Part shown: one piece after another, positions 1 through 64,000 of the stretch
Layout of the letters: the number at the start of each line of letters is the position of its first letter
Position numbering within the stretch: the first letter of the stretch is position 1
From: an uncultured Cohaesibacter sp.
GTDB taxonomy: Bacteria; Pseudomonadota; Alphaproteobacteria; Rhizobiales; Cohaesibacteraceae
DNA: 64,000 nt
Direction of reading: 5' to 3'
Assembly: GCF_963678225.1 (NCBI RefSeq)
Contig: NZ_OY782763.1
Coordinates: 1,240,001 to 1,304,000, forward strand
The notes under the pieces: generated by a model
Databases searched by the model: none
Told to the model about the DNA's origin: nothing
The model's input: the letters and a program-made list of their open reading frames with translations, nothing else
Program-made: the position numbers and the translations under genes

Positions 1-461
1 AACAGGACGTCTCCCATGATCGCAAAGCGGGCTTCTTCATTATAGAAAACCACATGCCCCGGCGCGTGCCCCGGACAATGCAGCACGGCGAAGGGCATAC
101 CGGCAATATCGACCGTATCCCCTTCGGTGAGCCAACGATCCGGCTCGCATGGCTTGGCCGCAGGCACACCGAACTGCAGCGCCTGCTCGGCCACCCGCTC
201 GATCAACTGTCGGTCATCCTCGTGCGGGCCTTCGACATCCACATCCAGAGCGTCGCGCAATTCTGCCGCGCCACCGATATGATCGATATGCCCATGGGTA
301 ATCAGGATGCGCTCGACTGTGATCTTTTCATGATCGAGCACTTGCAGGATTTTTTCCACGTCCCCACCCGGATCAATGACCACGCCTTTTCCGCTTTCCT
401 CATCCCAGATGAGCGTACAATTCTGCTGGAATGATGTTACGGGAATGATTGCAACTTTCAT
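1..461 (-). CDS. MBL-fold metallo-hydrolase (partial, C-terminus beyond the left edge)
   Basis: Reading leftwards from an ATG at 461, the frame stays open to the window edge and gives the first 153 or so residues. It carries the metallo-beta-lactamase metal motif THGHIDHIGG at residues 55-64, a second histidine region HCPGHAPGH near 129-137 and the start of the next ligand motif (GDVL). This is the pattern of the small glyoxalase-II-like YcbL/GloB group: cytosolic, dinuclear-metal thioester or lactone hydrolases of about 210 residues. The start has no strong ribosome binding site. The substrate cannot be told from sequence, and the last quarter or so of the protein is missing. Confidence 0.9.
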   Translation of the reverse strand, partial: MKVAIIPVTSFQQNCTLIWDEESGKGVVIDPGGDVEKILQVLDHEKITVERILITHGHIDHIGGAAELRDALDVDVEGPHEDDRQLIERVAEQALQFGVPAAKPCEPDRWLTEGDTVDIAGMPFAVLHCPGHAPGHVVFYNEEARFAIMGDVL

Positions 462-722
462 GTGACCAATCCTGTCTGTTCGGGGCCTGTCTCTTCGGGA
501 AATAAATGCTCAAAAGCAATTTGAGAGGTGATTGTTTCATGCATAAAGCACTTGGCTGCAAAAGCAACCGTGAATAAGCTGTCCAAAATGGGAAGCATCA
601 TGACTAAACTGAAGTAAAGTGGCAATATCGCGACGAGTTGAACAAATATCAAACTGCAACAATTGGCCAATCATGGCGAGTCAGTTATTCTTTTGATGTC
701 ACCCTCCTCAGGAGAAAGCGAA

Positions 723-1418
723 ATGAGATCCGGACAGAAAATCCTTGTTAAAGCAATCGCTAATGGCATGGGCTTGTGGCTGCAAACGGTTCACGGCTTT
801 TTCCTGCTGGCCTGTCTGGCAAGCCTCCTTTTTGCCGCCACCGTTACAGAAGGCAAGACACAGGAGATCCCTCAGCGCATTCTGGATAACCACCGCGCCA
901 CCATGGGCTGCTGGCTGGCAGAGTTTGATGATAAAGAGCTGGCAGATAAGGCGCTGATTATCCGCCTTGGGGTGCAGACATTCTATGGATTGGTCTGTGC
1001 CAGCAACCTCTATGGCGACAGCTACCGCCTTTATCAGGTGGAAGATGGCCGGGCAGAATGGGCCAATCTGGTGACCTTCCCACAGCTGGACACGAAATTA
1101 GGCTGGTATGCGTCAACCGAGCTGCAAAAGCCCACATGGGACGAGAAGAAAAAGCTGCTCCGCTCCGAGTTTCCCAAACAGGGCAGCACCAGCTCCTGTC
1201 GCCAATATAGCATCTATTCCTGGCAGAAAGGCCGCTTTTATATCGCCCAGATCGGCCTCTCCGGAGATTGCGAAGAGAAGGATAATGACAAGGATCTGAT
1301 CATTTATCCCTTCGTTGACGAAGTTGAGCAGGGCGAAGCCTCCGGCATCGTTACCCAAGAGGGCGCATCAGACGAAAGCGCGGATGAAGTGGACAAAGAC
1401 GCCAAAGAGAAAAAATAA
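723..1418 (+). CDS. exported hypothetical protein with acidic tail
   Basis: I chose the ATG at 723 because AGGAGA lies at 710-715 with good spacing; a TTG 60 bases upstream has no ribosome binding site. The product has about 231 residues. A hydrophobic segment at residues 20-40 (FFLLACLASLLFAA) looks like a signal peptide or membrane anchor. The mature part has four spread cysteines and many aromatic residues, which suggests a periplasmic fold with disulfides. The last 25 residues are rich in Glu, Asp and Lys. It may be distantly related to DUF1176-type exported proteins, but I could not confirm this. Function unknown. Confidence 0.75.
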   Translation: MRSGQKILVKAIANGMGLWLQTVHGFFLLACLASLLFAATVTEGKTQEIPQRILDNHRATMGCWLAEFDDKELADKALIIRLGVQTFYGLVCASNLYGDSYRLYQVEDGRAEWANLVTFPQLDTKLGWYASTELQKPTWDEKKKLLRSEFPKQGSTSSCRQYSIYSWQKGRFYIAQIGLSGDCEEKDNDKDLIIYPFVDEVEQGEASGIVTQEGASDESADEVDKDAKEKK

Positions 1419-1568
1419 CGTCCTGTCTCCATTTTCGATGCGCAACAGCCAGCCTGCCGACGAACCAAAGAAGGTGTAAACAGCGCCCTGCCTACAAGCA
1501 TAGTTTGACAGGCGGCCTCTGGTAGGTCATAGCAGCGGAACCCATTACTCAACCCGATTGCCATTCAG

Positions 1569-2423
1569 ATGAACTATCGTCATATTTATCACGCGGGCAA
1601 TTTTGCTGATTGCCTAAAGCATATCATTCTCACGCGCATTCTTGCCTATCTGCAAAAGAAGGATAAAGCCTGCTTTGTACTCGATACGCATGCGGGCATC
1701 GGGGAATATGATATGTCGAGTGAAGAAGCCCAGAAGACGGGCGAATGGCAGGAAGGCATCGCGCGCCTGCGTAGTACAGACAAGCGCCTCCCTCCACTTG
1801 TTGCAGAATGCCTTTCTGACTATCTGGGCATTATTGACAAGCTCAACCCGGATGGAGAGATGGCGCTTTATCCCGGCTCCCCCCGGCTTATCGAACAGAT
1901 GCTGCGGCCTGTCGACAGAGCCACATTCATCGAAAAGCACCCGCAGGATGCCGATACGCTGGCTGTTACCATGGGCCGCAACCGACAGATCCATGTACGC
2001 GAGGATGACGGCTGGGTAGCTTTGCGCGCAGATTTGCCCCCCAAGGAGCGCCGCGGCATGGTGCTGGTCGATCCGCCTTTTGAGGAGCCGGACGAATATA
2101 TCCGCATGGTTGATGCATTTCTCAAGGGCTATCGGCGTTGGTCTACCGGCATCTATTGCCTTTGGTATCCCATCAAGGCACGACGAGACGTAGATGATGC
2201 TGCACAAATGCTGGCCGAATCCGGCGTGGACAATATCCTGCGCGCCGAAATGATCATTCATAAGCTTGACACAGCAAAGCGCTTGAATGGGACGGGGCTG
2301 TTCATCATCAACCCGCCCTACACGTTGCATGACGAACTAAAGGCATTGTTGCCTGTGCTTGCCGATATATTCGGTCAGACAGCGCGGCGCTCAAGCCTTG
2401 AATGGATTGCACCACCCAAATAA
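1569..2423 (+). CDS. rlmJ: 23S rRNA (adenine(2030)-N6)-methyltransferase RlmJ
   Basis: The 284-residue product begins NYRHIYHAGNFADCLKH, the hallmark N-terminus of RlmJ. It has a SAM-binding stretch (LDTHAGIGEYD, about residues 38-48) and the catalytic DPPFEEPDEY motif near residue 170, which corresponds to the NPPY-type motif of N6-adenine methyltransferases. RlmJ methylates A2030 of 23S rRNA using S-adenosylmethionine, acting in the cytosol on naked or precursor rRNA. Length matches the family (about 280). No clear Shine-Dalgarno precedes the ATG. The gene stands alone, with unrelated exported-protein genes on either side. Confidence 0.95.
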   Translation: MNYRHIYHAGNFADCLKHIILTRILAYLQKKDKACFVLDTHAGIGEYDMSSEEAQKTGEWQEGIARLRSTDKRLPPLVAECLSDYLGIIDKLNPDGEMALYPGSPRLIEQMLRPVDRATFIEKHPQDADTLAVTMGRNRQIHVREDDGWVALRADLPPKERRGMVLVDPPFEEPDEYIRMVDAFLKGYRRWSTGIYCLWYPIKARRDVDDAAQMLAESGVDNILRAEMIIHKLDTAKRLNGTGLFIINPPYTLHDELKALLPVLADIFGQTARRSSLEWIAPPK

Positions 2424-2492
2424 AGCGCCCGATCGCGAGCTAATCATGGCCAGCCCCAAATCACTCAGGTCACCCATTAGATGAGGCCCATC

Positions 2493-3176
2493 ATGAAACA
2501 AAGGTCCGCCCCCTTCCTTCCGCTCATGGCATGCCTCATTCTCTTGGCGGGCCTGGTAAGTTTCGCGAGCTCATCCCGCCCAGCGCTGGCCGATGAAGCC
2601 GGTGATTTCGACTATTACATCCTGACCCTTTCGTGGTCTCCCACCTATTGCGCCGATCAGGCAAAGCGCAATCGCGATCAGCTTCAATGCTTCTCCGAGC
2701 GGTCCTACGGCTTTGTCATTCATGGTCTCTGGCCGCAATATGAGAAAGGCTACCCGGATCGGTGCCCAACCCGCTTTCGCGATCCATCTGACAAGCTGGT
2801 CTCCCAAATGCTCAAATTCTCGCCTAGCGAAAGCCTCATCCATCATGAATGGGACAAACACGGCACCTGCAGCGGCCTCAATGCGCTCGACTATTTTCGC
2901 CTTGCCGTCAAAAGCTTCAAGAAGCTCAACCGGCCTGAGCAGTATAAGGATCTGGCCCGCCCTCTCCTGATGACAGCAAGTCAGATCGAGCAAAGCTTTT
3001 ACGACACCAACCCTAATCTGCCCAAAGACAGCCTCTTTATTACCTGCGGACGCCAGAAGCTGCGAGAGGTGCGCGTCTGTCTGGATAAGGCGGGAGAACC
3101 AAGGCGCTGCAGCGCTTCTGCTCTCAAGGGACAATGCCGCTCGAAAGACAAGCTGCGTATTCTGGCGGTGCGCTGA
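2493..3176 (+). CDS. secreted ribonuclease T2 family protein
   Basis: The product carries both RNase T2 active-site blocks, FVIHGLWPQ (CAS I) and HEWDKHGTCS (CAS II), with the two catalytic histidines and the acidic residue present, plus several cysteines likely paired in disulfides. An N-terminal hydrophobic stretch (LPLMACLILLAGLVSF) ending near ALADE is a signal peptide, so the enzyme should act in the periplasm, cutting RNA through 2',3'-cyclic phosphates, as RNase I does in E. coli. An in-frame ATG at 2481 exists, but GAGG at 2484-2487 fits the ATG at 2493 better. Mature length (about 200) is typical of bacterial members. Confidence 0.93.
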   Translation: MKQRSAPFLPLMACLILLAGLVSFASSSRPALADEAGDFDYYILTLSWSPTYCADQAKRNRDQLQCFSERSYGFVIHGLWPQYEKGYPDRCPTRFRDPSDKLVSQMLKFSPSESLIHHEWDKHGTCSGLNALDYFRLAVKSFKKLNRPEQYKDLARPLLMTASQIEQSFYDTNPNLPKDSLFITCGRQKLREVRVCLDKAGEPRRCSASALKGQCRSKDKLRILAVR

Positions 3177-3437
3177 CCGGGCAAGTTGAGGACTTTCCCC
3201 AATTTCGCGCCAATGATCCTCTGAAATCCGCCTTGAAACAGACCCTCATGCCTTTCCAGCTTGACGGATCGGCAGGAAACGGGAACAGTATTTGCGTTAA
3301 CCAAATATTTGAGCCTGATTTCATGTGTGAGGTCATTATCTGGAGCCTTTGCTCCAGCGACCAAATGAAGTCTGCATTACACTTTTCATCTACCCGCCGC
3401 CATGCGCCGGGCCCCTCAGTCAATAGGAGCTGACAGC

Positions 3438-3836
3438 ATGAAACACCATTTCTTTTCTTTGGCGGGCGCCTTGCTGCTCTCGGCTTTTGCCGGGGCTGCC
3501 TCTGCCGCTGTTCTGCCAGAATGTGATAGTTCGGGCATTCTATCCCGCGTGGACAGCAAACTGGCCATCGCAGAATCCAATGTCGTCCAGTCGGGCGATC
3601 CGATCATCACTCTGGATCATGTCCGTCACGCCAAAACGCAGGATCTGTCCGAGCCATATTTCCCGCGCCGCTATTGTCAGGCAACCGGCTATACTCAGCA
3701 GGGTAAGAAGACAACAGTCTATTATCTGATTGAGGCCAAAGCTGGCTTTGCTGGTTATAGCTACAATGTGGAAGCTTGCGTGCTGGGGCGCGACCCATGG
3801 CGCATCTATGGGGCTTATTGCCGCTCTCTGCGCTAG
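3438..3836 (+). CDS. small exported protein of unknown function
   Basis: The ATG at 3438 has AGGAGC about seven bases upstream. The 132-residue product starts with a clear signal peptide (KHHFFSLAGALLLSAF, cleavage likely after AASAA). The mature part of about 108 residues contains four cysteines (ECDSS, RRYCQA, VEACV, AYCRS) and many tyrosines. The spacing suggests a small disulfide-bonded periplasmic domain. Similar short exported proteins are common in rhizobia, but I know no function. A strong hairpin terminator follows 30 bases after the stop, so this is a monocistronic gene. Confidence 0.82.
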   Translation: MKHHFFSLAGALLLSAFAGAASAAVLPECDSSGILSRVDSKLAIAESNVVQSGDPIITLDHVRHAKTQDLSEPYFPRRYCQATGYTQQGKKTTVYYLIEAKAGFAGYSYNVEACVLGRDPWRIYGAYCRSLR

Positions 3837-3866
3837 GAACCTCGCGCCCTATATCAAGATTACCCG

Positions 3867-3899
3867 TACACCGGCTCAGCAATGGACCGGTGTATTTTT
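3867..3899 (+). terminator. intrinsic terminator after the small exported protein
   Basis: Perfect 8-bp stem TACACCGG / CCGGTGTA (3867-3874 and 3887-3894) with a 12-base loop, followed directly by five T residues. Confidence 0.85.
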
Positions 3900-4232
3900 G
3901 CAAGATAAAAGAGTATCGCTTCGATAGCTCAAGCACAGCGTGCCGCCGACAGCGCAACGACCACACTTACGAGCCCGTGTAAGGTCTTTTATCCATTCCT
4001 GGCAGACATTCTTACACAAGCGTGCTCTTGACCATGCACGGAATCGAGCGAGTTGCACAAAAACGAATAAAAACAATCCATTACATTCGAAAGACTTTAA
4101 AAAAGTCTGCAAAAATAATTATACATCAAGCCTTTAAATGTCCCTTGCATCTTCTTATATACTGCGGATAACTACTGCTTTGCAGATAAAAGAGCTGCCT
4201 AATACAAAATAAAAACGGATCCAGTCCAACTC
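3900..4232. other. AT-rich intergenic region before the Ca2+/Na+ exchanger
   Basis: Apart from the terminator just upstream, I see no gene here. The second half (about 4040-4210) becomes clearly A+T-rich and is the likely promoter region for the exchanger gene; no consensus -35/-10 pair stands out. Confidence 0.5.
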
Positions 4233-5183
4233 ATGATGATGTACCTGTACCTCGTTGGAGGCCTCGTCTTGCTCCTAGTTGCAGGCGACCTACTTGTTCG
4301 TGGAGCAATCACGCTCGCAACACGACTCAGCATTCCTCCACTCATCATCGGTCTGACTATCGTTTCATTTGGCACCTCTGCCCCCGAACTGATCATTTCA
4401 CTGGACGCAGCCTTTAAAGGCCTTGGTGGCATTTCCATTGGCAATGTCGTCGGTTCCAACATCACGAACATCCTGCTTGTTCTGGGCCTTCCCGCCCTGA
4501 TCCGCCCGACCCAGTGCTCGGAAAGCGGTACGCGATCCAGCACGGTTTTCATGATCGCGATTTCAGTCGTTTTCTCTGCCCTCTGCCTGCAAGGCGTGCT
4601 CGACGTGACATCGGGTATCGTATTGCTTTCCCTTTTGATCTTCTTCCTGAGCTGGACTGTCTGGACATCGCGCAAACAGCGCGGCGAGCCCTGCGATCTC
4701 GTGGATGACGACCTGCTCGAAGAGGCCCCTTCCAATTTGGGTGTAGCTATTGCCTTCATCATTATCGGCTTGATCGGTTTGCCTCTGGGTGGCCATCTGA
4801 CCATTGAAGGCTCTTCAACCATCGCCCGCACCTGGGGCGTATCAGAAGCGGTGATCGGCTTGACGGTGGTTGCTCTGGGCACATCACTGCCCGAGTTGGC
4901 CACGACGCTTGTCGCCGCCATCCGTAATCAAGGTGCCATGGCCTTTGGCAACGTGATTGGCTCAAACATCTTCAACATTCTGGCGATCATGGGGTTGACC
5001 GCAACGATTATCCCCGTGCCCGTTCCAGAACGGGTCATCGGGCAGGATCTGCTCTTCATGCTCGCAACTGCGATGCTCATGCTGCTCTTCACCGTCTTCA
5101 AGATGGAGCTGACCAGAATGCGGGGCATTCTTATGGTAATGCTCTATGTCGCCTATGTTACCCTCGCCTTTATTGTCAACTAA
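4233..5183 (+). CDS. calcium/sodium antiporter (CaCA family, YrbG-like)
   Basis: The 316-residue inner-membrane protein shows the internal duplication of the Ca2+:cation antiporters. The two alpha-repeat signatures are GTSAPELIIS with GNVVGSNITNI in the first half, and GTSLPELATT with GNVIGSNIFNI in the second. These hold the acidic and asparagine residues that bind cations. About ten hydrophobic helices are visible, with a short charged loop (SRKQRGEPCDLVDDD region) between halves. It probably exports Ca2+ against a Na+ or H+ gradient. It is a stand-alone gene. ATG codons at 4233 and 4236 are both possible starts. Confidence 0.92.
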   Translation: MMMYLYLVGGLVLLLVAGDLLVRGAITLATRLSIPPLIIGLTIVSFGTSAPELIISLDAAFKGLGGISIGNVVGSNITNILLVLGLPALIRPTQCSESGTRSSTVFMIAISVVFSALCLQGVLDVTSGIVLLSLLIFFLSWTVWTSRKQRGEPCDLVDDDLLEEAPSNLGVAIAFIIIGLIGLPLGGHLTIEGSSTIARTWGVSEAVIGLTVVALGTSLPELATTLVAAIRNQGAMAFGNVIGSNIFNILAIMGLTATIIPVPVPERVIGQDLLFMLATAMLMLLFTVFKMELTRMRGILMVMLYVAYVTLAFIVN

Positions 5184-5291
5184 CAACGCTTGCACGACGC
5201 GCCGGAAACGAGCCGGGTGGAATTGACTTTCCGCTCCGAGTCATAGCCTGTAGACTGCCAGATCAGAATCTATGGCAACCCATCAGAGACC

Positions 5292-7289
5292 ATGAGCGAA
5301 GAGACAAAGACACCCCAGACCGACGCAGAAGAAGGGATGCCCTCATCCCCTGATGCAGAGGATAAGAGCGAGGAGCAACAGGCACGCCCGAAGAACGGCT
5401 TTGAGGTGATCGGCGACTTTGTGCGCCGCCTGCCAAACAGCCCCGGCGTCTATCGCATGCTCAACGCCAATGGCGATGTACTCTATGTTGGCAAGGCGAA
5501 AAATCTCAAAAAGCGCGTCACCAACTATTCCCGTCATGGCAACCAGACCAACCGTATTTTGCGGATGATCCAGCTGACAGCCAGCATGGAATTTGTCACC
5601 ACGGCAACCGAAACCGAAGCTCTGTTGCTGGAAGCAAACCTTATCAAGCGCCTCCGTCCGCGTTTCAACGTGTTGCTGCGCGATGACAAGAGCTTCCCCT
5701 ATATCCTGATCGGTGAAGATCACGAAGCCCCACAAATCGCCAAACATCGTGGCGCTCGCAAGCGCAAGGCAAAATATTACGGCCCCTTTGCCTCGGCTGG
5801 CGCGGTGAACGACACCATCAACGCCCTACAAAAAGCCTTTCTTTTGCGCACCTGCACGGATTCGGTATATGAAAGCCGCACCCGCCCCTGCCTGCTGCAT
5901 CAAATCAAGCGGTGCGCAGCGCCCTGCACCGGCGAAATTTCGATTGAAGACTATAGCGCCCTCGTCAAGGAGGCCCATCTGTTCCTGACGGGCAAGAGCC
6001 AGACCGTGCGCAAGGAAATGTCCGACCGCATGCAGCAAGCCGCCGAGGCTCTGGATTTCGAGCGCGCCGCGATCTATCGCGATCGTCTGGCAGCCCTTAG
6101 CCACATCCAGTCCCATCAGGGCATCAATCCGCAAAATACAGAAGAAGCCGACATCTTTGCCTGCTATCAGGATGGAGGCCAGACCTGCATTCAGGTCTTC
6201 TTCTTCCGCACCGGTCAGAACTGGGGCAACCGCGCCTACTTCCCCAAGGCGGACAAGACGCAGGACGAAGCCGAAGTACTGGGCGCTTTCGTGGCCCAGT
6301 TCTATGACAACAAGCCCTGCCCGCGCCTTGTGCTCCTCTCTCACACCATCGAGGAACAGGACCTGATCGCCGAGGCTCTGACAAGCAAATCAGAACAGAA
6401 AATTTCCGTTATGGTGCCACAGCGAGGCGAGAAGAAAGAACTCGTCGACCACGCCCTTTCCAACGCAAGGGAAGCACTGGGACGACGCCTTGCGGAGACC
6501 TCAAGTCAAACCCGTTTGCTGGATGGTGTTGCAGAAGTCTTTGGGCTGGCAAACCGGCCCAACCGCATCGAGGTTTACGATAACAGTCACATTCAGGGCA
6601 CCAATGCCGTGGGCGGCATGATCGTGGCGGGGCCGGAAGGCTTCATGAAGAACCAATATCGCAAATTCAACATCAAATCGCAGGACATCACCCCGGGCGA
6701 TGACTTCGGCATGATGCGCGAAGTGCTCCAACGCCGTTTTTCACGCCTGCTCAAGGAAAATGGCAAGCGCCCCTCAGCCAGCGAGGCTGCCGACGCGCTG
6801 GATGAGGAAAAGAACGGTCATGTGCCTGACCCGGCTTGGCCAGACCTTCTTCTCATCGATGGCGGTCTGGGGCAGCTCAACGCCGTGCGCGAGATCCTCG
6901 CTGACCTCGGAGTCCACGACCTGCCCATTGTCGGCGTCGCCAAGGGCCCAGATCGCGATGCGGGTCGCGAGCATTTCTTTGTTCCCGGCAAAGAGAGTTT
7001 CATGCTGCCATTGCGCGATCCGGTGCTCTATTTCATCCAGCGCCTGCGCGATGAAGCCCACCGCTTCGCCATTGGCACCCACAGGGCGCGTCGCTCCAAG
7101 GCCATATCGCAAACCGGCCTTGAGGATATCCCGGGTATCGGCCCTGCCCGCAAGCGCGCCTTGCTGCATCATTTCGGCACAGCCAAGGCCGTACGCAGCG
7201 CAGCCCTCTCAGACCTTCTCGCCGTAGATGGCATATCTGAACAGATGGCAAGAAATATTCACGCCTATTTTCATGAAGATGCCACCTGA
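5292..7289 (+). CDS. uvrC: excinuclease ABC subunit UvrC
   Basis: UvrC makes the 3' and 5' incisions around DNA damage after UvrAB loading. The 665-residue product has an N-terminal GIY-YIG nuclease domain (SPGVYRML through [13 protein letters not shown], about residues 50-75), the cysteine-containing middle ([12 protein letters not shown]), a UVR motif for UvrB contact ([17 protein letters not shown]), the RNase-H-like nuclease core ([11 protein letters not shown] and [12 protein letters not shown]), and tandem helix-hairpin-helix repeats at the C-terminus ([13 protein letters not shown]). It has an acidic N-terminal extension of about 40 residues, common in rhizobial UvrC. The pgsA gene follows 110 bases later, the usual alphaproteobacterial order. 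Confidence 0.97.
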
Positions 7290-7398
7290 TTGCGGATCAA
7301 GTGTTTAGCCGCATTGACGAGAACGCACTGGACGTGCTTTGAAAGGGTCGAGATACTATCATCCAGTCCAGTCCAGTCCGAGAAGGGAGCTGCCCGCC

Positions 7399-7974
7399 AT
7401 GACCGGCTCAAAAACCTTCAACATACCAAACATTCTGACCATCGCCCGCATACTCGCGGTTCCGGCGATCGTCTTTTGCATGCTTTGGCCAACCCATGAT
7501 TGGGCCCGCTGGACCGCCTTGGGTCTGTTCAGCGCCGCCGCCATCACCGATTTTCTAGATGGCTATCTGGCCAGACGCTGGAATCTCCAGTCCGCCCTTG
7601 GCCGCATGCTGGATCCGATTGCCGACAAGCTGCTGGTCTCCGTGAGCATCCTTATGTTGACCAATGATCACACCCTCGCCGGATGGCAAATCTGGGCAGG
7701 CGTCATCATTCTATGCCGCGAGATTCTCGTCTCGGGCCTGCGCGAATTTCTCGCAGGGCTGCAAGTCAGCGTTCCGGTCACCAAGTTGGCCAAGTGGAAA
7801 ACGACCGCCCAGCTCATCGCCATCGGTTTTTTGCTCGCCGGCCCGGCAGGGGACAAGGTGTTGTTTTTCGTGTCGGATCTGGGTTTGGTGCTGCTTTGGA
7901 TTTCCGCGCTTCTGACCCTTTACACCGGCTACGACTATTTCCGCGCAGGACTGCAATATCTGCTTGAAGACTGA
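7399..7974 (+). CDS. pgsA: CDP-diacylglycerol-glycerol-3-phosphate 3-phosphatidyltransferase
   Basis: PgsA makes phosphatidylglycerol-phosphate from CDP-diacylglycerol and sn-glycerol-3-phosphate in the inner membrane, the committed step to acidic phospholipids. The start at 7399 has GGGAG at 7385-7389; the upstream in-frame extension lacks one. The 191-residue protein carries the CDP-alcohol phosphotransferase signature: aspartates in DFLDGYLARRW and LDPIADK around residues 53-78, and four to five membrane helices (e.g. KVLFFVSDLGLVLLWISALL). It lies between uvrC and moaD in the same direction, probably one transcript with moaD and moaE. Confidence 0.95.
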   Translation: MTGSKTFNIPNILTIARILAVPAIVFCMLWPTHDWARWTALGLFSAAAITDFLDGYLARRWNLQSALGRMLDPIADKLLVSVSILMLTNDHTLAGWQIWAGVIILCREILVSGLREFLAGLQVSVPVTKLAKWKTTAQLIAIGFLLAGPAGDKVLFFVSDLGLVLLWISALLTLYTGYDYFRAGLQYLLED

Positions 7975-8029
7975 TTCGAAACGCGCGAAACAGGCGACCG
8001 CCACACTTCTGGCGTGTTTTTCCCGTTCT

Positions 8030-8049
8030 ATGTAATGGACCAATTACAT
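8030..8049. promoter_or_regulatory. perfect dyad upstream of moaD
   Basis: ATGTAAT-GGACCA-ATTACAT: a 7-bp perfect inverted repeat with a 6-base spacer, whose right arm ends two bases before the moaD AGGAG. It could be a regulator site or an mRNA hairpin close to the ribosome binding site. No known motif was recognised. Confidence 0.4.
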
Positions 8050-8063
8050 TAGGAGACCGGATT

Positions 8064-8315
8064 ATGAAACTTGTTTATTTCGCTTGGCTGCGCGAACATG
8101 TCGGCATCGATGAAGAGCAGGTTGATCTGCCCGCAACGATCGCGACCGTTGAAGATTTGCTCATTTGGCAAAAAGGTCGCGGCGATGGCTATGCGCTCGC
8201 CTTTGCCGAACCGGAAACCGTAAGGGTGGCTTTGGACCAGTTCCACGCAGAACAAGACGATCCGGTCGACAGGGTTGAGGAAATCGCCTTTTTCCCACCC
8301 ATGACAGGAGGTTGA
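8064..8315 (+). CDS. moaD: molybdopterin synthase sulfur carrier subunit MoaD
   Basis: This is the 83-residue ubiquitin-fold small subunit of molybdopterin synthase. It ends in the diagnostic Gly-Gly (PPMTGG), whose C-terminus is thiocarboxylated by MoeB and donates sulfur to precursor Z (cPMP) in the MoaE active site. AGGAG lies eight bases before the ATG. It starts MKLVYFAWLREHVG, typical of rhizobial MoaD. The partner moaE lies 135 bases downstream on the same strand, so both subunits are probably made from one mRNA; no other moa genes are in view. Confidence 0.94.
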   Translation: MKLVYFAWLREHVGIDEEQVDLPATIATVEDLLIWQKGRGDGYALAFAEPETVRVALDQFHAEQDDPVDRVEEIAFFPPMTGG

Positions 8316-8450
8316 AGCGACTGGTCAATCGCCCCGTCAATGCTATATTGGGTAAGCTGAGAAACGACCAAACCGGCTCTGATTGACCGATCGGCAACAG
8401 TCACCAATGACAAATGCCAACGACATTTGCCATCCACTACGGACCCTCCC

Positions 8451-8912
8451 ATGAGCGTTACCTTACAGTCTGATGATTTCGATATTTCCAGTGAACTTGA
8501 CACCCTCATCAAGGGGCGCACGTCTGTTGGAGCGGCGGTAACCTTCACCGGGCTTGTGCGAGACATGGTCAAGGATCAGCGCATTTCCGCCATGACACTG
8601 GAACATTATCCTGCCATGGCGCAAGCCGAGCTGGAACGCATCGAGGCCGAGGCCCATGCCAAATGGCCAGACCTGACAGACAGCCGCATCATCCATCGAT
8701 TCGGCACGCTCGCACCGGGCGACCGCATCGTGCTTGTCATCACACTTTCCTCACACCGGCAAGTGGCCTTTGAGGCGGCAGAATTCATTATGGATTTCCT
8801 CAAGACCCGCGCCCCCTTCTGGAAAAAGGAAAGCCTTGCAGATGGCCAAAGCGACTGGGTAAAAGCCAACCTCAAGGATGACGAAGCCCTCGAGCGCTGG
8901 AAAGAGCAATAA
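8451..8912 (+). CDS. moaE: molybdopterin synthase catalytic subunit MoaE
   Basis: MoaE combines with thiocarboxylated MoaD to convert cyclic pyranopterin monophosphate into molybdopterin. The ATG at 8451 gives about 153 residues, the usual size; a TTG 24 bases earlier is possible but has no Shine-Dalgarno. Family motifs are visible: GAAVTFTGLVRDM near the N-terminus, LEHYPAMAQAELERIEAEA, the HRFGTLAPGD block, and FLKTRAPFWKKE with the active-site lysines. It pairs with moaD just upstream. Followed by about 230 bases without a gene. Confidence 0.95.
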   Translation: MSVTLQSDDFDISSELDTLIKGRTSVGAAVTFTGLVRDMVKDQRISAMTLEHYPAMAQAELERIEAEAHAKWPDLTDSRIIHRFGTLAPGDRIVLVITLSSHRQVAFEAAEFIMDFLKTRAPFWKKESLADGQSDWVKANLKDDEALERWKEQ

Positions 8913-9145
8913 CGGCGAAACCGCAGCTGAGTGGATGTTTCGAGCCACCAGACAACTTGCCTTAGTTTGTCCAATATTTTTCCGCAAAGTCACTAGAGGT
9001 TGATGTTTACAGCCCTATACACCCTTGGCCTTCCGACATGTAGGCCGCAAGCATATCCATGCAGCAATAGCGGAACAATCAGGGTGCCCCGCGTGTTTGT
9101 TATATATCGGCAGACACAATGAAATATCTTTTTAGGAGTGAAACC

Positions 9146-9931
9146 TTGAGACAATTGTTCTTCAAGTGCATAGCGATTGGCGCCGCATTTTTCATGCCGG
9201 CTCTCGCACAGGCGGCAGAAGGCTTTGCGACAGCGAACGTCAACATGCGCGCCGGCCCCAGCACAGACTTCCCCGTAGTCACGGTCATTCCTGACGGTCG
9301 ATCAGTCGAGATTCACGGCTGCCTGAGCGATAGACCATGGTGTGATGTCAGCTTCTTTGGAAACAGAGGTTGGGTATCCGGCCATTATGTTCAGGCTAGT
9401 TATCGGAGCCGACGCGTGCGAGTCGAGCCAGACTATTATCGCTCTCTCGGCATTCCCTCGGTGGTCTTCAGCATCGGAACCTACTGGAACAATCACTACA
9501 GACACCGCTCATTCTATCGCGATCGGGACAGATGGAGCCGCGGAGAGCGGGGACATTTTCACCGAAAGCCCGATGTGCGCCCACACAGGCCAGATGTACG
9601 CCCACACAACTGGAACAAACCGACTGCTCGTCCGCATAACCGTCACAATAAGCCACCCCGTGTAGTCTCTCCGCATCACGAAAGAGGTCAACCGACGCTT
9701 GGCAACAGACGTCCAGACGTCAGAAACAACAGACCAGATCTAGAACGAAGACGGCCAACGGACAGGAATTTTCGTCCAAATGTGGAGCGCAAGCGACCAA
9801 TGGACCGCAAAAGTCGCGCAGCTCCGACCAACAACCGCCCCAAGGCAGGACAGAACAGACCATTCGGGCAAAAGCCTAGCGACAAGCGTCGCATAGCATG
9901 CCGCCCGGGCGATCCTCGCTGCAAGCAGTGA
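9146..9931 (+). CDS. exported bacterial SH3-domain protein with basic Pro/Arg/His repeat tail
   Basis: A TTG at 9146 has AGGAG at 9134-9138 with seven-base spacing and yields a compact signal peptide (RQLFFKCIAIGAAFFMPALAQA). The in-frame ATG at 9119 lacks a ribosome binding site, so I prefer the TTG start. After the signal peptide comes an SH3_3-type domain (ATANVNMRAGPSTDFPVV to WVSGHYV), known to bind cell-wall peptides in many exported proteins. The last 130 residues are low-complexity: repeated RPDVR, RPHN and RRP units, very rich in Arg, Pro, His and Asn. The tail is strongly cationic and likely disordered. A periplasmic, envelope-binding role is an inference. Confidence 0.85.
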   Translation: MRQLFFKCIAIGAAFFMPALAQAAEGFATANVNMRAGPSTDFPVVTVIPDGRSVEIHGCLSDRPWCDVSFFGNRGWVSGHYVQASYRSRRVRVEPDYYRSLGIPSVVFSIGTYWNNHYRHRSFYRDRDRWSRGERGHFHRKPDVRPHRPDVRPHNWNKPTARPHNRHNKPPRVVSPHHERGQPTLGNRRPDVRNNRPDLERRRPTDRNFRPNVERKRPMDRKSRAAPTNNRPKAGQNRPFGQKPSDKRRIACRPGDPRCKQ

Positions 9932-9956
9932 GCCACGGTCATAAGCGACAAAGATC

Positions 9957-9982
9957 GGCTATACCCGCACACTGGTATAGCC
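9957..9982. terminator. weak terminator-like hairpin after the SH3 gene
   Basis: GGCTATACC (9957-9965) pairs perfectly with GGTATAGCC (9974-9982) around an eight-base loop, 25 bases after the stop codon. No U-tract follows, so it may stabilise the 3' end rather than terminate. Confidence 0.45.
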
Positions 9983-10093
9983 GCCTTCCACAAGACCGAA
10001 GGTCAAAAACCAGCCCCCTTTTTCGAGACCAAATTGAACGTCTTAACAATTCGGTAGTTTGGTCTTTCAAGCGCAGTAGCCCTCCCCCAAACA

Positions 10094-10125
10094 AAAGCGC
10101 CGCCCAACGAATTGGACGGCGCTTT
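10094..10125 (-). terminator. intrinsic terminator of ilvE
   Basis: AAAGCGCCG / CGGCGCTTT 9-bp stem; on the minus strand it is followed by TTGTTTGGGG. It lies 33 bases after the ilvE stop, between two convergent genes. Confidence 0.75.
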
Positions 10126-10157
10126 CTACTTCAGGAAGGGATTGCTTATTTCTTTAA

Positions 10158-11048
10158 CTATTCTGCAGCAACAGCCTTTGGCGTTACTTCGTCGTTATAA
10201 TCATGGATCAGGCGCTCGGTAACAGCGCCCGGTGTAAAGGTATACTGGCTGATCGACGCAACGGGTGTGATTTCAGCTGCTGTACCGGTCAGGAAGCATT
10301 CTTCCATGTCGGCCATCTCTTCAGGAAGGATTTTGCGTTCCTGAACCTCAATGCCGCGGCGTTTGGCCAGTTCGACAACCGTCTGGCGGGTGATGCCATC
10401 AAGGAAGCTGTCCGGGCGTGGTGTATGGATAACACCGTCCTTGATGAAGAAGACGTTCGCGCCAGTGGCTTCTGCAACATAGCCTTCATGGTCGAGCATG
10501 ATGGCGTCGGTGAAGCCCTTGTCATTGGCAGCATGCTTGGACAAGGTGCAGATCATGTAAAGACCGGCAGCCTTTGCCTTGCATGGGATGGTGCGAGGAT
10601 CCGGACGACGCCAGTCGGCGATCATCAGATGCAGACCTTTCATACGCTCTTCAAGAGAGAAGTAGGAAGGCCAGTCCCAGGCAGCAACGGCAACATGGAT
10701 CTTGCAGTCATGCGCGCCGATCCCCATGGATTCAGCACCGCGCCAAGCAACCGGGCGCAGATAGCCGTCGGTGAGATTGTTCTGGATCAGAACATCCTTC
10801 TGAACGTCCATCAGCTCTTCACAGCTGTAAGGCAGGTCGAAACCAAGCGCTTTGGCCGAAGCAATCAGGCGTTCGGTATGCTCTTTGAGCTTGAAAATCT
10901 CGCCGCCATAGGCGCGCACACCTTCAAACACGGTGGAACCATAATGCAAGCCATGGGTAAGAACGTGTACTTTCGCGTCTTTCCAGTCTACATATTCACC
11001 GTTATACCAGATTCTACCTTCGCGCTGATCAAATGCTAAATCGGCCAT
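10158..11048 (-). CDS. ilvE: branched-chain amino acid aminotransferase
   Basis: A PLP-dependent class IV aminotransferase that transfers the amino group between glutamate and the 2-keto acids of Leu, Ile and Val. The 296-residue product has IWYNGEYVDWKDAKVHVLTHGLHYGSTVFEG at its start (family pattern with HGLHYG), the Schiff-base lysine in the CKAKAAGLYM region (about residue 160), and VAEATGANVFFIKDG, the phosphate-binding loop. The size agrees with the IlvE-I group. It reads away from the MarR operon, with about 350 bases of shared upstream region. It has its own terminator. Confidence 0.94.
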   Translation of the reverse strand: MADLAFDQREGRIWYNGEYVDWKDAKVHVLTHGLHYGSTVFEGVRAYGGEIFKLKEHTERLIASAKALGFDLPYSCEELMDVQKDVLIQNNLTDGYLRPVAWRGAESMGIGAHDCKIHVAVAAWDWPSYFSLEERMKGLHLMIADWRRPDPRTIPCKAKAAGLYMICTLSKHAANDKGFTDAIMLDHEGYVAEATGANVFFIKDGVIHTPRPDSFLDGITRQTVVELAKRRGIEVQERKILPEEMADMEECFLTGTAAEITPVASISQYTFTPGAVTERLIHDYNDEVTPKAVAAE

Positions 11049-11297
11049 CGTTTCACTCCTGACAATTCCGTCGGTTCTTCGCCGATGGATATTTTTGAAC
11101 CGGAAAATGAGCCTTGTTGATACAATTCACTCAAACCGATCCAATTCCATTTATTCCGCAGCAAGATTGAAATGATATGTTTTTTCATCGATATTTGTTC
11201 AATCGTTACCCGGATCTTGATCAACGTGTAACAAATGAAACAAATTAAGTCAACATTACTGACATATATTACCCTTCCATACATAGGGAGTGACAAA

Positions 11298-11405
11298 ATG
11301 GTTTTGACCGGATATTCAATGAAGTTAGAAGATTTTTCCTACTTGAGCCACGAGAGACGAACTGTTGATCGCCCGCAATTCGTAACAAGAGAAAAAATAA
11401 AATGA
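11298..11405 (+). CDS. 35-codon leader peptide coupled to the MarR-type regulator gene
   Basis: GGGAG at 11286-11290 stands seven bases before an ATG at 11298. The frame encodes 35 residues, starting MVLTGYSMKLEDFS and ending VTREKIK. Its stop TGA (11403-11405) overlaps the ATG of the regulator gene at 11402 in an ATGA junction, which predicts translational coupling. It is weakly basic, with no transmembrane segment and no run of a single amino acid that would suggest classical attenuation. Either it is a leader whose translation opens the regulator start, or a real small protein. The regulator ATG has no good Shine-Dalgarno of its own. Confidence 0.5.
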   Translation: MVLTGYSMKLEDFSYLSHERRTVDRPQFVTREKIK

Positions 11406-11956
11406 CCGAGAAAAAGGTGGACAGCGACGAGGTCATCACGCTTCCCATGTCGGAAGACGATGGCATCTCCTTCGAAATGATCGAATTGCTCTTCTTTGCC
11501 TACCGCGATTTCGTGGCCGATCCGGACACCATGTTGGCGACCCTGTCTTATGGACGGGCGCACCATCGGGTGCTGCATTTTGTCAATCGCAGACCGGGTA
11601 TCACGGTGGCCGCTCTGCTGGACATTCTCAAAATCACCAAGCAGAGCCTTGCCCGTGTGCTCAAGCAGCTGATTGAAGACGAGTATATCGCCCAACAGCC
11701 CGGCGAAACCGATCGGCGCCAACGACGCCTCTTCCCAACGGTCAAGGGGCGAGAACTGGCGCTGGAAATCTCCAAATGCCAGGCCCGCCGTATAGAAGAA
11801 GCCTTGCAAACCTTGCCGCCAGAGACCAAGAAAGCAAGCAAAGCCTTTCTTTACGCCATGATTGAGCCGCAAGGGCGCCCTACGGTACGAAGCCTCAATC
11901 ACGGATTGGAAGCATTGACTGTGTTCGAGCCGGACGATTCCAGCCGAAGAAAATGA
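11402..11956 (+). CDS. MarR-family transcriptional regulator (PetP-like)
   Basis: The 184-residue product has a winged-helix core: helix-turn-helix around ITVAALLDILKITKQSLARVLKQLIEDEYI and wing DRRQRRLFPT. An N-terminal stretch of about 30 residues precedes it. It is followed 13 bases later by an OmpR-type response regulator and then a histidine kinase. The MarR plus OmpR pair matches the petP-petR arrangement that Rhodobacter capsulatus needs for cytochrome bc1 expression. That functional link is an inference here, because petABC lies 29 kb away. Translation is probably coupled to the 35-codon frame that overlaps its start. Confidence 0.88.
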   Translation: MTEKKVDSDEVITLPMSEDDGISFEMIELLFFAYRDFVADPDTMLATLSYGRAHHRVLHFVNRRPGITVAALLDILKITKQSLARVLKQLIEDEYIAQQPGETDRRQRRLFPTVKGRELALEISKCQARRIEEALQTLPPETKKASKAFLYAMIEPQGRPTVRSLNHGLEALTVFEPDDSSRRK

Positions 11957-11969
11957 GAGACAAGACCTG

Positions 11970-12671
11970 ATGCCAAGTGACGCCAAATCTCTGCCGGACA
12001 ACGCGCAGCATTTGCTGGTCATCGATGACGACAGCCGCATTCGCACATTGCTCCATCGCTATCTGACCAACAACGGCTTCCGCGTGACCACAGCACAGAA
12101 CGCGCAGGAAGCCCGCAAGACGATTTCCGGACTGACCTTCGACATGCTGATCCTCGATGTCATGATGCCCGGCGAAAGCGGCATGGAACTGGCGGCCGAC
12201 TTGTGCAAATCCAATCCGGTGCCAATTCTCATGCTGACAGCTCGCGCCGAAGCAGAAAGCCGCATTCAGGGATTGGAAATCGGCGTGGCGGATTATCTCT
12301 CCAAACCCTTCGAGCCGCGCGAACTGCTGCTGCGTATCCGCAATATTCTTAAACGCAACATAAGCCAGCCCCAAAGCCCGATTGACGAGGTGACCTTTGG
12401 CCCCTTCTGCTTCAAGCTGGAACGACAGGAACTGCTCTGTGGCGAAGACGTCATTCGCCTCACCGATAGAGAGCGTGAGTTGCTTTGCCTGTTTGCCTCC
12501 CAGCCGGGGGCAACAGTAACCCGCATGGCGCTGGCCGGAGAAGACGGAACAGGAGAGCGCACCGTTGATGTGCAGATCAACCGCCTACGCCGCAAGATCG
12601 AGCCCGACCCTTCCAACCCGATCTATTTGCAAACCATCCGGGGCATTGGCTATCGTCTTCTGACAGATTGA
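11970..12671 (+). CDS. OmpR-family response regulator (PetR-like)
   Basis: Residues 12-125 form a receiver domain: acidic pair in LLVIDDDSRIR, phospho-acceptor Asp in LILDVMMPGESG, Thr in LMLTARAE and Lys in YLSKPFEPRELL. Residues 135-233 form the winged-helix DNA-binding domain (VIRLTDRERELLCLFA, RTVDVQINRLRRKIE, IRGIGYRLL). All phosphorylation residues are present. The downstream histidine kinase gene is the obvious partner. The N-terminal sequence pattern resembles R. capsulatus PetR, which is reported to act with the MarR-type PetP; whether this protein controls bc1 genes here is untested. Confidence 0.93.
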   Translation: MPSDAKSLPDNAQHLLVIDDDSRIRTLLHRYLTNNGFRVTTAQNAQEARKTISGLTFDMLILDVMMPGESGMELAADLCKSNPVPILMLTARAEAESRIQGLEIGVADYLSKPFEPRELLLRIRNILKRNISQPQSPIDEVTFGPFCFKLERQELLCGEDVIRLTDRERELLCLFASQPGATVTRMALAGEDGTGERTVDVQINRLRRKIEPDPSNPIYLQTIRGIGYRLLTD

Positions 12672-12723
12672 TGTCAGACAATTACTTTCCTTTCACGGCA
12701 GCACCATTCAGGGCCTGTAACGC

Positions 12724-14187
12724 ATGACCAAAGGGCACATACAGAAAGAGACCGGCAGTGAGAAGACCACTGCTGAGAAAGCACGTGAGGAGGCTTTAAA
12801 GCCCCTTTGGTTTCGTGTGCTGCACCAGTCCATTCTGCCCCTGCAATTGCTTTACAAAGGCTACCGCAAGGGTGCCCGTCTGCTTGCGCGCGCCATGCCC
12901 AAGGGCCTGTTCGCTCGGTCCCTCATCATCATCGTTGCGCCGATGGTCATCCTGCAGTCCGTCCTTGCCTTTGTCTTCATGGAGCGCCACTGGCAGACGG
13001 TGACAGACCGTCTTTCCACTGCGGTGACACAGGATATTGCAGCCATCATCGCCATTCTGGAAACCTATCCGCAGGATGATGACTACAGTCAGGTCATCAA
13101 GATCGCGCAGGATAGGCTTAGCCTCAATATTTCCATCCTGCCCGATGGCCCACTGCCTCCGCCGGGCCCGAAGCCCTTCTTCAATCTGCTTGATCATGCC
13201 CTTTCGCGCCACATCACGGCCCAAATCGGCAAGCCTTTCTGGATCGATACGGTTGGCCGCTCCAACATTGTCGAAATCCGCATCAAGCTGGATAACAATG
13301 TGCTGCGTGTTTTTGCACGCAGATCACAGGCCTACGCCTCCAATTCCCATATCTTTCTGGTCTGGATGGCTGGCACGTCTCTTGTGCTGCTGGTTGTTGC
13401 CATTCTCTTCCTGCGTAACCAGATCCGCCCGATCCAACGCCTCGCCGGAGCGGCCGAGCGGTTCGGCAAAGGGCAGGAAGCACTCAATTTTCGCCCTTCT
13501 GGCGCACGCGAAGTGAGACAGGCGGCCCACGCCTTCCTTGAAATGAAACGCCGCATCGAGCGACAGATAGAACAGAGAACGGTCATGCTGGCGGGGGTCA
13601 GCCATGATCTGCGCACCATCCTCACGCGCTTCAAACTGCAGTTGGCCATTCTGGAAGAAAGCCCCGAAACGTCCGAGATGCAGCGTGACGTGGATGAAAT
13701 GCAGATGATGCTTGAAGATTATCTGGCCTTTGCTCGAGGGACGTCTTCGGAAAAGGCCGAAGTGATCGACATCCCACAACTGTTGACCGAGCTTCAGTTC
13801 GATGTCCAGCGTTCCGGCCATGAATTGGCCATTGAGCATACCGGAGGGGAAAATATCGAGGTACGCCCGCAGACCATCAAACGCTGCCTGCATAACCTTC
13901 TAAGCAACGCCACGCGCTATGCCGAAACGGTTGAATTATCGTCAGAGCGATTGGGTAACTGGTGGTTGATTAATATCGACGATGATGGACCGGGTATCCC
14001 CGAAGAAGAGCTGGAAAGCGTCTTCCGGCCCTTCTATCGGCTTGATACAGCGCGCAACCAGAACACACCCAACACCGGCCTTGGGCTGGCCATCGCCCGG
14101 GATATTGCCCGCGCCCATGGCGGCGACCTCAGACTGAGCCGTAGCCAGTTGGGCGGGCTAAGGGCAACCCTGCGCCTGCCATCCTGA
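12724..14187 (+). CDS. sensor histidine kinase, EnvZ-like
   Basis: The 487-residue inner-membrane kinase has two membrane helices (about residues 60-80, LIIIVAPMVILQSVLAFVF, and 215-235, FLVWMAGTSLVLLVVAILF) that flank a periplasmic sensor of about 130 residues. Then come a HAMP linker, the H-box SHDLRTILTRFKLQ (about residue 295), the N-box HNLLSNATRYA and the G-boxes DDDGPGIP and TGLGLAIARDIA. It starts with about 45 hydrophilic cytosolic residues, longer than in E. coli EnvZ. It follows the response regulator by 52 bases and is probably its kinase. The signal is unknown. Confidence 0.92.
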   Translation: MTKGHIQKETGSEKTTAEKAREEALKPLWFRVLHQSILPLQLLYKGYRKGARLLARAMPKGLFARSLIIIVAPMVILQSVLAFVFMERHWQTVTDRLSTAVTQDIAAIIAILETYPQDDDYSQVIKIAQDRLSLNISILPDGPLPPPGPKPFFNLLDHALSRHITAQIGKPFWIDTVGRSNIVEIRIKLDNNVLRVFARRSQAYASNSHIFLVWMAGTSLVLLVVAILFLRNQIRPIQRLAGAAERFGKGQEALNFRPSGAREVRQAAHAFLEMKRRIERQIEQRTVMLAGVSHDLRTILTRFKLQLAILEESPETSEMQRDVDEMQMMLEDYLAFARGTSSEKAEVIDIPQLLTELQFDVQRSGHELAIEHTGGENIEVRPQTIKRCLHNLLSNATRYAETVELSSERLGNWWLINIDDDGPGIPEEELESVFRPFYRLDTARNQNTPNTGLGLAIARDIARAHGGDLRLSRSQLGGLRATLRLPS

Positions 14188-14276
14188 TCATCTTCGTTGC
14201 AGGAACAATTCTGAAGCGTAGCCTTGCGTTATAGAGGCTGGCCCTCCACCTCAAGCAAAGCAAAGGCCAGAAACCG

Positions 14277-14630
14277 CTAGCAGAGACGAGAACCATTTGG
14301 CACCGGCTTATCGACACCGGCAAGAACAATCGCGCCTTCTTCATCTTCATATCCCAAGGTTAACACTTCGGACATGAAGGGCCCAATCTGTCTAGGAGGG
14401 AAATTGACAACGCCCATCACCTTGCGGCCAACCAACTCTTCGGGCGTGTAGTGGACTGTGATCTGCGCTGAGCTTTTCTTGATGCCGATCGCGTCGCCGA
14501 AATCGATTTTCATCTTGTAGGCAGGCTTGCGCGCCTCGGCAAACACCTCGGCTTCGATGATCGTGCCGACACGAATATCCACTTTCAGAAAATCGTCAAA
14601 CGCAATATCTGCTGCTTTTTCCGTCATCAT
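14277..14630 (-). CDS. csaA: CsaA-type tRNA-binding domain protein
   Basis: A 117-residue OB-fold protein of the EMAP-II/Trbp111 type. It shows the whole CsaA pattern: [36 protein letters not shown], and [23 protein letters not shown]. CsaA forms dimers, binds tRNA, and is described in Bacillus as a secretion-linked chaperone. Two ATG codons stand in a row (14630 and 14627); AAGGG fits the second slightly better. A perfect 13-bp hairpin at 14629-14658 covers the Shine-Dalgarno and reaches into the first ATG, so translation may be controlled by RNA structure. Confidence 0.93.
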
Positions 14631-14658
14631 TATTCCCTTTTCGCAAAAAGGGAATAAT
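14629..14658 (-). promoter_or_regulatory. perfect hairpin sequestering the csaA ribosome binding site
   Basis: On the minus strand a 13-base arm ATTATTCCCTTTT, a TGCG loop and the exact complement AAAAGGGAATAAT run straight into the csaA start. The only Shine-Dalgarno candidate (AAGGGA) lies in the 3' arm, and the first two bases of the first ATG close the stem. Translation should be blocked when it folds. It also sits between the stop of the upstream regulator gene (14679) and csaA, so it could double as a terminator, although no U-tract follows. Confidence 0.65.
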
Positions 14659-14678
14659 CACGGACTTGCGAATGGATA

Positions 14679-15401
14679 TCAAGACGGCATGGGCGCCATG
14701 GAGCCACCGTCCACAGAAGGCCCCTCACTGACTATAGGCTCATCTTTCACCGCATCATCGCCAGCTCCGGAACGGGAACGGCGACGGGATTTGCGACAAG
14801 ATTTACCCATGCGAGGCAGAGCGCAAGCGATTTTCTCGGCGCGGTGCAGGGCTTTCTCGCCCTTCTTGAGGAATTTGTCGAGGGTTGCCATGGTTTTTGC
14901 AAGGTCGGCACTGTCATCACCAATCCAGACCGAAAAGGCGCGGGCATAGGCCAAAAGGGCACCCTTGCTGCGCGCCATGCCAGAAAGACCAGCCGGAGAG
15001 ATGCGGGAAATATCAAGGAACCACTCCCCGGTCAGGCGCGACAGGGTAAGCAGATGAAGACCAAGCATCGGATCCCGACGCGCCGCCTTGTTCAGCTCCA
15101 AAATGAGATCCCGATGTCCCTGCATGGCGTCGAACCGCGCCATGATCACATCAAAAAGACGCTCCCGTGCGGGTTCGTCTCCCATATCCGGGTCATAGGA
15201 TTCCAGCATCGCTTCATCGATGCGGCGCACAAGGTCGGACACATATGCATAGCGGTCACGATATTCGAGAAAGGCCAGCTTGATATCGATATCAGCCTTG
15301 GTTGCAATCTCTGCGCAAGAAACGGCACGCCACCCTCTAGTCATGACGACCTGAGAAAATTCCTCAAACAGGCGCTGTCTGATTTCTGGATTGTGGTCCA
15401 T
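14679..15401 (-). CDS. TetR-like / COQ9-like regulator with basic tail
   Basis: The ATG at 15401 is preceded by GAGGGAGAG. The 240-residue product opens with a helix-turn-helix-like segment (RQRLFEEFSQVVMTRGWRA, CAEIATKADIDIKLAF) in which the usual TetR recognition helix is weakly conserved. An all-helical ligand-type domain follows, with DKFLKKGEKALHRAEK, a pattern I associate with COQ9-related TetR proteins of alphaproteobacteria. The last 55 residues contain a very basic cluster (KSCRKSRRRSRS) and then a low-complexity acidic/Pro end. The csaA gene follows 48 bases downstream. The role is unknown. Confidence 0.75.
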   Translation of the reverse strand: MDHNPEIRQRLFEEFSQVVMTRGWRAVSCAEIATKADIDIKLAFLEYRDRYAYVSDLVRRIDEAMLESYDPDMGDEPARERLFDVIMARFDAMQGHRDLILELNKAARRDPMLGLHLLTLSRLTGEWFLDISRISPAGLSGMARSKGALLAYARAFSVWIGDDSADLAKTMATLDKFLKKGEKALHRAEKIACALPRMGKSCRKSRRRSRSGAGDDAVKDEPIVSEGPSVDGGSMAPMPS

Positions 15402-15640
15402 AGGTCTCTCCCTCGGTTCAGCCTGGCATATACAGCTCTGTACGAAGTTTGGCACAAACGGGATCATATGGCACGAAAACTGGACGGGACATCGATCCTT
15501 CGAGCTAATCTTCTCAGTATAGTCTACAAATGTGGCCCAAACAGGGACATTTCAAGCACAATCGCGTGAGACAAGGCGAAGAAAAGCCGCTCCGAAAGGG
15601 CAAACCTGTCCGGAACGGCTGTATAGAGTGGCCAGAAAGC

Positions 15641-16462
15641 CTATTTCGACAGCTCGATGGAGCGATCTCTGGCAGCAACGGTAGCCTTGGCCAGCAATTC
15701 GCCAAGCCCGCCCTCTTCTGCCATCAGAACGGCAAGCGCTGCTGCAGTCGTCCCGCCCGGAGAAGTCACATTCTCGCGCAGGGTAGAAGCGCTGAGCGGC
15801 GACTGGTTGAGCAATTCACCTGCCCCGACAATGGTCTGCCGCGCCATCAGGTTGGCAGCATCCGGTTCCAGTCCAAGCGCTTCGCCAGCCTTGGCCAAAG
15901 CCTCAACCATATAAAAGACATAGGCTGGTCCGGAGCCGGAAACAGCCGTTACGGCATCAATCAGAGCCTCTTCGCCAACCCAGGTGAATTTACCGGTAGA
16001 GGATAGCAATTCAGCAATCGCCTCGCACATCTCCGCAGACACCCCGTCAGAGGCAAAGGCTGCAAACATGCCGCGCCCGACCTGAGCTGGCGTGTTCGGC
16101 ATGACACGAGCGACACCCGTATCTGCGCCAAAATAGGACTGGAAGGTCGCAATCGGCGTGCCAGCGGCGACAGAAGCAACAACCGTTTTTGGTCCAACCA
16201 GACCAGTGAGGCCCGGCAGCACCTTGGCCATCATCTGCGGTTTGACAGCAATGACGAGAATATCCGGCTGCGCAACAGCTTCAGGTGAGGAGACAAGGGA
16301 AAAGCCGCGTTTTTCAGCGAGCGCTTTCATATCTTCCGGCTGTCCGGGATCAATCACCGTAACATTGCTGGCTTTCAGATCCATCTCCAGCCAGCCCGTA
16401 AGCATGGCTCCGCCCATCTTGCCAGCACCAACCAAAACCAGCGACAACTCATTCATTTTCAT
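15641..16462 (-). CDS. proC: pyrroline-5-carboxylate reductase
   Basis: ProC catalyses the last step of proline synthesis, NAD(P)H-dependent reduction of 1-pyrroline-5-carboxylate. The 273-residue product has the N-terminal Rossmann motif (LVGAGKMGGAMLTGW), the middle block AVKPQMMAKVLPG, and the C-terminal family signature AVSGSGPAYVFYMVEAL with TVVGAGELL-type helices and TSPGGTTAAALAVL. Length and motifs are normal. An in-frame ATG six bases downstream is an equally possible start. It lies downstream of ubiK on the same strand, separated by a terminator, so it probably has its own promoter. Confidence 0.96.
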   Translation of the reverse strand: MKMNELSLVLVGAGKMGGAMLTGWLEMDLKASNVTVIDPGQPEDMKALAEKRGFSLVSSPEAVAQPDILVIAVKPQMMAKVLPGLTGLVGPKTVVASVAAGTPIATFQSYFGADTGVARVMPNTPAQVGRGMFAAFASDGVSAEMCEAIAELLSSTGKFTWVGEEALIDAVTAVSGSGPAYVFYMVEALAKAGEALGLEPDAANLMARQTIVGAGELLNQSPLSASTLRENVTSPGGTTAAALAVLMAEEGGLGELLAKATVAARDRSIELSK

Positions 16463-16626
16463 TGTGTCAATTCCATCAAATTAATGTTCAGATCCAACCC
16501 TTGCAGATCTTGTCATTCCTTTTGAGTGCCACAGACCGCAGGCTTTTTCAAATTCTCATCGTGCCAAAGGTGATAAAAGTCAGCCTTCAGATGAAAAATG
16601 GCCGACGCCAGAAACCAACCAGAAAA

Positions 16627-16658
16627 TCAAAAAGCCCGCCTGAAACCAGACGGGCTTT
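16627..16658 (-). terminator. intrinsic terminator of ubiK
   Basis: AAAGCCCG-CCTG-AAAC-CAGA-CGGGCTTT forms a long stem with a GTTT-type loop. On the minus strand it is followed by TTTTTGATTTT, a good U-tract. Confidence 0.85.
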
Positions 16659-16703
16659 CCCGCGCCACGCATCCGCGACGAAACCAATGTGCGATAAGAC
16701 ACC

Positions 16704-17021
16704 TTATTCCTTTTCAGGTGCCTTATCGGAGCCATCAAGATCGGCGCCATCGATGGAAGAAAGATCATCCAACACACCGAGCTTTTCCTCAAGAATGGCA
16801 AGACGCGCCGAGAGCTTGTCATTTTCGTCGCGCGCGGCAACGGCCATGGCCTTGACTGCTTCGAATTCATCGCGCGTCACCAGATCCATGTCGCCCATCA
16901 GGCGTTCGAGCTGGGCCCGAATCGCAACTTCTGCCTCATCGCGCACCCCTTGGGCAACACCGGCGGCATCATTCATCAATTTGGCGAATTCATCAAAAAG
17001 CCGATTGTTTGTCTGTGTCAT
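16704..17021 (-). CDS. ubiK: ubiquinone biosynthesis accessory factor UbiK (BMFP family)
   Basis: A 105-residue protein of the YqiC/UbiK family: an amphipathic N-terminal helix (NRLFDEFAKLMNDAAGVAQG), a middle with VRDEAEVAIRAQLERLM, and a C-terminal coiled coil (DENDKLSARLAILEEKL) that trimerises in homologues. UbiK assists the Ubi metabolon in aerobic ubiquinone synthesis and binds membranes. The acidic end (DGADLDGSDKAPEKE) is normal for the family in rhizobia. It is divergent from lgt, a standard neighbourhood in this order. GAGGGGAAA stands before the ATG. Confidence 0.9.
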   Translation of the reverse strand: MTQTNNRLFDEFAKLMNDAAGVAQGVRDEAEVAIRAQLERLMGDMDLVTRDEFEAVKAMAVAARDENDKLSARLAILEEKLGVLDDLSSIDGADLDGSDKAPEKE

Positions 17022-17214
17022 AACACTTTCCCCTCGCTTGGCGCGGCAAGCCCATGATTTGGCTGGCTTGCGTCCATCCTGCCTTAGATCTGTCTTTATC
17101 TCCAGATATAATGTCCTATGCGTATTTCACAATGAATATTTGCGGTTTCCCTTGACTTGACGTCGATAAACCAACAAATCCAGACATACCGAAGCATTTT
17201 CAAAAGGCAGAGCC

Positions 17215-18039
17215 GTGACCCTTCTGGCCATTCCCTTCCCGATGATCGACCCTGTGCTCTTGTCCCTTGGGCCGATCCAGATTCATTGGTACGCCATCGC
17301 CTATATCGTGGGCATTCTGCTTGCGTGGTTCTACACCAAGCGCCTTGCTGCCAGACAACAGCTCTGGCCGGGCAACGAAAGCCCTCTTTCGGCTGCAGCT
17401 CTGGATGATTTTGTCTTCTGGGCCACCATCGGCATCATTCTTGGCGGTCGGCTGGGCTATGTCCTCTTTTATAATCTCGATGCCTATTTACAGCATCCGC
17501 TGCAGATACTGGCCCTGTGGACTGGCGGCATGTCCTTCCATGGCGGCTTCCTTGGCGTCACACTGGCCATGATCCTGTTTGCGCGTGCCAAAGGCATTTC
17601 GCTTTTATCCATGTTCGACCTTGTCGCCATGGCCGCTCCCATCGGGCTGTTTTTCGGCCGGATTGCCAATTTCATCAATTCAGAGCTTTGGGGCCTCCCC
17701 ACCAGCCTTCCGTGGGGCGTTATCTTCCCCAATGGCGGACCGGAGCCGCGTCACCCCAGTCAGCTTTATGAAGCGGCACTGGAAGGGCTCCTGCTGTTCA
17801 TCATCCTGCGCATTCTAAGCCACAGGACGGGCGCGTTGAAAAAGCCTGGAACCGTTGCCGGCCTGTTTGCCATTCTCTATGCGGTTTTCCGCTCTCTGGT
17901 GGAACTGGTGCGGGTGCCTGATAGCCAGCTTGGCTATTTCAGCCTCGGTACAACAATGGGCATGTGGCTCTCTGCCCCGATGATCCTTGCCGGTCTGGCC
18001 ATGATCATCCATGCCCAATTGAAGCGATCCGATGGGTAA
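17215..18039 (+). CDS. lgt: prolipoprotein diacylglyceryl transferase
   Basis: Lgt moves a diacylglyceryl group from phosphatidylglycerol to the lipobox cysteine of prolipoproteins, in the inner membrane. The 274-residue protein has seven membrane helices and the key blocks: HWYAIAYIVG, SFHGGFLGV (essential His), the Lgt signature GRIANFINSELWG with its Arg and Asn, and HPSQLYEA. The first codon is GTG at 17215; an ATG at 17242 would lose the start of helix 1. The next gene starts 8 bases before the lgt stop, so the two are co-transcribed and probably translationally coupled. Confidence 0.96.
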   Translation: MTLLAIPFPMIDPVLLSLGPIQIHWYAIAYIVGILLAWFYTKRLAARQQLWPGNESPLSAAALDDFVFWATIGIILGGRLGYVLFYNLDAYLQHPLQILALWTGGMSFHGGFLGVTLAMILFARAKGISLLSMFDLVAMAAPIGLFFGRIANFINSELWGLPTSLPWGVIFPNGGPEPRHPSQLYEAALEGLLLFIILRILSHRTGALKKPGTVAGLFAILYAVFRSLVELVRVPDSQLGYFSLGTTMGMWLSAPMILAGLAMIIHAQLKRSDG

Positions 18040-19141
18040 AGATGCACGAACCAATCTGAAAGAACGCCTCAAGCGCATGATCCGGGCAACCGGCCCGATC
18101 AGCGTTGCCGATTATATGAGCCTCTGCCTCTCCGATCCGCAAGATGGCTATTATACAAGTCAGCAGCCGATCGGCTCTGCCGGTGATTTCATAACCGCAC
18201 CGGAAATCAGCCAGCTTTTCGGCGAGCTGCTGGGCATCTGGATGCTTGCCATCTGGCAACAGTCAGGCCGCCCGAAGCCGTTTCATCTGGTCGAGCTTGG
18301 CCCTGGTCGCGGCACGCTGATGAGCGACATGATCCGCGCCATCGCCACTGACAGAGACGCCGCCATGCATCTGCATGTGCATCTTGTCGAGATCAGCCCG
18401 ACATTGAAGCGTGAGCAGAATAAAGCCCTAGCAGACTTTGACGTCTCCAAAGAGTGGCACACAGATTTTGCCAGTCTGCCAGAAGCCCCTCTGTTTATCG
18501 TCGGCAATGAATTTTTCGATTGCCTACCGATCCATCAATGGGTCTTTCACAAAGGCCGTTGGCATGAACGGGTGATCGGGCTCGACGCTGAGGATCACTT
18601 ATGCTTCGGCCTTGGACCTGTCCGCGACTTGGGCACCCCGCAAGAGGCCGCAGAAGACGGAGCCATTCTCGAGCGCGCGCCTGCCAGCGATGCAATGATG
18701 GGCAGCATTGGCGCTCATCTTGCTTCTCATGGCGGCGCAGGGCTCTTCATCGACTATGGCTATGATACCCCAGCATATGGGGATACCTTTCAGGCCATGC
18801 GTCATCACGCCTATGCCGATCCGCTCGCCAATCCCGGAACCAACGACCTCACGGCGCATGTGAATTTTACTGCTCTACGCAATCGCGCAAAGGAAGAATT
18901 CGCCGGGGTTCCATCCTGCCGAATGATTGCCCCACCGGTGATGACACAAGGAGATTTCCTGCTTGCCATGGGGCTTTTGCAGCGCGCCGGGCAAATTGGC
19001 GCCGGGCGGAGCCAGCAAGTGCAAGAGAGAATTTCACAAGCGGTTGAGCGTCTCGCAAGCCCAGAGCAAATGGGAAGTCTGTTCAAATGTCTTGCCCTGA
19101 TGCCTGAGGGGACATCCCTGCCACCAGCCACTCTCACATAG
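18032..19141 (+). CDS. class I SAM-dependent methyltransferase, MidA/NDUFAF7 family
   Basis: The 369-residue product starts with a helical region (RATGPISVADYMSLCLSDPQDGYY), followed by the Rossmann SAM motif VELGPGRGTLMSDM (about residue 88) and the DUF185 blocks VGNEFFDCLPIHQW and LFIDYGYD. The mitochondrial homologue NDUFAF7/MidA dimethylates an arginine of the NDUFS2 subunit of complex I, so a role in modifying NuoD is a reasonable guess in an alphaproteobacterium, not shown by the sequence. It overlaps lgt by 8 bases and precedes pgeF, the usual rhizobial order. Confidence 0.92.
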   Translation: MGKDARTNLKERLKRMIRATGPISVADYMSLCLSDPQDGYYTSQQPIGSAGDFITAPEISQLFGELLGIWMLAIWQQSGRPKPFHLVELGPGRGTLMSDMIRAIATDRDAAMHLHVHLVEISPTLKREQNKALADFDVSKEWHTDFASLPEAPLFIVGNEFFDCLPIHQWVFHKGRWHERVIGLDAEDHLCFGLGPVRDLGTPQEAAEDGAILERAPASDAMMGSIGAHLASHGGAGLFIDYGYDTPAYGDTFQAMRHHAYADPLANPGTNDLTAHVNFTALRNRAKEEFAGVPSCRMIAPPVMTQGDFLLAMGLLQRAGQIGAGRSQQVQERISQAVERLASPEQMGSLFKCLALMPEGTSLPPATLT

Positions 19142-19300
19142 TGAGCGGGACGGAAGGCAAGACTGAGAAATACGGGTATTTTCATGTGACAGGGCGTCTC
19201 ACTAGTCTCTTTTTCCTGTTGACTTCCCCCTCAAAGGAAAAGAGTCTTTGAGGAGCCCTGCCCACAACGCTCAAATCAGAACCAACAATCGGGAGACAGC

Positions 19301-20068
19301 ATGCGCATTCAACATCCGTCACTTGAGGCCCTTGATGGCATAGCGCACGGATTTTTCACGCGCAGAGGCGGCAGCTCGAAAGAGGCTTATCATAGCCTCA
19401 ATTGCGGTTTCGGCTCAGGCGATGACAAAGAGCAGGTAAGGCGAAATCGCGCTTTGGTGGCCAAAAGCCTCGGCGTTGCCAGCGACAGGCTTGTCACCGC
19501 CTATCAGGTTCACTCCCCCAAGGCGATGATCATTGATGCTCCCTTCAACGAGGGAGAAACGCCACAACTGGATGCGCTCGTCACCAACACGCCCGGCCTT
19601 GCCGTGGCAATCCTGACCGCGGATTGCGGCCCCCTTCTGTTCGCAGACCAGCAGGCAGGTGTCGTGGCTGCAGCCCATGCAGGCTGGCGTGGCGCCTTTG
19701 GAGGCGTTATTGCCGATACGATCAGCAAGATGTGCGAGCTGGGAGCAAAGCCTGAAGCCATCACGGCCATTCTCGGCCCCACCATTTCACGCGACAACTA
19801 CGAGGTCGATCAGGCCTTCATGGACCGCTTCCTTGAAAGATCCGCGAGCTGGAACCGCTTTTTCAGCGCGGGCAAAAGGGATGGACATGTGCAGTTTGAT
19901 CTGCCAGCCTTCATATTATCCAGATTGCAGGAAAGCGGTGTTGGCACCGCGATCAATCTCGATCGCTGCACCTATGGCGAAGAAGAGCTGTTCTTCAGCT
20001 ATCGCCGGACGACACACCGCAATGAACCCGACTATGGTCGATTGATTTCAGCAATAGCGATCATCTGA
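19301..20068 (+). CDS. pgeF: peptidoglycan editing factor PgeF (YfiH/DUF152)
   Basis: The ATG at 19301 follows GGGAG by five bases. The 255-residue cytosolic protein carries the metal-site residues of the family: VHSPK, ILTADCGPLLF (Cys) and AAHAGWRGAFGG (His), the set that binds zinc or copper in laccase-domain YfiH proteins. In E. coli PgeF removes muropeptides in which L-Ser replaces L-Ala at position 1, keeping peptidoglycan precursors correct. It lies in line with lgt and the MidA-type gene, 159 bases downstream. Confidence 0.94.
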   Translation: MRIQHPSLEALDGIAHGFFTRRGGSSKEAYHSLNCGFGSGDDKEQVRRNRALVAKSLGVASDRLVTAYQVHSPKAMIIDAPFNEGETPQLDALVTNTPGLAVAILTADCGPLLFADQQAGVVAAAHAGWRGAFGGVIADTISKMCELGAKPEAITAILGPTISRDNYEVDQAFMDRFLERSASWNRFFSAGKRDGHVQFDLPAFILSRLQESGVGTAINLDRCTYGEEELFFSYRRTTHRNEPDYGRLISAIAII

Positions 20069-20115
20069 CCATTTATATTCCGGCAGGTTTGAGCCCGCCA
20101 ACCAAGGAGCTTCTC

Positions 20116-21273
20116 ATGGCGCTACACTTTTCCTCGGATGAATTCGAAAGCCGCAAGGCCTCTCTTCTGGCGAAAATGGCAGATCGCAAACTCGATGCCA
20201 TGCTGATCTTCGCTCAGGAAACCATGTATTGGCTCACCGGCTATGACACAACGGGCTTCAATCTGTTCCAGTGTCTGGTCTTGCGCAAGGATGGCAGCAC
20301 CGATCTGCTGACCCGCTCTGCCGACGTGCGCCAGGCCGAACAGACATCCAATATCGGCACCATCCATATCTGGGCTGACCGCAAGAAGAAGAAAGCCTCG
20401 CCGGCGGTGCAATTGCGTGGCCTGTTGGAAAAGCTGGACCTTCTGGGCTGCCGCATCGGCATCGAATATGACGCCCATGGGCTAACGGGAAAAGACGCCA
20501 AAACGCTGGACGATTCCCTCAAATCCTTTGCCGATACTGAAGACGCTTCCAGAATCATCCCACCGCTCAGGGCCATTAAATCCGGCGCAGAGATTGCCTA
20601 TACCCGCAAAGCTGCAGAATTGACCGACCTTGCCTTCACCGAGGCTTTGCCGCTCATCAAGGCTGGAGCCGACGAAGGCAAGATTTTGGCAACCATGCAA
20701 GGCGTCGTCCTGGAACATGGCGGCGACTATCCGGCCAACCATTTCTCCATTGGCTCGTCGGAATCGGCCCTGCTCTGCCGCTATAAGACCGGCCGCCGCA
20801 CCCTTGATGCGCAAGATCAGCTGACCATCGAATGGTCGGGCGCCTTCCGCCATTATCATGCACCTGCGATGAGAACCCTCATCATCGGGCGCCCATCACC
20901 AAGGCATCTGGAATTGTATGAAATTGCCAAGGAAGCGTTGCTGGCGGTGGAACAGGTCATGCGTCCGGGGCACGTCATTGGCGACATCTTTGATACCCAT
21001 GCCAAGGTTATCGATGAAATGGGTGCCCATGCTCACCGGCTCAATGCCTGCGGCTACAGCGTTGGCGCCCGCTTTGCCCCTAACTGGATGGACTGGCCGC
21101 TCATCTATCGTGGCAACGAATATGCCATCTGCCCGAACATGACCCTGTTTGCGCATATGATCATCATGGATAGCGACGAACAGGTAGCCATGACCTTGGG
21201 ACAAACATATCTGACGACGGAATCCGAGCCAGAATCACTCTCGAAACTGCCACTGGAATTGATTGTTCGGTAA
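20116..21273 (+). CDS. M24-family creatinase/ectoine-hydrolase-like protein
   Basis: The ATG at 20116 follows AAGGAGC by seven bases. The 385-residue product has the two-domain layout of M24 proteins: an N-terminal creatinase-like domain (MLIFAQETMYWLTGYDTTG) and a pita-bread C-terminal domain. The metal-binding set of true aminopeptidases is not kept. The first Asp is Glu in TIEWSGAF, the second is Pro in YHAPAMRT, and the usual C-terminal Glu motifs are unclear. The IEW..YHAP pattern recalls metal-free creatinase and ectoine hydrolase (DoeA). A C-N hydrolase role on a small amidine or cyclic compound is therefore more likely than prolidase activity. Confidence 0.8.
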   Translation: MALHFSSDEFESRKASLLAKMADRKLDAMLIFAQETMYWLTGYDTTGFNLFQCLVLRKDGSTDLLTRSADVRQAEQTSNIGTIHIWADRKKKKASPAVQLRGLLEKLDLLGCRIGIEYDAHGLTGKDAKTLDDSLKSFADTEDASRIIPPLRAIKSGAEIAYTRKAAELTDLAFTEALPLIKAGADEGKILATMQGVVLEHGGDYPANHFSIGSSESALLCRYKTGRRTLDAQDQLTIEWSGAFRHYHAPAMRTLIIGRPSPRHLELYEIAKEALLAVEQVMRPGHVIGDIFDTHAKVIDEMGAHAHRLNACGYSVGARFAPNWMDWPLIYRGNEYAICPNMTLFAHMIIMDSDEQVAMTLGQTYLTTESEPESLSKLPLELIVR

Positions 21274-21334
21274 CAATTTATTGTTCTTAAAGAAGAGTTA
21301 AAACAAATCCTGTTTGATAGGGTCACAACGCAAC

Positions 21335-21384
21335 AGGAACAGGGTCCGCTTGGCTCAAGTGAACCGACCCCGTTCCTTCTTTTT
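21335..21384 (+). terminator. intrinsic terminator after the M24 gene
   Basis: AGGAACAGGGTC pairs with GACCCCGTTCCT (one mismatch) around a loop of about 20 bases, followed by TCTTTTT. Confidence 0.75.
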
Positions 21385-21445
21385 GCCAATGAGGCCATTG
21401 GGCAAAAATGACATTGAGCGCACAGAAATGCGGAGTGATGATACC

Positions 21446-22099
21446 ATGCATAATCAACACCTGGGTTTACTGAGCAGAGTCTCAGCTTTGGTTTCTCTGG
21501 CCCTGCTCGTCACCGCCTGCGCCAGCGGTGGTGCCCCCACACCTCCCGGTGCAATTGGAGACACCCCTCCTTCCATTCTGGAAAGCCTGCCACCGGCAGA
21601 GGCTCCTGCTGATGAAACCGGTCAGGATGGCATGACCAATCTGGCCGATGCAGACACGGCAGGTCTTCCCCCGGCCACAAGCCTCCCCAACGCGACCAGC
21701 ACCAACCAGCCAGCCACGCAATATCAGGCTCCGGCTTCTCGTGCGGTCTTGACATTCGAGCCTATGGTTGGCGCCCCTAGCCGTGTTGCCCGCGAATTGG
21801 CAACAGCACTTGGCATGCGCGTGGCACAACAGTCTTTGCCTGTGGTCAAGCGCACCGACAGCAAGGTCACCCACCGGATCAAGGGATACTTTTCAGCCAG
21901 CAAATCCGGTTCTGAGTGCGTGGTCTCTTATGTCTGGGATATTTTCGACGCGAAGGGCAAACGCGTCAATCGCGTAACCGGAACGCAAAAGACCCAGATG
22001 GTCTCTTCCGATCCATGGGATAGCGTCACCGGCCCAGTTCTGGACAAGGTGGCAACGGATACAGCCGCCAAGCTCAAAACCTGGCACGCCAGCATCTAG
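21446..22099 (+). CDS. putative lipoprotein with low-complexity linker
   Basis: The ATG at 21446 has GGAGTGAT upstream; an ATG at 21428 is also possible. A signal peptide with lipobox LLVTACAS predicts attachment by Lgt (encoded 4 kb upstream) and an outer- or inner-membrane lipoprotein of about 217 residues. After Cys comes a stretch of about 80 residues rich in Pro, Ala, Thr and Asp (disordered linker), then a compact domain (FEPMVGAPSRVARELATALG to DTAAKLKTWHASI). I do not recognise the domain. A strong terminator follows directly, so the gene is monocistronic. Confidence 0.8.
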   Translation: MHNQHLGLLSRVSALVSLALLVTACASGGAPTPPGAIGDTPPSILESLPPAEAPADETGQDGMTNLADADTAGLPPATSLPNATSTNQPATQYQAPASRAVLTFEPMVGAPSRVARELATALGMRVAQQSLPVVKRTDSKVTHRIKGYFSASKSGSECVVSYVWDIFDAKGKRVNRVTGTQKTQMVSSDPWDSVTGPVLDKVATDTAAKLKTWHASI

Positions 22100-22132
22100 A
22101 ACGGCACAACTTTACAATAATCAAGTTGCCCA

Positions 22133-22164
22133 AAAGCGCCCGCAGATCTTAGCGGGCGCTTTTT
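22133..22164 (+). terminator. intrinsic terminator of the lipoprotein gene
   Basis: AAAGCGCCCGC (22133-22143) pairs perfectly with GCGGGCGCTTT around an eight-base loop, followed by TTTT. Confidence 0.92.
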
Positions 22165-22388
22165 CTATAGGCAGGCCTTGAGGGAGTGGCATATATTCAA
22201 CAATACAAAATTATAAAAATACATACTTTTATATCTAGAACGACTTTAATGTAAAAATCGAAATTTACCGCAGCACGGCGCGACAAATTGTCCCCCTATA
22301 CTTGATTTTTAGTTTGTTAACCACGTTTAAAAAACAACAAAATATCATTCCCGGCAAAAATAAAGCAATTTCATAGGGGAATAAAATA

Positions 22389-24872
22389 ATGCAATACTTC
22401 TCTTCAATAAAGAGACGCAAGTCGCGCTTTATTCATATCAGTAGTATTACAATATCTCTTGTTACTTTTCTATTCGGATCTGCAAGTGCTATGGCCACAC
22501 CGGCACTTGAGGCACGCATTACCGAGCTTGAAAACCAGATTGCGCAGGGCATACAGGCCCAGCAGGTCAACTCGGATCACATCTGGACCATGACAGCCGC
22601 CGCACTGGTGTTGCTCATGCAGGTCGGCTTCCTATTGCTCGAAGGCGGCATGGTACGCTCGAAAAACTCCATCAACGTCGCCCAGAAGAATATTCTCGAC
22701 CTTTTGGTTTCCATTTCCCTTTTCTACCTGCTTGGCTTTGGCCTCATGTTTGGCACGAGCCTTGGCGGTTGGATCGGCTGGCAAACCAATCTCTTCGCTT
22801 GGGATTCCTTTCCCGACTGGAACTATACCTTTTTTGTCTTTCAGGCTGTATTCGTAGGCACCGCCGCCACCATTGTCTCCGGTGCGGTGGCCGAACGCAT
22901 GACCTTTACCGGTTATCTCGCCAGCTCGGTTCTCATTTCCATGATCATCTATCCGGTCTTTGGCCATTGGGCATGGGGCAATCTTTTAAGCGGAGACAAC
23001 ACCGCCTGGCTCGCGGACAAAGGCTTCATCGACTTTGCGGGCTCCTCGGTCGTCCATTCGGTCGGAGCCTGGGTGGCTCTGGCTGGCATCATCATCATCG
23101 GCCCCCGCATCGGTCGCTTCAATAAAGACGGCACACCCAACAAGATTCAGGGCTATTCCATCGTTCTTGCCTCTGCCGGAGCCATCATTCTACTGTTTGG
23201 CTGGATCGGCTTTAATGGTGGCTCCACAACGGCAGGAACGCCGGACTTTGCCCGCATCATTGCCAACACATTGCTATCTGCGGTCTTCGGCGGAACGGCA
23301 GGCTTTCTGCTTGGCTGGGTCAAGGATGACGTGTTCGAGCCCAGCCGCTCCATCAACGGCATGCTTGGGGCGCTGGTTGCCATCACCGCAGGCTGTGATG
23401 CCGTCAATCCGCACGGCGCAGTTATGATAGGCATCATCGCAGGCCTAGCCGTATGCCTTGCCGAAGACTTCATCGCCGGCGTATTGAAGCTGGATGATGT
23501 GGTCGGCGCCGTCTCGGTTCATGGCGTGGGGGGCGCTTTGGGCACCCTGCTCGTTGCTCCCTTTGCCATCGATGCCAAACTGGCCGCGGGCTCCCGTCTT
23601 GACCAGTTTTTGGTTCAGGGACAGGGCGTACTGCTCTGCTTTGTCTGGGCCTTCTCCGCTGCCATCGTCATGTTCAAACTGATCGATGTGACCGTCGGCC
23701 TGCGTGTCGACGCTGAAGACGAATTGCGCGGCCTCAACATTTCCGAACATGGCGCAACGCTCGGCACCGGCGAGTTGCAGCGCAAGCTGATGGAAATGAC
23801 CGAAGGCACCTGCGATTTGACCAGCCGCTTTGACGAAAGCTCCGGGGATGAAATGGGCGAGCTTGCCCAGGTGATCAACCCTTTTGTCGACAAGGTCCAT
23901 CACCTCGTCTCGGAAATATCCAGACAGGCGGTGGCCGTGGACGAAACCTCGCAAAATCTGGTTGAGATTTCGCAGGAATTCACAGACAACTCCCAAATGC
24001 TGGCCAGTCATTCTTCAAGCATGCATGAAGTGGTCTCCGGCGTTGAAAGCCGCATCGGTTCGGCCCAGAGCACCTCTTCGCAAATGGCCAAATATGGAGA
24101 GGAAATCGTCTCCTCGGCCCGCAGCATGTCAAATGAAATCCGCGAAGTGTCCGATACGGTGGGCCATCTCGCCCAGTCGGTAGAGGAGATCGCCTCCAGC
24201 GCGGACAATGCCTCGGAAATCTCGCTCAAGGCAGCCAATCTGTCATCCAACGCCAATGCCACTATGGAGGCACTGGTGGCTGCATCCAAAGAAATTGACG
24301 TGGTCGTACAGTTCATCATGAATATGGCAAACCAGACCAACCTGCTGGCCCTCAATGCCACAATCGAAGCCTCCCGCGCTGGCGAAGCCGGTAAGGGCTT
24401 TGCCGTGGTCGCCGACGAGGTCAAACAGCTGGCGGTTCAGACCTCCAAGGCAGTGGAAGAAATCAAGGAGAAAGTGGACCGCATTCAAAGTGGATCCAAC
24501 AGTGCCCAGACAGGTATCGACGAGGTTTCCAAAATCATCCTGGCCATTCGCGAAGGTGTAGAAACGATCCGCGAGACGACTCATCAGCAAAGCCAGTCGA
24601 CCTCGAATATTGCGCAAAGCACATCTCAAATCAGCTCCATGGCAGAGGACATGACCAACAGAATCACCGGGCTGTCCTCCGGTATCGGAGAAATCTCTAT
24701 GGCAGCCAACGATATGTCTGCCGCCTCCAAAGGCCTGTCTGAAACCAGCGGCATTCTCAGCGGTCGAGCCAAGAGCGGAGAAAGCAACGCCAGCCAGACG
24801 AGAGACCGTGCGCAATCGCTCAAAAAGGTATCCCGAAGCCTTGTCCAGTCCGTCGCCGAATTCAAGGTCTGA
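22389..24872 (+). CDS. ammonium transporter-methyl-accepting chemotaxis protein fusion (Amt-MCP)
   Basis: One 827-residue protein in three parts. Residues about 1-36 form a signal peptide. Residues about 60-450 form an Amt/Rh channel with eleven helices. The pore features are kept: an Asp in [12 protein letters not shown], the first pore His in the same block, the second in [12 protein letters not shown], and phenylalanine-gate blocks FFVFQAVF and [10 protein letters not shown]. The Amt tail ([12 protein letters not shown]) leads to a half-HAMP-like segment ([17 protein letters not shown]) and a chemoreceptor coiled coil with the hairpin tip [27 protein letters not shown] (about residues 645-670). 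It probably senses ammonium and signals through CheA/CheW. No CheR-binding pentapeptide is present at the C-terminus. It is monocistronic, with a terminator at 24909. Confidence 0.93.
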
Positions 24873-24908
24873 CGGCAATTCGGACAGAAAGGCGTAAGAC
24901 CTTCCGAT

Positions 24909-24946
24909 AGCCTTCGACCCGAAAGCGGGCCGGAGGCTCATTTTTT
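24909..24946 (+). terminator. intrinsic terminator of the Amt-MCP gene
   Basis: AGCCTTCGACCCG pairs with CGGGCCGGAGGCT (G-U pairs allowed) over an AAAG loop; TTTTTT begins two bases later. Confidence 0.85.
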
Positions 24947-25204
24947 AGCATTATTTTTAGAGAAAAAAGCGATTCACTGCGTCACATAAACTTTACAAGA
25001 CGGGGGTTCGTTGTTTACAAGGCCCCTACAATACAGCGCATCCTCCAGGAACGCGGCATCCACTCCAATAGTTTTCAGGCAATCAGTTTTTCAACTTTTG
25101 AAAGTCTCAATCGTTGAAAAGGGGATTGTTAATCAGGGGCCCATAGGAGCCATCCCCCGACCAACGGCTCCCCCAATCTTGCGAAGCGACAGGGCATAAG
25201 GTTC
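24947..25204. other. prs upstream region
   Basis: No gene seen. This is the promoter and leader region of prs. The first part is A+T-rich with possible -35 TTTACA-like words near 25010; no clean promoter pair can be assigned. Confidence 0.4.
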
Positions 25205-26137
25205 ATGAAACTTCTCGCCGGCAATTCCAATCCGACTCTCACCAAACGCATTGCCGATTATCTCGGCATTGAAATCAGCGATGTTTCCGTAAGACGATTT
25301 GCGGACCAGGAAATCTTCATCGAAGTGCACGAAAATGTGCGCGGACAGGATGTCTTCGTGGTTCAGCCAACCTCTTATCCGGCCAACGACCATCTGATGG
25401 AACTGCTGATCCTGATCGACGCTCTGCGCCGCGCATCAGCACGCCGCATTACCGCTGTCGTGCCTTACTTCGGCTACGCGCGCCAGGACAGGAAACCCGG
25501 CCCAAGAACGCCAATCTCGGCAAAACTGGTTGCCAACCTCATTTCGAATGCGGGCGCAGATCGCGTCCTCACTCTCGATCTGCATGCGGCCCAGATTCAG
25601 GGCTTCTTCGACATCCCGACTGACAACCTCTATGCCGCTCCGGTCTTCTCCCGCGACATTCTGGAACGCAATGAAGTCGAAGACGTCATGGTGGTTTCTC
25701 CGGACGTTGGCGGTGTTGTCCGCGCCCGTGCTCTGGCAAAACGCATCGGCGCCCCGCTGTCCATCGTCGACAAGCGTCGTGAACGCGCCGGTGAATCCGA
25801 AGTGATGAACATCATCGGCGATGTAACAGGCCGCAACTGCGTGCTCGTGGATGATATCATCGATTCCGGCGGAACCCTGTGCAACGCAGCAGAAGCACTC
25901 ATCAACAAGGGCGCGGCATCTGTTACCGCCTATATCACTCACGGAGTGCTCTCCGGTGGTGCGGTTGCCCGTATTACCGCTTCCAAGCTGCGCGAATTGG
26001 TAATCACCGATTCCATCGAGCCAACCGAAGCTGTTCTGAACGCGCACAATATCCGCGTTTTAAGTGTCGCCAATCTGCTCGGCGAAGCCATTTCCCGCAC
26101 AGCAAACGAACAGTCGGTTTCATCCCTGTTCGACTAG
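25205..26137 (+). CDS. prs: ribose-phosphate pyrophosphokinase
   Basis: PRPP synthase makes phosphoribosyl pyrophosphate from ribose-5-phosphate and ATP for purine, pyrimidine, His and Trp synthesis. The 310-residue product has the family blocks: [33 protein letters not shown], the ATP-loop sequence [32 protein letters not shown], and the PRPP-binding motif [14 protein letters not shown] near residue 220. AAGG stands just before the ATG. It is a single gene with its own terminator. Confidence 0.97.
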
Positions 26138-26185
26138 GAAGCGCGGACGACTCTTTCAACGCAAGATGTCAAACGCTTTTGAATA

Positions 26186-26228
26186 AAACAGCCCGCAGCA
26201 TCGCATAAATGCTGCGGGCTGTTTCTTT
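26186..26228 (+). terminator. intrinsic terminator of prs
   Basis: A 16-base arm (AAACAGCCCGCAGCAT, 26186-26201) pairs perfectly with 26209-26224 over a seven-base loop; TTTCTTT follows. Confidence 0.93.
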
Positions 26229-26242
26229 GGAGCCCTTACTGT

Positions 26243-27073
26243 ATGGATCAATTGGTAAACCCGGTGGGCATCTTCGATGCTGGCATTGGCAGTTTTGGAA
26301 TAGTTGAAACCGTCAAGAAGCATTGCCCCAACCAGGATATAATCTGGCTAGCAGATCGAGCCAGTTTCCCCCTCGGCAAAAAGACACCAGACCAGCTATT
26401 TGAGACAGGAAGAAAATGCGTCTCTTTCCTGCATTCTCATGGCGCCGATAAAATCATTGTTGCGGCCAATGTGCTGACCATGGTCGTTATGGAGCGATTG
26501 CAAAAAGCCTTTCCTGAGTTAGAGCTTTATGGCGTAACTCCGCCCGTCAAAAGAGCTGCCGAATACGGCGACTTCTGTATTCTGGGCGTAGAGGCTATGG
26601 TCAAGGATCCAAAACTGAGAGAGTTTGTCTTGCATTTAAAGCCCCCGCCCATCAAAGCCAGCTTCGCTAACGCATCTCCCTTGATCGATGAACTGGTGGA
26701 AACAGGCGTCTTCGTTTCAGATCCAGCCAAAACCGAAGCGCGTGTGCGAGACTTCATAGGCAACCTGACACCCCAACAAAGGAAAGTCGCCGCCTATACG
26801 CTTTCCAGCACACATTTGCCATGGTTGCGATTTGCTTTCGAAAGAGTTTGTCCAGATACAGTATTTTTGGACCCGGCCGAAGAGTTGGTTCTGGAAATGA
26901 AACTACCCAATGACGGCAGCGGTCAAATCAGCGCATTTACAACGGAAAATACCGAACTAGGCATGACGCAGCCTGAACTGAAGAAGATGCTTGAACTGAT
27001 TGGATACTCCCATATTGAGCCCAATATAGTGCCTCAAACGGAACTGAACTTGAATAGTCACGGGATAGCTTAG
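26243..27073 (+). CDS. glutamate racemase (MurI)-like protein lacking both catalytic cysteines
   Basis: The 276-residue product follows the Asp/Glu racemase plan: VGIFDAGIGSFGIV at residues 8-21 (canonical FDSGxGG), the substrate-loop sequence FPLGKKT at 42-48 (canonical PYGxKS), and LSSTHLPWL at 187-195 (canonical GCTHYP). The two cysteines that exchange the alpha-proton are gone: VAAN has Ala75 where CN is expected, and Ser189 replaces the second Cys. The usual MurI reaction should therefore be impossible. It may be a binding protein, a regulator, or an enzyme with changed chemistry. It stands alone between terminators at 26186 and 27117. Confidence 0.82.
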   Translation: MDQLVNPVGIFDAGIGSFGIVETVKKHCPNQDIIWLADRASFPLGKKTPDQLFETGRKCVSFLHSHGADKIIVAANVLTMVVMERLQKAFPELELYGVTPPVKRAAEYGDFCILGVEAMVKDPKLREFVLHLKPPPIKASFANASPLIDELVETGVFVSDPAKTEARVRDFIGNLTPQQRKVAAYTLSSTHLPWLRFAFERVCPDTVFLDPAEELVLEMKLPNDGSGQISAFTTENTELGMTQPELKKMLELIGYSHIEPNIVPQTELNLNSHGIA

Positions 27074-27116
27074 GCTGCCCCAGCCTAAACACACCGCCGA
27101 TAGCGCTAGAATCGAC

Positions 27117-27153
27117 AAGCCCGCAGTCTCTTTTTGATGCTGTGGGCTTTTCG
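27117..27153 (+). terminator. intrinsic terminator of the MurI-like gene
   Basis: AAGCCCGCAG / CTGTGGGCTT 10-bp stem with one G-U pair, then TTTTCG. A second small hairpin, TTAGGCTG/CAGCCTAA (27070-27088), covers the stop codon. Confidence 0.75.
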
Positions 27154-27524
27154 TTTAAGCGCACCTCCCCACAACCATCCGCTTGAATGTCAGGGACAAC
27201 GCCCTTCGCCAACTCGCGGAAAACGTTTGGTTACAATTGGATAACAATCATTCCTTGCGTTGCAGCGAATCTTGAGTAAATTACCCCCATCCTGTCTGAT
27301 TTGTCCGACAAATCCCCCGATAGAATGCTCATCCCTGTGACCTGTGCTGACCACACCTCATTGACAATCATACCCACTGCGAGCTCAAGGCTGATTTCAT
27401 TCTGAGGGCCGTTTCACATCGCCCAATGCAAAGCTCATTCTTTAGCATCAGTGGCTATATCACATCTTGAGATTGCCAGAATCCGATCCTACATCTCCGC
27501 TTTTCACCGTTAAGGCTATTCACG
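27154..27524. other. upstream region of the TPR-sulfotransferase gene
   Basis: About 370 bases with no gene that I can support. Base composition is mixed, with no strong repeat or promoter consensus seen. Confidence 0.4.
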
Positions 27525-29534
27525 TTGGCAAAACTAAAAGTAGATCTAACCCTCAAGAATGCTCAAGCTTTGGCTCAGAAGGGTAATTATTCCGAAGCAA
27601 GAAGGCTCTATCACACTGTATTGGAAGCCTTCCCCGGCAACAGTCGCGCAGTTCAGGGGTTAGCTCTCGTGGAAAAGCAGATTAAACTCAGAGGCGCTAA
27701 CACCTCCATCAACGAAACGATCAGAACACTGGGTGGGCTGCTTTCCAGAGGCTTCTTTCAAGATGCCATTGAACAGTCACAGGAAATCCTCAAGCAACGC
27801 CCCGATGTGTTTGTCATCTGGTATATTCTCGGCATTGCTTCCATCCAGCTTGGAAAGCTCAATCAGGCCATTTCCGCATTTGATCAGGCTATTTCTCTCA
27901 AGCCGGACTATATCGAGGCGCATCTGAACAAAGGATACGCACTGCAACTGCGGGGATTGTACGAGCAGGCCATTTCTTCGTTTCAGAAGGTTTTATCCAT
28001 AAAGCCGGATCTGCCGCAAGCCCACAACAATATCGGCAATGCTCTTCGCCAACAGGGCAAGCTGACCGAAGCGATCGCGGCTTATCAGAAAGCCTTGTCG
28101 ATCAATCCGACATTTCCCGAAGCATTGTATAATCTGGGCCGTAGCTGGCAGGATCTTGAAAAGATGGAAGAGGCACAGAAGGCTTACCGAAAGGTCCTGT
28201 CCATTAAACCAGACCTGCCCGAGGCCAATAATGATCTTGGCACAATTTATCTGGAACAAAGAAAAATTGACGAGGCAACCAAGGCATTCAAAAACGCCAT
28301 ACACCATCGTCCCGCATTTTCCGAAGCCCACAGTAATCTCGGAACAGCCCTATATGAGCAAGGCCACATCGAGGAGGCTATTGCGTCCTGCAACAAAGCC
28401 TTGTCTCTCAACCCCGAGCATGTAAGCGCCTACACCAATCTCGGCGTTATCTTCACATCCGCCGGAGAGCCCGACAAGGCTATCAAAGCATACTCGAAAG
28501 CACTGTCCATCAAGCCAGATGACGCACAAACGCTCCATAATATTGGCGCCTATGTTGAGCACACTCCAGATGACCCTCAAATCGGCTTCATCGAAAGTCT
28601 TCTGAGCAAGACAGATCTATCAAGCAAGGACAAGATCCTTTTGCATTACACTCTGGCAAAAATCTATGAAGAAACAGGCCAGTTGGAGGAGGCTCTCAAG
28701 CATTATAAAGCGGGAGGCGCACGGCAGATCAACCGTGTGCACTACACCATAGAAAAGGATGAAGAGCTTTTCGAAAAGATACGACAGTCAGCGCCCGGCA
28801 TCAAAGCACACGCATTGGTTCCTTCCCGAGACGATGAAACTGTCACACCGATTTTCATTCTCGGCATGCCAAGATCCGGCACAACACTGATTGAGCAGAT
28901 CATTTCGAGCCATAGCGACGTCCATGGAGGTGGCGAACTCGACTATGCAACCAATCTGGGTTTGAAAATCAGCTTAGGGACCGTTCCCGCAACGACTGAA
29001 AATTTACAGATTTTCAGACAGACATACTTGTCTGAGCTGCAAAGAGCATCTGAAGGAAAGGCATATGTCACCGACAAAATGCCCTATAATTTCCGCCAGA
29101 TTGGCCTTATCTGTTCGGCGCTTCCCGAAGCGAAAATCATCCATGTGAAGCGCGATGCGGCAGCGATCTGCTGGTCGAATTTCAAGACATGTTTCGTCGG
29201 CAACGGCTTGGGATACAGCTATGATCTTCAGGCCGTCGTGCGCTTCTATAAGCTATATGAAGACCTCATGACCTTCTGGAACCGAACATATGGCGACCAG
29301 ATAATAGAAGTCGATTATGATGCTCTGACCAATGATCATGACACTGAAATCAGAAAGCTGATCAGCGATCTAAACCTCGACTGGCAGGATGCATGTCTGT
29401 CTCCTCATGCAAACGGCCGCATGGTTAAAACCGCATCTAACTTGCAGGTCAGGAAGTCAATCTACAAAAACAGTTCCAAAGAGTGGCTCAAATTCAAGCC
29501 ATTCCTTGAAGGGGCCTTTGATGAATTGCTCTAA
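27525..29534 (+). CDS. TPR-repeat protein with C-terminal sulfotransferase domain
   Basis: The 669-residue product starts at TTG 27525 (weak ribosome binding site). Residues about 10-420 are at least nine tetratricopeptide repeats, most with the pattern A...Y.KALSIKPD..EA..NLG, which form a protein- or peptide-binding superhelix. From about residue 440 a sulfotransferase domain begins with the PAPS 5'-phosphosulfate loop FILGMPRSGTTLIEQIIS. A 3'-phosphate-binding block (VKRDAAAICWSNF) follows near residue 545. Such fusions occur widely in alphaproteobacteria and resemble protein-tyrosine sulfotransferases, but the substrate is unknown. No signal peptide is present, so it acts in the cytosol. 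No partner gene nearby. Confidence 0.9.
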   Translation: MAKLKVDLTLKNAQALAQKGNYSEARRLYHTVLEAFPGNSRAVQGLALVEKQIKLRGANTSINETIRTLGGLLSRGFFQDAIEQSQEILKQRPDVFVIWYILGIASIQLGKLNQAISAFDQAISLKPDYIEAHLNKGYALQLRGLYEQAISSFQKVLSIKPDLPQAHNNIGNALRQQGKLTEAIAAYQKALSINPTFPEALYNLGRSWQDLEKMEEAQKAYRKVLSIKPDLPEANNDLGTIYLEQRKIDEATKAFKNAIHHRPAFSEAHSNLGTALYEQGHIEEAIASCNKALSLNPEHVSAYTNLGVIFTSAGEPDKAIKAYSKALSIKPDDAQTLHNIGAYVEHTPDDPQIGFIESLLSKTDLSSKDKILLHYTLAKIYEETGQLEEALKHYKAGGARQINRVHYTIEKDEELFEKIRQSAPGIKAHALVPSRDDETVTPIFILGMPRSGTTLIEQIISSHSDVHGGGELDYATNLGLKISLGTVPATTENLQIFRQTYLSELQRASEGKAYVTDKMPYNFRQIGLICSALPEAKIIHVKRDAAAICWSNFKTCFVGNGLGYSYDLQAVVRFYKLYEDLMTFWNRTYGDQIIEVDYDALTNDHDTEIRKLISDLNLDWQDACLSPHANGRMVKTASNLQVRKSIYKNSSKEWLKFKPFLEGAFDELL

Positions 29535-29666
29535 TGACCGCAATTGCCGGCAAGCACCGCCGCATGAGAGCCAGATTGTATAGGCCAAACAAGTCCGTCC
29601 GACTTCCATAACCGGGCAGGTTAAGGTCGCCGCGAAAAATCGCTGATTTCTGCGTTACCACCGCTT

Positions 29667-29781
29667 GCCAATAGCACCCTTATGTCTTATAAGCCCTCCA
29701 GCTGCCTCTACACCCTTGGAGGAGTTGCAGCAGCGGGGCCGAACATTCGGCCTTTTTTCTATTTTCTCAGGAGTATATCCA
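29667..29781 (+). promoter_or_regulatory. rplY leader with internal attenuator-like terminator
   Basis: A possible promoter (TTGCCA near 29665, TTATAA near 29687) precedes a leader that contains CCTCCA (29695-29700) able to pair with TGGAGG (29717-29722), and GCTGC (29701-29705) able to pair with GCAGC (29727-29731). These pairings cross, so they are alternative folds or a pseudoknot. Then comes a perfect terminator hairpin, GGCCGAA-CA-TTCGGCC plus six T (29737-29758), placed 10 bases before the rplY Shine-Dalgarno CAGGAG. The terminator lies before, not after, the gene, which suggests attenuation. Confidence 0.6.
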
Positions 29782-30402
29782 ATGGCTAACTTTGAATTCA
29801 AAGCAGAACGCCGTGACCGGGTCGGTAAGGGGTCCGCTCGTGCATTGCGTCGCGAAGGCAAGATCCCTGCCGTCATCTATGGCGACAAGAAAGATCCTAT
29901 CTCCATCGCTATCCCTTACAAAGAAACCAACCTTCAGATCCATAAAGGCGGTTTCCTGACGCACATCGTGACCATTGATGTGGATGGTGATAAGATCCGC
30001 GCGATCCCTCGCGACTACCAGCTCGACGTCGTCCGTGATTTCCCGATGCATGTCGACTTCCTGCGCGTTTCCCGCACCACCAGAATCACCGTTGGTGTTC
30101 CAGTTGAATTTATCAACGAAGAAGAATGCCCAGGCCTGAAACGCGGTGGCGCCCTCAACATCGTCCGTCGTGAAGTTGAAGTCGAATGCCCGGCAACCGA
30201 TATTCCGGAATCTTTCGTATTCGATCTGAAAGAAGCCGATCTTGGCGATTCGATCCACATTTCCGCAACGACCCTGCCGGAAGGTGTGAACCCGACCATC
30301 ACCGATCGCGACTTCACCATCGCTACCATCGCTGCTCCTGCTGGCTTCAACGAACCAGCCGAAGGTGAAGCAGAAGAAGGCGCTGAAGCAGAAGCTGAGT
30401 AA
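29782..30402 (+). CDS. rplY: 50S ribosomal protein bL25 (Ctc form)
   Basis: The ATG at 29782 has CAGGAG at 29769-29774. The 206-residue product has the L25 domain that binds 5S rRNA ([30 protein letters not shown]) followed by the C-terminal TL5/Ctc beta domain (about residues 100-190), and a Glu/Ala-rich tail ([14 protein letters not shown]). The long Ctc form is normal in alphaproteobacteria. It heads the rplY-pth-ychF gene set, the conserved order in this group. A leader with a terminator precedes it. Confidence 0.96.
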
Positions 30403-30452
30403 TCAGCTCTGCGTTTCAGACCCCACAAGTTCAGGGTTCGGGAGGTAAAACC

Positions 30453-31220
30453 ATGTATCTGCTCGTCGGACTTGGCAATCCCGGACCCCAATATGCAGGC
30501 AACCGCCACAATATCGGTTTCATGGCAGTCGACGAAATTGCCCGCCAGCATAATTTCGGTCCATGGCGCCGCAAGTTTCAGGGCGAGGTCAGCGAAGGCC
30601 TTATCGGCTCGAACAAAGTCCTGCTCCTCAAGCCCTCCACCTTCATGAATGAATCCGGCCGCGCGATCTCTGAAGCCTGTCGCTTTTACAAGATCCCGCC
30701 TGAAGACGTGTATGTCTATCATGACGAGTTGGATCTCAACCCCGGCAAAGTGAAGGCCAAGCTGGGCGGCGGCGTCGCCGGGCATAACGGTCTGCGCTCA
30801 ACCGGTGCCCATATCGGCAACAATTTCCACCGCATCCGTCTGGGGATCGGCCATCCGGGCCGAGAACGGGTCACTCAATGGGTGCTGGGCGATTTTGCAA
30901 AGGTGGACAGAGAATGGCTCGAGCCAACGCTCGACGCTCTGGCCTACACAGCCCAAAGCCTCATCGAGAATGATTTGGGTCGCTTCATGACGGATTTCAA
31001 CCAGAGGCTGGCCCCTCCCGTCAATGGCCACAAGAAAAGCAAGTCACAATCCGCAAGCGCTGACAAAAAGCCCTCCCAACCGGGCAGCAAGGCATCATCA
31101 AGCAGCTCGGATAAACCGAACAAGGGCAGCAACAGCGCCCGCTCGGACAAAAACGCAGAGCCCCCACGCAATGCGATGGCCGAAGCGCTGAAACAGCTGG
31201 TCACCAGAAACAAGGATTAA
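30453..31220 (+). CDS. pth: peptidyl-tRNA hydrolase
   Basis: Pth releases tRNA from prematurely dropped peptidyl-tRNA. GGGAGG precedes the ATG by seven bases. Residues 1-190 contain the enzyme: [22 protein letters not shown] with the catalytic His at about 22, [26 protein letters not shown] with the catalytic Asp, and [12 protein letters not shown]. The last 60 residues are a low-complexity Lys/Ser/Pro extension ([15 protein letters not shown] and [11 protein letters not shown]) not needed in E. coli Pth. The tail is basic and may bind RNA or ribosomes. The gene lies between rplY and ychF. Confidence 0.95.
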
Positions 31221-31225
31221 GAGCA

Positions 31226-32326
31226 ATGGGTTTTAAATGCGGTATCGTGGGATTGCCAAATGTCGGCAAATCCACTCTGTTCAACGCGCTGACCAAAACC
31301 GCAGCGGCACAGGCAGCCAACTATCCCTTCTGCACCATTGAACCGAATACGGGCGATGTTGCCGTTCCCGATCCGCGCATGGATGCCATCGCAAAGATTG
31401 CCGGTTCCAAGGAAATCATCCCGACCCGCCTTACCTTTGTTGACATCGCCGGTCTCGTGCGCGGGGCATCCAAGGGCGAAGGTCTGGGCAACCAGTTTCT
31501 GGCCAACATCCGCGAAGTGGACGCCATTGTGCATGTGCTGCGCTGCTTTGAAGATGAAGACATCACCCATGTGGAAGGCAAGATCGATCCGGTTACCGAC
31601 GCTGAAACCGTTGAAACCGAATTGATGATCTCGGACATGGAAAGCCTTGAACGCCGCGTGGTCAACCTGCGCAAGCGTGGCCAGACCGGCGACAAGGATG
31701 CCAAGGCACAGGCTGCCCTGATGGATCGCCTGCTTGAGCTGCTGCATGATGGCAAACCCGGTCGTATGCTTGATGTCGCCGATGACGAGGAGCGCAAGGC
31801 CGTTAGCGACCTCAACCTGCTGACAACGAAGCCCGTCCTCTATATCTGCAATGTGGATGAGGAAAGCGCTGGCACGGGCAATGAATTCTCCAAGGCTGTT
31901 GAAGCCATGGCAGAAAAACAGGGTGCAGGGGCCGTTGTCATCTCGGCCGCCATTGAAGCTGAAATCTCTCAGCTGGCAGCTGACGAACAGGCAGAATTCC
32001 TCGAAACGCTGGATCTGGAAGAACCCGGTCTCGACCGGATGATCCGCGCTGGTTACGACCTGCTGCACCTCATCACCTATTTCACAGCTGGCCCGAAAGA
32101 AACCCGCGCCTGGACCATCACCAAAGGTTGCAAAGCCCCACAAGCCGCCGGTGTCATCCATACCGATTTCGAACGCGGATTCATCCGCGCCCAGACCATC
32201 GCCTTTGATGACTATGTATCCCTTGGCGGCGAAACAGCAGCTAAAGAAGCAGGCAAAGCCCGCGACGAAGGCAAGGAATATATCGTGCAAGACGGCGACG
32301 TCATGCTCTTCAAGTTCAACACTTGA
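31226..32326 (+). CDS. ychF: redox-regulated ATPase YchF
   Basis: YchF is an Obg-family P-loop protein that prefers ATP and binds ribosomes. The 366-residue product has G1 [15 protein letters not shown]3 [17 protein letters not shown]4 as NVDE (in place of NKxD, which explains the preference for ATP) and a C-terminal TGS domain ([17 protein letters not shown]). It starts five bases after the pth stop, so pth and ychF are co-transcribed. A strong terminator ends the set. Confidence 0.96.
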
Positions 32327-32345
32327 TGAACTGTGAAATCCAAAT

Positions 32346-32377
32346 AAAAAGCCTGCCCTATTCGGGCAGGCTTTTTT
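32346..32377. terminator. terminator shared by ychF and the convergent FMN reductase gene
   Basis: AAAAAGCCTGCCC / GGGCAGGCTTTTTT with a five-base loop. A and T runs on both sides make it usable from both directions. Confidence 0.93.
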
Positions 32378-32413
32378 ATGCGCTGAGCACAGCTAAATCA
32401 GATCAACCTGGGC

Positions 32414-32974
32414 TTAATTGGCGTGCAGCTTGACCCAATCCGCAAAGGCTGCAGCAAACTGCTTGAGGAAGTCCCGCGTGCCATCATTCGTCATCTGATC
32501 CTTGTCGTCAAACAGACCACCGAACGCCCCGATATAAGCTTCGGGCTGCTGCATGGCAGGCATATCAAGGAAAGTCAGGGACTGGCGCAAATGATGGTTG
32601 GCGCCAAAACCGCCAATCCCGCCCAGAGAGCCCGACACAATGCCCGCAGGCTTGCCTGACCAGGAACTCTCGCCAGCAGGACGAGATCCGACATCAAGCG
32701 CATTCTTCAAGGCAGCCGGCACAGAGCGGTTATATTCCGGAGTTACAAACAAAACGCCATCGGCAGGCGCAAGAGAGGCACGGAAGGATTTCCATTCCTC
32801 GGGCGCATTGTCGCCATCCAGATCCGGATTATAGAAGGGCAATGAGCCCACTTCTACAAATCGGAAAGACAAGCTTTCCGGGGCCAGATTGACAATCGCA
32901 TTTGCAACTTTGCGGTTGATGGAGTCTTTTCTTAAACTCCCCACGATGACGGCAATATCATAACTATCTTTCAT
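32414..32974 (-). CDS. NADPH-dependent FMN reductase family protein
   Basis: The ATG at 32974 follows AGGAG; a longer reading frame upstream has no ribosome binding site. The 186-residue flavodoxin-fold protein has VGSLRKDSINRKVA (FMN phosphate loop, residues 10-23), PEYNRSVPAALKNALD (flavin ring contact, about 80-95) and the GGFGANHHLRQ segment. It belongs to the YieF/ChrR/AzoR-like quinone and chromate reductase group. These enzymes transfer two electrons from NAD(P)H to quinones or other acceptors and are thought to limit oxidative stress. Monocistronic. Confidence 0.9.
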   Translation of the reverse strand: MKDSYDIAVIVGSLRKDSINRKVANAIVNLAPESLSFRFVEVGSLPFYNPDLDGDNAPEEWKSFRASLAPADGVLFVTPEYNRSVPAALKNALDVGSRPAGESSWSGKPAGIVSGSLGGIGGFGANHHLRQSLTFLDMPAMQQPEAYIGAFGGLFDDKDQMTNDGTRDFLKQFAAAFADWVKLHAN

Positions 32975-33165
32975 CGGACTCTCCTGAAAATAATGAAATG
33001 AATGAAGGGATAAGGATGGATTTTCTTGCAAACCCCTTCGTTCCGATCCCTTGTTGTTTTCCTTAAAATGGTGTCATCCGATCAACGGTTCAAACCCGTA
33101 TAAGTTCCGGTAGAGCCATAGTGAAAATGAAAATATTTCATCACACGGAACAAAGGCACAACCTT

Positions 33166-33300
33166 ATGAGCAAGAGCAAACCGCCCCTAGCCAGTAAAAT
33201 CTGTCCCGTGTGCCTCAAGCCATTCAACTGGCGCAAGAAATGGGCGCGCTGCTGGCCGCAGGTTCGCTATTGCTCGGAACGCTGCCGGCGGCAAAGATAG
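33166..33300 (+). CDS. DUF2256-type mini zinc-ribbon protein (44 residues)
   Basis: A short frame from ATG 33166 to TAG 33300 gives 44 residues. It has two CxxC pairs (CPVC near residue 13 and CSERC near residue 36) around [16 protein letters not shown]. This is the DUF2256 pattern, a tiny predicted zinc-binding protein found in many alpha- and gammaproteobacteria, often near photolyase or FMN-related genes. AAAGG lies nine bases before the ATG. Function unknown. It lies in the gap between the FMN reductase and TetR genes and is easy to miss. Confidence 0.85.
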
Positions 33301-33343
33301 CGCAGAATCACGCGCACATAATGTAAGACGACCTGTATGCCCA

Positions 33344-33946
33344 TCACTCCGCCCCGCCATAGGCTTTCATGAATGCACCAACAGCCGCACCAACCGCGAG
33401 GTCGAAATCAAGCAGCGGCGGACAACGATACATAATCGGCTCGGCAACCCCGCTTTCGAGCAGTCCCTTTAGATGCAGGCTGACAATTTTGGCCGAAGGC
33501 CCCGATATGGCCCCCTGCTGCATTTTGAGCGCCATAAACTCCTCGACCTCGCCCCAGCCACGCCCCTGCCCGTTCTTATAAAGCAACTGAGACAACTTGC
33601 CCTCGAAATCTTCGGAAACGGCACTGCGGAAAAGAGCCATGGTTTCCTGATCAGTGATGAAATCCAGATAATCACGCCCGAACTTTTTCAGTTGCCCCGC
33701 AAGATCGTCATTATCCTGATCTTCGAAAATCTGGAATACGGCAGTTCCCCGATCATCCAACGATTGCATAAGCACGGCTGCGAACAATTCTTCCTTAGAA
33801 CTGTAGTAACCATAAAGCGTGGCTTTTGACCCCCCAAGCTCCGCCGAAATCGCTGACATGCTGGCCCCATGATAGCCATTCTGACCGAAGACTTTGGCAG
33901 CAACCTGCAGAATCTCGAGTCTTTTTTCATCTGTCTTAACGCGCAT
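33344..33946 (-). CDS. TetR-family repressor, divergent from the efflux operon
   Basis: AGGGAG precedes the ATG at 33946. The 200-residue product has a standard TetR N-terminus: RLEILQVAAKVFGQNGYHGASMSAISAELGGSKATLYGYYSSKEELF (helix-turn-helix, residues about 8-55). An all-helical ligand domain of the AcrR type follows. It is divergent from a NodT/OprM-EmrA-EmrB efflux operon, with about 108 bases between start codons that contain two similar GTAC-based sites. By analogy with AcrR, EmrR-like or QacR systems, it likely represses both directions until a toxic compound binds. Confidence 0.92.
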   Translation of the reverse strand: MRVKTDEKRLEILQVAAKVFGQNGYHGASMSAISAELGGSKATLYGYYSSKEELFAAVLMQSLDDRGTAVFQIFEDQDNDDLAGQLKKFGRDYLDFITDQETMALFRSAVSEDFEGKLSQLLYKNGQGRGWGEVEEFMALKMQQGAISGPSAKIVSLHLKGLLESGVAEPIMYRCPPLLDFDLAVGAAVGAFMKAYGGAE

Positions 33947-33970
33947 GCGACACTCCCTATAAGTGAACAA

Positions 33971-34035
33971 GAGAGTACAGTTTTAGCTTGACGGACGCAA
34001 GCGGAGAATATAACTAAAACGTACTGTACGGTTTT
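33971..34035. promoter_or_regulatory. TetR operator candidates between repressor and efflux operon
   Basis: An imperfect palindrome AAAAC-GTAC-T-GTAC-GGTTTT lies at 34016-34035, 20 bases before the efflux operon start. A half-site with nearly the same words (GTACAGTTTTAG, 33975-33986) lies next to the tetR start. A possible efflux promoter (TTGACG at 33988, TATAAC at 34009, spacer 15) is sandwiched between them, so binding would block both genes. Confidence 0.65.
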
Positions 34036-34054
34036 ACCGCGCCCTGAACCCAAT

Positions 34055-35515
34055 ATGGATTTCCCGACAATGTCGCTATTCACACTGAACCACCATCGCG
34101 CCAAGCCTATGGCCCTGAGCATTCTCGTTCTCTTGGCTGGCTGTGCCATTCCGCCAAAGGACACCCCGCTCACCGAGATGAAATCGGTTGAAAGCTATCA
34201 GACGGGGAAGTCGTTCCTTTCCAGCGCTGCCCAGTGGCCCTCTGATCATTGGTGGGAAACCTATAAAGACAAACAGCTGAACCAGTTGATGAAGGAAGGC
34301 CTCTCGGAAGCCAACGATATTCGCCTCGCTCAGGCCCGACTGAAATTGGCAAAAGCCGCGACCGGCATGTCTAAGGCCGGCCTGTTTCCCAATGTTGGTG
34401 CTCAGGCGTCTGTCGACCAGGAACGACAGAGCTACCATTATCTGATGGACGAAGCATTCGTGCCTCAAGGCTGGAATGATGGCGGCATCGCAACGCTCAA
34501 CTTTAATTGGGAAATAGACTTCTGGGGCAAAAACCGTGCAGCACTGGCCGCCGCTAAAGGCGAACAGCAAGCAGCGGCAGCAGAAGCTGCAGCGGCCCGG
34601 CTTGCGGTCTCATCAGGCATCGCACAGGCCTATGCGCAGTTGGCATCGCTTTATGCCAGCCGTGATGCAGCCTCCAGCGCCCTGCGTGTCCGCAACGACA
34701 GTCTCAAGCTGATGCAGTCCCGCTTCAATCAGCAGCTTGAAAATGAAAGCGCACTCGAAAGAGCCAAGTCCAACCAGCAAAGCACGATCGCTCGCCTTGC
34801 TGCTATTGACGAAAATATCGCTTTGGCAAAGAACCAGATGGCAGCTCTTCTGGGCAAAGGACCGGACCGCGGGTTATCCATCACACGTCCACGGGTCAAT
34901 GGCGGTCATTATTATGGCCTACCAAACCAGTTGCCGCTCGACCTTCTGGGGCGCCGCCCGGATATTGTTGCTGCTCGTCTGAGGGCAGAGGCCGCTGTCA
35001 AACGCGTAGATGAGGCCAAGGCTTCTTTCTACCCGAACGTCAACCTCACTGCCATGATTGGCCGTCAGGCACTGGGGCTCGATATGCTGCATGCCAGCAA
35101 CGCAACGCTTGGCTCCATTGGCCCTGCAGTTTCTCTGCCAATTCTGGACGGCGGACGCCTGCGGTCTGGTTTCATAAGATCCAAAGCCAGTCAGGAGATG
35201 GCGGTCGCGACCTATGATCAGACGCTCACAAAAGCGCTCAAGGATGTTGCCGACGCCATGGTGAGCAAACGTCAGCTCTCCGTGCGCCTGAAAGCAACCC
35301 GCAATGCCGTGCAAGCGGCGCAAAATGCCTATGACATTGTCAAGAACCGCTATGAAGGCGGCCTTGCAACCTATCTTGAAGTCCTAGCCGCCGAGGACGC
35401 CATGATTGGCGCCCGCGGTGCCGCGGCTGCTCTGAGAGCGCGTAGTTTTGCGCTCGATATTCAGTTGGTCCGTGCTCTTGGTGGAGGCTTTCGTGACATG
35501 GAGAAAACCAAGTGA
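34055..35515 (+). CDS. outer-membrane efflux lipoprotein (NodT/OprM family)
   Basis: The 486-residue product begins with a lipoprotein signal (MALSILVLLAGCAIPP; lipid on Cys30), as in OprM. It carries the two tandem OEP repeats of TolC-like channels: the Trp/Asp-rich block DHWWETYKDKQLNQL, LNFNWEIDFWGKNRAAL in the first half and DLLGRRPDIVAARLRAEAA with a second coiled region after it. The protein forms a trimeric channel through the outer membrane and periplasm. It is the first gene of the efflux operon and overlaps the adaptor gene by 4 bases. The start is ambiguous: ATG at 34055, 34070 and 34109. Confidence 0.92.
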   Translation: MDFPTMSLFTLNHHRAKPMALSILVLLAGCAIPPKDTPLTEMKSVESYQTGKSFLSSAAQWPSDHWWETYKDKQLNQLMKEGLSEANDIRLAQARLKLAKAATGMSKAGLFPNVGAQASVDQERQSYHYLMDEAFVPQGWNDGGIATLNFNWEIDFWGKNRAALAAAKGEQQAAAAEAAAARLAVSSGIAQAYAQLASLYASRDAASSALRVRNDSLKLMQSRFNQQLENESALERAKSNQQSTIARLAAIDENIALAKNQMAALLGKGPDRGLSITRPRVNGGHYYGLPNQLPLDLLGRRPDIVAARLRAEAAVKRVDEAKASFYPNVNLTAMIGRQALGLDMLHASNATLGSIGPAVSLPILDGGRLRSGFIRSKASQEMAVATYDQTLTKALKDVADAMVSKRQLSVRLKATRNAVQAAQNAYDIVKNRYEGGLATYLEVLAAEDAMIGARGAAAALRARSFALDIQLVRALGGGFRDMEKTK

Positions 35516-36690
35516 GTGACATGAAAAAAGTCCCAACGGATGTAAAACTCGAAAACAAGATCGAAAAGATCTACGAGGATCGCGAGACAGAAATGCCCGA
35601 AAAGAAAAGCAAACGCTGGCCCCTGTTTTTTGGCCTCTTCGTCGCTGTCGCGGCCCTTTCTGGTGCCTATTACGCCTATGACACGCTCTATGCGTCCAAG
35701 CACGCTATCACCGACAACGCCTATGTGGGCGCCGATATTGCAGGCATCACCCCGCTGATTGCCGCTCCGGTGAAGGAAGTGCGCGTCAGCGATACTCAGC
35801 ATGTCGCTAAAGGCGATATTCTGGTGGTGCTGGATGATACAGACGCCAAGCTGCATCTGGCCCAAGCCGAAGCTGGCTATCAGCAGTCGCTGCGGGCCGT
35901 CAAGGCTCTGAATGCAACGGACAAGACCCTGCTCGCCCAGATCGAGGGCCGCAAGGCTGACCAGAAGCGCGCCGAAGCCCAACATGAAATGGCCGAGGCC
36001 AATTTCGCCAAGGCCAAGATCGACCTTGAACGCCGCCAAACTCTGGTCGAAAACGGCTCTGTCTCTGGCGATGAGCTAACCATGGCCGAAACCGCCTTCA
36101 AGAATGCCGAGGCCAATCTGGGAGCTGCAGAAGCGGCTTTGGAAGCAGCAAGCGCGGGTCTGGAAGCTGCAGAAGGCCAGCAAATGGCCAACGCAGCCAT
36201 GATCGAAGGCGCATCGGTGGAGAACAACCCACAAGTGCTGGTCGCCAAGGCTCAGCGCGATCAGGCGCAGGTCAATCTGGACCGTACCGTCATTCGCGCG
36301 CCGGTCAACGGTGTCGTTTCCATGCGCCGTGTACAGGTCGGTGAACGGGTTCAGCCGGGCATGCGCCTGATGGTCGTTGTCCCCCTTGATGAAGTCTATG
36401 TCGATGCAAACTTCAAGGAAGTGCAGCTGGAAAAGGTCAAGCCGGGCCAGTCTGTGACCTTGCATTCAGACCTTTACGGCAGCGATGTCGAATTTGAAGG
36501 CACTGTTGTGGGCTTCTCGGGTGGCACTGGCGCAGCCTTCTCCGCCGTTCCTGCCCAGAACGCCACCGGCAACTGGATCAAGGTTGTCCAGCGCCTACCG
36601 GTTCGCATTGCACTTAATCCTGAACAGCTGGAAGACCATCCGTTGGAAGTGGGCCTGTCCATGGAAGCAGACATTCATGTCGCTGAGTAA
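35512..36690 (+). CDS. HlyD/EmrA-family periplasmic adaptor
   Basis: The 392-residue protein has a short cytosolic start, one membrane helix (WPLFFGLFVAVAALSGAYYAY, about residues 36-56), a split biotinyl-lipoyl domain (AGITPLIAAPVKEVRVSDTQHVAKGD, closing with TVIRAPVNGVVSMRRVQVGE), a long Ala/Glu-rich coiled coil in between (about residues 110-245) and a beta-barrel. This is the EmrA-type adaptor that links an MFS pump to the outer-membrane channel. The GTG/ATG start overlaps the stop of the channel gene by 4 bases, and the pump gene follows 23 bases later. Confidence 0.94.
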   Translation: MSDMKKVPTDVKLENKIEKIYEDRETEMPEKKSKRWPLFFGLFVAVAALSGAYYAYDTLYASKHAITDNAYVGADIAGITPLIAAPVKEVRVSDTQHVAKGDILVVLDDTDAKLHLAQAEAGYQQSLRAVKALNATDKTLLAQIEGRKADQKRAEAQHEMAEANFAKAKIDLERRQTLVENGSVSGDELTMAETAFKNAEANLGAAEAALEAASAGLEAAEGQQMANAAMIEGASVENNPQVLVAKAQRDQAQVNLDRTVIRAPVNGVVSMRRVQVGERVQPGMRLMVVVPLDEVYVDANFKEVQLEKVKPGQSVTLHSDLYGSDVEFEGTVVGFSGGTGAAFSAVPAQNATGNWIKVVQRLPVRIALNPEQLEDHPLEVGLSMEADIHVAE

Positions 36691-36713
36691 TCGGACATAA
36701 AGGACACGAAAAG

Positions 36714-38231
36714 ATGACGAACGATGACAGCACAAGCCGGCCCCTGACAGGGGCCAGCCTAATAATTGCTGCTCTGGCGATCGGCACCGGCAACTTTCTT
36801 GTCGTGCTGGACAGCACGATTGCAAACGTATCGGTCCCCACGATTGCCGGATCTCTGGGTGTTTCCATGTCGCAGGGCACATGGGTCATCACCTCCTATG
36901 CCGTGGCTGAAGCCATCACGGTTCCGCTAACGGGTTGGCTGGCCATGAAGTTCGGTGCCGCACGAACCTTCATATTCTGCTTCTTTGCCTTTGCGCTGGT
37001 CTCCCTTTATTGCGGCATGGCCGGCTCGCTCAACTCGCTCATCCTCGGACGCGTGATGCTCGGCCTGGTCGGCGGCCCTATTATGCCGCTATCCCAAATG
37101 CTGCTGATGCGCATCTTCCCCAAGGAGAAAGCCACAGCCGCCTCTGTGCTCTGGGCGATGACAACTCTTATCGGCCCGATTGCGGGCCCTATTCTGGGAG
37201 GCATCATCTGCGACAGTTATGGCTGGCAGTGGATCTTCCATATCAAGGTACCTGTGGCCATTATCGGTGGTCTGGTCGTATGGGCCTTCCTCAGGCATCA
37301 ACCCGATCCCAAAGCCAAGGCACGCATTGATGCCGTCGGCCTTGGCTTGCTGATCATCTGGGTCGGAGCACTGGAGATCATGCTCGAAGAAGGGCGAGAC
37401 AAAGATTGGTTCTCCTCGCCGGAAATCTGCATCCTCGGAGCGATCGCCGTCATAGGTTTCCTCTCGTTCCTGATCTGGGAGTTGACTGACGAAAACCCGA
37501 TTGTAGACTTGCGCATCTTCAGGCACAGGGGCTTTACGGCTGCCTCGGTGACCTTTGCCGGAGGCTTTGCCGCCTTCTTTGCCTCGGTGGTGATCCTTCC
37601 TTTGTGGCTACAGCAGAATATGGGGTACACCGCCACCTGGGCTGGCTATGCCACCGGCATCATGGGCATATTGGCCATGGTATCTGCACCCATTGTCGGC
37701 AAGGTGGTCGAAGTGGTTGATGCCCGCATCATTCTCTCTACGGGCCTTCTGGGGCTCGGCGCGATGATGGCATGGCGCATGACCTTTAACGGCGATGTGA
37801 CCTTCATGCAAATGGCGTGGCCGACGCTCTTCACCGGTCCCTTCATGGTGATGTTCTTCGTGCCCGTCACAGGACTGGCTCTGGCCACCGTGGAACCCCA
37901 TGAGCAAGCCAACGCGGCAGGGCTCTCCAATTTCATGAGAACGCTCGCAGGGGCCTTTGCGACCTCTCTGGTACAAACCCAGTGGCAGAATACGGCACGC
38001 GTGAAGCAGAATGAGCTCGTCAACATGATGCCCAACACCGACCGGGTCATCAATGACATGATGCAGAGCGGCATGTCCCATGATGCAGCCGTCGGTAGCC
38101 TCAGCTACACGATCTATCATCAGAGTGTGCTGCTCTCGACGCTGGAAATGTTCGGCATTATCACGGTCGTCTTCGGCTTTGCCGCCCTGTTGCCATGGCT
38201 CGCCCCACGGGCCAACATCGTGCAACACTAA
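36714..38231 (+). CDS. DHA2-family MFS drug exporter (EmrB/QacA type)
   Basis: The 505-residue, 14-helix proton-driven exporter has the DHA2 features VVLDSTIANVSVPTIAGSLG in helix 1, motif A-like GWLAMKFGAARTF in loop 2-3, and the antiporter motif region LGRVMLGLVGGPIMPLSQ in helix 5. It completes the tripartite pump with the upstream adaptor and outer-membrane lipoprotein. Such pumps export hydrophobic toxins, uncouplers or quaternary amines. The operon is closed by a strong terminator at 38289. Likely repressed by the divergent TetR gene. Confidence 0.94.
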   Translation: MTNDDSTSRPLTGASLIIAALAIGTGNFLVVLDSTIANVSVPTIAGSLGVSMSQGTWVITSYAVAEAITVPLTGWLAMKFGAARTFIFCFFAFALVSLYCGMAGSLNSLILGRVMLGLVGGPIMPLSQMLLMRIFPKEKATAASVLWAMTTLIGPIAGPILGGIICDSYGWQWIFHIKVPVAIIGGLVVWAFLRHQPDPKAKARIDAVGLGLLIIWVGALEIMLEEGRDKDWFSSPEICILGAIAVIGFLSFLIWELTDENPIVDLRIFRHRGFTAASVTFAGGFAAFFASVVILPLWLQQNMGYTATWAGYATGIMGILAMVSAPIVGKVVEVVDARIILSTGLLGLGAMMAWRMTFNGDVTFMQMAWPTLFTGPFMVMFFVPVTGLALATVEPHEQANAAGLSNFMRTLAGAFATSLVQTQWQNTARVKQNELVNMMPNTDRVINDMMQSGMSHDAAVGSLSYTIYHQSVLLSTLEMFGIITVVFGFAALLPWLAPRANIVQH

Positions 38232-38288
38232 AAGTGTGGTTTGCGCCGTAGCCATACAATAAAGGGACGGCCTAAGCCAAAAACAACA

Positions 38289-38326
38289 AACGCCCGCTCC
38301 GGATACAGATCCGGGGCGGGCGTTTT
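38289..38326 (+). terminator. intrinsic terminator of the efflux operon
   Basis: AACGCCCGC-T-CCGGAT pairs with ATCCGG-G-GCGGGCGTT over an ACAG loop; TTTTC follows. Confidence 0.9.
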
Positions 38327-38391
38327 CATAGCAACCGGCATTCCCTAACACCATAATCTCGGCAGTATCCGGCAGGAATGACCTTATCTAT

Positions 38392-38595
38392 TCAAGCATC
38401 TTTCTTTTCAGACGCCGGACAGCTATTGAACCCGATGAGGGTGTAAAGCGGGCAGAAGCGGAACAAACCGGTTGCCAACGGAATGATACCCAGCAGACCC
38501 CATAGTGTTTGCGGTCCGATGAAAACGATCGCAAGCAAGACGATACCAACGATCACACGAATAATCCGATCGAGCTTTCCAACATTCACAGTCAT
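38392..38595 (-). CDS. DUF2892 (YgaP-type) inner-membrane protein
   Basis: AAAGGAG lies seven bases before the ATG at 38595. The 67-residue product has the DUF2892 pattern: NVGKLDRIIRVIVGIVLLA, then a hydrophobic pair of helices (LLAIVFIGPQTLWGLLGIIPLATGLFRFCPLY) and GFNSCPAS. The same domain forms the membrane part of the rhodanese YgaP; here it stands alone. Two cysteines (FCPLYTLIGFNSC) are conserved and could bind metal or sulfane sulfur. Function unknown. Confidence 0.87.
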   Translation of the reverse strand: MTVNVGKLDRIIRVIVGIVLLAIVFIGPQTLWGLLGIIPLATGLFRFCPLYTLIGFNSCPASEKKDA

Positions 38596-38718
38596 AATCT
38601 GACTCCTTTGTAGCAAGGTCTGCATCTTACTCCCATATAAGCATTCACCCTAGGTAAAACACGTATATGCGATCTTAAGTCACAGCTCAGACGCCTGCGC
38701 ACTGGCATCCAGGAGCGA

Positions 38719-39264
38719 TCAGAGCCCCTCAAAAGCGACCAATGTATGCACATCAATGCCGCGCTCCTTGAGAAGCGACGCGCCGCCCAGATCAGGAAGA
38801 TCGATCACGAAAGCCGCCCCTTCAACCTTACCACCCACACTTTGCAAAAGCTCGCAAGCCGCCACAGCCGTTCCTCCCGTCGCAATCAGATCGTCAACCA
38901 GAAGCACCTTCTCGCCAGAAGCAACCGCATCATCATGCATCTCGATCCGGTCGGTGCCATATTCCAGAGAATAATCCTGCGCAACCACCTTGCCGGGCAA
39001 CTTGCCCTGCTTGCGGATGGGAACGAATCCCACGCCAAGATAATCCGCCATTGCACCGCCGAAAATGAAGCCGCGCGCTTCGATACCAACAATCTTCTCG
39101 ATACCCTTATCAAGATAGGGCGCAGAAAGATCACGGATGGATTGCTTGAAGCCGTCAGCATGAGAAATGAGGCTGGTAATATCTCTGAAGATGATGCCTC
39201 GCTTGGGATAATCCGGAATGGATCGGATGAGGCTCTTGAGATCAAGTTTTTCGCTGCTTTGCAT
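38719..39264 (-). CDS. apt: adenine phosphoribosyltransferase
   Basis: Apt converts adenine and PRPP to AMP in purine salvage. The 181-residue product has the family blocks [42 protein letters not shown] and the PRPP-binding motif [17 protein letters not shown] (about residues 120-136). In many rhizobia apt sits just downstream of the petABC bc1 operon; here a LacI-type gene lies between. Normal length. Confidence 0.95.
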
Positions 39265-39565
39265 TCGCTAGGCTCCGCTTCTCGCAATTCTTAGATAAGC
39301 ACCGGCTTCCTGTTGGACGCAGCCGTACCCTTTATCGGCATCCAGTTGCTGGATCTGCCCTCCCCCTAGATATGGACAAGAAATCCAGCCAAGGCAATTC
39401 AAAAAGTGCAGCCCCCCCTCCCAAATGGGCGCAGAAACAACGCATGCAGCGTCAAAAAGTGAAAGCCTCCCAACCTCACTCACAAAAGCCGCCCGGATAC
39501 GGGATCAGAAGCTTCACAGGCCAAAGCCGTAAGGGCAAAACCGCTTGGCTACGTCGCAAGCCTGC
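39265..39565. other. region between the LacI gene and apt
   Basis: About 300 bases. A plus-strand frame (39372-39686) is rich in Lys, Arg, Gln and Pro but overlaps the LacI gene by 120 bases and has no ribosome binding site; I do not accept it. Otherwise nothing seen except the likely apt promoter. Confidence 0.4.
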
Positions 39566-40621
39566 TCACTTTTCTCCAGGAAGAGGCTGTCCGCTCAAAT
39601 GCAGGAAATGGGGAAGAAAAAGGGGCGAAGGTTTTTCCTCGCCATCCCAGACCGCTTTCAGAGCGGCAACACTGCCGTGTCCATAATGTTCGGCAGACAC
39701 GCCAATGGAGTTCAGCCACCCCGCGATCCATGGATTGAGAGGGCAAGCATCAAACCCGATAAAGCCGAAGTCCCTTACAGGGTCCATACCGCGTTCGGTA
39801 ACCAGCCGATAGGCCCCATAAGCCAGAATGTCGCTCATGCAAAGAATGACCCTCGGCGGGTTATCGCGTTCCAAAATCTGGGCCATGGCAGCATAGCCCA
39901 CTTCCAGATGATTGAGCCCTTCGACATGTGCATGCAGGATGTCCTGCTCCGTGATCCCAGCTTCAGCCAGTCCGTCCAGAACGCCTTGACGCCGATAGGT
40001 CGCAGCCGTTCGATCAAGAGACCCATGAATGAGCGCCACGTTGCGAATACCCCGAGCAATCAGTAGATCAGCCACGTCGCGCCCAGTCCGGTAATTGTCG
40101 ATTCCCATATAGGGACTATCGCTATCGTTCGGATCGGGCCGATTGACAAACAGCATCGGCGGACCACTCTCACGCATCCGGTCGAGAACCGGGCTTCCCA
40201 CAGCTCCAACGATGATTACCGCCCGCGCCAGTTGAGATTGCATTTCAAGCAGATATTCATCTTGCACATCGGCGCGCTCATAAGTATCGCAAACGGACAT
40301 GACATAGCCTTCGTCCCGCAACGCCCTTTCTATAGAGGCGGCGATAGCGGCCATGGTGGGGTTTTCGATGGCGGCGGCCAGAAGGCCAATAATGCGACTC
40401 TCCTGACAGCGTAAAGCCCGTCCGATGCTCGCCGGACGATAGTGCAATGACTCCACAGAAGCCCGGACGCGCTCTACGGTTTGCTTTGATGCCTTGTTGG
40501 TGATGCCATTGATAATTCTTGAGGCGGTAGCAATAGAGACGCCGGCATGTGCAGCAACCATGGCAAGAGATACACGGCCACTTTTGTTGTTGTTTTGTTT
40601 AGTCTCGGTTTTTGCTGGCAT
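39566..40621 (-). CDS. LacI-family transcriptional regulator
   Basis: The 351-residue product has a 15-residue Lys/Asn-rich start, the LacI helix-turn-helix (SLAMVAAHAGVSIATASRIING), a hinge helix (YRPASIGRALRCQ) and a periplasmic-binding-protein-like sensor domain (IIGLLAAAIENPTMAAIAASIE to FDACPLNPWIAG). GAGAGG precedes the ATG. No sugar-transport or catabolic gene is adjacent, so its targets are likely elsewhere. Its own promoter region (40622-40700) is very A+T-rich. Confidence 0.9.
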   Translation of the reverse strand: MPAKTETKQNNNKSGRVSLAMVAAHAGVSIATASRIINGITNKASKQTVERVRASVESLHYRPASIGRALRCQESRIIGLLAAAIENPTMAAIAASIERALRDEGYVMSVCDTYERADVQDEYLLEMQSQLARAVIIVGAVGSPVLDRMRESGPPMLFVNRPDPNDSDSPYMGIDNYRTGRDVADLLIARGIRNVALIHGSLDRTAATYRRQGVLDGLAEAGITEQDILHAHVEGLNHLEVGYAAMAQILERDNPPRVILCMSDILAYGAYRLVTERGMDPVRDFGFIGFDACPLNPWIAGWLNSIGVSAEHYGHGSVAALKAVWDGEEKPSPLFLPHFLHLSGQPLPGEK

Positions 40622-40775
40622 AGAGCCTCTCTATAGCTAAATTTTATACTTCCATATATAGTATTTAATATAACTACAAGCTTCCCGAGATTTTTTCCTT
40701 TACACAATCGTAGCAGATCCCCTGAGCGCATGCCGATCAGGCGCCTCCCTTTTTCAATCGAGCCTCTCAACCAGA

Positions 40776-40805
40776 AAACAAAAAAGGGCCCCGAAAAGGG
40801 GCCCT
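40776..40805 (-). terminator. intrinsic terminator of the petABC operon
   Basis: On the minus strand GGGCCCC-TTTTC-GGGGCCC followed by TTTTTTGTTTTC: a perfect 7-bp G/C stem and a good U-tract, 31 bases after the petC stop. Confidence 0.9.
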
Positions 40806-40836
40806 CATTTGAGTTTTAAACCAGATGCTTCGTGAA

Positions 40837-41718
40837 TCAATGCTTCACTTTTGACCACAATTTGCGCTTGGTGAAGAACATCAGGAACGAGAAGACAACA
40901 AGGAAGATGAGAGCATTCACGCCCACCCGCTTGCGTTCTTCCAGCTTGGGCTCTGCCGCCCACATCAGGAAGGACGTCACATCCTTGGCATATTGCTCGG
41001 TGGTCATAGGCGTTCCGTCGGTATATTCCACCAGTTCATCAGAAAGCGGCGGTGCCATGCCGATCGCGACACCAGATCCGAATGCCGGGTTGTAATATTT
41101 GTCGCCGACAGTTTCTTCCAGCTCTTCAGGCGTTTCCTCATAAGAGGTCAGAAGGGCATAGATATAATCCGGCCCATATTCCTGATAGGCGGTTACCGGA
41201 TGCCAGATCATACGCAGAATGTCATTGAAGACTTCCACCCCGACGTCAGGACCGACAGACGCAGCGCGCGCCTTGGCGATCAGGGAAAGATCAGGCGGCG
41301 CCTTGCCACCGTTTGCAGCTGCAGCTGCTTCCACGTTGGGGAAAGGCGATGGGAAATGATCGAACGGCTTGCCCGGACGGGTGAACATGTCCCCTTCAGA
41401 ATCCGGACCATCCTCGATGTCATAGTCAGCAGCAATCGCTTTGACTTCATCGTCGGTATAGCCAAGAGCTCCTTCCTGACCCAGATTGCGGAAAGCAATA
41501 TAGTCCAGAGAATGGCAACTTGAGCAAACCTCACGATAAATCTGGAAGCCGCGCTGCAGCTGTGCCTTGTCAAATTTCCCGAACGGGCCAGAGAAGGTCC
41601 AGTCCTGTTTTTCGTATTTGTGGCCGCCTTCGCCCGAAGCCATCGCCCCGGCGGATGAAACCGCCATGGCGCCAGCAACAACGAGCGCGCGAACCGCAGT
41701 TTTGGTAAGCGTAATCAT
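40837..41718 (-). CDS. petC: cytochrome c1
   Basis: The c1 heme subunit of the bc1 complex passes electrons from the Rieske center to cytochrome c. The 293-residue product has a signal peptide (ALVVAGAMAVSSAGAMA), the heme c site CSSCHSLDYIAFRNLG (about residues 65-80), the methionine-ligand region GMAPPLSDELVEYTDG, and a C-terminal anchor helix (VNALIFLVVFSFLMFF) with basic cytosolic end. It is the last gene of petABC; the stop is followed by a strong terminator. Confidence 0.96.
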   Translation of the reverse strand: MITLTKTAVRALVVAGAMAVSSAGAMASGEGGHKYEKQDWTFSGPFGKFDKAQLQRGFQIYREVCSSCHSLDYIAFRNLGQEGALGYTDDEVKAIAADYDIEDGPDSEGDMFTRPGKPFDHFPSPFPNVEAAAAANGGKAPPDLSLIAKARAASVGPDVGVEVFNDILRMIWHPVTAYQEYGPDYIYALLTSYEETPEELEETVGDKYYNPAFGSGVAIGMAPPLSDELVEYTDGTPMTTEQYAKDVTSFLMWAAEPKLEERKRVGVNALIFLVVFSFLMFFTKRKLWSKVKH

Positions 41719-41741
41719 GGGTTGTCCCTTTCCTCGCTCGT

Positions 41742-42995
41742 TCAGGCTCTTGCTTCTACCGCAGCAGAATCACCATGTTTGGCCAAGACTGCTTCATTGA
41801 TCGATGCGGGCAGTGGCTTCGGTTTCTCGATGAACCCGAGCACTGGCAGGATGACCAGGAAGTAGGCGAAATAGTAGACCGTGAAGATACGCGCCCAGAG
41901 CACATAGCCTCCCTCTGCCGGTTTACCACCCAAATAGCCAAGCCCGATGCAGACCACGACAAAGATCCAGAAGAACTGGCGCCCCAGCGGACGATAGTTC
42001 ATGGAACGCACTTTGGAGGTATCCAGCCATGGCAGCACGAAGAGAACCCCGATCGCACCGAACATGGCCAACACGCCCAGAAGCTTGTCAGGAATAGCGC
42101 GCAGGATCGCGTAGAATGGCAGGAAGTACCATTCAGGTACGATGTGCGGAGGCGTTACCAGCGGATCGGCCGGAATATAGTTGTCCGGATGGCCCATAAA
42201 GTTTGGCACCATGAACATCATCCAGGCAAAGAACACCAGGAACACGACAATCGCGAAGATATCCTTGATCGTGTAATACGGGGTAAAGGCCACCGTATCA
42301 TTGCTGTCTTTCACCTCAACCCCGGTCGGGTTGTTGTTGCCGACCACATGGAAAGCCCAAATATGCAGGGCAACCACGCCAACCAGCATGAATGGCAGCA
42401 GATAGTGCAAGGAGAAGAAGCGGTTGAGCGTCGGGTTATCGACCGAGAACCCACCCCAGAGCAGCGTCACGATTGCGTCGCCAACATACGGGAAGGCCGA
42501 GAACAGGTTGGTAATAACCGTCGCGCCCCAGAAGGACATCTGTCCCCATGGCAGCACATAGCCCATGAAGCCGGTTGCCATCATCAACAGGAAGATCACG
42601 ACACCCAGAATCCAGACCACTTCACGCGGGGCCTTGTAGGACCCGTAATAAAGGCCTCGGAAAATATGGATATAAACGGCAATAAAGAACATAGACGCGC
42701 CGTTGGAATGCATATAGCGCAGCATCCAGCCCCAGTTCACATCACGCATGATATGCTCAACAGAGGCAAAGGCCAGCGTGGTGTTGGGCACATAATGCAT
42801 GACCAGCACAATGCCGGTCACGATCTGCGCCACAAGGCACACGGCGAGAATGGCGCCGAAAGTCCAGAAGTAATTAAGGTTCTTGGGAACAGGGTAAGCA
42901 ATGAAGGAAGAATGCACCAGACCGGCAATCGGCAGGCGACTTTCCATCCATTTCAAAAACCCGTTCTGCGGCTCGAAGGTCGAATGTCCGCTCAT
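41742..42995 (-). CDS. petB: cytochrome b of the bc1 complex
   Basis: The 417-residue, eight-helix subunit holds hemes bL and bH and both quinone sites. Visible motifs: [26 protein letters not shown] (first heme His), [17 protein letters not shown] (Qo loop), [18 protein letters not shown] (second pair of His) and the Qo-site [18 protein letters not shown] near residue 275. The size is normal for unsplit alphaproteobacterial cytochrome b. It is the middle gene of the petABC operon, 29 bases after petA and 23 before petC. Confidence 0.97.
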
Positions 42996-43024
42996 GACTG
43001 GTCTCCTTAAGACATTTGCGGGCG

Positions 43025-43549
43025 TCAGCCGATTTTGATCAGGGTATCGCTAACAAACTCATAGGGTGGCAACTCCAGATTCAGTGGAGCAGGACCCTGG
43101 CGGATTCGACCGGCGGAATCATAGTGCGATCCGTGGCATGGGCAGAACCAGCCATCATAATCGCCCTTCTGTCCTTCGGGTACACACCCCAGATGCGTGC
43201 AGATGCCGATCATGATCAGCCACTGTTCCTTGCCGGGTTTGGTGCGCTCTTCATCGGTCTGAGGATCGCGAAGGTCAGCCACGTCGACAGCTTTGGCCTC
43301 TTCAATCTCAGTCGGAGTTCTATGCCGAATGAATACCGGTTTGCCGCGCCATTTGACAGTGAGGCTTTGTCCCTCTTCAATTGAGGAAATATCCACTTCA
43401 ATGGATGAAAGCGCCACAGCGCTGGCATCGGGGTTCATCTGGTCAATAAATGGCCAAGCGAGCGCAGCTGCGCCGACGGCCCCAAACGCTCCGGTCGCGA
43501 TATAAAGAAAATCGCGGCGGGTTGGTTCTTCCCTTTCGCTGGTAGCCAA
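43025..43549 (-). CDS. petA: ubiquinol-cytochrome c reductase iron-sulfur subunit (Rieske)
   Basis: The 174-residue product has a twin-arginine signal-anchor ([23 protein letters not shown]) and the Rieske cluster motifs CTHLGC (about residue 129) and CPCHGSHYD (about 149), which bind the 2Fe-2S center with two Cys and two His. It takes one electron from ubiquinol at the Qo site. As the first gene of petABC it carries the operon promoter in the region 43550-43700. The PetP/PetR-like regulators at 11.4-12.7 kb are candidates for its control. Confidence 0.97.
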
Positions 43550-43928
43550 GACGAGGTCCTCTTCTAGCCAGTGTCCAACTTCCAGCTCGCCTGCGCCTCC
43601 AAATAATCACGTCTCTTGCGAAACGATAAAGTCCCAAAATCGCGGCGAGCCAATTTCACCGGTGCTCGTTCACATTACCGAGACCAGTCAAACACTTTTT
43701 ACATTGATCGCTGATGTTGTCTAGAGAGGCAAATCGCAGAAACTGCCGATTTTCAGCAGTTTGGCCTGACAAATTCGTCTTATATCGGCAAAAATTGAGC
43801 GAAACACCGCAGGACTACTACTTATCCAAGCGGTTCCCACAATGCGTATTTCCGCTTGTCTTCGACCTTTTGATTGGAATGATTCTAGTGGAAAACAGGC
43901 CATCTCCGGCCAAAATAGCCGATTTTGG
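43550..43928. other. petA promoter region and hairpin-rich spacer
   Basis: No gene seen. The petA-proximal half is the operon promoter region. Two small hairpins are visible: AAACTGC/GCAGTTT (43740-43762) and CCAAAAT-AGCCG-ATTTTGG (about 43907-43927), the second directly beside the terminator hairpin of the ABC exporter gene. Confidence 0.45.
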
Positions 43929-43955
43929 CAATCAGGCGATAAAACCGCCTGATTG
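43929..43955 (-). terminator. hairpin overlapping the end of the ABC exporter gene
   Basis: CAATCAGGCG / CGCCTGATTG, a perfect 10-bp stem with a seven-base loop that includes the stop codon region. No U-tract follows directly, so terminator activity is uncertain. Confidence 0.45.
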
Positions 43956-45755
43956 TCTGTCCCACAGGGAAGCATAGAGTCCGCCCTGTGCGAGCAGCTC
44001 CTCGTGATTTCCCATCTCCACGATGCGGCCGCTATCCATGACAATCAACCGGTCCATGGAAGCAATGGTTGAGAGCCTGTGCGCGATAGCCAGAACGGTC
44101 TTGTCTTTCATCAGCAGGTTAAGACTATCCTGAATGGCCGCTTCCACTTCGGAATCCAATGCGGAGGTGGCCTCGTCAAGCACAAGGATGGGGGCATTCT
44201 TGAGCAGAACCCGAGCGATGGCGATCCGCTGGCGCTGCCCACCAGAAAGCTTGATGCCGCGTTCACCCACCTCGGCATACATACCCTTGTTGCCATAGCG
44301 GTCTTCCAGATCCTTGATGAAATCAAGTGCCTGCGCCTGCTCCGCAGCCTTGTAAGCGGCCTCTTCGCTGGCCCCTTCAAGCCCATAGATGATATTTTCC
44401 AGCACCGAGCGATGCAGCAGCGAGGTATCCTGTGTAACGACCCCGATCTGCGCCCTCAAACTATCCTGCCTGACATCGGCAATATTCTGCCCATCAATGC
44501 GGATCGCACCGGAATTAAGGTCATAGAAGCGCAACAGCAGATTGATCATGGTCGATTTACCAGCCCCGGAACGGCCAACAAGTCCGATCTTTTCACCCGG
44601 ACGAATGGTCAGATCCAGACCATCGATAACCGGCTCGTCCTTGCCATAGTCAAAGCAGACCTTGTCAAAGGTGATTTCTCCGCGCTCAACGACCAGATGC
44701 TTGGCATCATGGGTATCTCGCACCAATTGAGGCTGTGAAATAGTGCCAATACCATCCTGCACAGTACCGATATTCTCGAACACTCCGCTGACTTCCCACA
44801 ATATCCACTCGGACATGCCACGCAAACGCATGACCAGCCCGGCCACCAGAGCAATATCCCCCGGCAGAACCAACCCGACCTGCCAGAAATAGATGCCAAC
44901 CCCGACAGAACTGAACAAAAGAAGGTTGTTCAGCGTCTTGAGGGTAATCTCCATGATCGTCACCAGACGCATCATCGAATAGACATTATCCATGAAGCCG
45001 GTCATCGACTGCTTGGCATAATTGTCCTCTCGGGCCGCATGGGAAAACAGCTTGACGACGGAGATGTTGGAATAGGCGTCAACCACCTTGCCCACCATCT
45101 CTGAACGCGCGTCCGCCTGAGCACGCGAGATATCGCGCATCTTGGGCACGAAATAGACCAACGCCCCGATATAGCCAATGATCCAGAGAAGCATCGGAAC
45201 GGCCAGTTGCCACTTGGCATCGCCAATGAGATACAGCGCTGAGAGGAAATAAACGCAGACATAGACAAAGACGTCCGCCAACCGCGACACCACTTCGCGC
45301 ACAGCAAGCGCTGTCTGCATCAACTTCTGCGCGACCCGACCGGCAAACTCGTCCTGATAGAATTCCATCGACTGGCGCAACAAATAGCGATGCAGCCGCC
45401 AGCGGATCGACATGGGGTAATTACCCATCACGGTCTGGTGGAAGAGGATCTGCCAGATTGCTTCCAGTCCAGGCATGATGACAAGCAGCAAGACGCCCAT
45501 CCAGATGAGATCACCGCCGTGATCGGCTATGAAGGTGGCCCGGTCACTCTCTGCAAACCAGTTGACCAGATCGCCGACAAAACCGAACAGGCTGACCTCG
45601 ATAATCGCGATCAGCGCAGTGATGACGGAAACGACGACCATGTAGGGCGCCACAGGGCGGGTGTAATACCACATGAAAGCCCAGAACCCTTGCGGTGGCT
45701 GCTCAAGACTATAGTCGGCAAACGGGTCAACCAGCTTTTCAAAAAAGGAAAACAT
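43932..45755 (-). CDS. ABC exporter, fused permease and ATPase
   Basis: The ATG at 45755 (MFSFFEKLVDPFADYS) starts the conserved part; an ATG at 45866 would add 37 residues that do not look like the family. The 607-residue half-transporter has six membrane helices in residues about 35-330 and an ATPase domain with Walker A GRSGAGKST (about residue 395), signature LSGGQRQR and Walker B ILVLDEATSALD. Helix 1 follows PPQGFWAFMWYYTRPVAPY. It is of the MsbA/MdlB-like export type; rhizobial homologues are of unknown substrate. It reads convergent to nothing and ends in a hairpin. Confidence 0.92.
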   Translation of the reverse strand: MFSFFEKLVDPFADYSLEQPPQGFWAFMWYYTRPVAPYMVVVSVITALIAIIEVSLFGFVGDLVNWFAESDRATFIADHGGDLIWMGVLLLVIMPGLEAIWQILFHQTVMGNYPMSIRWRLHRYLLRQSMEFYQDEFAGRVAQKLMQTALAVREVVSRLADVFVYVCVYFLSALYLIGDAKWQLAVPMLLWIIGYIGALVYFVPKMRDISRAQADARSEMVGKVVDAYSNISVVKLFSHAAREDNYAKQSMTGFMDNVYSMMRLVTIMEITLKTLNNLLLFSSVGVGIYFWQVGLVLPGDIALVAGLVMRLRGMSEWILWEVSGVFENIGTVQDGIGTISQPQLVRDTHDAKHLVVERGEITFDKVCFDYGKDEPVIDGLDLTIRPGEKIGLVGRSGAGKSTMINLLLRFYDLNSGAIRIDGQNIADVRQDSLRAQIGVVTQDTSLLHRSVLENIIYGLEGASEEAAYKAAEQAQALDFIKDLEDRYGNKGMYAEVGERGIKLSGGQRQRIAIARVLLKNAPILVLDEATSALDSEVEAAIQDSLNLLMKDKTVLAIAHRLSTIASMDRLIVMDSGRIVEMGNHEELLAQGGLYASLWDRQSGGFIA

Positions 45756-46090
45756 CACGATGCTACCGGAAAAATCCGGTCCTGTTACGACGGACAAAGA
45801 GGTGAGAAAACGCACACGCGAGAAGATGCCCGACCATCGGATCGTCACGCCCACGCTTTGATGCAAATTATGCGCAGCTTATATCAGCTTTGATGACAAA
45901 ATAAGCATGAATAATTCTAAACACAGTTATGAGCTGTGCTGTGATATTAATCACACGCTGCCGCAGGCTTAGGCAAAGAGCCAGATATCGCCTTGTTACG
46001 CAGCCTAATACACTTGGGAAGCGGGCGATTTCCAGTCGACAGCCATAACATTTCCATTGTGATTCACGATCAAGCCTGTAAAACCAATTC
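45756..46090. other. divergent promoter region of the ABC exporter and trmL
   Basis: About 335 bases with no gene that I can support. A small palindrome CCGGAAAAATCCGG lies at 45766-45779 near the exporter start, and the middle (45890-45950) is A+T-rich. Confidence 0.4.
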
Positions 46091-46552
46091 ATGACTACTA
46101 TAGATATAGCCCTTTTTCAGCCGGACATACCGCAGAACACGGGAACCATCCTGAGAATGGCCACCTGTCTGGATCTGCATGTTCATATCATCGAACCATG
46201 TGGTTTCACGCTCAATGACCGAACCCTGCGCCGCGCTGGCATGGACTATCTCGAACGCGCCAGTTTCACCAAGCATATCTCATGGAACCACTTCAAGGAT
46301 TGGCAAAAGGAAAGCGGCAAACGACTGCTCCTTGCCACCACCAAGGCGTCTCAATCCTTTTATGAAATGACCTATCAGGCCGGTGACATCATCCTCTTTG
46401 GCAGAGAATCCGCCGGCGTTCCTGATGAAGTACATGACTATGTAACAGAGCGCATCACAATTCCCATGCGCGCGGGCGAGCGCTCGCTGAATCTGGCCAT
46501 CTCGACAGCAATGATAACCACCGAAGCCTTGCGGCAAGTGAGATCTTATTGA
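46091..46552 (+). CDS. trmL: tRNA (cytidine(34)-2'-O)-methyltransferase TrmL
   Basis: A SPOUT methyltransferase that 2'-O-methylates the wobble base of tRNA-Leu(CAA/UAA). The 153-residue product begins [18 protein letters not shown] (motif 1), and contains [16 protein letters not shown] (motif 2) and [18 protein letters not shown] (motif 3), the trefoil-knot SAM site. Length is typical. It ends two bases before the hemF start codon, so both genes are co-transcribed. Confidence 0.95.
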
Positions 46553-46554
46553 CG

Positions 46555-47472
46555 ATGAGTGAAACAGCAAACAGCACCGTCCCCGAAGGCCTGCCAGCCG
46601 ATCTTGAAGCCAAGAAACAACGCGCCACCGATTGGTTCCGAACCCTGCGAGATCGTATTTGCACCGAGTTCGAAGCAATCGAGCAGGAGTTAAAGGGATC
46701 CGGACCCTTGCTGGAACCGGGCAGTTTTGTCCGCACCCCCTGGGAACGCACCGACCATTCAGGCGCCAAGGGGGGTGGCGGGGAAATGTCCATCATGAAG
46801 GGGCGTGTCTTTGAAAAAGTCGGTGTGCATGTCTCCACGGTCTATGGTGAATTTGCGCCCCAGTTCCGCGATCAGATCCCCGGCGCATCGGAAGATCCTC
46901 GTTTCTGGGCCTCGGGCATTTCGCTCATTGCCCATTTGCACAATCCGCATGTCCCCGCCGTGCATATGAACACCCGCATGATCGTCACCACTCGCCAATG
47001 GTTTGGTGGCGGCGCGGATCTGACGCCTGTTCTGGCCAATCGCCGCAGACAGGAAGACCCAGACAGCATAGCCTTCCACAAGGCCATGCAGGAGGCTTGC
47101 AACAAGCATCCCGTAGCCAATTATCAAGCCTATAAGGAATGGTGTGACCGCTATTTCTATCTGCCGCATAGGAATGAAGCCCGCGGCATCGGCGGTATCT
47201 TCTATGATCGTCACAATAGCGGTGACTGGGAAGCCGATTTCGCCTTTACGCAGGATGTCGGGCTGGCCTTCCTCAACATTTACCCAATGCTCGTACGGCG
47301 GCAAATGGAAGAGCCCTGGACAGATGCAGAGCGCGAGGAACAGTTGATCCAGCGCGGGCGCTATGTAGAATTCAACCTGCTCTATGACAGAGGCACCATT
47401 TTCGGCCTGAAGACCGGCGGCAATGTGGATTCCATCCTGTCGTCCATGCCGCCCGAGGTCAAATGGCCATAG
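46555..47472 (+). CDS. hemF: oxygen-dependent coproporphyrinogen III oxidase
   Basis: HemF decarboxylates two propionates of coproporphyrinogen III to form protoporphyrinogen IX, using O2. The ATG at 46555 lies two bases after the trmL stop. The 305-residue product has [45 protein letters not shown] (active-site region with the conserved His and Asp) and [18 protein letters not shown], and ends [17 protein letters not shown]. This is the cofactor-free homodimer type. The presence fits an aerobic life style. Confidence 0.96.
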
Positions 47473-47527
47473 GCCAAACGGAAAGCCTACCCCCAGCAAG
47501 CCTGAACACGTCAAGGCAAATCAAAGG

Positions 47528-47547
47528 GCGAAGCGTCATCGCTTCGC
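47528..47547 (-). terminator. hairpin directly after the HAD gene stop
   Basis: GCGAAGCG / CGCTTCGC with a four-base loop, starting one base after the stop codon on the minus strand, followed by CCTTTGATTT. It may serve both convergent genes. Confidence 0.5.
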
Positions 47548-48294
47548 TCATCCCGCACCATGCTGGTTCAGCAATTCGGGCAATTGGCTCATATCCCTAA
47601 AAATGCGGGCGCCATGGGCAGCAAGGGCCTGGCCAGTGCCCTTGGGCGCATAACCAAAACAGAGCATCCCTGCCCTCTGCGCTGCCAACGCTCCGCTAGC
47701 GCTGTCTTCAATCACGACACATTGATCCGCAGTCACGCCCATTGCCTCGGCCGCAGCCAGATAGAGCCCCGGCTCGGGTTTGGCTATGCCGATGGTCCTT
47801 GCAGAAAAGCGACGGCCGTCAAACCGCTCCCACAGGCCGGTCTGTCCTAGTGTGATTGACATTTTCTCGTCCGACCCATTGGACGCAACGCAATAGCGCA
47901 CGCCTTTCTCATCCAGCAGATCCAAAACTGCAATCACACCGGCAATCGGCTCAACACCCTCGCGCAATCGACCATGCAGCTCCTTGCGATACTCCATGCA
48001 CCAATCGTCAGGCAGGTTCGCCCCCATGGCCTTGAGCGTTTCAAACTCGGTCTGCAACGTACCGCCGACAAATTTATGCTCGGCCTCTTCAATCGTGAGA
48101 GCCATACCATGGCGCGCGAGATTGGCGACCAGCACTTCATTGGCAGGCGTCTCACTATCAACGAGCACGCCATCGCAATCAAAAATAACAAGAGCAGGAA
48201 ACAAGAGACAACTCCGGACATTTGCAGGCAAGCGCTCGCGATACAGCTCGACCAGATCGCTTCTCGCAGAAGAGAGCGCAGGCCGAAAAGGCAT
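47548..48294 (-). CDS. HAD-superfamily phosphatase (subfamily IA)
   Basis: The 248-residue product carries HAD motif I FDCDGVLVDSE, motif II VASNGSDEKM, motif III Lys in AKPEPGLYLAAAEAMG, and the acidic motif IV VVIEDSASGALAA. It resembles phosphoglycolate/beta-phosphoglucomutase-like phosphatases. About 34 residues precede motif I, more than usual, so translation may start later; the ATG at 48294 abuts the stop of the CCA transferase gene (TAA then ATG), which supports coupled translation from here. Substrate unknown. Confidence 0.88.
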   Translation of the reverse strand: MPFRPALSSARSDLVELYRERLPANVRSCLLFPALVIFDCDGVLVDSETPANEVLVANLARHGMALTIEEAEHKFVGGTLQTEFETLKAMGANLPDDWCMEYRKELHGRLREGVEPIAGVIAVLDLLDEKGVRYCVASNGSDEKMSITLGQTGLWERFDGRRFSARTIGIAKPEPGLYLAAAEAMGVTADQCVVIEDSASGALAAQRAGMLCFGYAPKGTGQALAAHGARIFRDMSQLPELLNQHGAG

Positions 48295-49542
48295 TTACTG
48301 CAAGGATCTTGCCATGGAAAGCAATTGCCCTTTGCTTAGCGCAAATCCGCTGGAGACCCAAGCCTTTTCCAGTTGCCCCAGATGGTTGCCGATCTGGGGC
48401 CCCGGCTTCATGCCTTTATCGATGAGATCGCGTCCGTTGAGCGGGAAGACAGGCACTGTCCAAAGAGCAATGTCACGCAGCAGCATCGAGAGCTCGGTCA
48501 AGTCAGGGGCAATCTGCCGTCTGACCAGCGCCAGCAGCACCAGATCCCGTGCGGTCTCCTTGCCATGCGCGTAGGCCAGTTGTTCAAGCACCTGCTCATT
48601 AATGGTCTTGATGCTGCGCACAGTCTTCGCCATGCGCATCATCGCATCGCGATTGCGATTGGGCAAACGCAGGGTCTTGGCCAGCCGCTCGGCATCCTCG
48701 CGCACATCAACGCAGAGCGCTGTCATGAGAAGATTGAGATCCGGCTTGAGATAAAGCTGTGTGGCCAGCTGCTTCAAACGAGCAAAGCGTGCCAGATGGG
48801 GCACACAGGCCAAGAGCCCCGTGAGCATGCCACCCCGATGCATGGCATTCAGAGCCTTGAGTGAAAAAGGCCCTTCCAGAAGCTTGACCATCTCCGCCCC
48901 AATCCGCTCCGCCGAGAGCGTTGGCAGCGAGGCTTGCGCGGCAATACAGGCCTGATAGTCGCCCTCTTCCAATCGCTCGCCATACTGAGAGAAGAAACGG
49001 AAAAAACGCAAGATGCGCAAATAGTCTTCGGCTATCCTTCGGTCTGCATCGCCAATGAATCGCACATGCCGCGCACGCGCGTCCTTGATGCCCTGACCGA
49101 CAGGATCATATAGTCGCCCCTCGACATCCATATAAACGGCATTCATGGTGAAGTCGCGCCGGTGCGCATCTTCGCCCCAGTCGCGCCCGAATGCCACCTC
49201 TGCGTGGCGTCCATCGGTTTCAACATCGGTGCGCAGGGTGGTCAACTCAAAGGGCCGCCCGTCGATGACCAGCGTTACCGTTCCATGGTCAATGCCGGTC
49301 GGGATCGCCTTGATGCCCGCCTCTTGCGCCCATGTCATGATGGTGTGCGGCTCAGCCGTGGTAGCGCAATCGATGTCGGACACCTTGGCTCCAAGCAGCG
49401 AATTGCGCACAGCGCCACCAACAACACGCACTTCTTGCCCGTCGCGATTGACCAGAGAAAAAACTGTCTGCAACGAAGGATCATTGCGCCACCCGAAAGC
49501 GGGATCATCCGCAACACTGCAGCTATGGTCTTGCGCGCTCAT
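48295..49542 (-). CDS. CCA tRNA nucleotidyltransferase / poly(A) polymerase family
   Basis: The 415-residue product has the class II nucleotidyltransferase head: VVGGAVRNSLLG, catalytic DIDCATTAEP, LTTLRTDVETDGRHAEVAFG and RRDFTMNAVYMD, then RFIGDADRRIAEDYLRILRFFRF. The tail is helical with no obvious HD domain. Because this group includes both CCA-adding enzymes and poly(A) polymerases, the exact role is inferred from the gene neighbourhood (DUF1285-NUDIX-DUF6111-CCA), which in rhizobia is annotated as CCA transferase. Its ATG overlaps the DUF6111 stop by one base (TAATG). Confidence 0.92.
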   Translation of the reverse strand: MSAQDHSCSVADDPAFGWRNDPSLQTVFSLVNRDGQEVRVVGGAVRNSLLGAKVSDIDCATTAEPHTIMTWAQEAGIKAIPTGIDHGTVTLVIDGRPFELTTLRTDVETDGRHAEVAFGRDWGEDAHRRDFTMNAVYMDVEGRLYDPVGQGIKDARARHVRFIGDADRRIAEDYLRILRFFRFFSQYGERLEEGDYQACIAAQASLPTLSAERIGAEMVKLLEGPFSLKALNAMHRGGMLTGLLACVPHLARFARLKQLATQLYLKPDLNLLMTALCVDVREDAERLAKTLRLPNRNRDAMMRMAKTVRSIKTINEQVLEQLAYAHGKETARDLVLLALVRRQIAPDLTELSMLLRDIALWTVPVFPLNGRDLIDKGMKPGPQIGNHLGQLEKAWVSSGFALSKGQLLSMARSLQ

Positions 49543-49805
49543 TACTCACTCATGATCTGCCCGGGCACAACCTTGTCCCCGTCAAAATGGGCTGGAACAT
49601 AGGTGCCGCTTAGCGGGTTGTTATTGACCACCGACATGGTGATAAAGCCAGCCAGACAGAAGAGAATGCCTGCCAGCACGAGCCAGTATCGGGGTGCGTC
49701 AATCCATGCCCGCTTATTGATCTTTCTTGTCAGAAAAAGGTAAGCCGCATAAAGAATGAATGGCAGCAGGAACAGAATAACTTGCGTTATGATGACGCGG
49801 ATCAT
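49542..49805 (-). CDS. DUF6111-type small inner-membrane protein
   Basis: The ATG at 49805 overlaps the stop of the NUDIX gene in an ATGA junction. The 87-residue protein has two membrane helices (VIITQVILFLLPFILYAAYLF and YWLVLAGILFCLAGFITM) and a short C-terminal periplasmic part (YVPAHFDGDKVVPGQI). It is a standard member of the rhizobial CCA-transferase operon. Function unknown. Translationally coupled to genes on both sides. Confidence 0.86.
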   Translation of the reverse strand: MIRVIITQVILFLLPFILYAAYLFLTRKINKRAWIDAPRYWLVLAGILFCLAGFITMSVVNNNPLSGTYVPAHFDGDKVVPGQIMSE

Positions 49806-50431
49806 GAATGATAGACCGTCTCGTAGAGGTTTCGAAGGATACCAGCGGTAACACCCCAGATATAATGATCCTTGTAAGGCATTGCAAAGTAATGACGCGT
49901 TTTTCCTCGCCACTCCCCACTCTTGCGCTGATGGTTGGCAGGATCCATCAGAAAGCGCAGGGGCACCTCAAAAATTTCGTCGACTTCACAAGGGTTTGGC
50001 ACCAAATCGAAGCCGGATTGAACGGTCGAGAGAACAGGAAAAATCCGGTATCCGGTGGAGGAAATATAGGGGCGAAGCAGTCCGAAAGTATCAACATAGC
50101 GTGAGGCAAGGCCGATCTCTTCATCCGCTTCACGCAAGGCAGCCCCTTGCGGAGAATCATCCCCGTCATCCACCTTGCCCCCGGGAAAGGCAATCTGCCC
50201 GGCATGAGAGGGCAAATGGCTGGTGCGCTGGGTCAAAATGACCGTCGCCTCCTGCCCCCTATCAACAATCGGAATGAGAACCGCCGCATCCCTGAGTGCG
50301 ACCACCTCGCCTTCATGCCACGCCAGATCCTTGATCGGCGTCTGCTCGACCGGCGAACGATGGCTCTCGGCATCACGCGCGAGCGCCTCAACAACCCGCT
50401 GACGAAACTCAAGAGCTGAAAAATCCGTCAT
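49802..50431 (-). CDS. NUDIX hydrolase, CoA pyrophosphatase type
   Basis: The 209-residue product contains the CoA-pyrophosphatase preface TSHLPSHAGQIAFPGGKVD and a full Nudix box (GGKVDDGDDSPQGAALREADEEIGL split over residues about 87-111; the READEE glutamates bind metal). It resembles NudL/YeaB, which cleaves CoA and its derivatives to 3',5'-ADP and phosphopantetheine. It starts nine bases after the DUF1285 gene ends and overlaps the next gene. Confidence 0.92.
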   Translation of the reverse strand: MTDFSALEFRQRVVEALARDAESHRSPVEQTPIKDLAWHEGEVVALRDAAVLIPIVDRGQEATVILTQRTSHLPSHAGQIAFPGGKVDDGDDSPQGAALREADEEIGLASRYVDTFGLLRPYISSTGYRIFPVLSTVQSGFDLVPNPCEVDEIFEVPLRFLMDPANHQRKSGEWRGKTRHYFAMPYKDHYIWGVTAGILRNLYETVYHS

Positions 50432-50440
50432 TCCATTCCC

Positions 50441-51109
50441 TCAAGCCATTCCTTCAAGCATGGCCAATTCTTCCATTGAACAGATGGGAAAGAAGGCATC
50501 ACCGCTGCGAACACCGAAATGCCCACATGTGTCTCCCGTTCCTTCCTCGGCAAGAGCCACCAGATCGAACATCAAGGCCCGTGTTACCAAAGCCTCAAGC
50601 CCACCGCGCACCCGCAAATAGGCCTTGAGACCGTGTGTCTCATCCTCAAGCGCAAAGCGCAATGAATGGTCGGTATCAAGCGGAACAAGATCGTCAACAT
50701 TAGTGCGAAAAACAAGACGTCCTCTGTAATCCGGCATATCTGCCTCTGCGGCCATCTCGACGGCCAGAAAGGGGGCATCCTCAACGGCAATGCGCAGCTT
50801 TTCAACCGGCGTAACAAGATAGGTCTGCCCGTCTTCTTCCCTTCGCAGCACAGACGCAAAGAGCTGCACCAGAGCGTCGCGCAGAATGGGCGTGCCCCGA
50901 TAGAACCATGTCCCGTCGCTGGCAATACGCATATCGATATCACCGCAAAATTCAGGGTGCCATGTCTCAACAGGCGGCAGGGCACGGTTGTCTCCTGCCC
51001 GCTCCATCAGTGCAGACAGGCTGGCAGGCATTGTTGGCAACAGGGCCTCATCCTCTCCGGCGGACGTCGCGCCCCTCTGCGTTTTTTGCTGATGCTGCTT
51101 GTCGTTCAT
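50441..51109 (-). CDS. DUF1285 domain protein
   Basis: The 222-residue product begins with a 45-residue polar region and then the DUF1285 domain (CGDIDMRIASDGTWFYRGTPI, YLVTPVEKLRIAVEDAPFLAVEM, LRVRGGLEALVTRALMFDLV). This family is common in proteobacteria and of unknown function; structures of related proteins show a beta-rich two-part fold. It is the first gene of the DUF1285-NUDIX-DUF6111-CCA-HAD operon, so its promoter should lie at about 51110-51220. Confidence 0.88.
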   Translation of the reverse strand: MNDKQHQQKTQRGATSAGEDEALLPTMPASLSALMERAGDNRALPPVETWHPEFCGDIDMRIASDGTWFYRGTPILRDALVQLFASVLRREEDGQTYLVTPVEKLRIAVEDAPFLAVEMAAEADMPDYRGRLVFRTNVDDLVPLDTDHSLRFALEDETHGLKAYLRVRGGLEALVTRALMFDLVALAEEGTGDTCGHFGVRSGDAFFPICSMEELAMLEGMA

Positions 51110-51244
51110 TGCGTTCCAAAATCCAGATCTTCCCTGGCCGCGCGAGCGAACAATGATCCGCGACGCAGGGAAACCGCAATGAATATAGGACGCTAGTCAG
51201 AGAGCGCAACGAAATTCTAACATTGAGTGATCAGGACGGCTCGA

Positions 51245-51745
51245 TCAAACACCCGGCTTGACCATCCCCTTGCATTGCCCTGCAGCCTCGTCATCAAGAG
51301 GCAACAGCAGAAGACGCAGAGGATCGACCGGTCCGGGCATCTCAATAACGCCCATGGGCACGCGCTCAAAGCCGAACCGCGCATAATAATCATAATCGCC
51401 AACCAGCAGGATGGCACAATAGTCCAGATCCTTGGCGTCATGAATGGCCCGTTCCATCAGAAGCTTACCTGCTCCCTTATTCTTGAAATCGGGATTGACG
51501 GCCAGAGGCCCCAGCAGCAAGGCCCGACATCCCCCGATCCGGATGGGAGACAACCGCACAGAGCCAGCCAGATGGCCATGAGAGGTAGCCACGAAGCTTA
51601 AGGAGGCAACAGGTTCAACCGCTTCGCGCACACGGAATGCGGTCCTTGCAAAACGACCCGGACCGAACGCATCACGATGCAGCTGTTCAATCGCACTCAC
51701 ATGAAGCGGGAGTTCGCGCTCAAGGGTAAAGTCTAACTGACACAT
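51245..51745 (-). CDS. GNAT-family N-acetyltransferase (YhbS-like)
   Basis: The ATG at 51745 gives 166 residues and matches where similarity to the family begins (LERELPLHVSAIEQLHRDAFGPGR). GNAT motif A is LLGPLAVNPDFKNKGAGKLLMERAI (acetyl-CoA loop, about residues 75-100), followed by LVGDYDYYARFGFERVP, typical of YhbS. The upstream ribosome binding site is weak; ATG at 51772 is an alternative. The substrate is unknown. It stands alone at the edge of a long non-coding stretch. Confidence 0.87.
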   Translation of the reverse strand: MCQLDFTLERELPLHVSAIEQLHRDAFGPGRFARTAFRVREAVEPVASLSFVATSHGHLAGSVRLSPIRIGGCRALLLGPLAVNPDFKNKGAGKLLMERAIHDAKDLDYCAILLVGDYDYYARFGFERVPMGVIEMPGPVDPLRLLLLPLDDEAAGQCKGMVKPGV

Positions 51746-51772
51746 TGGGGGATTTCCGTTTTGTGACCGCAT

Positions 51773-52702
51773 GGGCGGCATTGCCTTGTTTGATGTTCGG
51801 ATTGGGCACATTTGCGAAGCAGAGCAGCTTTCCTTTTCATGAAACGCCATGCTCAAATACGCTTGCGCCAACTATTGTTATTGTTTCCGTCGTCGTAACA
51901 TCATTCAAGGTCTCTCCTATTCGTTAGCTCCCAGCTACCACAGTCTTCTGATGCTGTCTATACATCATATAATATTTCAAACAACAAAATAACAAAATAA
52001 AATTCCAAAAATTCTAGATAAAAAGCATAATTCACCGATAACCCAACCCTTTCTGCCTCGTCGTGGCCAGCTGAGCGCTGGCGAGCCGCCATTACCAATC
52101 CACGCCACTCAAAGCCCACAATGCCGAGTGACCTCATTCCCTAACGACTGGAATCACCACAATAACGCGCCCACGGTCCAATCCGCCCTCAAATGCAGCG
52201 TTTGACAGGCCTTTCAATTTTGTGCGGACCGCCCGCGCTCGCTAGGCGTTTTTGCATAAGTACAAATAGCAAAGCCGGAGCAACAGACGCGCAATCTTAC
52301 AGCGCCTGAGCCAGCCTGAATGAAAGATGATTTCAATCGCTCTCAAGAGAGCAACAAGGGCCAGCAAAAGCGGCCGCTTTCTGCGCCAAAATTCTAGGCA
52401 GCCAACCCTCCAAAATTGCACATTTTATAATCATGCTAAAATTACAGACAAATTCAGTCCTTAATTGCGAAACCCGCCAACGAAGACTTATCAACCAGAA
52501 AGTGAAAGTCAATTTTGCTTATATTATTTATTAACATTTTGATATTATTATATATTTTTAATACACCAGAAATTGCATGGCAGGCATGCGAGATTTCGAC
52601 TATATTCCTATTGGTTTATCAGGAATATGAGCGCAAATTTCAAATATGTGCTGCTTTTTTCAGCAGTTTATGTCTAAAAATTCATCAAACCGGAGCAAGG
52701 CC
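51773..52702. other. long non-coding region, mixed GC then strongly AT-rich
   Basis: About 930 bases without a gene I can support. A weak hairpin with T-run (CGCC...GGCG-TTTTT, about 52229-52253) could end a small RNA on the plus strand. The part 52400-52600 is very A+T-rich. A plus-strand frame 52515-52706 is hydrophobic, starts at TTG without a ribosome binding site, and ends in an ATGA overlap with the mini-gene at 52703; I regard it as chance. Confidence 0.45.
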
Positions 52703-52813
52703 ATGATGAAGTTCCTGAAGAAAAGCAAAAAAACCGCTCGCTATCACTGGCGCCCAGCAGTCAATATGTCCGACCGCAAAGTCGTGAACACTCTCATCAA
52801 TCCGATGGGCTAA
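52703..52813 (+). CDS. 36-residue strongly basic mini-protein
   Basis: GGAG at 52692-52695 lies seven bases before ATG 52703. The frame gives 36 residues (begins MMKFLKKSKKTARYHW and ends NTLINPMG) with ten Lys/Arg in the first 26 or so. Base composition rises to the host level exactly here, inside an A+T-rich stretch, and a very strong terminator follows 54 bases later, as expected of a real short mRNA. No signal peptide or transmembrane segment is seen. I know no family. It could be a nucleic-acid-binding or membrane-active peptide. A second ATG directly follows the first. Confidence 0.65.
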   Translation: MMKFLKKSKKTARYHWRPAVNMSDRKVVNTLINPMG

Positions 52814-52866
52814 CACGCGCTTTCGGCTGTCCCCAATCAGCCGAAACGAACAAAATGCGGCCACTC

Positions 52867-52905
52867 AAAAAAGGCAAGAGCCAGCGCAAGGCTCTTGCCT
52901 TTTTT
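52867..52905 (+). terminator. strong intrinsic terminator of the mini-gene
   Basis: AAAAAAGGCAAGAGCC / GGCTCTTGCCTTTTTT: a 10-bp perfect G/C-containing stem plus matched A and T runs, loop of seven bases. Confidence 0.95.
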
Positions 52906-53003
52906 ATTGCCGGCCCAGCTCCCATCTCTCCAATGCCATGAGCAATCTCGAGTAATTGGGGTGAAGCACAAAAAGCATCTGGACGTGCAGCATAAAAAGA
53001 ACT

Positions 53004-53924
53004 ATGCGCTATCTTATGTTTAGATTGGCGCATATCTCAGACCCCCACCTTGGCCCCCTGCCCGAAGCGACAGCCTGGCAGCTCGCCAACAAGCGTATTT
53101 TCGGCTATGTCAATTGGCGCCGAAACCGCAAGGGTGTGCTGACCACAGACACTCTGGACAATCTCATCACGGACATGCAGGAGCAGCACCCGGACCATCT
53201 GGCGGTAACGGGAGATCTTGTCAATCTGGCCCTGCCTGCGGAGATCGCCAACGCAAAGCGCTGGCTGACCACTTTGGGCGCCCCCGAAGACGTATCGGTC
53301 ATTCCAGGCAACCATGATGCCTATGTGCCCAACGCCCGCATGAAAGCCGAAGAAGCTTGGCGTCCCTTTATGAGCGGCGACGTTGTCCACTCTGGCCCGC
53401 TGACCTTCCCCTATCTCAGAGTGCGCGAAAAGATCGCTATCATCGGTGTCAATTCAGCCCGGGCAACCTTGCCTCTATTGGCAACCGGCTATTTTCGTAA
53501 ATCTCAGGCCAAGAAGCTCGCCAAGCTGCTGGATGAGTGCAAGGAAACGGGCCTGTTTCGCGTTGTCATGATTCACCATCCGCCGTTGAAACGCTCCACG
53601 CATTGGCACAAGCGGTTGATCGGCGGCTCACGCTTCCGCAAAACACTGGCCAAGCATGGTGCAGAGCTGATTTTGCACGGCCACACTCACCTGTTGACCA
53701 AAGACAGCACCGAAGGCCCCAATGGGCGCATTCCGGTCATCTGCGTTCCCAGCGCCTCGCAAGGGTTTGGCAACAGCCATAAGCCGGCTGCACGTTTCAA
53801 TCTATTTGATATCGATGGAGAGGTTGGAAATTGGAGCTGCAGGCTCATCGAGCGCGGCTATTCCTCTGAAGACAAGCTGATCAGCGAGTTGGGCAATCAG
53901 ATGCTCTCCATTCCCAACGGATAA
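53004..53924 (+). CDS. calcineurin-like metallophosphoesterase
   Basis: The 306-residue product has all five metal motifs of the superfamily: HISDPHLG at the N-terminus, VTGDLVN, GNHDAY, MIHHPP and LHGHTH. It resembles the cyclic-nucleotide phosphodiesterase (CpdA-like) and UDP-diacylglucosamine pyrophosphatase-type groups, but lacks enough to decide; a phosphodiesterase on a small molecule is likely. ATG at 53004 and 53016 are both possible; the motif begins just after the second. No strong ribosome binding site is visible. Confidence 0.9.
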   Translation: MRYLMFRLAHISDPHLGPLPEATAWQLANKRIFGYVNWRRNRKGVLTTDTLDNLITDMQEQHPDHLAVTGDLVNLALPAEIANAKRWLTTLGAPEDVSVIPGNHDAYVPNARMKAEEAWRPFMSGDVVHSGPLTFPYLRVREKIAIIGVNSARATLPLLATGYFRKSQAKKLAKLLDECKETGLFRVVMIHHPPLKRSTHWHKRLIGGSRFRKTLAKHGAELILHGHTHLLTKDSTEGPNGRIPVICVPSASQGFGNSHKPAARFNLFDIDGEVGNWSCRLIERGYSSEDKLISELGNQMLSIPNG

Positions 53925-53969
53925 AGACGCTGCAATACGGCACTTCACAGCGCAAGGCACACAGATCAT

Positions 53970-54545
53970 CTAGAAATTGGTTGGCAGGAACCAGGCGTAA
54001 AGCACCAGACCGATTGCACCAGCAAGAATGCCGCACAGGAACCACCAGATGGCATTGGAGCCGCCCGACTGGCTACGCTTGGCCAAGGCCGCAGTTTTGG
54101 GATTGATCGCCTTATCGGACATCTTGTTGAGCAGATAATCGGACTCGATTGCCTTCTCACGCTCAATGATGCGTTCAGCCAGATAATGGGTCACGGAATC
54201 GGCCACATCATCCACATCCTGACTTTCAGCCAGCACAACCCGACCAAGCCGGGTATCCTTAAGAAAGCGATAAGTCCGCTTGTCGCGGGCCATTTCGACG
54301 AAGCTCGTGATGTCGATCCAGAAGCGCGGTTTACGACCAGGAACGATCTGGAAGGTCAGCATTTCCATATCTTCAGGCAGTTCTTTGGCGACATCCTCGA
54401 GCGCCTCATGGAGAATCTCCAAACGGGCACGCTCGGTGTCACCAAGCTCGACAACGACGCTGCTCTGTTCCACATCAGCGATCCGGACATCACGGATAGC
54501 ACGGTCGAGACTGCGTTTATTTTCAATATGTTGCTGCTCTTCCAT
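53970..54545 (-). CDS. tail-anchored membrane protein of unknown function
   Basis: The 191-residue product has a soluble N-terminal domain of about 165 residues (VVVELGDTERARLEILHEAL, FQIVPGRKPRFWIDITSFVEM, RLGRVVLAESQDVDDVADSV) and one C-terminal helix (WWFLCGILAGAIGLVLYAWFL) that probably anchors it in the inner membrane with the bulk in the cytosol. Similar proteins occur in rhizobia without known function. It reads alone on the minus strand. Confidence 0.8.
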   Translation of the reverse strand: MEEQQHIENKRSLDRAIRDVRIADVEQSSVVVELGDTERARLEILHEALEDVAKELPEDMEMLTFQIVPGRKPRFWIDITSFVEMARDKRTYRFLKDTRLGRVVLAESQDVDDVADSVTHYLAERIIEREKAIESDYLLNKMSDKAINPKTAALAKRSQSGGSNAIWWFLCGILAGAIGLVLYAWFLPTNF

Positions 54546-54811
54546 GTCCGAATCCCGTCCGTCTGCTCAAAACCATTTTCGCCAGAGGCAAACCTGATTC
54601 CTCGTCCCCATCCATTGCAATAAGTTGAGCGAATCAAAAGCGCATCTGACTGATGTCCCCTCTCTAAAGACCTCAAACGACGGCTTCTGTCATCTCTCGA
54701 ATACAGACTATCAATATATGCTCTCGCTTAACGTTAAGCAATTGTTAAGAGATGAGGACAGCAAAACATGGTTAAAGCAACCAATATTAACCAACAGCAT
54801 CCGCTGCTCTC

Positions 54812-55603
54812 TTAACGAGCAGAGCGAATGGATTGTCGAATGAGAGACAACACCTCGCGGCTGGCTTCCAGATGCACCATGTGGCCTGCTTTCTCGAAAA
54901 TATGCACGGCCATCATGGGAGGCAAGCCAACGCATTGTCCGACAGGTATGACGCGATCCTGACGCCCCCAGATAACCTTGATCGGAATAGACAAGCCCCC
55001 CAGCTCATCCAGAGGCAGTGTCTTCTGCCTCTTGCCATCGAGGATGGCTTCAGCAGTCCGCTTCAGGCTTTCGCACACACGCGGATCCTGACGCAGCTGC
55101 GCCGCATAGCCAGCCATGGCACGGGGCAATCGGAACTCGGAGCCGAAAAACTGCTCCAGCACCATCCGCAAGCCTTCCTCATCGGTCTGCGCTGCATAGC
55201 GGCGCAACAGGGCTTGGTTGATTTCAGAGCCAAAGCCCCCTGGCGCCAGGAGGCTGAGCGACGCGACAAGCTCAGATCTCCTCAAGGCGATGACTGCCGC
55301 TGCCGCCCCGCCCATGGAATGCCCCACCAGATGCACCTTGCCAATACCCATTGCTTCCAGATCATCCAGAACCGCCTTGGCGGCGACCACAGCATTGCAT
55401 GTCTTGGGATAGGCCAGCGAGCCGCCGTGCCCCGGCAGATCGAACGCAAGAGTGCGCCAGGAACCGGAGAGCCCCACCTGAAAATTCGACCAGCTGCTCA
55501 CATCGCCACCAAAACCATGCAGGAACACGACGGGCGCGCCCTCACCTTCGCCCATATCCACGCAATTCAATCTGGTTTGCACGTCCATTTCTCCTGCAAT
55601 CAC
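54812..55603 (-). CDS. alpha/beta hydrolase
   Basis: The 263-residue product has the oxyanion region VVFLHGFGGDVSSW, DLPGHGGS, the nucleophile elbow GHSMGGAAAAVIALR (Ser at about residue 100), an Asp in IKVIWGRQDRVIP and the His in KAGHMVHLEAS. This is the MhpC/AcoC-like group of small esterases; in some bacteria the homologous domain lies at the C-terminus of acetoin dehydrogenase E2. Soluble; substrate unknown. It is the last chromosomal-type gene before the tRNA gene and accessory region. Confidence 0.9.
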   Translation of the reverse strand: MIAGEMDVQTRLNCVDMGEGEGAPVVFLHGFGGDVSSWSNFQVGLSGSWRTLAFDLPGHGGSLAYPKTCNAVVAAKAVLDDLEAMGIGKVHLVGHSMGGAAAAVIALRRSELVASLSLLAPGGFGSEINQALLRRYAAQTDEEGLRMVLEQFFGSEFRLPRAMAGYAAQLRQDPRVCESLKRTAEAILDGKRQKTLPLDELGGLSIPIKVIWGRQDRVIPVGQCVGLPPMMAVHIFEKAGHMVHLEASREVLSLIRQSIRSAR

Positions 55604-55846
55604 CGCATTATACTAAGCCTATATAAGGAACAGGAGGTCTCCCAAGCAAGGAAGTCTTTCACGGAAAGAAATAAAGCAATCCCGCCTCGCAATCGTTTGA
55701 AGTGGGAGGATTCAGGTCTCTGCCCTGAAACGGGCCTGCGTTCATCGCCAATTGACAAGATACGTATTCTTCCGCTTCCTCTTGCGCTATCGCCAAGGGC
55801 TTTATTCACAACAGCAATTTTTCTGCCTACATGCTGCAAAGCCAGC
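55604..55846. other. spacer between hydrolase and tRNA-Met
   Basis: About 240 bases with no supported gene; it includes the hydrolase promoter and leads into the tRNA promoter. Confidence 0.4.
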
Positions 55847-55875
55847 TTGACAGCCCAACACACGATGCCTATAAG
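55847..55875 (+). promoter_or_regulatory. consensus promoter of tRNA-Met
   Basis: TTGACA (55847-55852), a 17-base spacer and TATAAG (55870-55875), 39 bases before the tRNA. It is the best sigma-70-type promoter in the window. Confidence 0.85.
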
Positions 55876-55913
55876 CCTCACACACCGCGCCCAAACGGGC
55901 AAGCAAACGGTTC

Positions 55914-55990
55914 GGCGGAGTAGCTCAGTTGGTTAGAGCAGCGGAATCATAATCCGCGTGTCGGGGGTTCAAGTCCCTCCTCCGCTACCA
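55914..55990 (+). tRNA. tRNA-Met (anticodon CAU), CCA encoded
   Basis: Cloverleaf: acceptor GGCGGAG / CTCCGCT (with a G-T pair at the end), D arm GCTC...GAGC, anticodon stem GCGGA / TCCGC with loop ATCATAA (anticodon CAT at 55948-55950), T arm with GGTTCAAGT. A73 and CCA lie at 55987-55990. The acceptor end is paired, so it is not the initiator; elongator Met is likely, tRNA-Ile with modified C34 is the alternative. The accessory region starts directly after its 3' end. Confidence 0.93.
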
Positions 55991-56178
55991 AAACTTCCCT
56001 TATATTTCAATATGTTGAGTGTGAGAAGCGCTGGATGCTTGTGCGCACAATAGGCGTTGGGTGCCGTTTGGGTGCCATTGTAGCCGATCGTGCGGTTTTG
56101 CCATTTTCAATTAATGGCGAACTAAAACCCTTACGATCCCAAGCCATTTTTGCTTTTCTGCTTCAAAGCGCAGTAGGG

Positions 56179-57609
56179 TCATGGCTCAATTCCTACAGAT
56201 AGCTTGGAAAAGTCAAATTTACTCGGCAAGCTGAACTCCATCCCAAATCGTTCAAACATCTGCTCTTGAGAGGCCACCAACTCAGGAATTAGAGACCATG
56301 GGTTGGGGCGAATGACCACTTGTGGCAGAAAATTGTCGACAATGACCTTTCGCGCAATTTCAACGGAAGCCAGTTCTGGATCAACTTCATAGGCATTCAA
56401 AAAGTCAAGGTAAGTTTTGCTTTCGATGAGTGAAGGGGCATCCCCATGAGCCACGTCACTGCGAATTTTTTTGAAAAGCTTTTCTATCACATCGAAAGCA
56501 ATTGTCCCATCTAGCGCGTCAAAAATCCAACAACACTTTGCTCTCATCGTATTAAGGCTATTCGGAGTCAACGCATCGATGGTTTGGCATATCAGAGAGA
56601 ACCGTTCAGCGCCGTTTGCTAACCAAGCCGCGCTTAACCAACGCAGAGCTCGAATAAGCTTTCTGTCTTCAACTCTTCCCTGTAGGAGAGAGTCCACTGC
56701 CTCCAACATTCCAATATCGGCTTCCGACAGAAAAATGGGACAACCCAAGCAAGGCAAGTAGGCCCTTGAACTGTATATGGTCTCACATGTGTTGAATGCC
56801 ATAACGTTGCGCGAAGGATTGCCTAAAGTGTGAAGGAAATGAGTTCCACTATGCATACATAAAAACAGCGCTCCGATTAAAACACCAATCTTCTCGTTTG
56901 CATGATCAAGACTTCTCGCCTGTACCCCAGCGTACTTGGTCGCGTCCTCAAAGGCAGGCTTACGAATAAATGCGGATATTCTGTTCTGCGATACATTCTC
57001 AGAGGATGGTTTACTTTCCAAGAGTAACTTCTTGCCTTGAAAATCAGATCCTTCAATCGAATTTAGCGGGAACCAAAACCAAGTTTCCTTAAAAAATTCA
57101 GTTATATGTAAGTAGAACTGCTCCTTAAGTTCTTCAAATTGAGCTCTCGGAAGACTGTCACTGAGTGAGCCACCACTTTGCAGCCAATCAAATTGGACGA
57201 CAATGAGGGGATGGATATGGGATTTAACAAAAGAAGTGACTAGCCTGTGGGCCTCGTTGAGCGAGATATCTTTCTCGCAGACACCCCTCATACTTGGGAG
57301 TAGATTGAAGAGACGCCACCTCTCTTCAGATATCCAATAGCCCAAACCAAGAGGCCCAAACAGGTGGCCTGCAGCAACGAAGCTATCATTCACCGAAAAC
57401 GGCTTGAAACCGATGCTTTCTATAATACGAGAGCAAATGTAATCACTCTGTCTTTTTAATTTGTTTTTCAAGCTTGGTAGAGCCTTTATGAAAATTGTTT
57501 CAGCAGACAAAGATCGTAACACCGACAAGCGAAAACCGACAACAAGGTCGCCATCATCGAATATTGGAAGATAGTCGGATCTTGCTTCCATCGCCTTGAG
57601 TTGTGGCAC
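56179..57609 (-). CDS. unknown protein with HEPN-type RX4H motif, defence candidate
   Basis: The 476-residue product (GTG start at 57609; ATG at 57591 also possible) has no membrane or signal segment. Its C-terminal third is helical and contains RSDVAHGDAPS at about residue 395, matching the R-x4-H catalytic motif of HEPN ribonucleases, within a layout (RALRWLSAAWLANGAERF, then a long helix, then the motif) like ApeA-type HEPN domains. The N-terminal 250 residues are unrecognised. The gene is more A+T-rich than its chromosomal neighbours and is the first gene after the tRNA. A role as a phage- or toxin-linked RNase is inferred only. Confidence 0.65.
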   Translation of the reverse strand: MPQLKAMEARSDYLPIFDDGDLVVGFRLSVLRSLSAETIFIKALPSLKNKLKRQSDYICSRIIESIGFKPFSVNDSFVAAGHLFGPLGLGYWISEERWRLFNLLPSMRGVCEKDISLNEAHRLVTSFVKSHIHPLIVVQFDWLQSGGSLSDSLPRAQFEELKEQFYLHITEFFKETWFWFPLNSIEGSDFQGKKLLLESKPSSENVSQNRISAFIRKPAFEDATKYAGVQARSLDHANEKIGVLIGALFLCMHSGTHFLHTLGNPSRNVMAFNTCETIYSSRAYLPCLGCPIFLSEADIGMLEAVDSLLQGRVEDRKLIRALRWLSAAWLANGAERFSLICQTIDALTPNSLNTMRAKCCWIFDALDGTIAFDVIEKLFKKIRSDVAHGDAPSLIESKTYLDFLNAYEVDPELASVEIARKVIVDNFLPQVVIRPNPWSLIPELVASQEQMFERFGMEFSLPSKFDFSKLSVGIEP

Positions 57610-57953
57610 TCAGGCGGAAGCAACCTTTCCTACCATCGTCTACTACGCTCAATGTGATAATTCATCATAAAGGAAACATACTTGTAATATATGCCCACCG
57701 ACAAATGTTAGGTTCGGGCCGCGAGTTCCGAGCACGCCTGTCGCAGGTGCCATAGGGCTAACAGTTTTCAGCGGACACCTTGGGCTCATTCTCGAATTCA
57801 CACTATGCGGACGAAGCGGGCTTTTACTAAGGGCTTGCGAATGGCGGCTATTAGTCGGATCCTCAACGACTTCTGGCTGAAGTGACTAAACTCCATCTAT
57901 GATTGCGTTCTCTCATATAGGATAATGTCTTTTATCATATATAGGAGACTCAG
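57610..57953. other. island spacer with repeat-like filler
   Basis: About 340 bases, no gene. A stretch at 57755-57800 (CAGCGGACACC-TTGGGCTCATT) resembles the sequence at 58410-58440 and looks like degenerate intergenic repeat. The last 60 bases are A+T-rich and hold the promoter and AGGAG of the next gene. Confidence 0.4.
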
Positions 57954-58205
57954 ATGAACGATAGCGAGTATCAAAGGCAGATGGAAATTTTGGAAGAGGA
58001 GCTAAAAAATGTAGACAATAAGCTCAACACAATTATCGAGCGGACCACAAACGGTGCTTTGCTCAGTTATCCTAATGAATTTAGGGATGAGGAATTATTT
58101 GCTCTGCAGGAGAGATGCACAAAGTGTGCTGACGATATTGTCAATCGGATGCAGGAGTTACAGGCCATCTTCTGCGGGGCTAAGCAGGATAATAGCGGCC
58201 AATGA
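57954..58205 (+). CDS. small coiled-coil protein of unknown function
   Basis: AGGAG lies six bases before ATG 57954. The 83-residue acidic product is almost fully helical with heptad-like spacing (YQRQMEILEEELKNVDNKLNTII), two cysteines in LQERCTKCADD, and no known domain. Its stop overlaps the start of the truncated recombinase frame (ATGA), suggesting the two were once one operon. It may be an accessory or excisionase-like protein of the mobile element; this is a guess from position. Confidence 0.65.
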   Translation: MNDSEYQRQMEILEEELKNVDNKLNTIIERTTNGALLSYPNEFRDEELFALQERCTKCADDIVNRMQELQAIFCGAKQDNSGQ

Positions 58206-58447
58206 ACGACCTATTATTCCTGAGTAGCCGCTTGCCTCCCGTGCTACAGTTTGCAGAGCCAATGGCCTACCGAAGGGTTCTTGAGTTCTTTACGGCCAAC
58301 ATTCGCAATGCCAATACGCGACGTGCCTATTTTGGGGCATCGGTCGAGTTTCTGGACTGGTGTGGGGAGCGCGAGAGGGCACAGACATTAACAGACCTTC
58401 ACGCCCAACGCAGCATCCGTCACTTTGGGCTCTTAGTTGACTTCTAG
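58202..58447 (+). pseudogene. truncated tyrosine recombinase (integrase N-terminus)
   Basis: The 81-codon frame carries the core-binding domain of small phage-type integrases: RRVLEFFTANIRNANTRRAY followed by GASVEFLDWCGER and LTDLHAQ. After that, in the place of the usual continuation and the whole catalytic domain (Arg-His-Arg-Tyr), the sequence becomes repeat-like filler and stops. No catalytic remnant was found in the 300 bases that follow. It is therefore a broken integrase, which explains why the island next to the tRNA may be fixed. Confidence 0.7.
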
Positions 58448-58753
58448 GCCCAAAACGGCAAGGCATAGCAAACGTCACTTGTGCGGACCTTTGAGACATT
58501 GGGTGCAGCGCCGAAATTTCATGAACACTGAACGTGTTTCTGGCGAACGGCGGGTAGCGGTTTTTCGCTGCGCCCTGGACGAACGGCAGCAATGGTGCAG
58601 CCGACGACAAGCCAAACTCGGGCCACCTGTCGAACCGAGCAACAATGCGTGTGTTTATTCTGTGAACAGTATGCCTTTAAAATGAACCTGACCACTTCCC
58701 CTGCCTGATTATCTGCGATAGCCACTTGAGAACCCCATTTCCCGGAGCCTGAG
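58448..58753. other. filler between integrase remnant and ATPase gene
   Basis: About 300 bases with no supported gene; small hairpins only (e.g. AGCG-GTTTTT-CGCT near 58555-58570). Its last part is the upstream region of the ATPase gene. Confidence 0.4.
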
Positions 58754-60559
58754 ATGTATCTGCAACGAGTTGAGTTAGTAAATACTGGTCCAATTGAACA
58801 CGTGAAGATCACGTGTAGGTTCGGTGATGACGGCTCTCCAAAGCCCGTAGTTTTTGTCGGACAGAATGGTTCAGGGAAGAGTGTCGCCACAGCACACGTG
58901 GTGAACGCTCTGATAGCGGCTCATGGAACCGTTTTTGAAGACTCTGATGTCGAAAAAGGAAAGGTCTATAAACTGAGGAGTCCGACCTACATTCGGCACG
59001 GTGCGGAATACTCGACGGCTGAGGTGCATCTTTCCAATAATTTTTCTGTCTATGAAGCTCAGTTTGCAAAGCAGAAGAGCCTGTTCGTAGAACCACATCC
59101 AACCTACACTAAATGGAACGAAGTTCCGGCAACTGAAACTACGCACTACACTTCAAATTTTACTCAGCAACGCGAAGAACTTAAGACCTGCTTGAAGCGC
59201 GCGACCCACCTTTTCTTCCCCCCAAACAGGTTTGAAGAGCCAGCTTGGCTAAATGAAATTAATCTCCGAAACAAGGCCAGTTACGCTTCCCTTAAAAACT
59301 ATTCCAATTATTCAAACCGGCCCATTGTCAACTACGCCCCGATGCGGGATTTGCAGAACTGGTTACTTGATCTGGTTTACGACAGCTTCGCGTTAGAACG
59401 GCGAAGCATTTTTGTGCCGGGAGCACAAGGTGTTGGGCAAAATTCAACGCCGCAACTTGTGGAAACTCGAAACGGTCCAGCAACGCAGATTCTGGTACCA
59501 ATTGAGAGCTTTCTTCGAACTCTGTTTGGAAAACCTGGGAAGGTAACATGGAGCATAGGCGCACGAAATGACAGGCAGATTGGAATTTCGATAGACAACG
59601 AGCTTATGGCCGCCAACTTGTTCCAGCTCTCCACAGGGCAAGCTGTTCTGTTCGACCTGTTTTTAGCGATAATTAGAGACTTTGATCTAAGCGCTTCGCA
59701 GCTAACTCAACTGAGCGACATTGAAGGGATTGTTGTTGTTGATGAAATCGACCTCCACCTTCATACAGACCTTCAGCACGACTTGTTGCCAAACCTTATC
59801 CGTTTGTTCCCAAAAGTTCAGTTTATTCTGACTACGCATTCGCCATTGTTTTTGATTGGAATGGAAAAGATCTTCACATCAGACGGCTTCCAACTTATCG
59901 AGCTGCCTGATGGTCAGGAGATCGAGGTTGAACGCTTCTCTGAGTTTGATGCAGCATACAAACACATGCAGGACAGCGCGCGTTTCCAAGATGACGTTCG
60001 GAACAGAATTGAAGCCAACCAAAAGCCAGTCCTTTACCTCGAAGGTACTACAGATATTGACTATTTAACAAAGGCAGGAGAACTCCTCGGCAGGACCGAG
60101 CTTCTAGATAGTTTTGAATTAGTTGACGCAGTAGGCTATTCCCACCTGAATAAGATCTGGGACACCTACAAATCACATTTAGGCGCGACCATACAGAAGA
60201 AGTGGCTCTTGCTGTATGATTGTGATGCGGACAAGTCCGACAGCAACTGTGGAAACCTTTATCGCCGGACGATTACTCAACAGCCTCACAAAATCACATC
60301 TGGAATAGAGAACCTATTTTCTGACGAGACTATCCAGAGAGCGATTGATCATAAACTCGCTTTCGTGGATGTAAAGCAAGAGCATAGTCTGGTCGAGCGA
60401 GGGGTTGAGAGGATCATTCCGGAAACTTGGAAAATAAATAAAGATGAGAAGCGGAATCTATGTGATTATCTTTGCGAAAATGGGACAGCAGACGATTTTA
60501 GTAAATTTTCATTAGTTTTCGACGTCCTTGAAGAAGTAATGTCGGCCAACTCCGGATAA
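58754..60559 (+). CDS. AAA ATPase with TOPRIM-like C-terminus (OLD-like), defence candidate
   Basis: The 601-residue product has an ABC/SMC-type ATPase: Walker A GQNGSGKS at residues 36-43, a signature-like STGQAVLFDL near 292, Walker B GIVVVDEIDLH at about 324-334 and the H-loop LTTHSP near 360. After it come TOPRIM-like motifs: LEGTTDIDYL (about 429, conserved Glu) and YDCDADK (about 487, acidic pair). The order matches OLD-family nucleases, to which the phage-defence proteins GajA (Gabija) and related AriA-type ATPases belong. No UvrD-like or other partner gene follows, so it is not a standard Gabija. Nicking activity is inferred. Confidence 0.8.
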   Translation: MYLQRVELVNTGPIEHVKITCRFGDDGSPKPVVFVGQNGSGKSVATAHVVNALIAAHGTVFEDSDVEKGKVYKLRSPTYIRHGAEYSTAEVHLSNNFSVYEAQFAKQKSLFVEPHPTYTKWNEVPATETTHYTSNFTQQREELKTCLKRATHLFFPPNRFEEPAWLNEINLRNKASYASLKNYSNYSNRPIVNYAPMRDLQNWLLDLVYDSFALERRSIFVPGAQGVGQNSTPQLVETRNGPATQILVPIESFLRTLFGKPGKVTWSIGARNDRQIGISIDNELMAANLFQLSTGQAVLFDLFLAIIRDFDLSASQLTQLSDIEGIVVVDEIDLHLHTDLQHDLLPNLIRLFPKVQFILTTHSPLFLIGMEKIFTSDGFQLIELPDGQEIEVERFSEFDAAYKHMQDSARFQDDVRNRIEANQKPVLYLEGTTDIDYLTKAGELLGRTELLDSFELVDAVGYSHLNKIWDTYKSHLGATIQKKWLLLYDCDADKSDSNCGNLYRRTITQQPHKITSGIENLFSDETIQRAIDHKLAFVDVKQEHSLVERGVERIIPETWKINKDEKRNLCDYLCENGTADDFSKFSLVFDVLEEVMSANSG

Positions 60560-60608
60560 TAGGTTAGTTAACCCCTGGCCCCAGCAAATTGGAATATCAT
60601 TTACTTAC

Positions 60609-60664
60609 TTCGGTCTCAAACGGACATTCGATTTAGTACATTCGAATGTCCGTTTAGGGCCGAA
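60609..60664. repeat. 56-base near-perfect palindrome (long hairpin)
   Basis: Two 23-base arms (60609-60631 and 60642-60664). The inner 14 bases, AAACGGACATTCGA and TCGAATGTCCGTTT, are a perfect match. The outer TTCGG/CCGAA also match, with four G-U or mismatched positions between. The loop is ten bases. It lies between the convergent ATPase gene and the small gene at 60666, without a U-tract. It could be a bidirectional terminator, a REP/MITE-type element or a recombination site. Confidence 0.75.
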
Positions 60665-60665
60665 T

Positions 60666-60866
60666 CTAACTACCTAACACTTCTCTCGCCTCTTTCTCAC
60701 CTGCCGATCCTTTCACCCATTGCCAAGGGGCACGAGGTTTATGTGCCCTTGCTAGTTCAGGATATTTTTTCTGATCGCGAACAGCTTCACGCAGCTTTTC
60801 ACGGGCATCACGAGGATTGATTTTCAGTTCAGCGCACAGGTCTTTGAGGGTAACGATATCAGTCAT
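60666..60866 (-). CDS. small basic protein of the island, unknown
   Basis: GGAG lies seven bases before ATG 60866 (an ATG at 60872 has none). The 66-residue product begins MTDIVTLKDLCAELKINPRDAREKLREAV, which looks like a short winged-helix or helix-turn-helix start, then a basic region (HKPRAPWQWVKGS). Similar short proteins occur on rhizobial plasmids and islands, so a DNA-binding role is plausible but unproven. Confidence 0.65.
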   Translation of the reverse strand: MTDIVTLKDLCAELKINPRDAREKLREAVRDQKKYPELARAHKPRAPWQWVKGSAGEKEAREVLGS

Positions 60867-61063
60867 TTTCAATCTCCATTACGGTTGATGAAAATTGATA
60901 AGACGAGCTGCCCTGCCGTGTCAGGAAAAATCCCAGAAAACTTCCACTAAGACTGAGATCTCTAGCATCAGCGCAAAATCTTGCTCAAGAAATCAAGGCT
61001 TTTCCCTGACAGCAAACTCCATCGGTCTTACGATGCATACACGTAATGGCAATGGAGAAAACA

Positions 61064-61312
61064 ATGACGATCAGAGCGACATGGCAATTCAATAACCAAA
61101 ACAAAAAGATTCTCGGCAACTTTCATAGACTTTGGTGCCTGCTTTTTGGCCCATTATACTATCTCTTTAAAGGCATGTTCCTCTGGACAATTATTTCCGC
61201 TTTCACATTCAACGGGCTATTCATTGGCCTGCCACTCTTCAATCGTTCGATTGTTACTCGGCACTATCACAAAAAGGGCTGGGTCCAGACTGACCATAAA
61301 TCGAGCACATAG
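61064..61312 (+). CDS. small membrane protein (DUF2628-like)
   Basis: ATG 61064 follows GGAG by six bases; ATGs at 61046 and 61052 are in frame but lack one. The 82-residue product has a soluble start, then two membrane segments (LWCLLFGPLYYLFKGMFLWTII and FNGLFIGLPLFN) and a basic end (HYHKKGWVQT). The FGPLYYLFKG..W pattern resembles DUF2628 proteins, small inner-membrane proteins of unknown role found in many proteobacteria and phages. Confidence 0.7.
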   Translation: MTIRATWQFNNQNKKILGNFHRLWCLLFGPLYYLFKGMFLWTIISAFTFNGLFIGLPLFNRSIVTRHYHKKGWVQTDHKSST

Positions 61313-61981
61313 CACCCAAGGTTTAAACTGTGCGCATCGTTCGCGATGCCACCTGCAAACATCGCTTTGTTGCCAGCAAGCTCTATCCAAAACAGCATCG
61401 GTCCAAGCCGTGGAGAACATCTTGGCGCATCAAGCATCAGGTCAAGCTCTCCTGTAACTAACCAGCACTCTATACGGACATACGCGCGCGCACCTGCGCT
61501 ACGTTGAGCCAGCAGTGCCATGCACCGGTCACCATGAGGATTGACACCACCGACACCCCTTGGCTCGTTTAAATGTCAATCTGAGGCGATTTCACATCTA
61601 TACCACCCCATACCAGAACCCATATGGAACCCACAAAAGCACCCTTAGTACCGAGGCGATACTGGACATGTTGATTTGGTTGGATAAACAGACCTGATCC
61701 AAGCCCCAACAGACTGATCATTAGTCAGCGTGTCGGTCCAACGCCTCCGATCAGGCAACCACAGGAGGGATATGGGGAGGGCGTTTTTTTGTTCGCGACC
61801 TCCTTGGACTCGGACTGGCAGGGTTACATACTGCCGAGATTTTGGCCCGTTAGCTTCTGATGAAGAGCGTCAAGAACGCCAAGGGCGTCATGTTTTCGCG
61901 TGGCGATATTGAGGTGTACAAGTACGCCATGAATATGCTTGGCGATGTTGACGTTCTTGGCGCACTTGCTTTTTGTTGAGA
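61313..61981. other. island region without clear genes
   Basis: About 670 bases. Only short frames occur, including a 39-codon frame 61860-61979 with no ribosome binding site. It may be decayed DNA or the accessory sequence of the element. No direct repeat of the tRNA 3' end was seen here. Confidence 0.4.
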
Positions 61982-62968
61982 TTATTCTTCCTCTGGCAAA
62001 CTCAGATACCATTTGTTTTTGATCTTGGAGGATTTGATGAACAGCGAGCGACGGGCACGTTCCAGAGTCTTTTCAGAAATGTCACGTGCTGCGGCCTCCT
62101 TCTCAACTGTGGTCGTTGGCTGACGGCCGTTTTTCAGGAAGACGCGCAGGAACTCAATGGCCTCGTCTAGCGCAGACGCGCGCTTGCCTTCGGTCGGACT
62201 GATCAGGTCATCAATCGTGATGTCTGATGGCCCCAGCCAATTGAGACGGGCCATTTCGCCTTCCTCCTCAGAGTAAAGCTCATATGTCTGCGTCTGACCC
62301 CTCGGTGCGATATTGTGCTTGATATGCACGACCAGCTTTGTGCTGCTATCATTGGGATGCTCACAAACGAGAAACGCAGAACGCGCAGCACCGATCACGT
62401 CCATTGACCCACCACCTCGATAAATCGCCTTGTCATACTTTGCCTTGGTCAAGTGGCGAATGATCAGCACAGCAGCTTCACCAGCCTCAGCGATTTCCTT
62501 CAGGAAGGACAAAAGCTGACGGATGACGTTCGGCTTGTACATGTCCTGACCACTCGGCACATAAGCGAACAGCGGGTCGAGGATCAGCAAGTCAGGTGGC
62601 TGTCGGCGCACTTCACGCATCAGCGCAGCCAGCCCCTTTTCATCAAGAGACAGGAAATCGCCCTGCACACGAATGCGATCAGGATCGCCTCCCATCGCGT
62701 CAATGCGCGGGCGTATCGTATAGGCTGCATCGTCCTCGGCACTCAGATACAGCACACGGCCCTTCGATAGCTTTTGACCGTCAGGTAGCACGCCACCAAT
62801 AGTAACCTGCGCAGCCAAATGCATAGCGAGGAAAGACTTCCCCACGCCGGGGTCGCCCTCCATGATGGTAATCATGCTGAAAGGAATGAATGGCTCCCAA
62901 AGCCACTCAATTTCTTTTGCTTCGATGGACCCAAGGTCGACGAACAGTTCCTTCTTTTTGTCGCTCAT
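61982..62968 (-). CDS. RepA-like replicative helicase (AAA_25 ATPase)
   Basis: The 328-residue product has Walker A GDPGVGKSFLA (residues 38-48), the Walker B region DLLILDPLFAYV, RHLTKAKYDKAIYRGGGSMDVIGAARSAF (family block with sensor) and a C-terminal winged-helix-like part (ARDISEKTLERARRS). This is the AAA_25 helicase of plasmids and integrative elements (RSF1010 RepA-type), a hexameric 5'-3' helicase used for self-replication. Its ATG overlaps the stop of the primase gene (ATGA), so the two work as one module. Confidence 0.9.
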   Translation of the reverse strand: MSDKKKELFVDLGSIEAKEIEWLWEPFIPFSMITIMEGDPGVGKSFLAMHLAAQVTIGGVLPDGQKLSKGRVLYLSAEDDAAYTIRPRIDAMGGDPDRIRVQGDFLSLDEKGLAALMREVRRQPPDLLILDPLFAYVPSGQDMYKPNVIRQLLSFLKEIAEAGEAAVLIIRHLTKAKYDKAIYRGGGSMDVIGAARSAFLVCEHPNDSSTKLVVHIKHNIAPRGQTQTYELYSEEEGEMARLNWLGPSDITIDDLISPTEGKRASALDEAIEFLRVFLKNGRQPTTTVEKEAAARDISEKTLERARRSLFIKSSKIKNKWYLSLPEEE

Positions 62969-63921
62969 TTTGAGCCTCCAATCTTAGAAAGGATGCGTGA
63001 AAGCTCGACATGAAGTGCGCCAAGATCGTCAGGGTATCGGTCCTGAAAATATGCGCTGCGCCACACGACGCTAGCGATTTCATCCAGCGACGCGCCGACT
63101 TCATGAAGGGCTACCGTGATGTGGAAAATTTGCGCTGAACGATTTTTCTCGTAAGGACACTTATGTCTGATGAGTGCCCTTGCCTTCGGATCAAGATCAG
63201 CTTGATACTTCTTGAGGACGTCAGTTGGATCAAATGCCTCGTGGTCGAATTCCAGCGCCTCGGGCATGGCACCGTAGTTACGGCCCTTTATCGCGAAAGG
63301 CTTGGGACGCTCTGAGATGGGCGTCTCGTCGTAGTGAAGCAAACCAACAAAATGCTCATTTCGTCCTTCCTTGTGGTTGATAGATCCCGGAATGCGCAGC
63401 AGCTTGTTGACCGACCAACCGTTCTTGTCCCCATCGTGTCGATAGGTTAAAGCACGAGAATGCGCCTCGGCGTCTGCAGGTTTATGCTTACTGTCCCAAA
63501 TCCAGATGGCTTGAGACCGTCCTAAAGACGTCTCCCATATGATCGAGGGGTGAGGCTCGAAGATTTTGGGGTTGGCATCGTCAACGTCGCACCATGCATA
63601 GCGCGTATCTCGCGCATATTCCTTCAGGCGCTTTGGCTCACTGAACATATTGGGGCAAAAATATTGATCCCAATCCCAACGGTTATATCGCGCCAAAAGG
63701 CCGTTGGACTTTGCAAGTCCGGTGATCAGCATCGGTTCTTCCACGAACCTACCCGTTTTGCGGTGCTTGAACGAAAATAATCCGTAAGATGGATAATCAG
63801 CCATGGTGAACCCATCCCAAAAGCGCCTGAGGAACTGCTCTTGAGCACGAATGACGGCCTTGTCGTCTTCAAGGTCCTCGAACAGGTTCTTGAGGTCATT
63901 GTGGTAAGTCGACTTTTTCAA
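62965..63921 (-). CDS. RepB-like primase (archaeo-eukaryotic primase type)
   Basis: The start is TTG at 63921, chosen because AAAGGAGG lies five bases upstream; a TTG at 63966 is possible but weaker. The 318-residue product has the AEP pattern: TRYAWCDVDDANPK with the metal-binding Asp pair (about residue 130) and VNKLLRIPGSINHKEG (conserved His block, about 195). A C-terminal helical region follows. This kind of primase is paired with an AAA_25 helicase on mobile elements and starts replication at their origin. It runs towards the window centre; further element genes probably lie beyond 64000. Confidence 0.85.
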   Translation of the reverse strand: MKKSTYHNDLKNLFEDLEDDKAVIRAQEQFLRRFWDGFTMADYPSYGLFSFKHRKTGRFVEEPMLITGLAKSNGLLARYNRWDWDQYFCPNMFSEPKRLKEYARDTRYAWCDVDDANPKIFEPHPSIIWETSLGRSQAIWIWDSKHKPADAEAHSRALTYRHDGDKNGWSVNKLLRIPGSINHKEGRNEHFVGLLHYDETPISERPKPFAIKGRNYGAMPEALEFDHEAFDPTDVLKKYQADLDPKARALIRHKCPYEKNRSAQIFHITVALHEVGASLDEIASVVWRSAYFQDRYPDDLGALHVELSRILSKIGGSK

Positions 63922-64000
63922 TGTCGCCTCCTTTGAGGTAGACACAGCTCGACCGTTCGCGCGCAAGGGCGCGCAAAGCGGTGACCGATTGAATGTTGGA

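Follow-up and report, generated by a model that had tools for sequence, protein, structure and literature searches.

The window, the stretch of 64,000 nucleotides that we analyzed from an uncultured Cohaesibacter sp. (contig NZ_OY782763.1), encodes a protein in which an ammonium transporter (Amt) module of the sensor type is followed in the same frame by a HAMP domain and the signaling tail of a chemoreceptor (MCP). Judging from sequence comparisons, we consider it likely, with a probability of roughly three in four, that this protein is an orphan chemoreceptor for external ammonium that feeds the shared CheA. The evidence comes from the domain architecture, the distribution and selection of the fusion, the residues of a putative ammonium site that distinguish fused from unfused Amts, and the chemotaxis genes found elsewhere in the genome.

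A single open frame encodes an Amt module, a HAMP domain, and a chemoreceptor tail

In a Pfam scan, the window protein matched Ammonium_transp (PF00909; residues 66-457, 346.3 bits, E 2.6e-103), HAMP (PF00672; residues 462-502, 31.0 bits against a cut-off of 25), and MCPsignal (PF00015; residues 604-778, 120.2 bits, E 1.1e-34), all within an open frame of 827 codons (Table 1). The AlphaFold2 model had a mean pLDDT of 69.2 and a pTM of 0.52, and because of this mean pLDDT, it was used for helix order and fold only. Its helix list, as read by eye, contains a signal-type first helix and then eleven membrane helices; downstream of these are a helix at 442-453 in the Amt C-terminal region, HAMP helix 1 at 459-472, and HAMP helix 2, which starts at 488 and leads into a long helical hairpin. 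The protein has the characteristics of the Amt/Mep/Rh fold (PF00909 over the cut-off, 11 TM helices, twin His, Phe gate, and Asp), of a HAMP relay (PF00672 over the cut-off and two amphipathic helices with a connector), and of the MCP family (MCPsignal domain, conserved hairpin tip, and coiled-coil arms).

These data agree in most respects with the initial annotation, which was made from the sequence without database searches. That annotation had described an eleven-helix Amt and a chemoreceptor tail in one frame, and the open frame, the three Pfam matches, and the eleven modeled membrane helices support both points. The coiled coil with a conserved hairpin tip that it had reported is matched by PF00015 and the tip motif; by analogy, the tip would be the contact region for CheA and CheW. 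By contrast, the stretch that it had called half-HAMP-like is not a half domain, because the match passes the Pfam cut-off over profile positions 12-50 of 53. The protein ends in VAEFKV and lacks the CheR-binding C-terminal pentapeptide, as expected from the earlier remark that a methyltransferase tether is missing, and none of the 29 MCP frames of the genome that could be read (28 besides the window protein, with one additional MCP region yielding no frame) has a W..[FWY] end. A strict methylation pattern was not found in the window MCP, which has a 10-residue near-match at residues 595-604.

Table 1. Features of the Amt-HAMP-MCP gene and its surroundings (window coordinates)
Feature	Position	Strand	Basis or remark
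Amt-HAMP-MCP gene	22389..24872	+	827 codons/aa; ATG at 22389, stop ends at 24872, no internal stop
N-terminal signal-type helix and short periplasmic helix, residues 1-63	22389..22577	+	AlphaFold2 helices 2-34 and 38-87; fast-evolving
Amt sensor module, residues 66-457, eleven TM helices	22584..23759	+	PF00909; Foldseek matches
Putative ammonium site, TM1 part: Q78 and E85 (Ks-Amt5 Q24, E31)	22620..22643	+	Alignment
Putative ammonium site, TM2 part: N101 and D104 (Ks-Amt5 N47, D50)	22689..22700	+	Alignment
Putative ammonium site, third part: T161 and S164 (Ks-Amt5 T109, T112)	22869..22880	+	Alignment
Pore residues D215 and H223 (first twin His)	23031..23057	+	Alignment; second twin His, H378, at 23520-23522
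Linker TM11-HAMP (Amt C-terminal region), 23 residues	23694..23762	+	GLN versus GLD of unfused Amts; helix 442-453
HAMP domain, AS1 ~459-472, AS2 from 488 and continuous with the coiled coil	23763..23918	+	Pfam, 31.0 bits; AlphaFold2
MCP N-terminal arm	23919..24314	+	Holds the near-match to a methylation site, 24171-24200
MCP hairpin tip	24315..24458	+	Pfam, tip motif; low omega
MCP C-terminal arm	24459..24869	+	Without CheR tether pentapeptide
Upstream neighbors			lgt, SAM-dependent methyltransferase, Cu-oxidase_4, M24 peptidase
Downstream neighbors			prs, TPR-sulfotransferase, L25

The fusion recurs in other genomes and is under purifying selection

Using a probe of 132 residues across the Amt/HAMP boundary, we detected the fusion in 10 of the 41 genomes searched, i.e., in 8 of 18 Cohaesibacter genomes (own genome included) and in two other families of the order. 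The fusion frame is open in seven further Cohaesibacter genomes as well as in G026 and G040, and the junction is 99% and 86% identical to those of named Cohaesibacter relatives. With a junction profile, five matches were obtained among 385 genomes of the class; the five genomes, one of which is the genome studied here, all carry the MCP tip motif. With a broader profile, 40 of 397 genomes of the order were matched, and 14 of these have a frame of MCP length (eight Cohaesibacter and six others); the MCP was confirmed in all 14, ten by sequence and four (G496, G461, G516, and G545) by the tip motif, while most other matches lie in frames of ~1060-1240 aa, a cyclase-type length. A phylum-wide search with profile A4 matched 120 of 398 genomes, mostly through the HAMP only and starting at profile position 24-30, and because it was swamped by such matches, no count was drawn from it.

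Named genome records contributed 30 loci, each with at least 222 residues beyond the Amt part. Among the 18 loci that were scanned with Pfam, MCPsignal was found in 11, two of which come from Spirochaetota MAGs, while four loci have GGDEF, two have HATPase_c, and one (L044) has PAS only; the remaining twelve were typed by motif only. The pairing of Amt with MCPsignal, which the initial annotation had proposed to search for in other genomes, is accordingly present in Cohaesibacter and in named records of Roseibium, Rhodobium, and Methylobacterium, among others. The HAMP domain is uneven across the eleven MCP-fused relatives scanned: it is over the cut-off only in L026 and below it in L029, L037, and L038, and seven relatives have no HAMP listed at E 0.001. 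We also observed an assembly (G164) with three Amt-HAMP fusions (L019, L023, and L024), two of them to MCP and one, cut by a contig end, with a histidine-kinase box recognized by eye.

Between Cohaesibacter orthologues (six pairs; dS saturated in some parts in two of them), omega was, where computable, 0.015-0.063 in the Amt part, 0-0.116 in the HAMP domain, and 0.017-0.036 in the tip, which had the lowest omega of the cytoplasmic part in four of the six pairs. Residues 1-60 had an omega of 0.19-0.45 versus 0.015-0.063 in the Amt part. The Amt-MCP gene evolves under purifying selection. As a separate observation, the HAMP part (window 23796-23940, codons 470-517) shows unusually strong conservation of synonymous codons, which reaches 0.81 in the best 40-codon stretch versus 0.53 on average (permutation p 0.003; comparison of the window gene with the four orthologues L012-L015).

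The gene is apparently monocistronic and was probably lost in a close relative

Seven of the ten frames in the neighbor scan were assigned to a family, while those at 16462, 21314, and 26243 were not. No operon partner was seen around the Amt-MCP gene, which is apparently monocistronic. Promoter-like sites around the gene did not exceed expectation (2 versus 2.1 expected), terminator-like sites numbered 7 versus 3.9 expected (SD 1.9), and the repeats comprised two short direct and two imperfect inverted ones.

In 10 of the 18 Cohaesibacter genomes, of which one has a completeness of just 64%, the gene was not found. In nine Cohaesibacter genomes and one genome from a sister genus, all ten without the fusion, frame 21314 and prs have homologues that are adjacent with no fusion match between them, the gap in the nine Cohaesibacter genomes being 209-594 bases. 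In the close relative G013, the gap (L190, which separates prs from the homologue of window 21314-22099) aligns to window 24837-25204 with 93% identity and includes the last 36 coding bases as well as a weak N-terminal piece (67%, E 4.6e-4), and this remnant suggests that G013 has most likely lost the gene. Because it is missing in 10 of 18 Cohaesibacter genomes and apparently lost in G013, the gene is dispensable.

This patchy distribution and the remnant in G013 are what might be expected of two genes joined by a sequencing error, a concern raised at the outset, or of a decaying, non-functional fusion. Against this, the frame is open in eight Cohaesibacter genomes, in G026 and G040, and in independent named records, and the computable omega values of the Amt, HAMP, and tip parts range from 0 to 0.12. 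These findings rule out a join artefact, and we regard an erroneous or decaying fusion as hardly credible.

A five-residue ammonium-site signature separates fused from unfused Amts

For Ks-Amt5, passages of the published description report a two-ion ammonium site composed of Q24, E31, N47, D50, T51, T109, and T112, binding of NH4+ without efficient translocation, and, for methylammonium, Na+, and K+, traces at background level only (PMC5764959). To 125 Amt frames found, we added the window protein, Ks-Amt5, and Sd-Amt1 and removed three duplicates (L025, L059, and L130) and eight partial frames (L023, L024, L078, L099, and second frames in L066, L070, L072, and L080), giving an alignment of 117 Amt domains with 407 columns compared, in which 55 fused and 58 unfused rows were used for column ranking. 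The 59 unfused Amts are a selected subset of profile matches plus E. coli AmtB; one of the searches contributed 30 high-scoring loci, and its other loci were hand-picked. The labels MCP, GGDEF, and HK in the alignment are motif-based, and six rows labeled "other" that are MCP by Pfam were counted as MCP.

All five residues corresponding to Ks-Amt5 Q24, E31, N47, D50, and T109 are present in each of the 27 MCP-fused rows. These rows include the window protein and represent 25 distinct sequences; nine of the rows are from Cohaesibacter and, as near relatives, not independent. The full set is also present in 17 of 18 kinase-fused rows besides Ks-Amt5, the exception having S for T, in seven of eight cyclase-fused rows, the eighth being truncated at this site, and in Sd-Amt1 and one PAS-fused row. 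Among the 59 unfused Amts, a single one (L061) has the full set; 28 of the other 58 share two of the residues and 30 none. L061 (G090) is an unfused Amt of 433 aa that combines the full sensor-site signature with a transporter-type C-terminus (GLD, YPDF), and because it carries the full set, the five-residue site is not proof of a sensor.

When the 407 columns were ranked by how well they separate fused from unfused rows, Q78 ranked 1, N450 ranked 2, T161 ranked 3, and D104 ranked 9, followed by N101 (30), E85 (61), S164 at the T112 position (90), and the T51 position (148). N101 and E85 rank lower because one unfused clade also has both, and since E and N occur together in this clade (AEN pattern), only the full set is telling. 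N450, part of a GLN motif in the Amt C-terminal region, is present in 55 of 55 fused and 0 of 58 unfused rows, and 57 of the 58 unfused rows have D at this position (GLD). Compared to Ks-Amt5, the window protein has five of seven site residues identical, one T-to-S replacement (S164), and L in place of T51, which nearly all fused Amts likewise lack.

The pore set of the window protein comprises, by alignment, F155 and F275 (Phe gate), W196, S279, D215, H223, and H378, so the two pore histidines, the Asp, and the Phe gate that had been described initially are indeed in place. Pore residues are the same in the fused and unfused classes, except that S227 is T in 3 of 59 unfused Amts, and because they are common to both, they are not diagnostic; as evidence for transport, the pore set was rejected as a discriminator, being the same in fused Amts, unfused Amts, and Ks-Amt5. 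It is the putative intramembrane binding site, and not the pore, that separates fused from unfused Amts. The five-residue set is a family-wide marker that does not prove binding and to which shared descent contributes.

Sensor-type Amts with different outputs group together

In a quick, unrooted tree of 93 Amt domains (24 rows omitted as near-copies or truncated), the fused Amts form one connected part that is flanked on both sides by a block of unfused Amts, and Ks-Amt5 branches next to one of the two blocks. A part of 24 rows (SH-aLRT 87) holds all 21 MCP rows plus three cyclase-fused rows, and two of these three are Cohaesibacter PAS-GGDEF-EAL paralogues. A topology test of a single origin of the MCP fusions gave a p-AU of 0.164, which neither demonstrates nor rejects such an origin. 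The simplest reading of these groupings would be output swapping on one sensor lineage.

The genome encodes one chemotaxis cluster and a separate glnK-amt pair

The search for cheA, cheW, and glnK suggested by the initial annotation returned one che cluster and a glnK-amt pair. The genome (two contigs, 4.94 Mb) has 30 MCP matches and one frame each for CheW and CheA, and a single cluster of cheR, cheB, cheY, cheW, and cheA has a FliI-type ATPase and a response regulator as neighbors. Among the 28 other MCPs that were readable, 21 are collinear with that of the window protein, any gaps being confined to the vicinity of its C-terminal end, and seven are gapped elsewhere. PII genes are located at C1:386046 and C2:941032, the latter just upstream of an unfused amt at C2:941567. 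The window gene (C1:1262389) has neither a glnK neighbor, the PII genes being far off, nor a GLD-type C-terminus (GLN at 448-450).

The genome holds two further Amt fusions. One, on contig C2 (L007:6606-8792), is a degenerate Amt that, like L129 (G016), has lost both pore His and the Phe gate; its 345-residue tail matched HATPase_c with 24.2 bits, just under the Pfam cut-off of 26.4. Degenerate Amt fusion frames are present in 17 of 18 Cohaesibacter genomes, and the two aligned rows lack site and pore; by its predicted residues, the L007 type is a conserved Amt fusion with a dead pore. The other, also on contig C2 (L005:5060-8317), is a sensor-type Amt-PAS-GGDEF-EAL protein of 1085 aa that adjoins what by eye resembles a two-component pair, and frames of its length are present in 14 of 18 Cohaesibacter genomes versus 8 of 18 for the Amt-MCP. 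In addition, a second unfused Amt (408-435 aa) is present in 7 of 18 Cohaesibacter genomes and in 0 of 8 Amt-MCP carriers, with three genomes having neither; these are raw counts across kin.

A model for ammonium chemoreception and its alternatives

In the model that we favor, NH4+ would enter the periplasmic filter and occupy the intramembrane site (Q78, E85, N101, D104, T161, and S164). Occupancy would shift the Amt C-terminal region, which in Ks-Amt5 overlies the neighboring monomer, and this shift would cause the HAMP domain to repack and the MCP tip to alter CheA activity. CheR and CheB would adapt the receptor without a tether, and the MCP tails would pair between or within Amt trimers, by analogy with Ks-Amt5 and Sd-Amt1. 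The Amt module probably transports little or nothing, with bulk uptake by the glnK-linked amt. The initial annotation had likewise proposed an ammonium chemotaxis receptor with a transporter-fold sensor; the identity of its modules is well supported (sensor-type Amt, HAMP, MCP hairpin, and che cluster), and the function assigned to them stays at the probability given above. Speaking against this orphan-receptor reading are the T51-to-L difference, the uneven HAMP in relatives, the lack of a strict methylation pattern, and the dispensability of the gene.

Alternatively, the protein could both transport ammonium and signal, in which case the receptor would report flux and not occupancy. The initial remark that the protein may also transport retains its basis in the complete pore set but is weakened, because Ks-Amt5 keeps the same pore and yet lacks efficient translocation (PMC5764959, in part). 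The bulky blockers Y30 and F34 of Ks-Amt5 correspond to L84 and M88 in the window protein, letters that are also common in unfused Amts, so transport could still occur here, and fungal Mep2 is termed a transceptor in passages of PMC4852598. The lack of a second unfused Amt in the eight carriers could mean that it was replaced by the Amt-MCP, but it could equally be a matter of mere descent, and the glnK-linked amt is available for uptake. On balance, we consider such a dual role unlikely.

That ammonium is not the main signal, and that a sensor-type Amt for another cation, pH, or membrane state drives the shared CheA, appears quite improbable to us. The ligand measurement is known for Ks-Amt5 and is transferred here by homology at 44% identity, and the T51 position of the site differs. 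However, the other site positions are identical except for the T-to-S replacement, the selectivity filter residues W196 and S279 are kept, and Ks-Amt5 itself responds with background traces only to the other cations cited above. In comparison with these alternatives, a chemoreceptor for external ammonium is the reading that we retain.

Symmetry of the receptor and implications

Amt modules are trimers, and the tails of MCPs form dimers, three of which pack into a trimer of dimers with six chains. We know of no chemoreceptor with a trimeric sensing half. Two Amt trimers supply six tails; therefore, pairing between trimers could feed one trimer of dimers from two or more Amt trimers. By analogy, we tentatively suggest, as a possibility that we do not favor, a receptor array built from Amt trimers in which tails are paired between neighboring Amt trimers. 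If this were true, ammonium sensing would be cooperative across trimers, and the receptor lattice would be cross-linked at the membrane. The protein would be a natural case of a threefold-symmetric membrane module driving a twofold-symmetric signaling tail, with CheA readouts at hand. For Ks-Amt5, passages of the published description report a trimer with the C-terminus over the neighboring monomer and hypothesize transient pairing of the kinase tails (PMC5764959).

Amt sensors with kinase and cyclase outputs are already known, and an MCP output would extend this kind of sensor to swimming behavior. In the parts of the open-licence literature covered, we found no paper on an Amt-MCP, which domain databases and other papers may list, and no report of an Amt sensor driving chemotaxis or of a dedicated bacterial ammonium chemoreceptor. 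Three Clostridium strains are described as showing taxis to ammonium salts, as is ACK-M1 through a citation, with no receptor named in the passages concerned (PMC9689628, PMC6520916). If our reading is correct, the gene encodes a receptor that lets marine alphaproteobacteria steer by ammonium, and a five-residue test would allow an Amt gene to be read as sensor or transporter.

Comparison with known Amt sensors and transporters

The best Foldseek matches of the Amt module were 6eu6, "Sensor Amt Protein" (TMt 0.91, 44% identity), followed by 8qj3 and 8qj4, "Receptor Sd-Amt1" in the OFF and ON forms, and the nearest solved structures of the module are, hence, those of two ammonium receptors. Ks-Amt5 of Kuenenia stuttgartiensis (6eu6) shares with the window protein the site residues Q, E, N, D, and T and all pore residues, with S for the second T here. 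It differs in having a kinase output instead of an MCP and, according to the passages of its description, in being without a HAMP domain (PMC5764959), while the window protein has one, as well as L for T51 and L and M for two of the three channel-blocking residues.

Sd-Amt1 of Shewanella denitrificans (8qj3, 8qj4, and 8qpf) is likewise an Amt receptor, with the site signature QEND-T-S and 41-43% identity, and its PDB titles read Receptor, OFF-state, and ON-state; unlike the window protein, it has a GGDEF output in the chain instead of an MCP. It was reportedly described by Pfluger et al. in 2024 as an Amt-HAMP-diguanylate cyclase with paired HAMPs. The L005 paralogue from the same genome resembles the window protein in its sensor-type Amt and GLN-EH linker and groups near the MCP-fused Amts but has a GGDEF-EAL output and no HAMP listed (Pfam, E 0.001). 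Finally, the unfused AmtB/GlnK transporters, exemplified by E. coli AmtB (L131) and the L006 protein of the same genome, have the fold and pore residues in common with the window protein, whereas at the positions of Q, E, N, and D they have T, Y, V, and T (AmtB) or A, E, N, and L (L006), and they are distinguished by GLD in place of GLN in the C-terminal region, a glnK neighbor, and the lack of a signaling tail.
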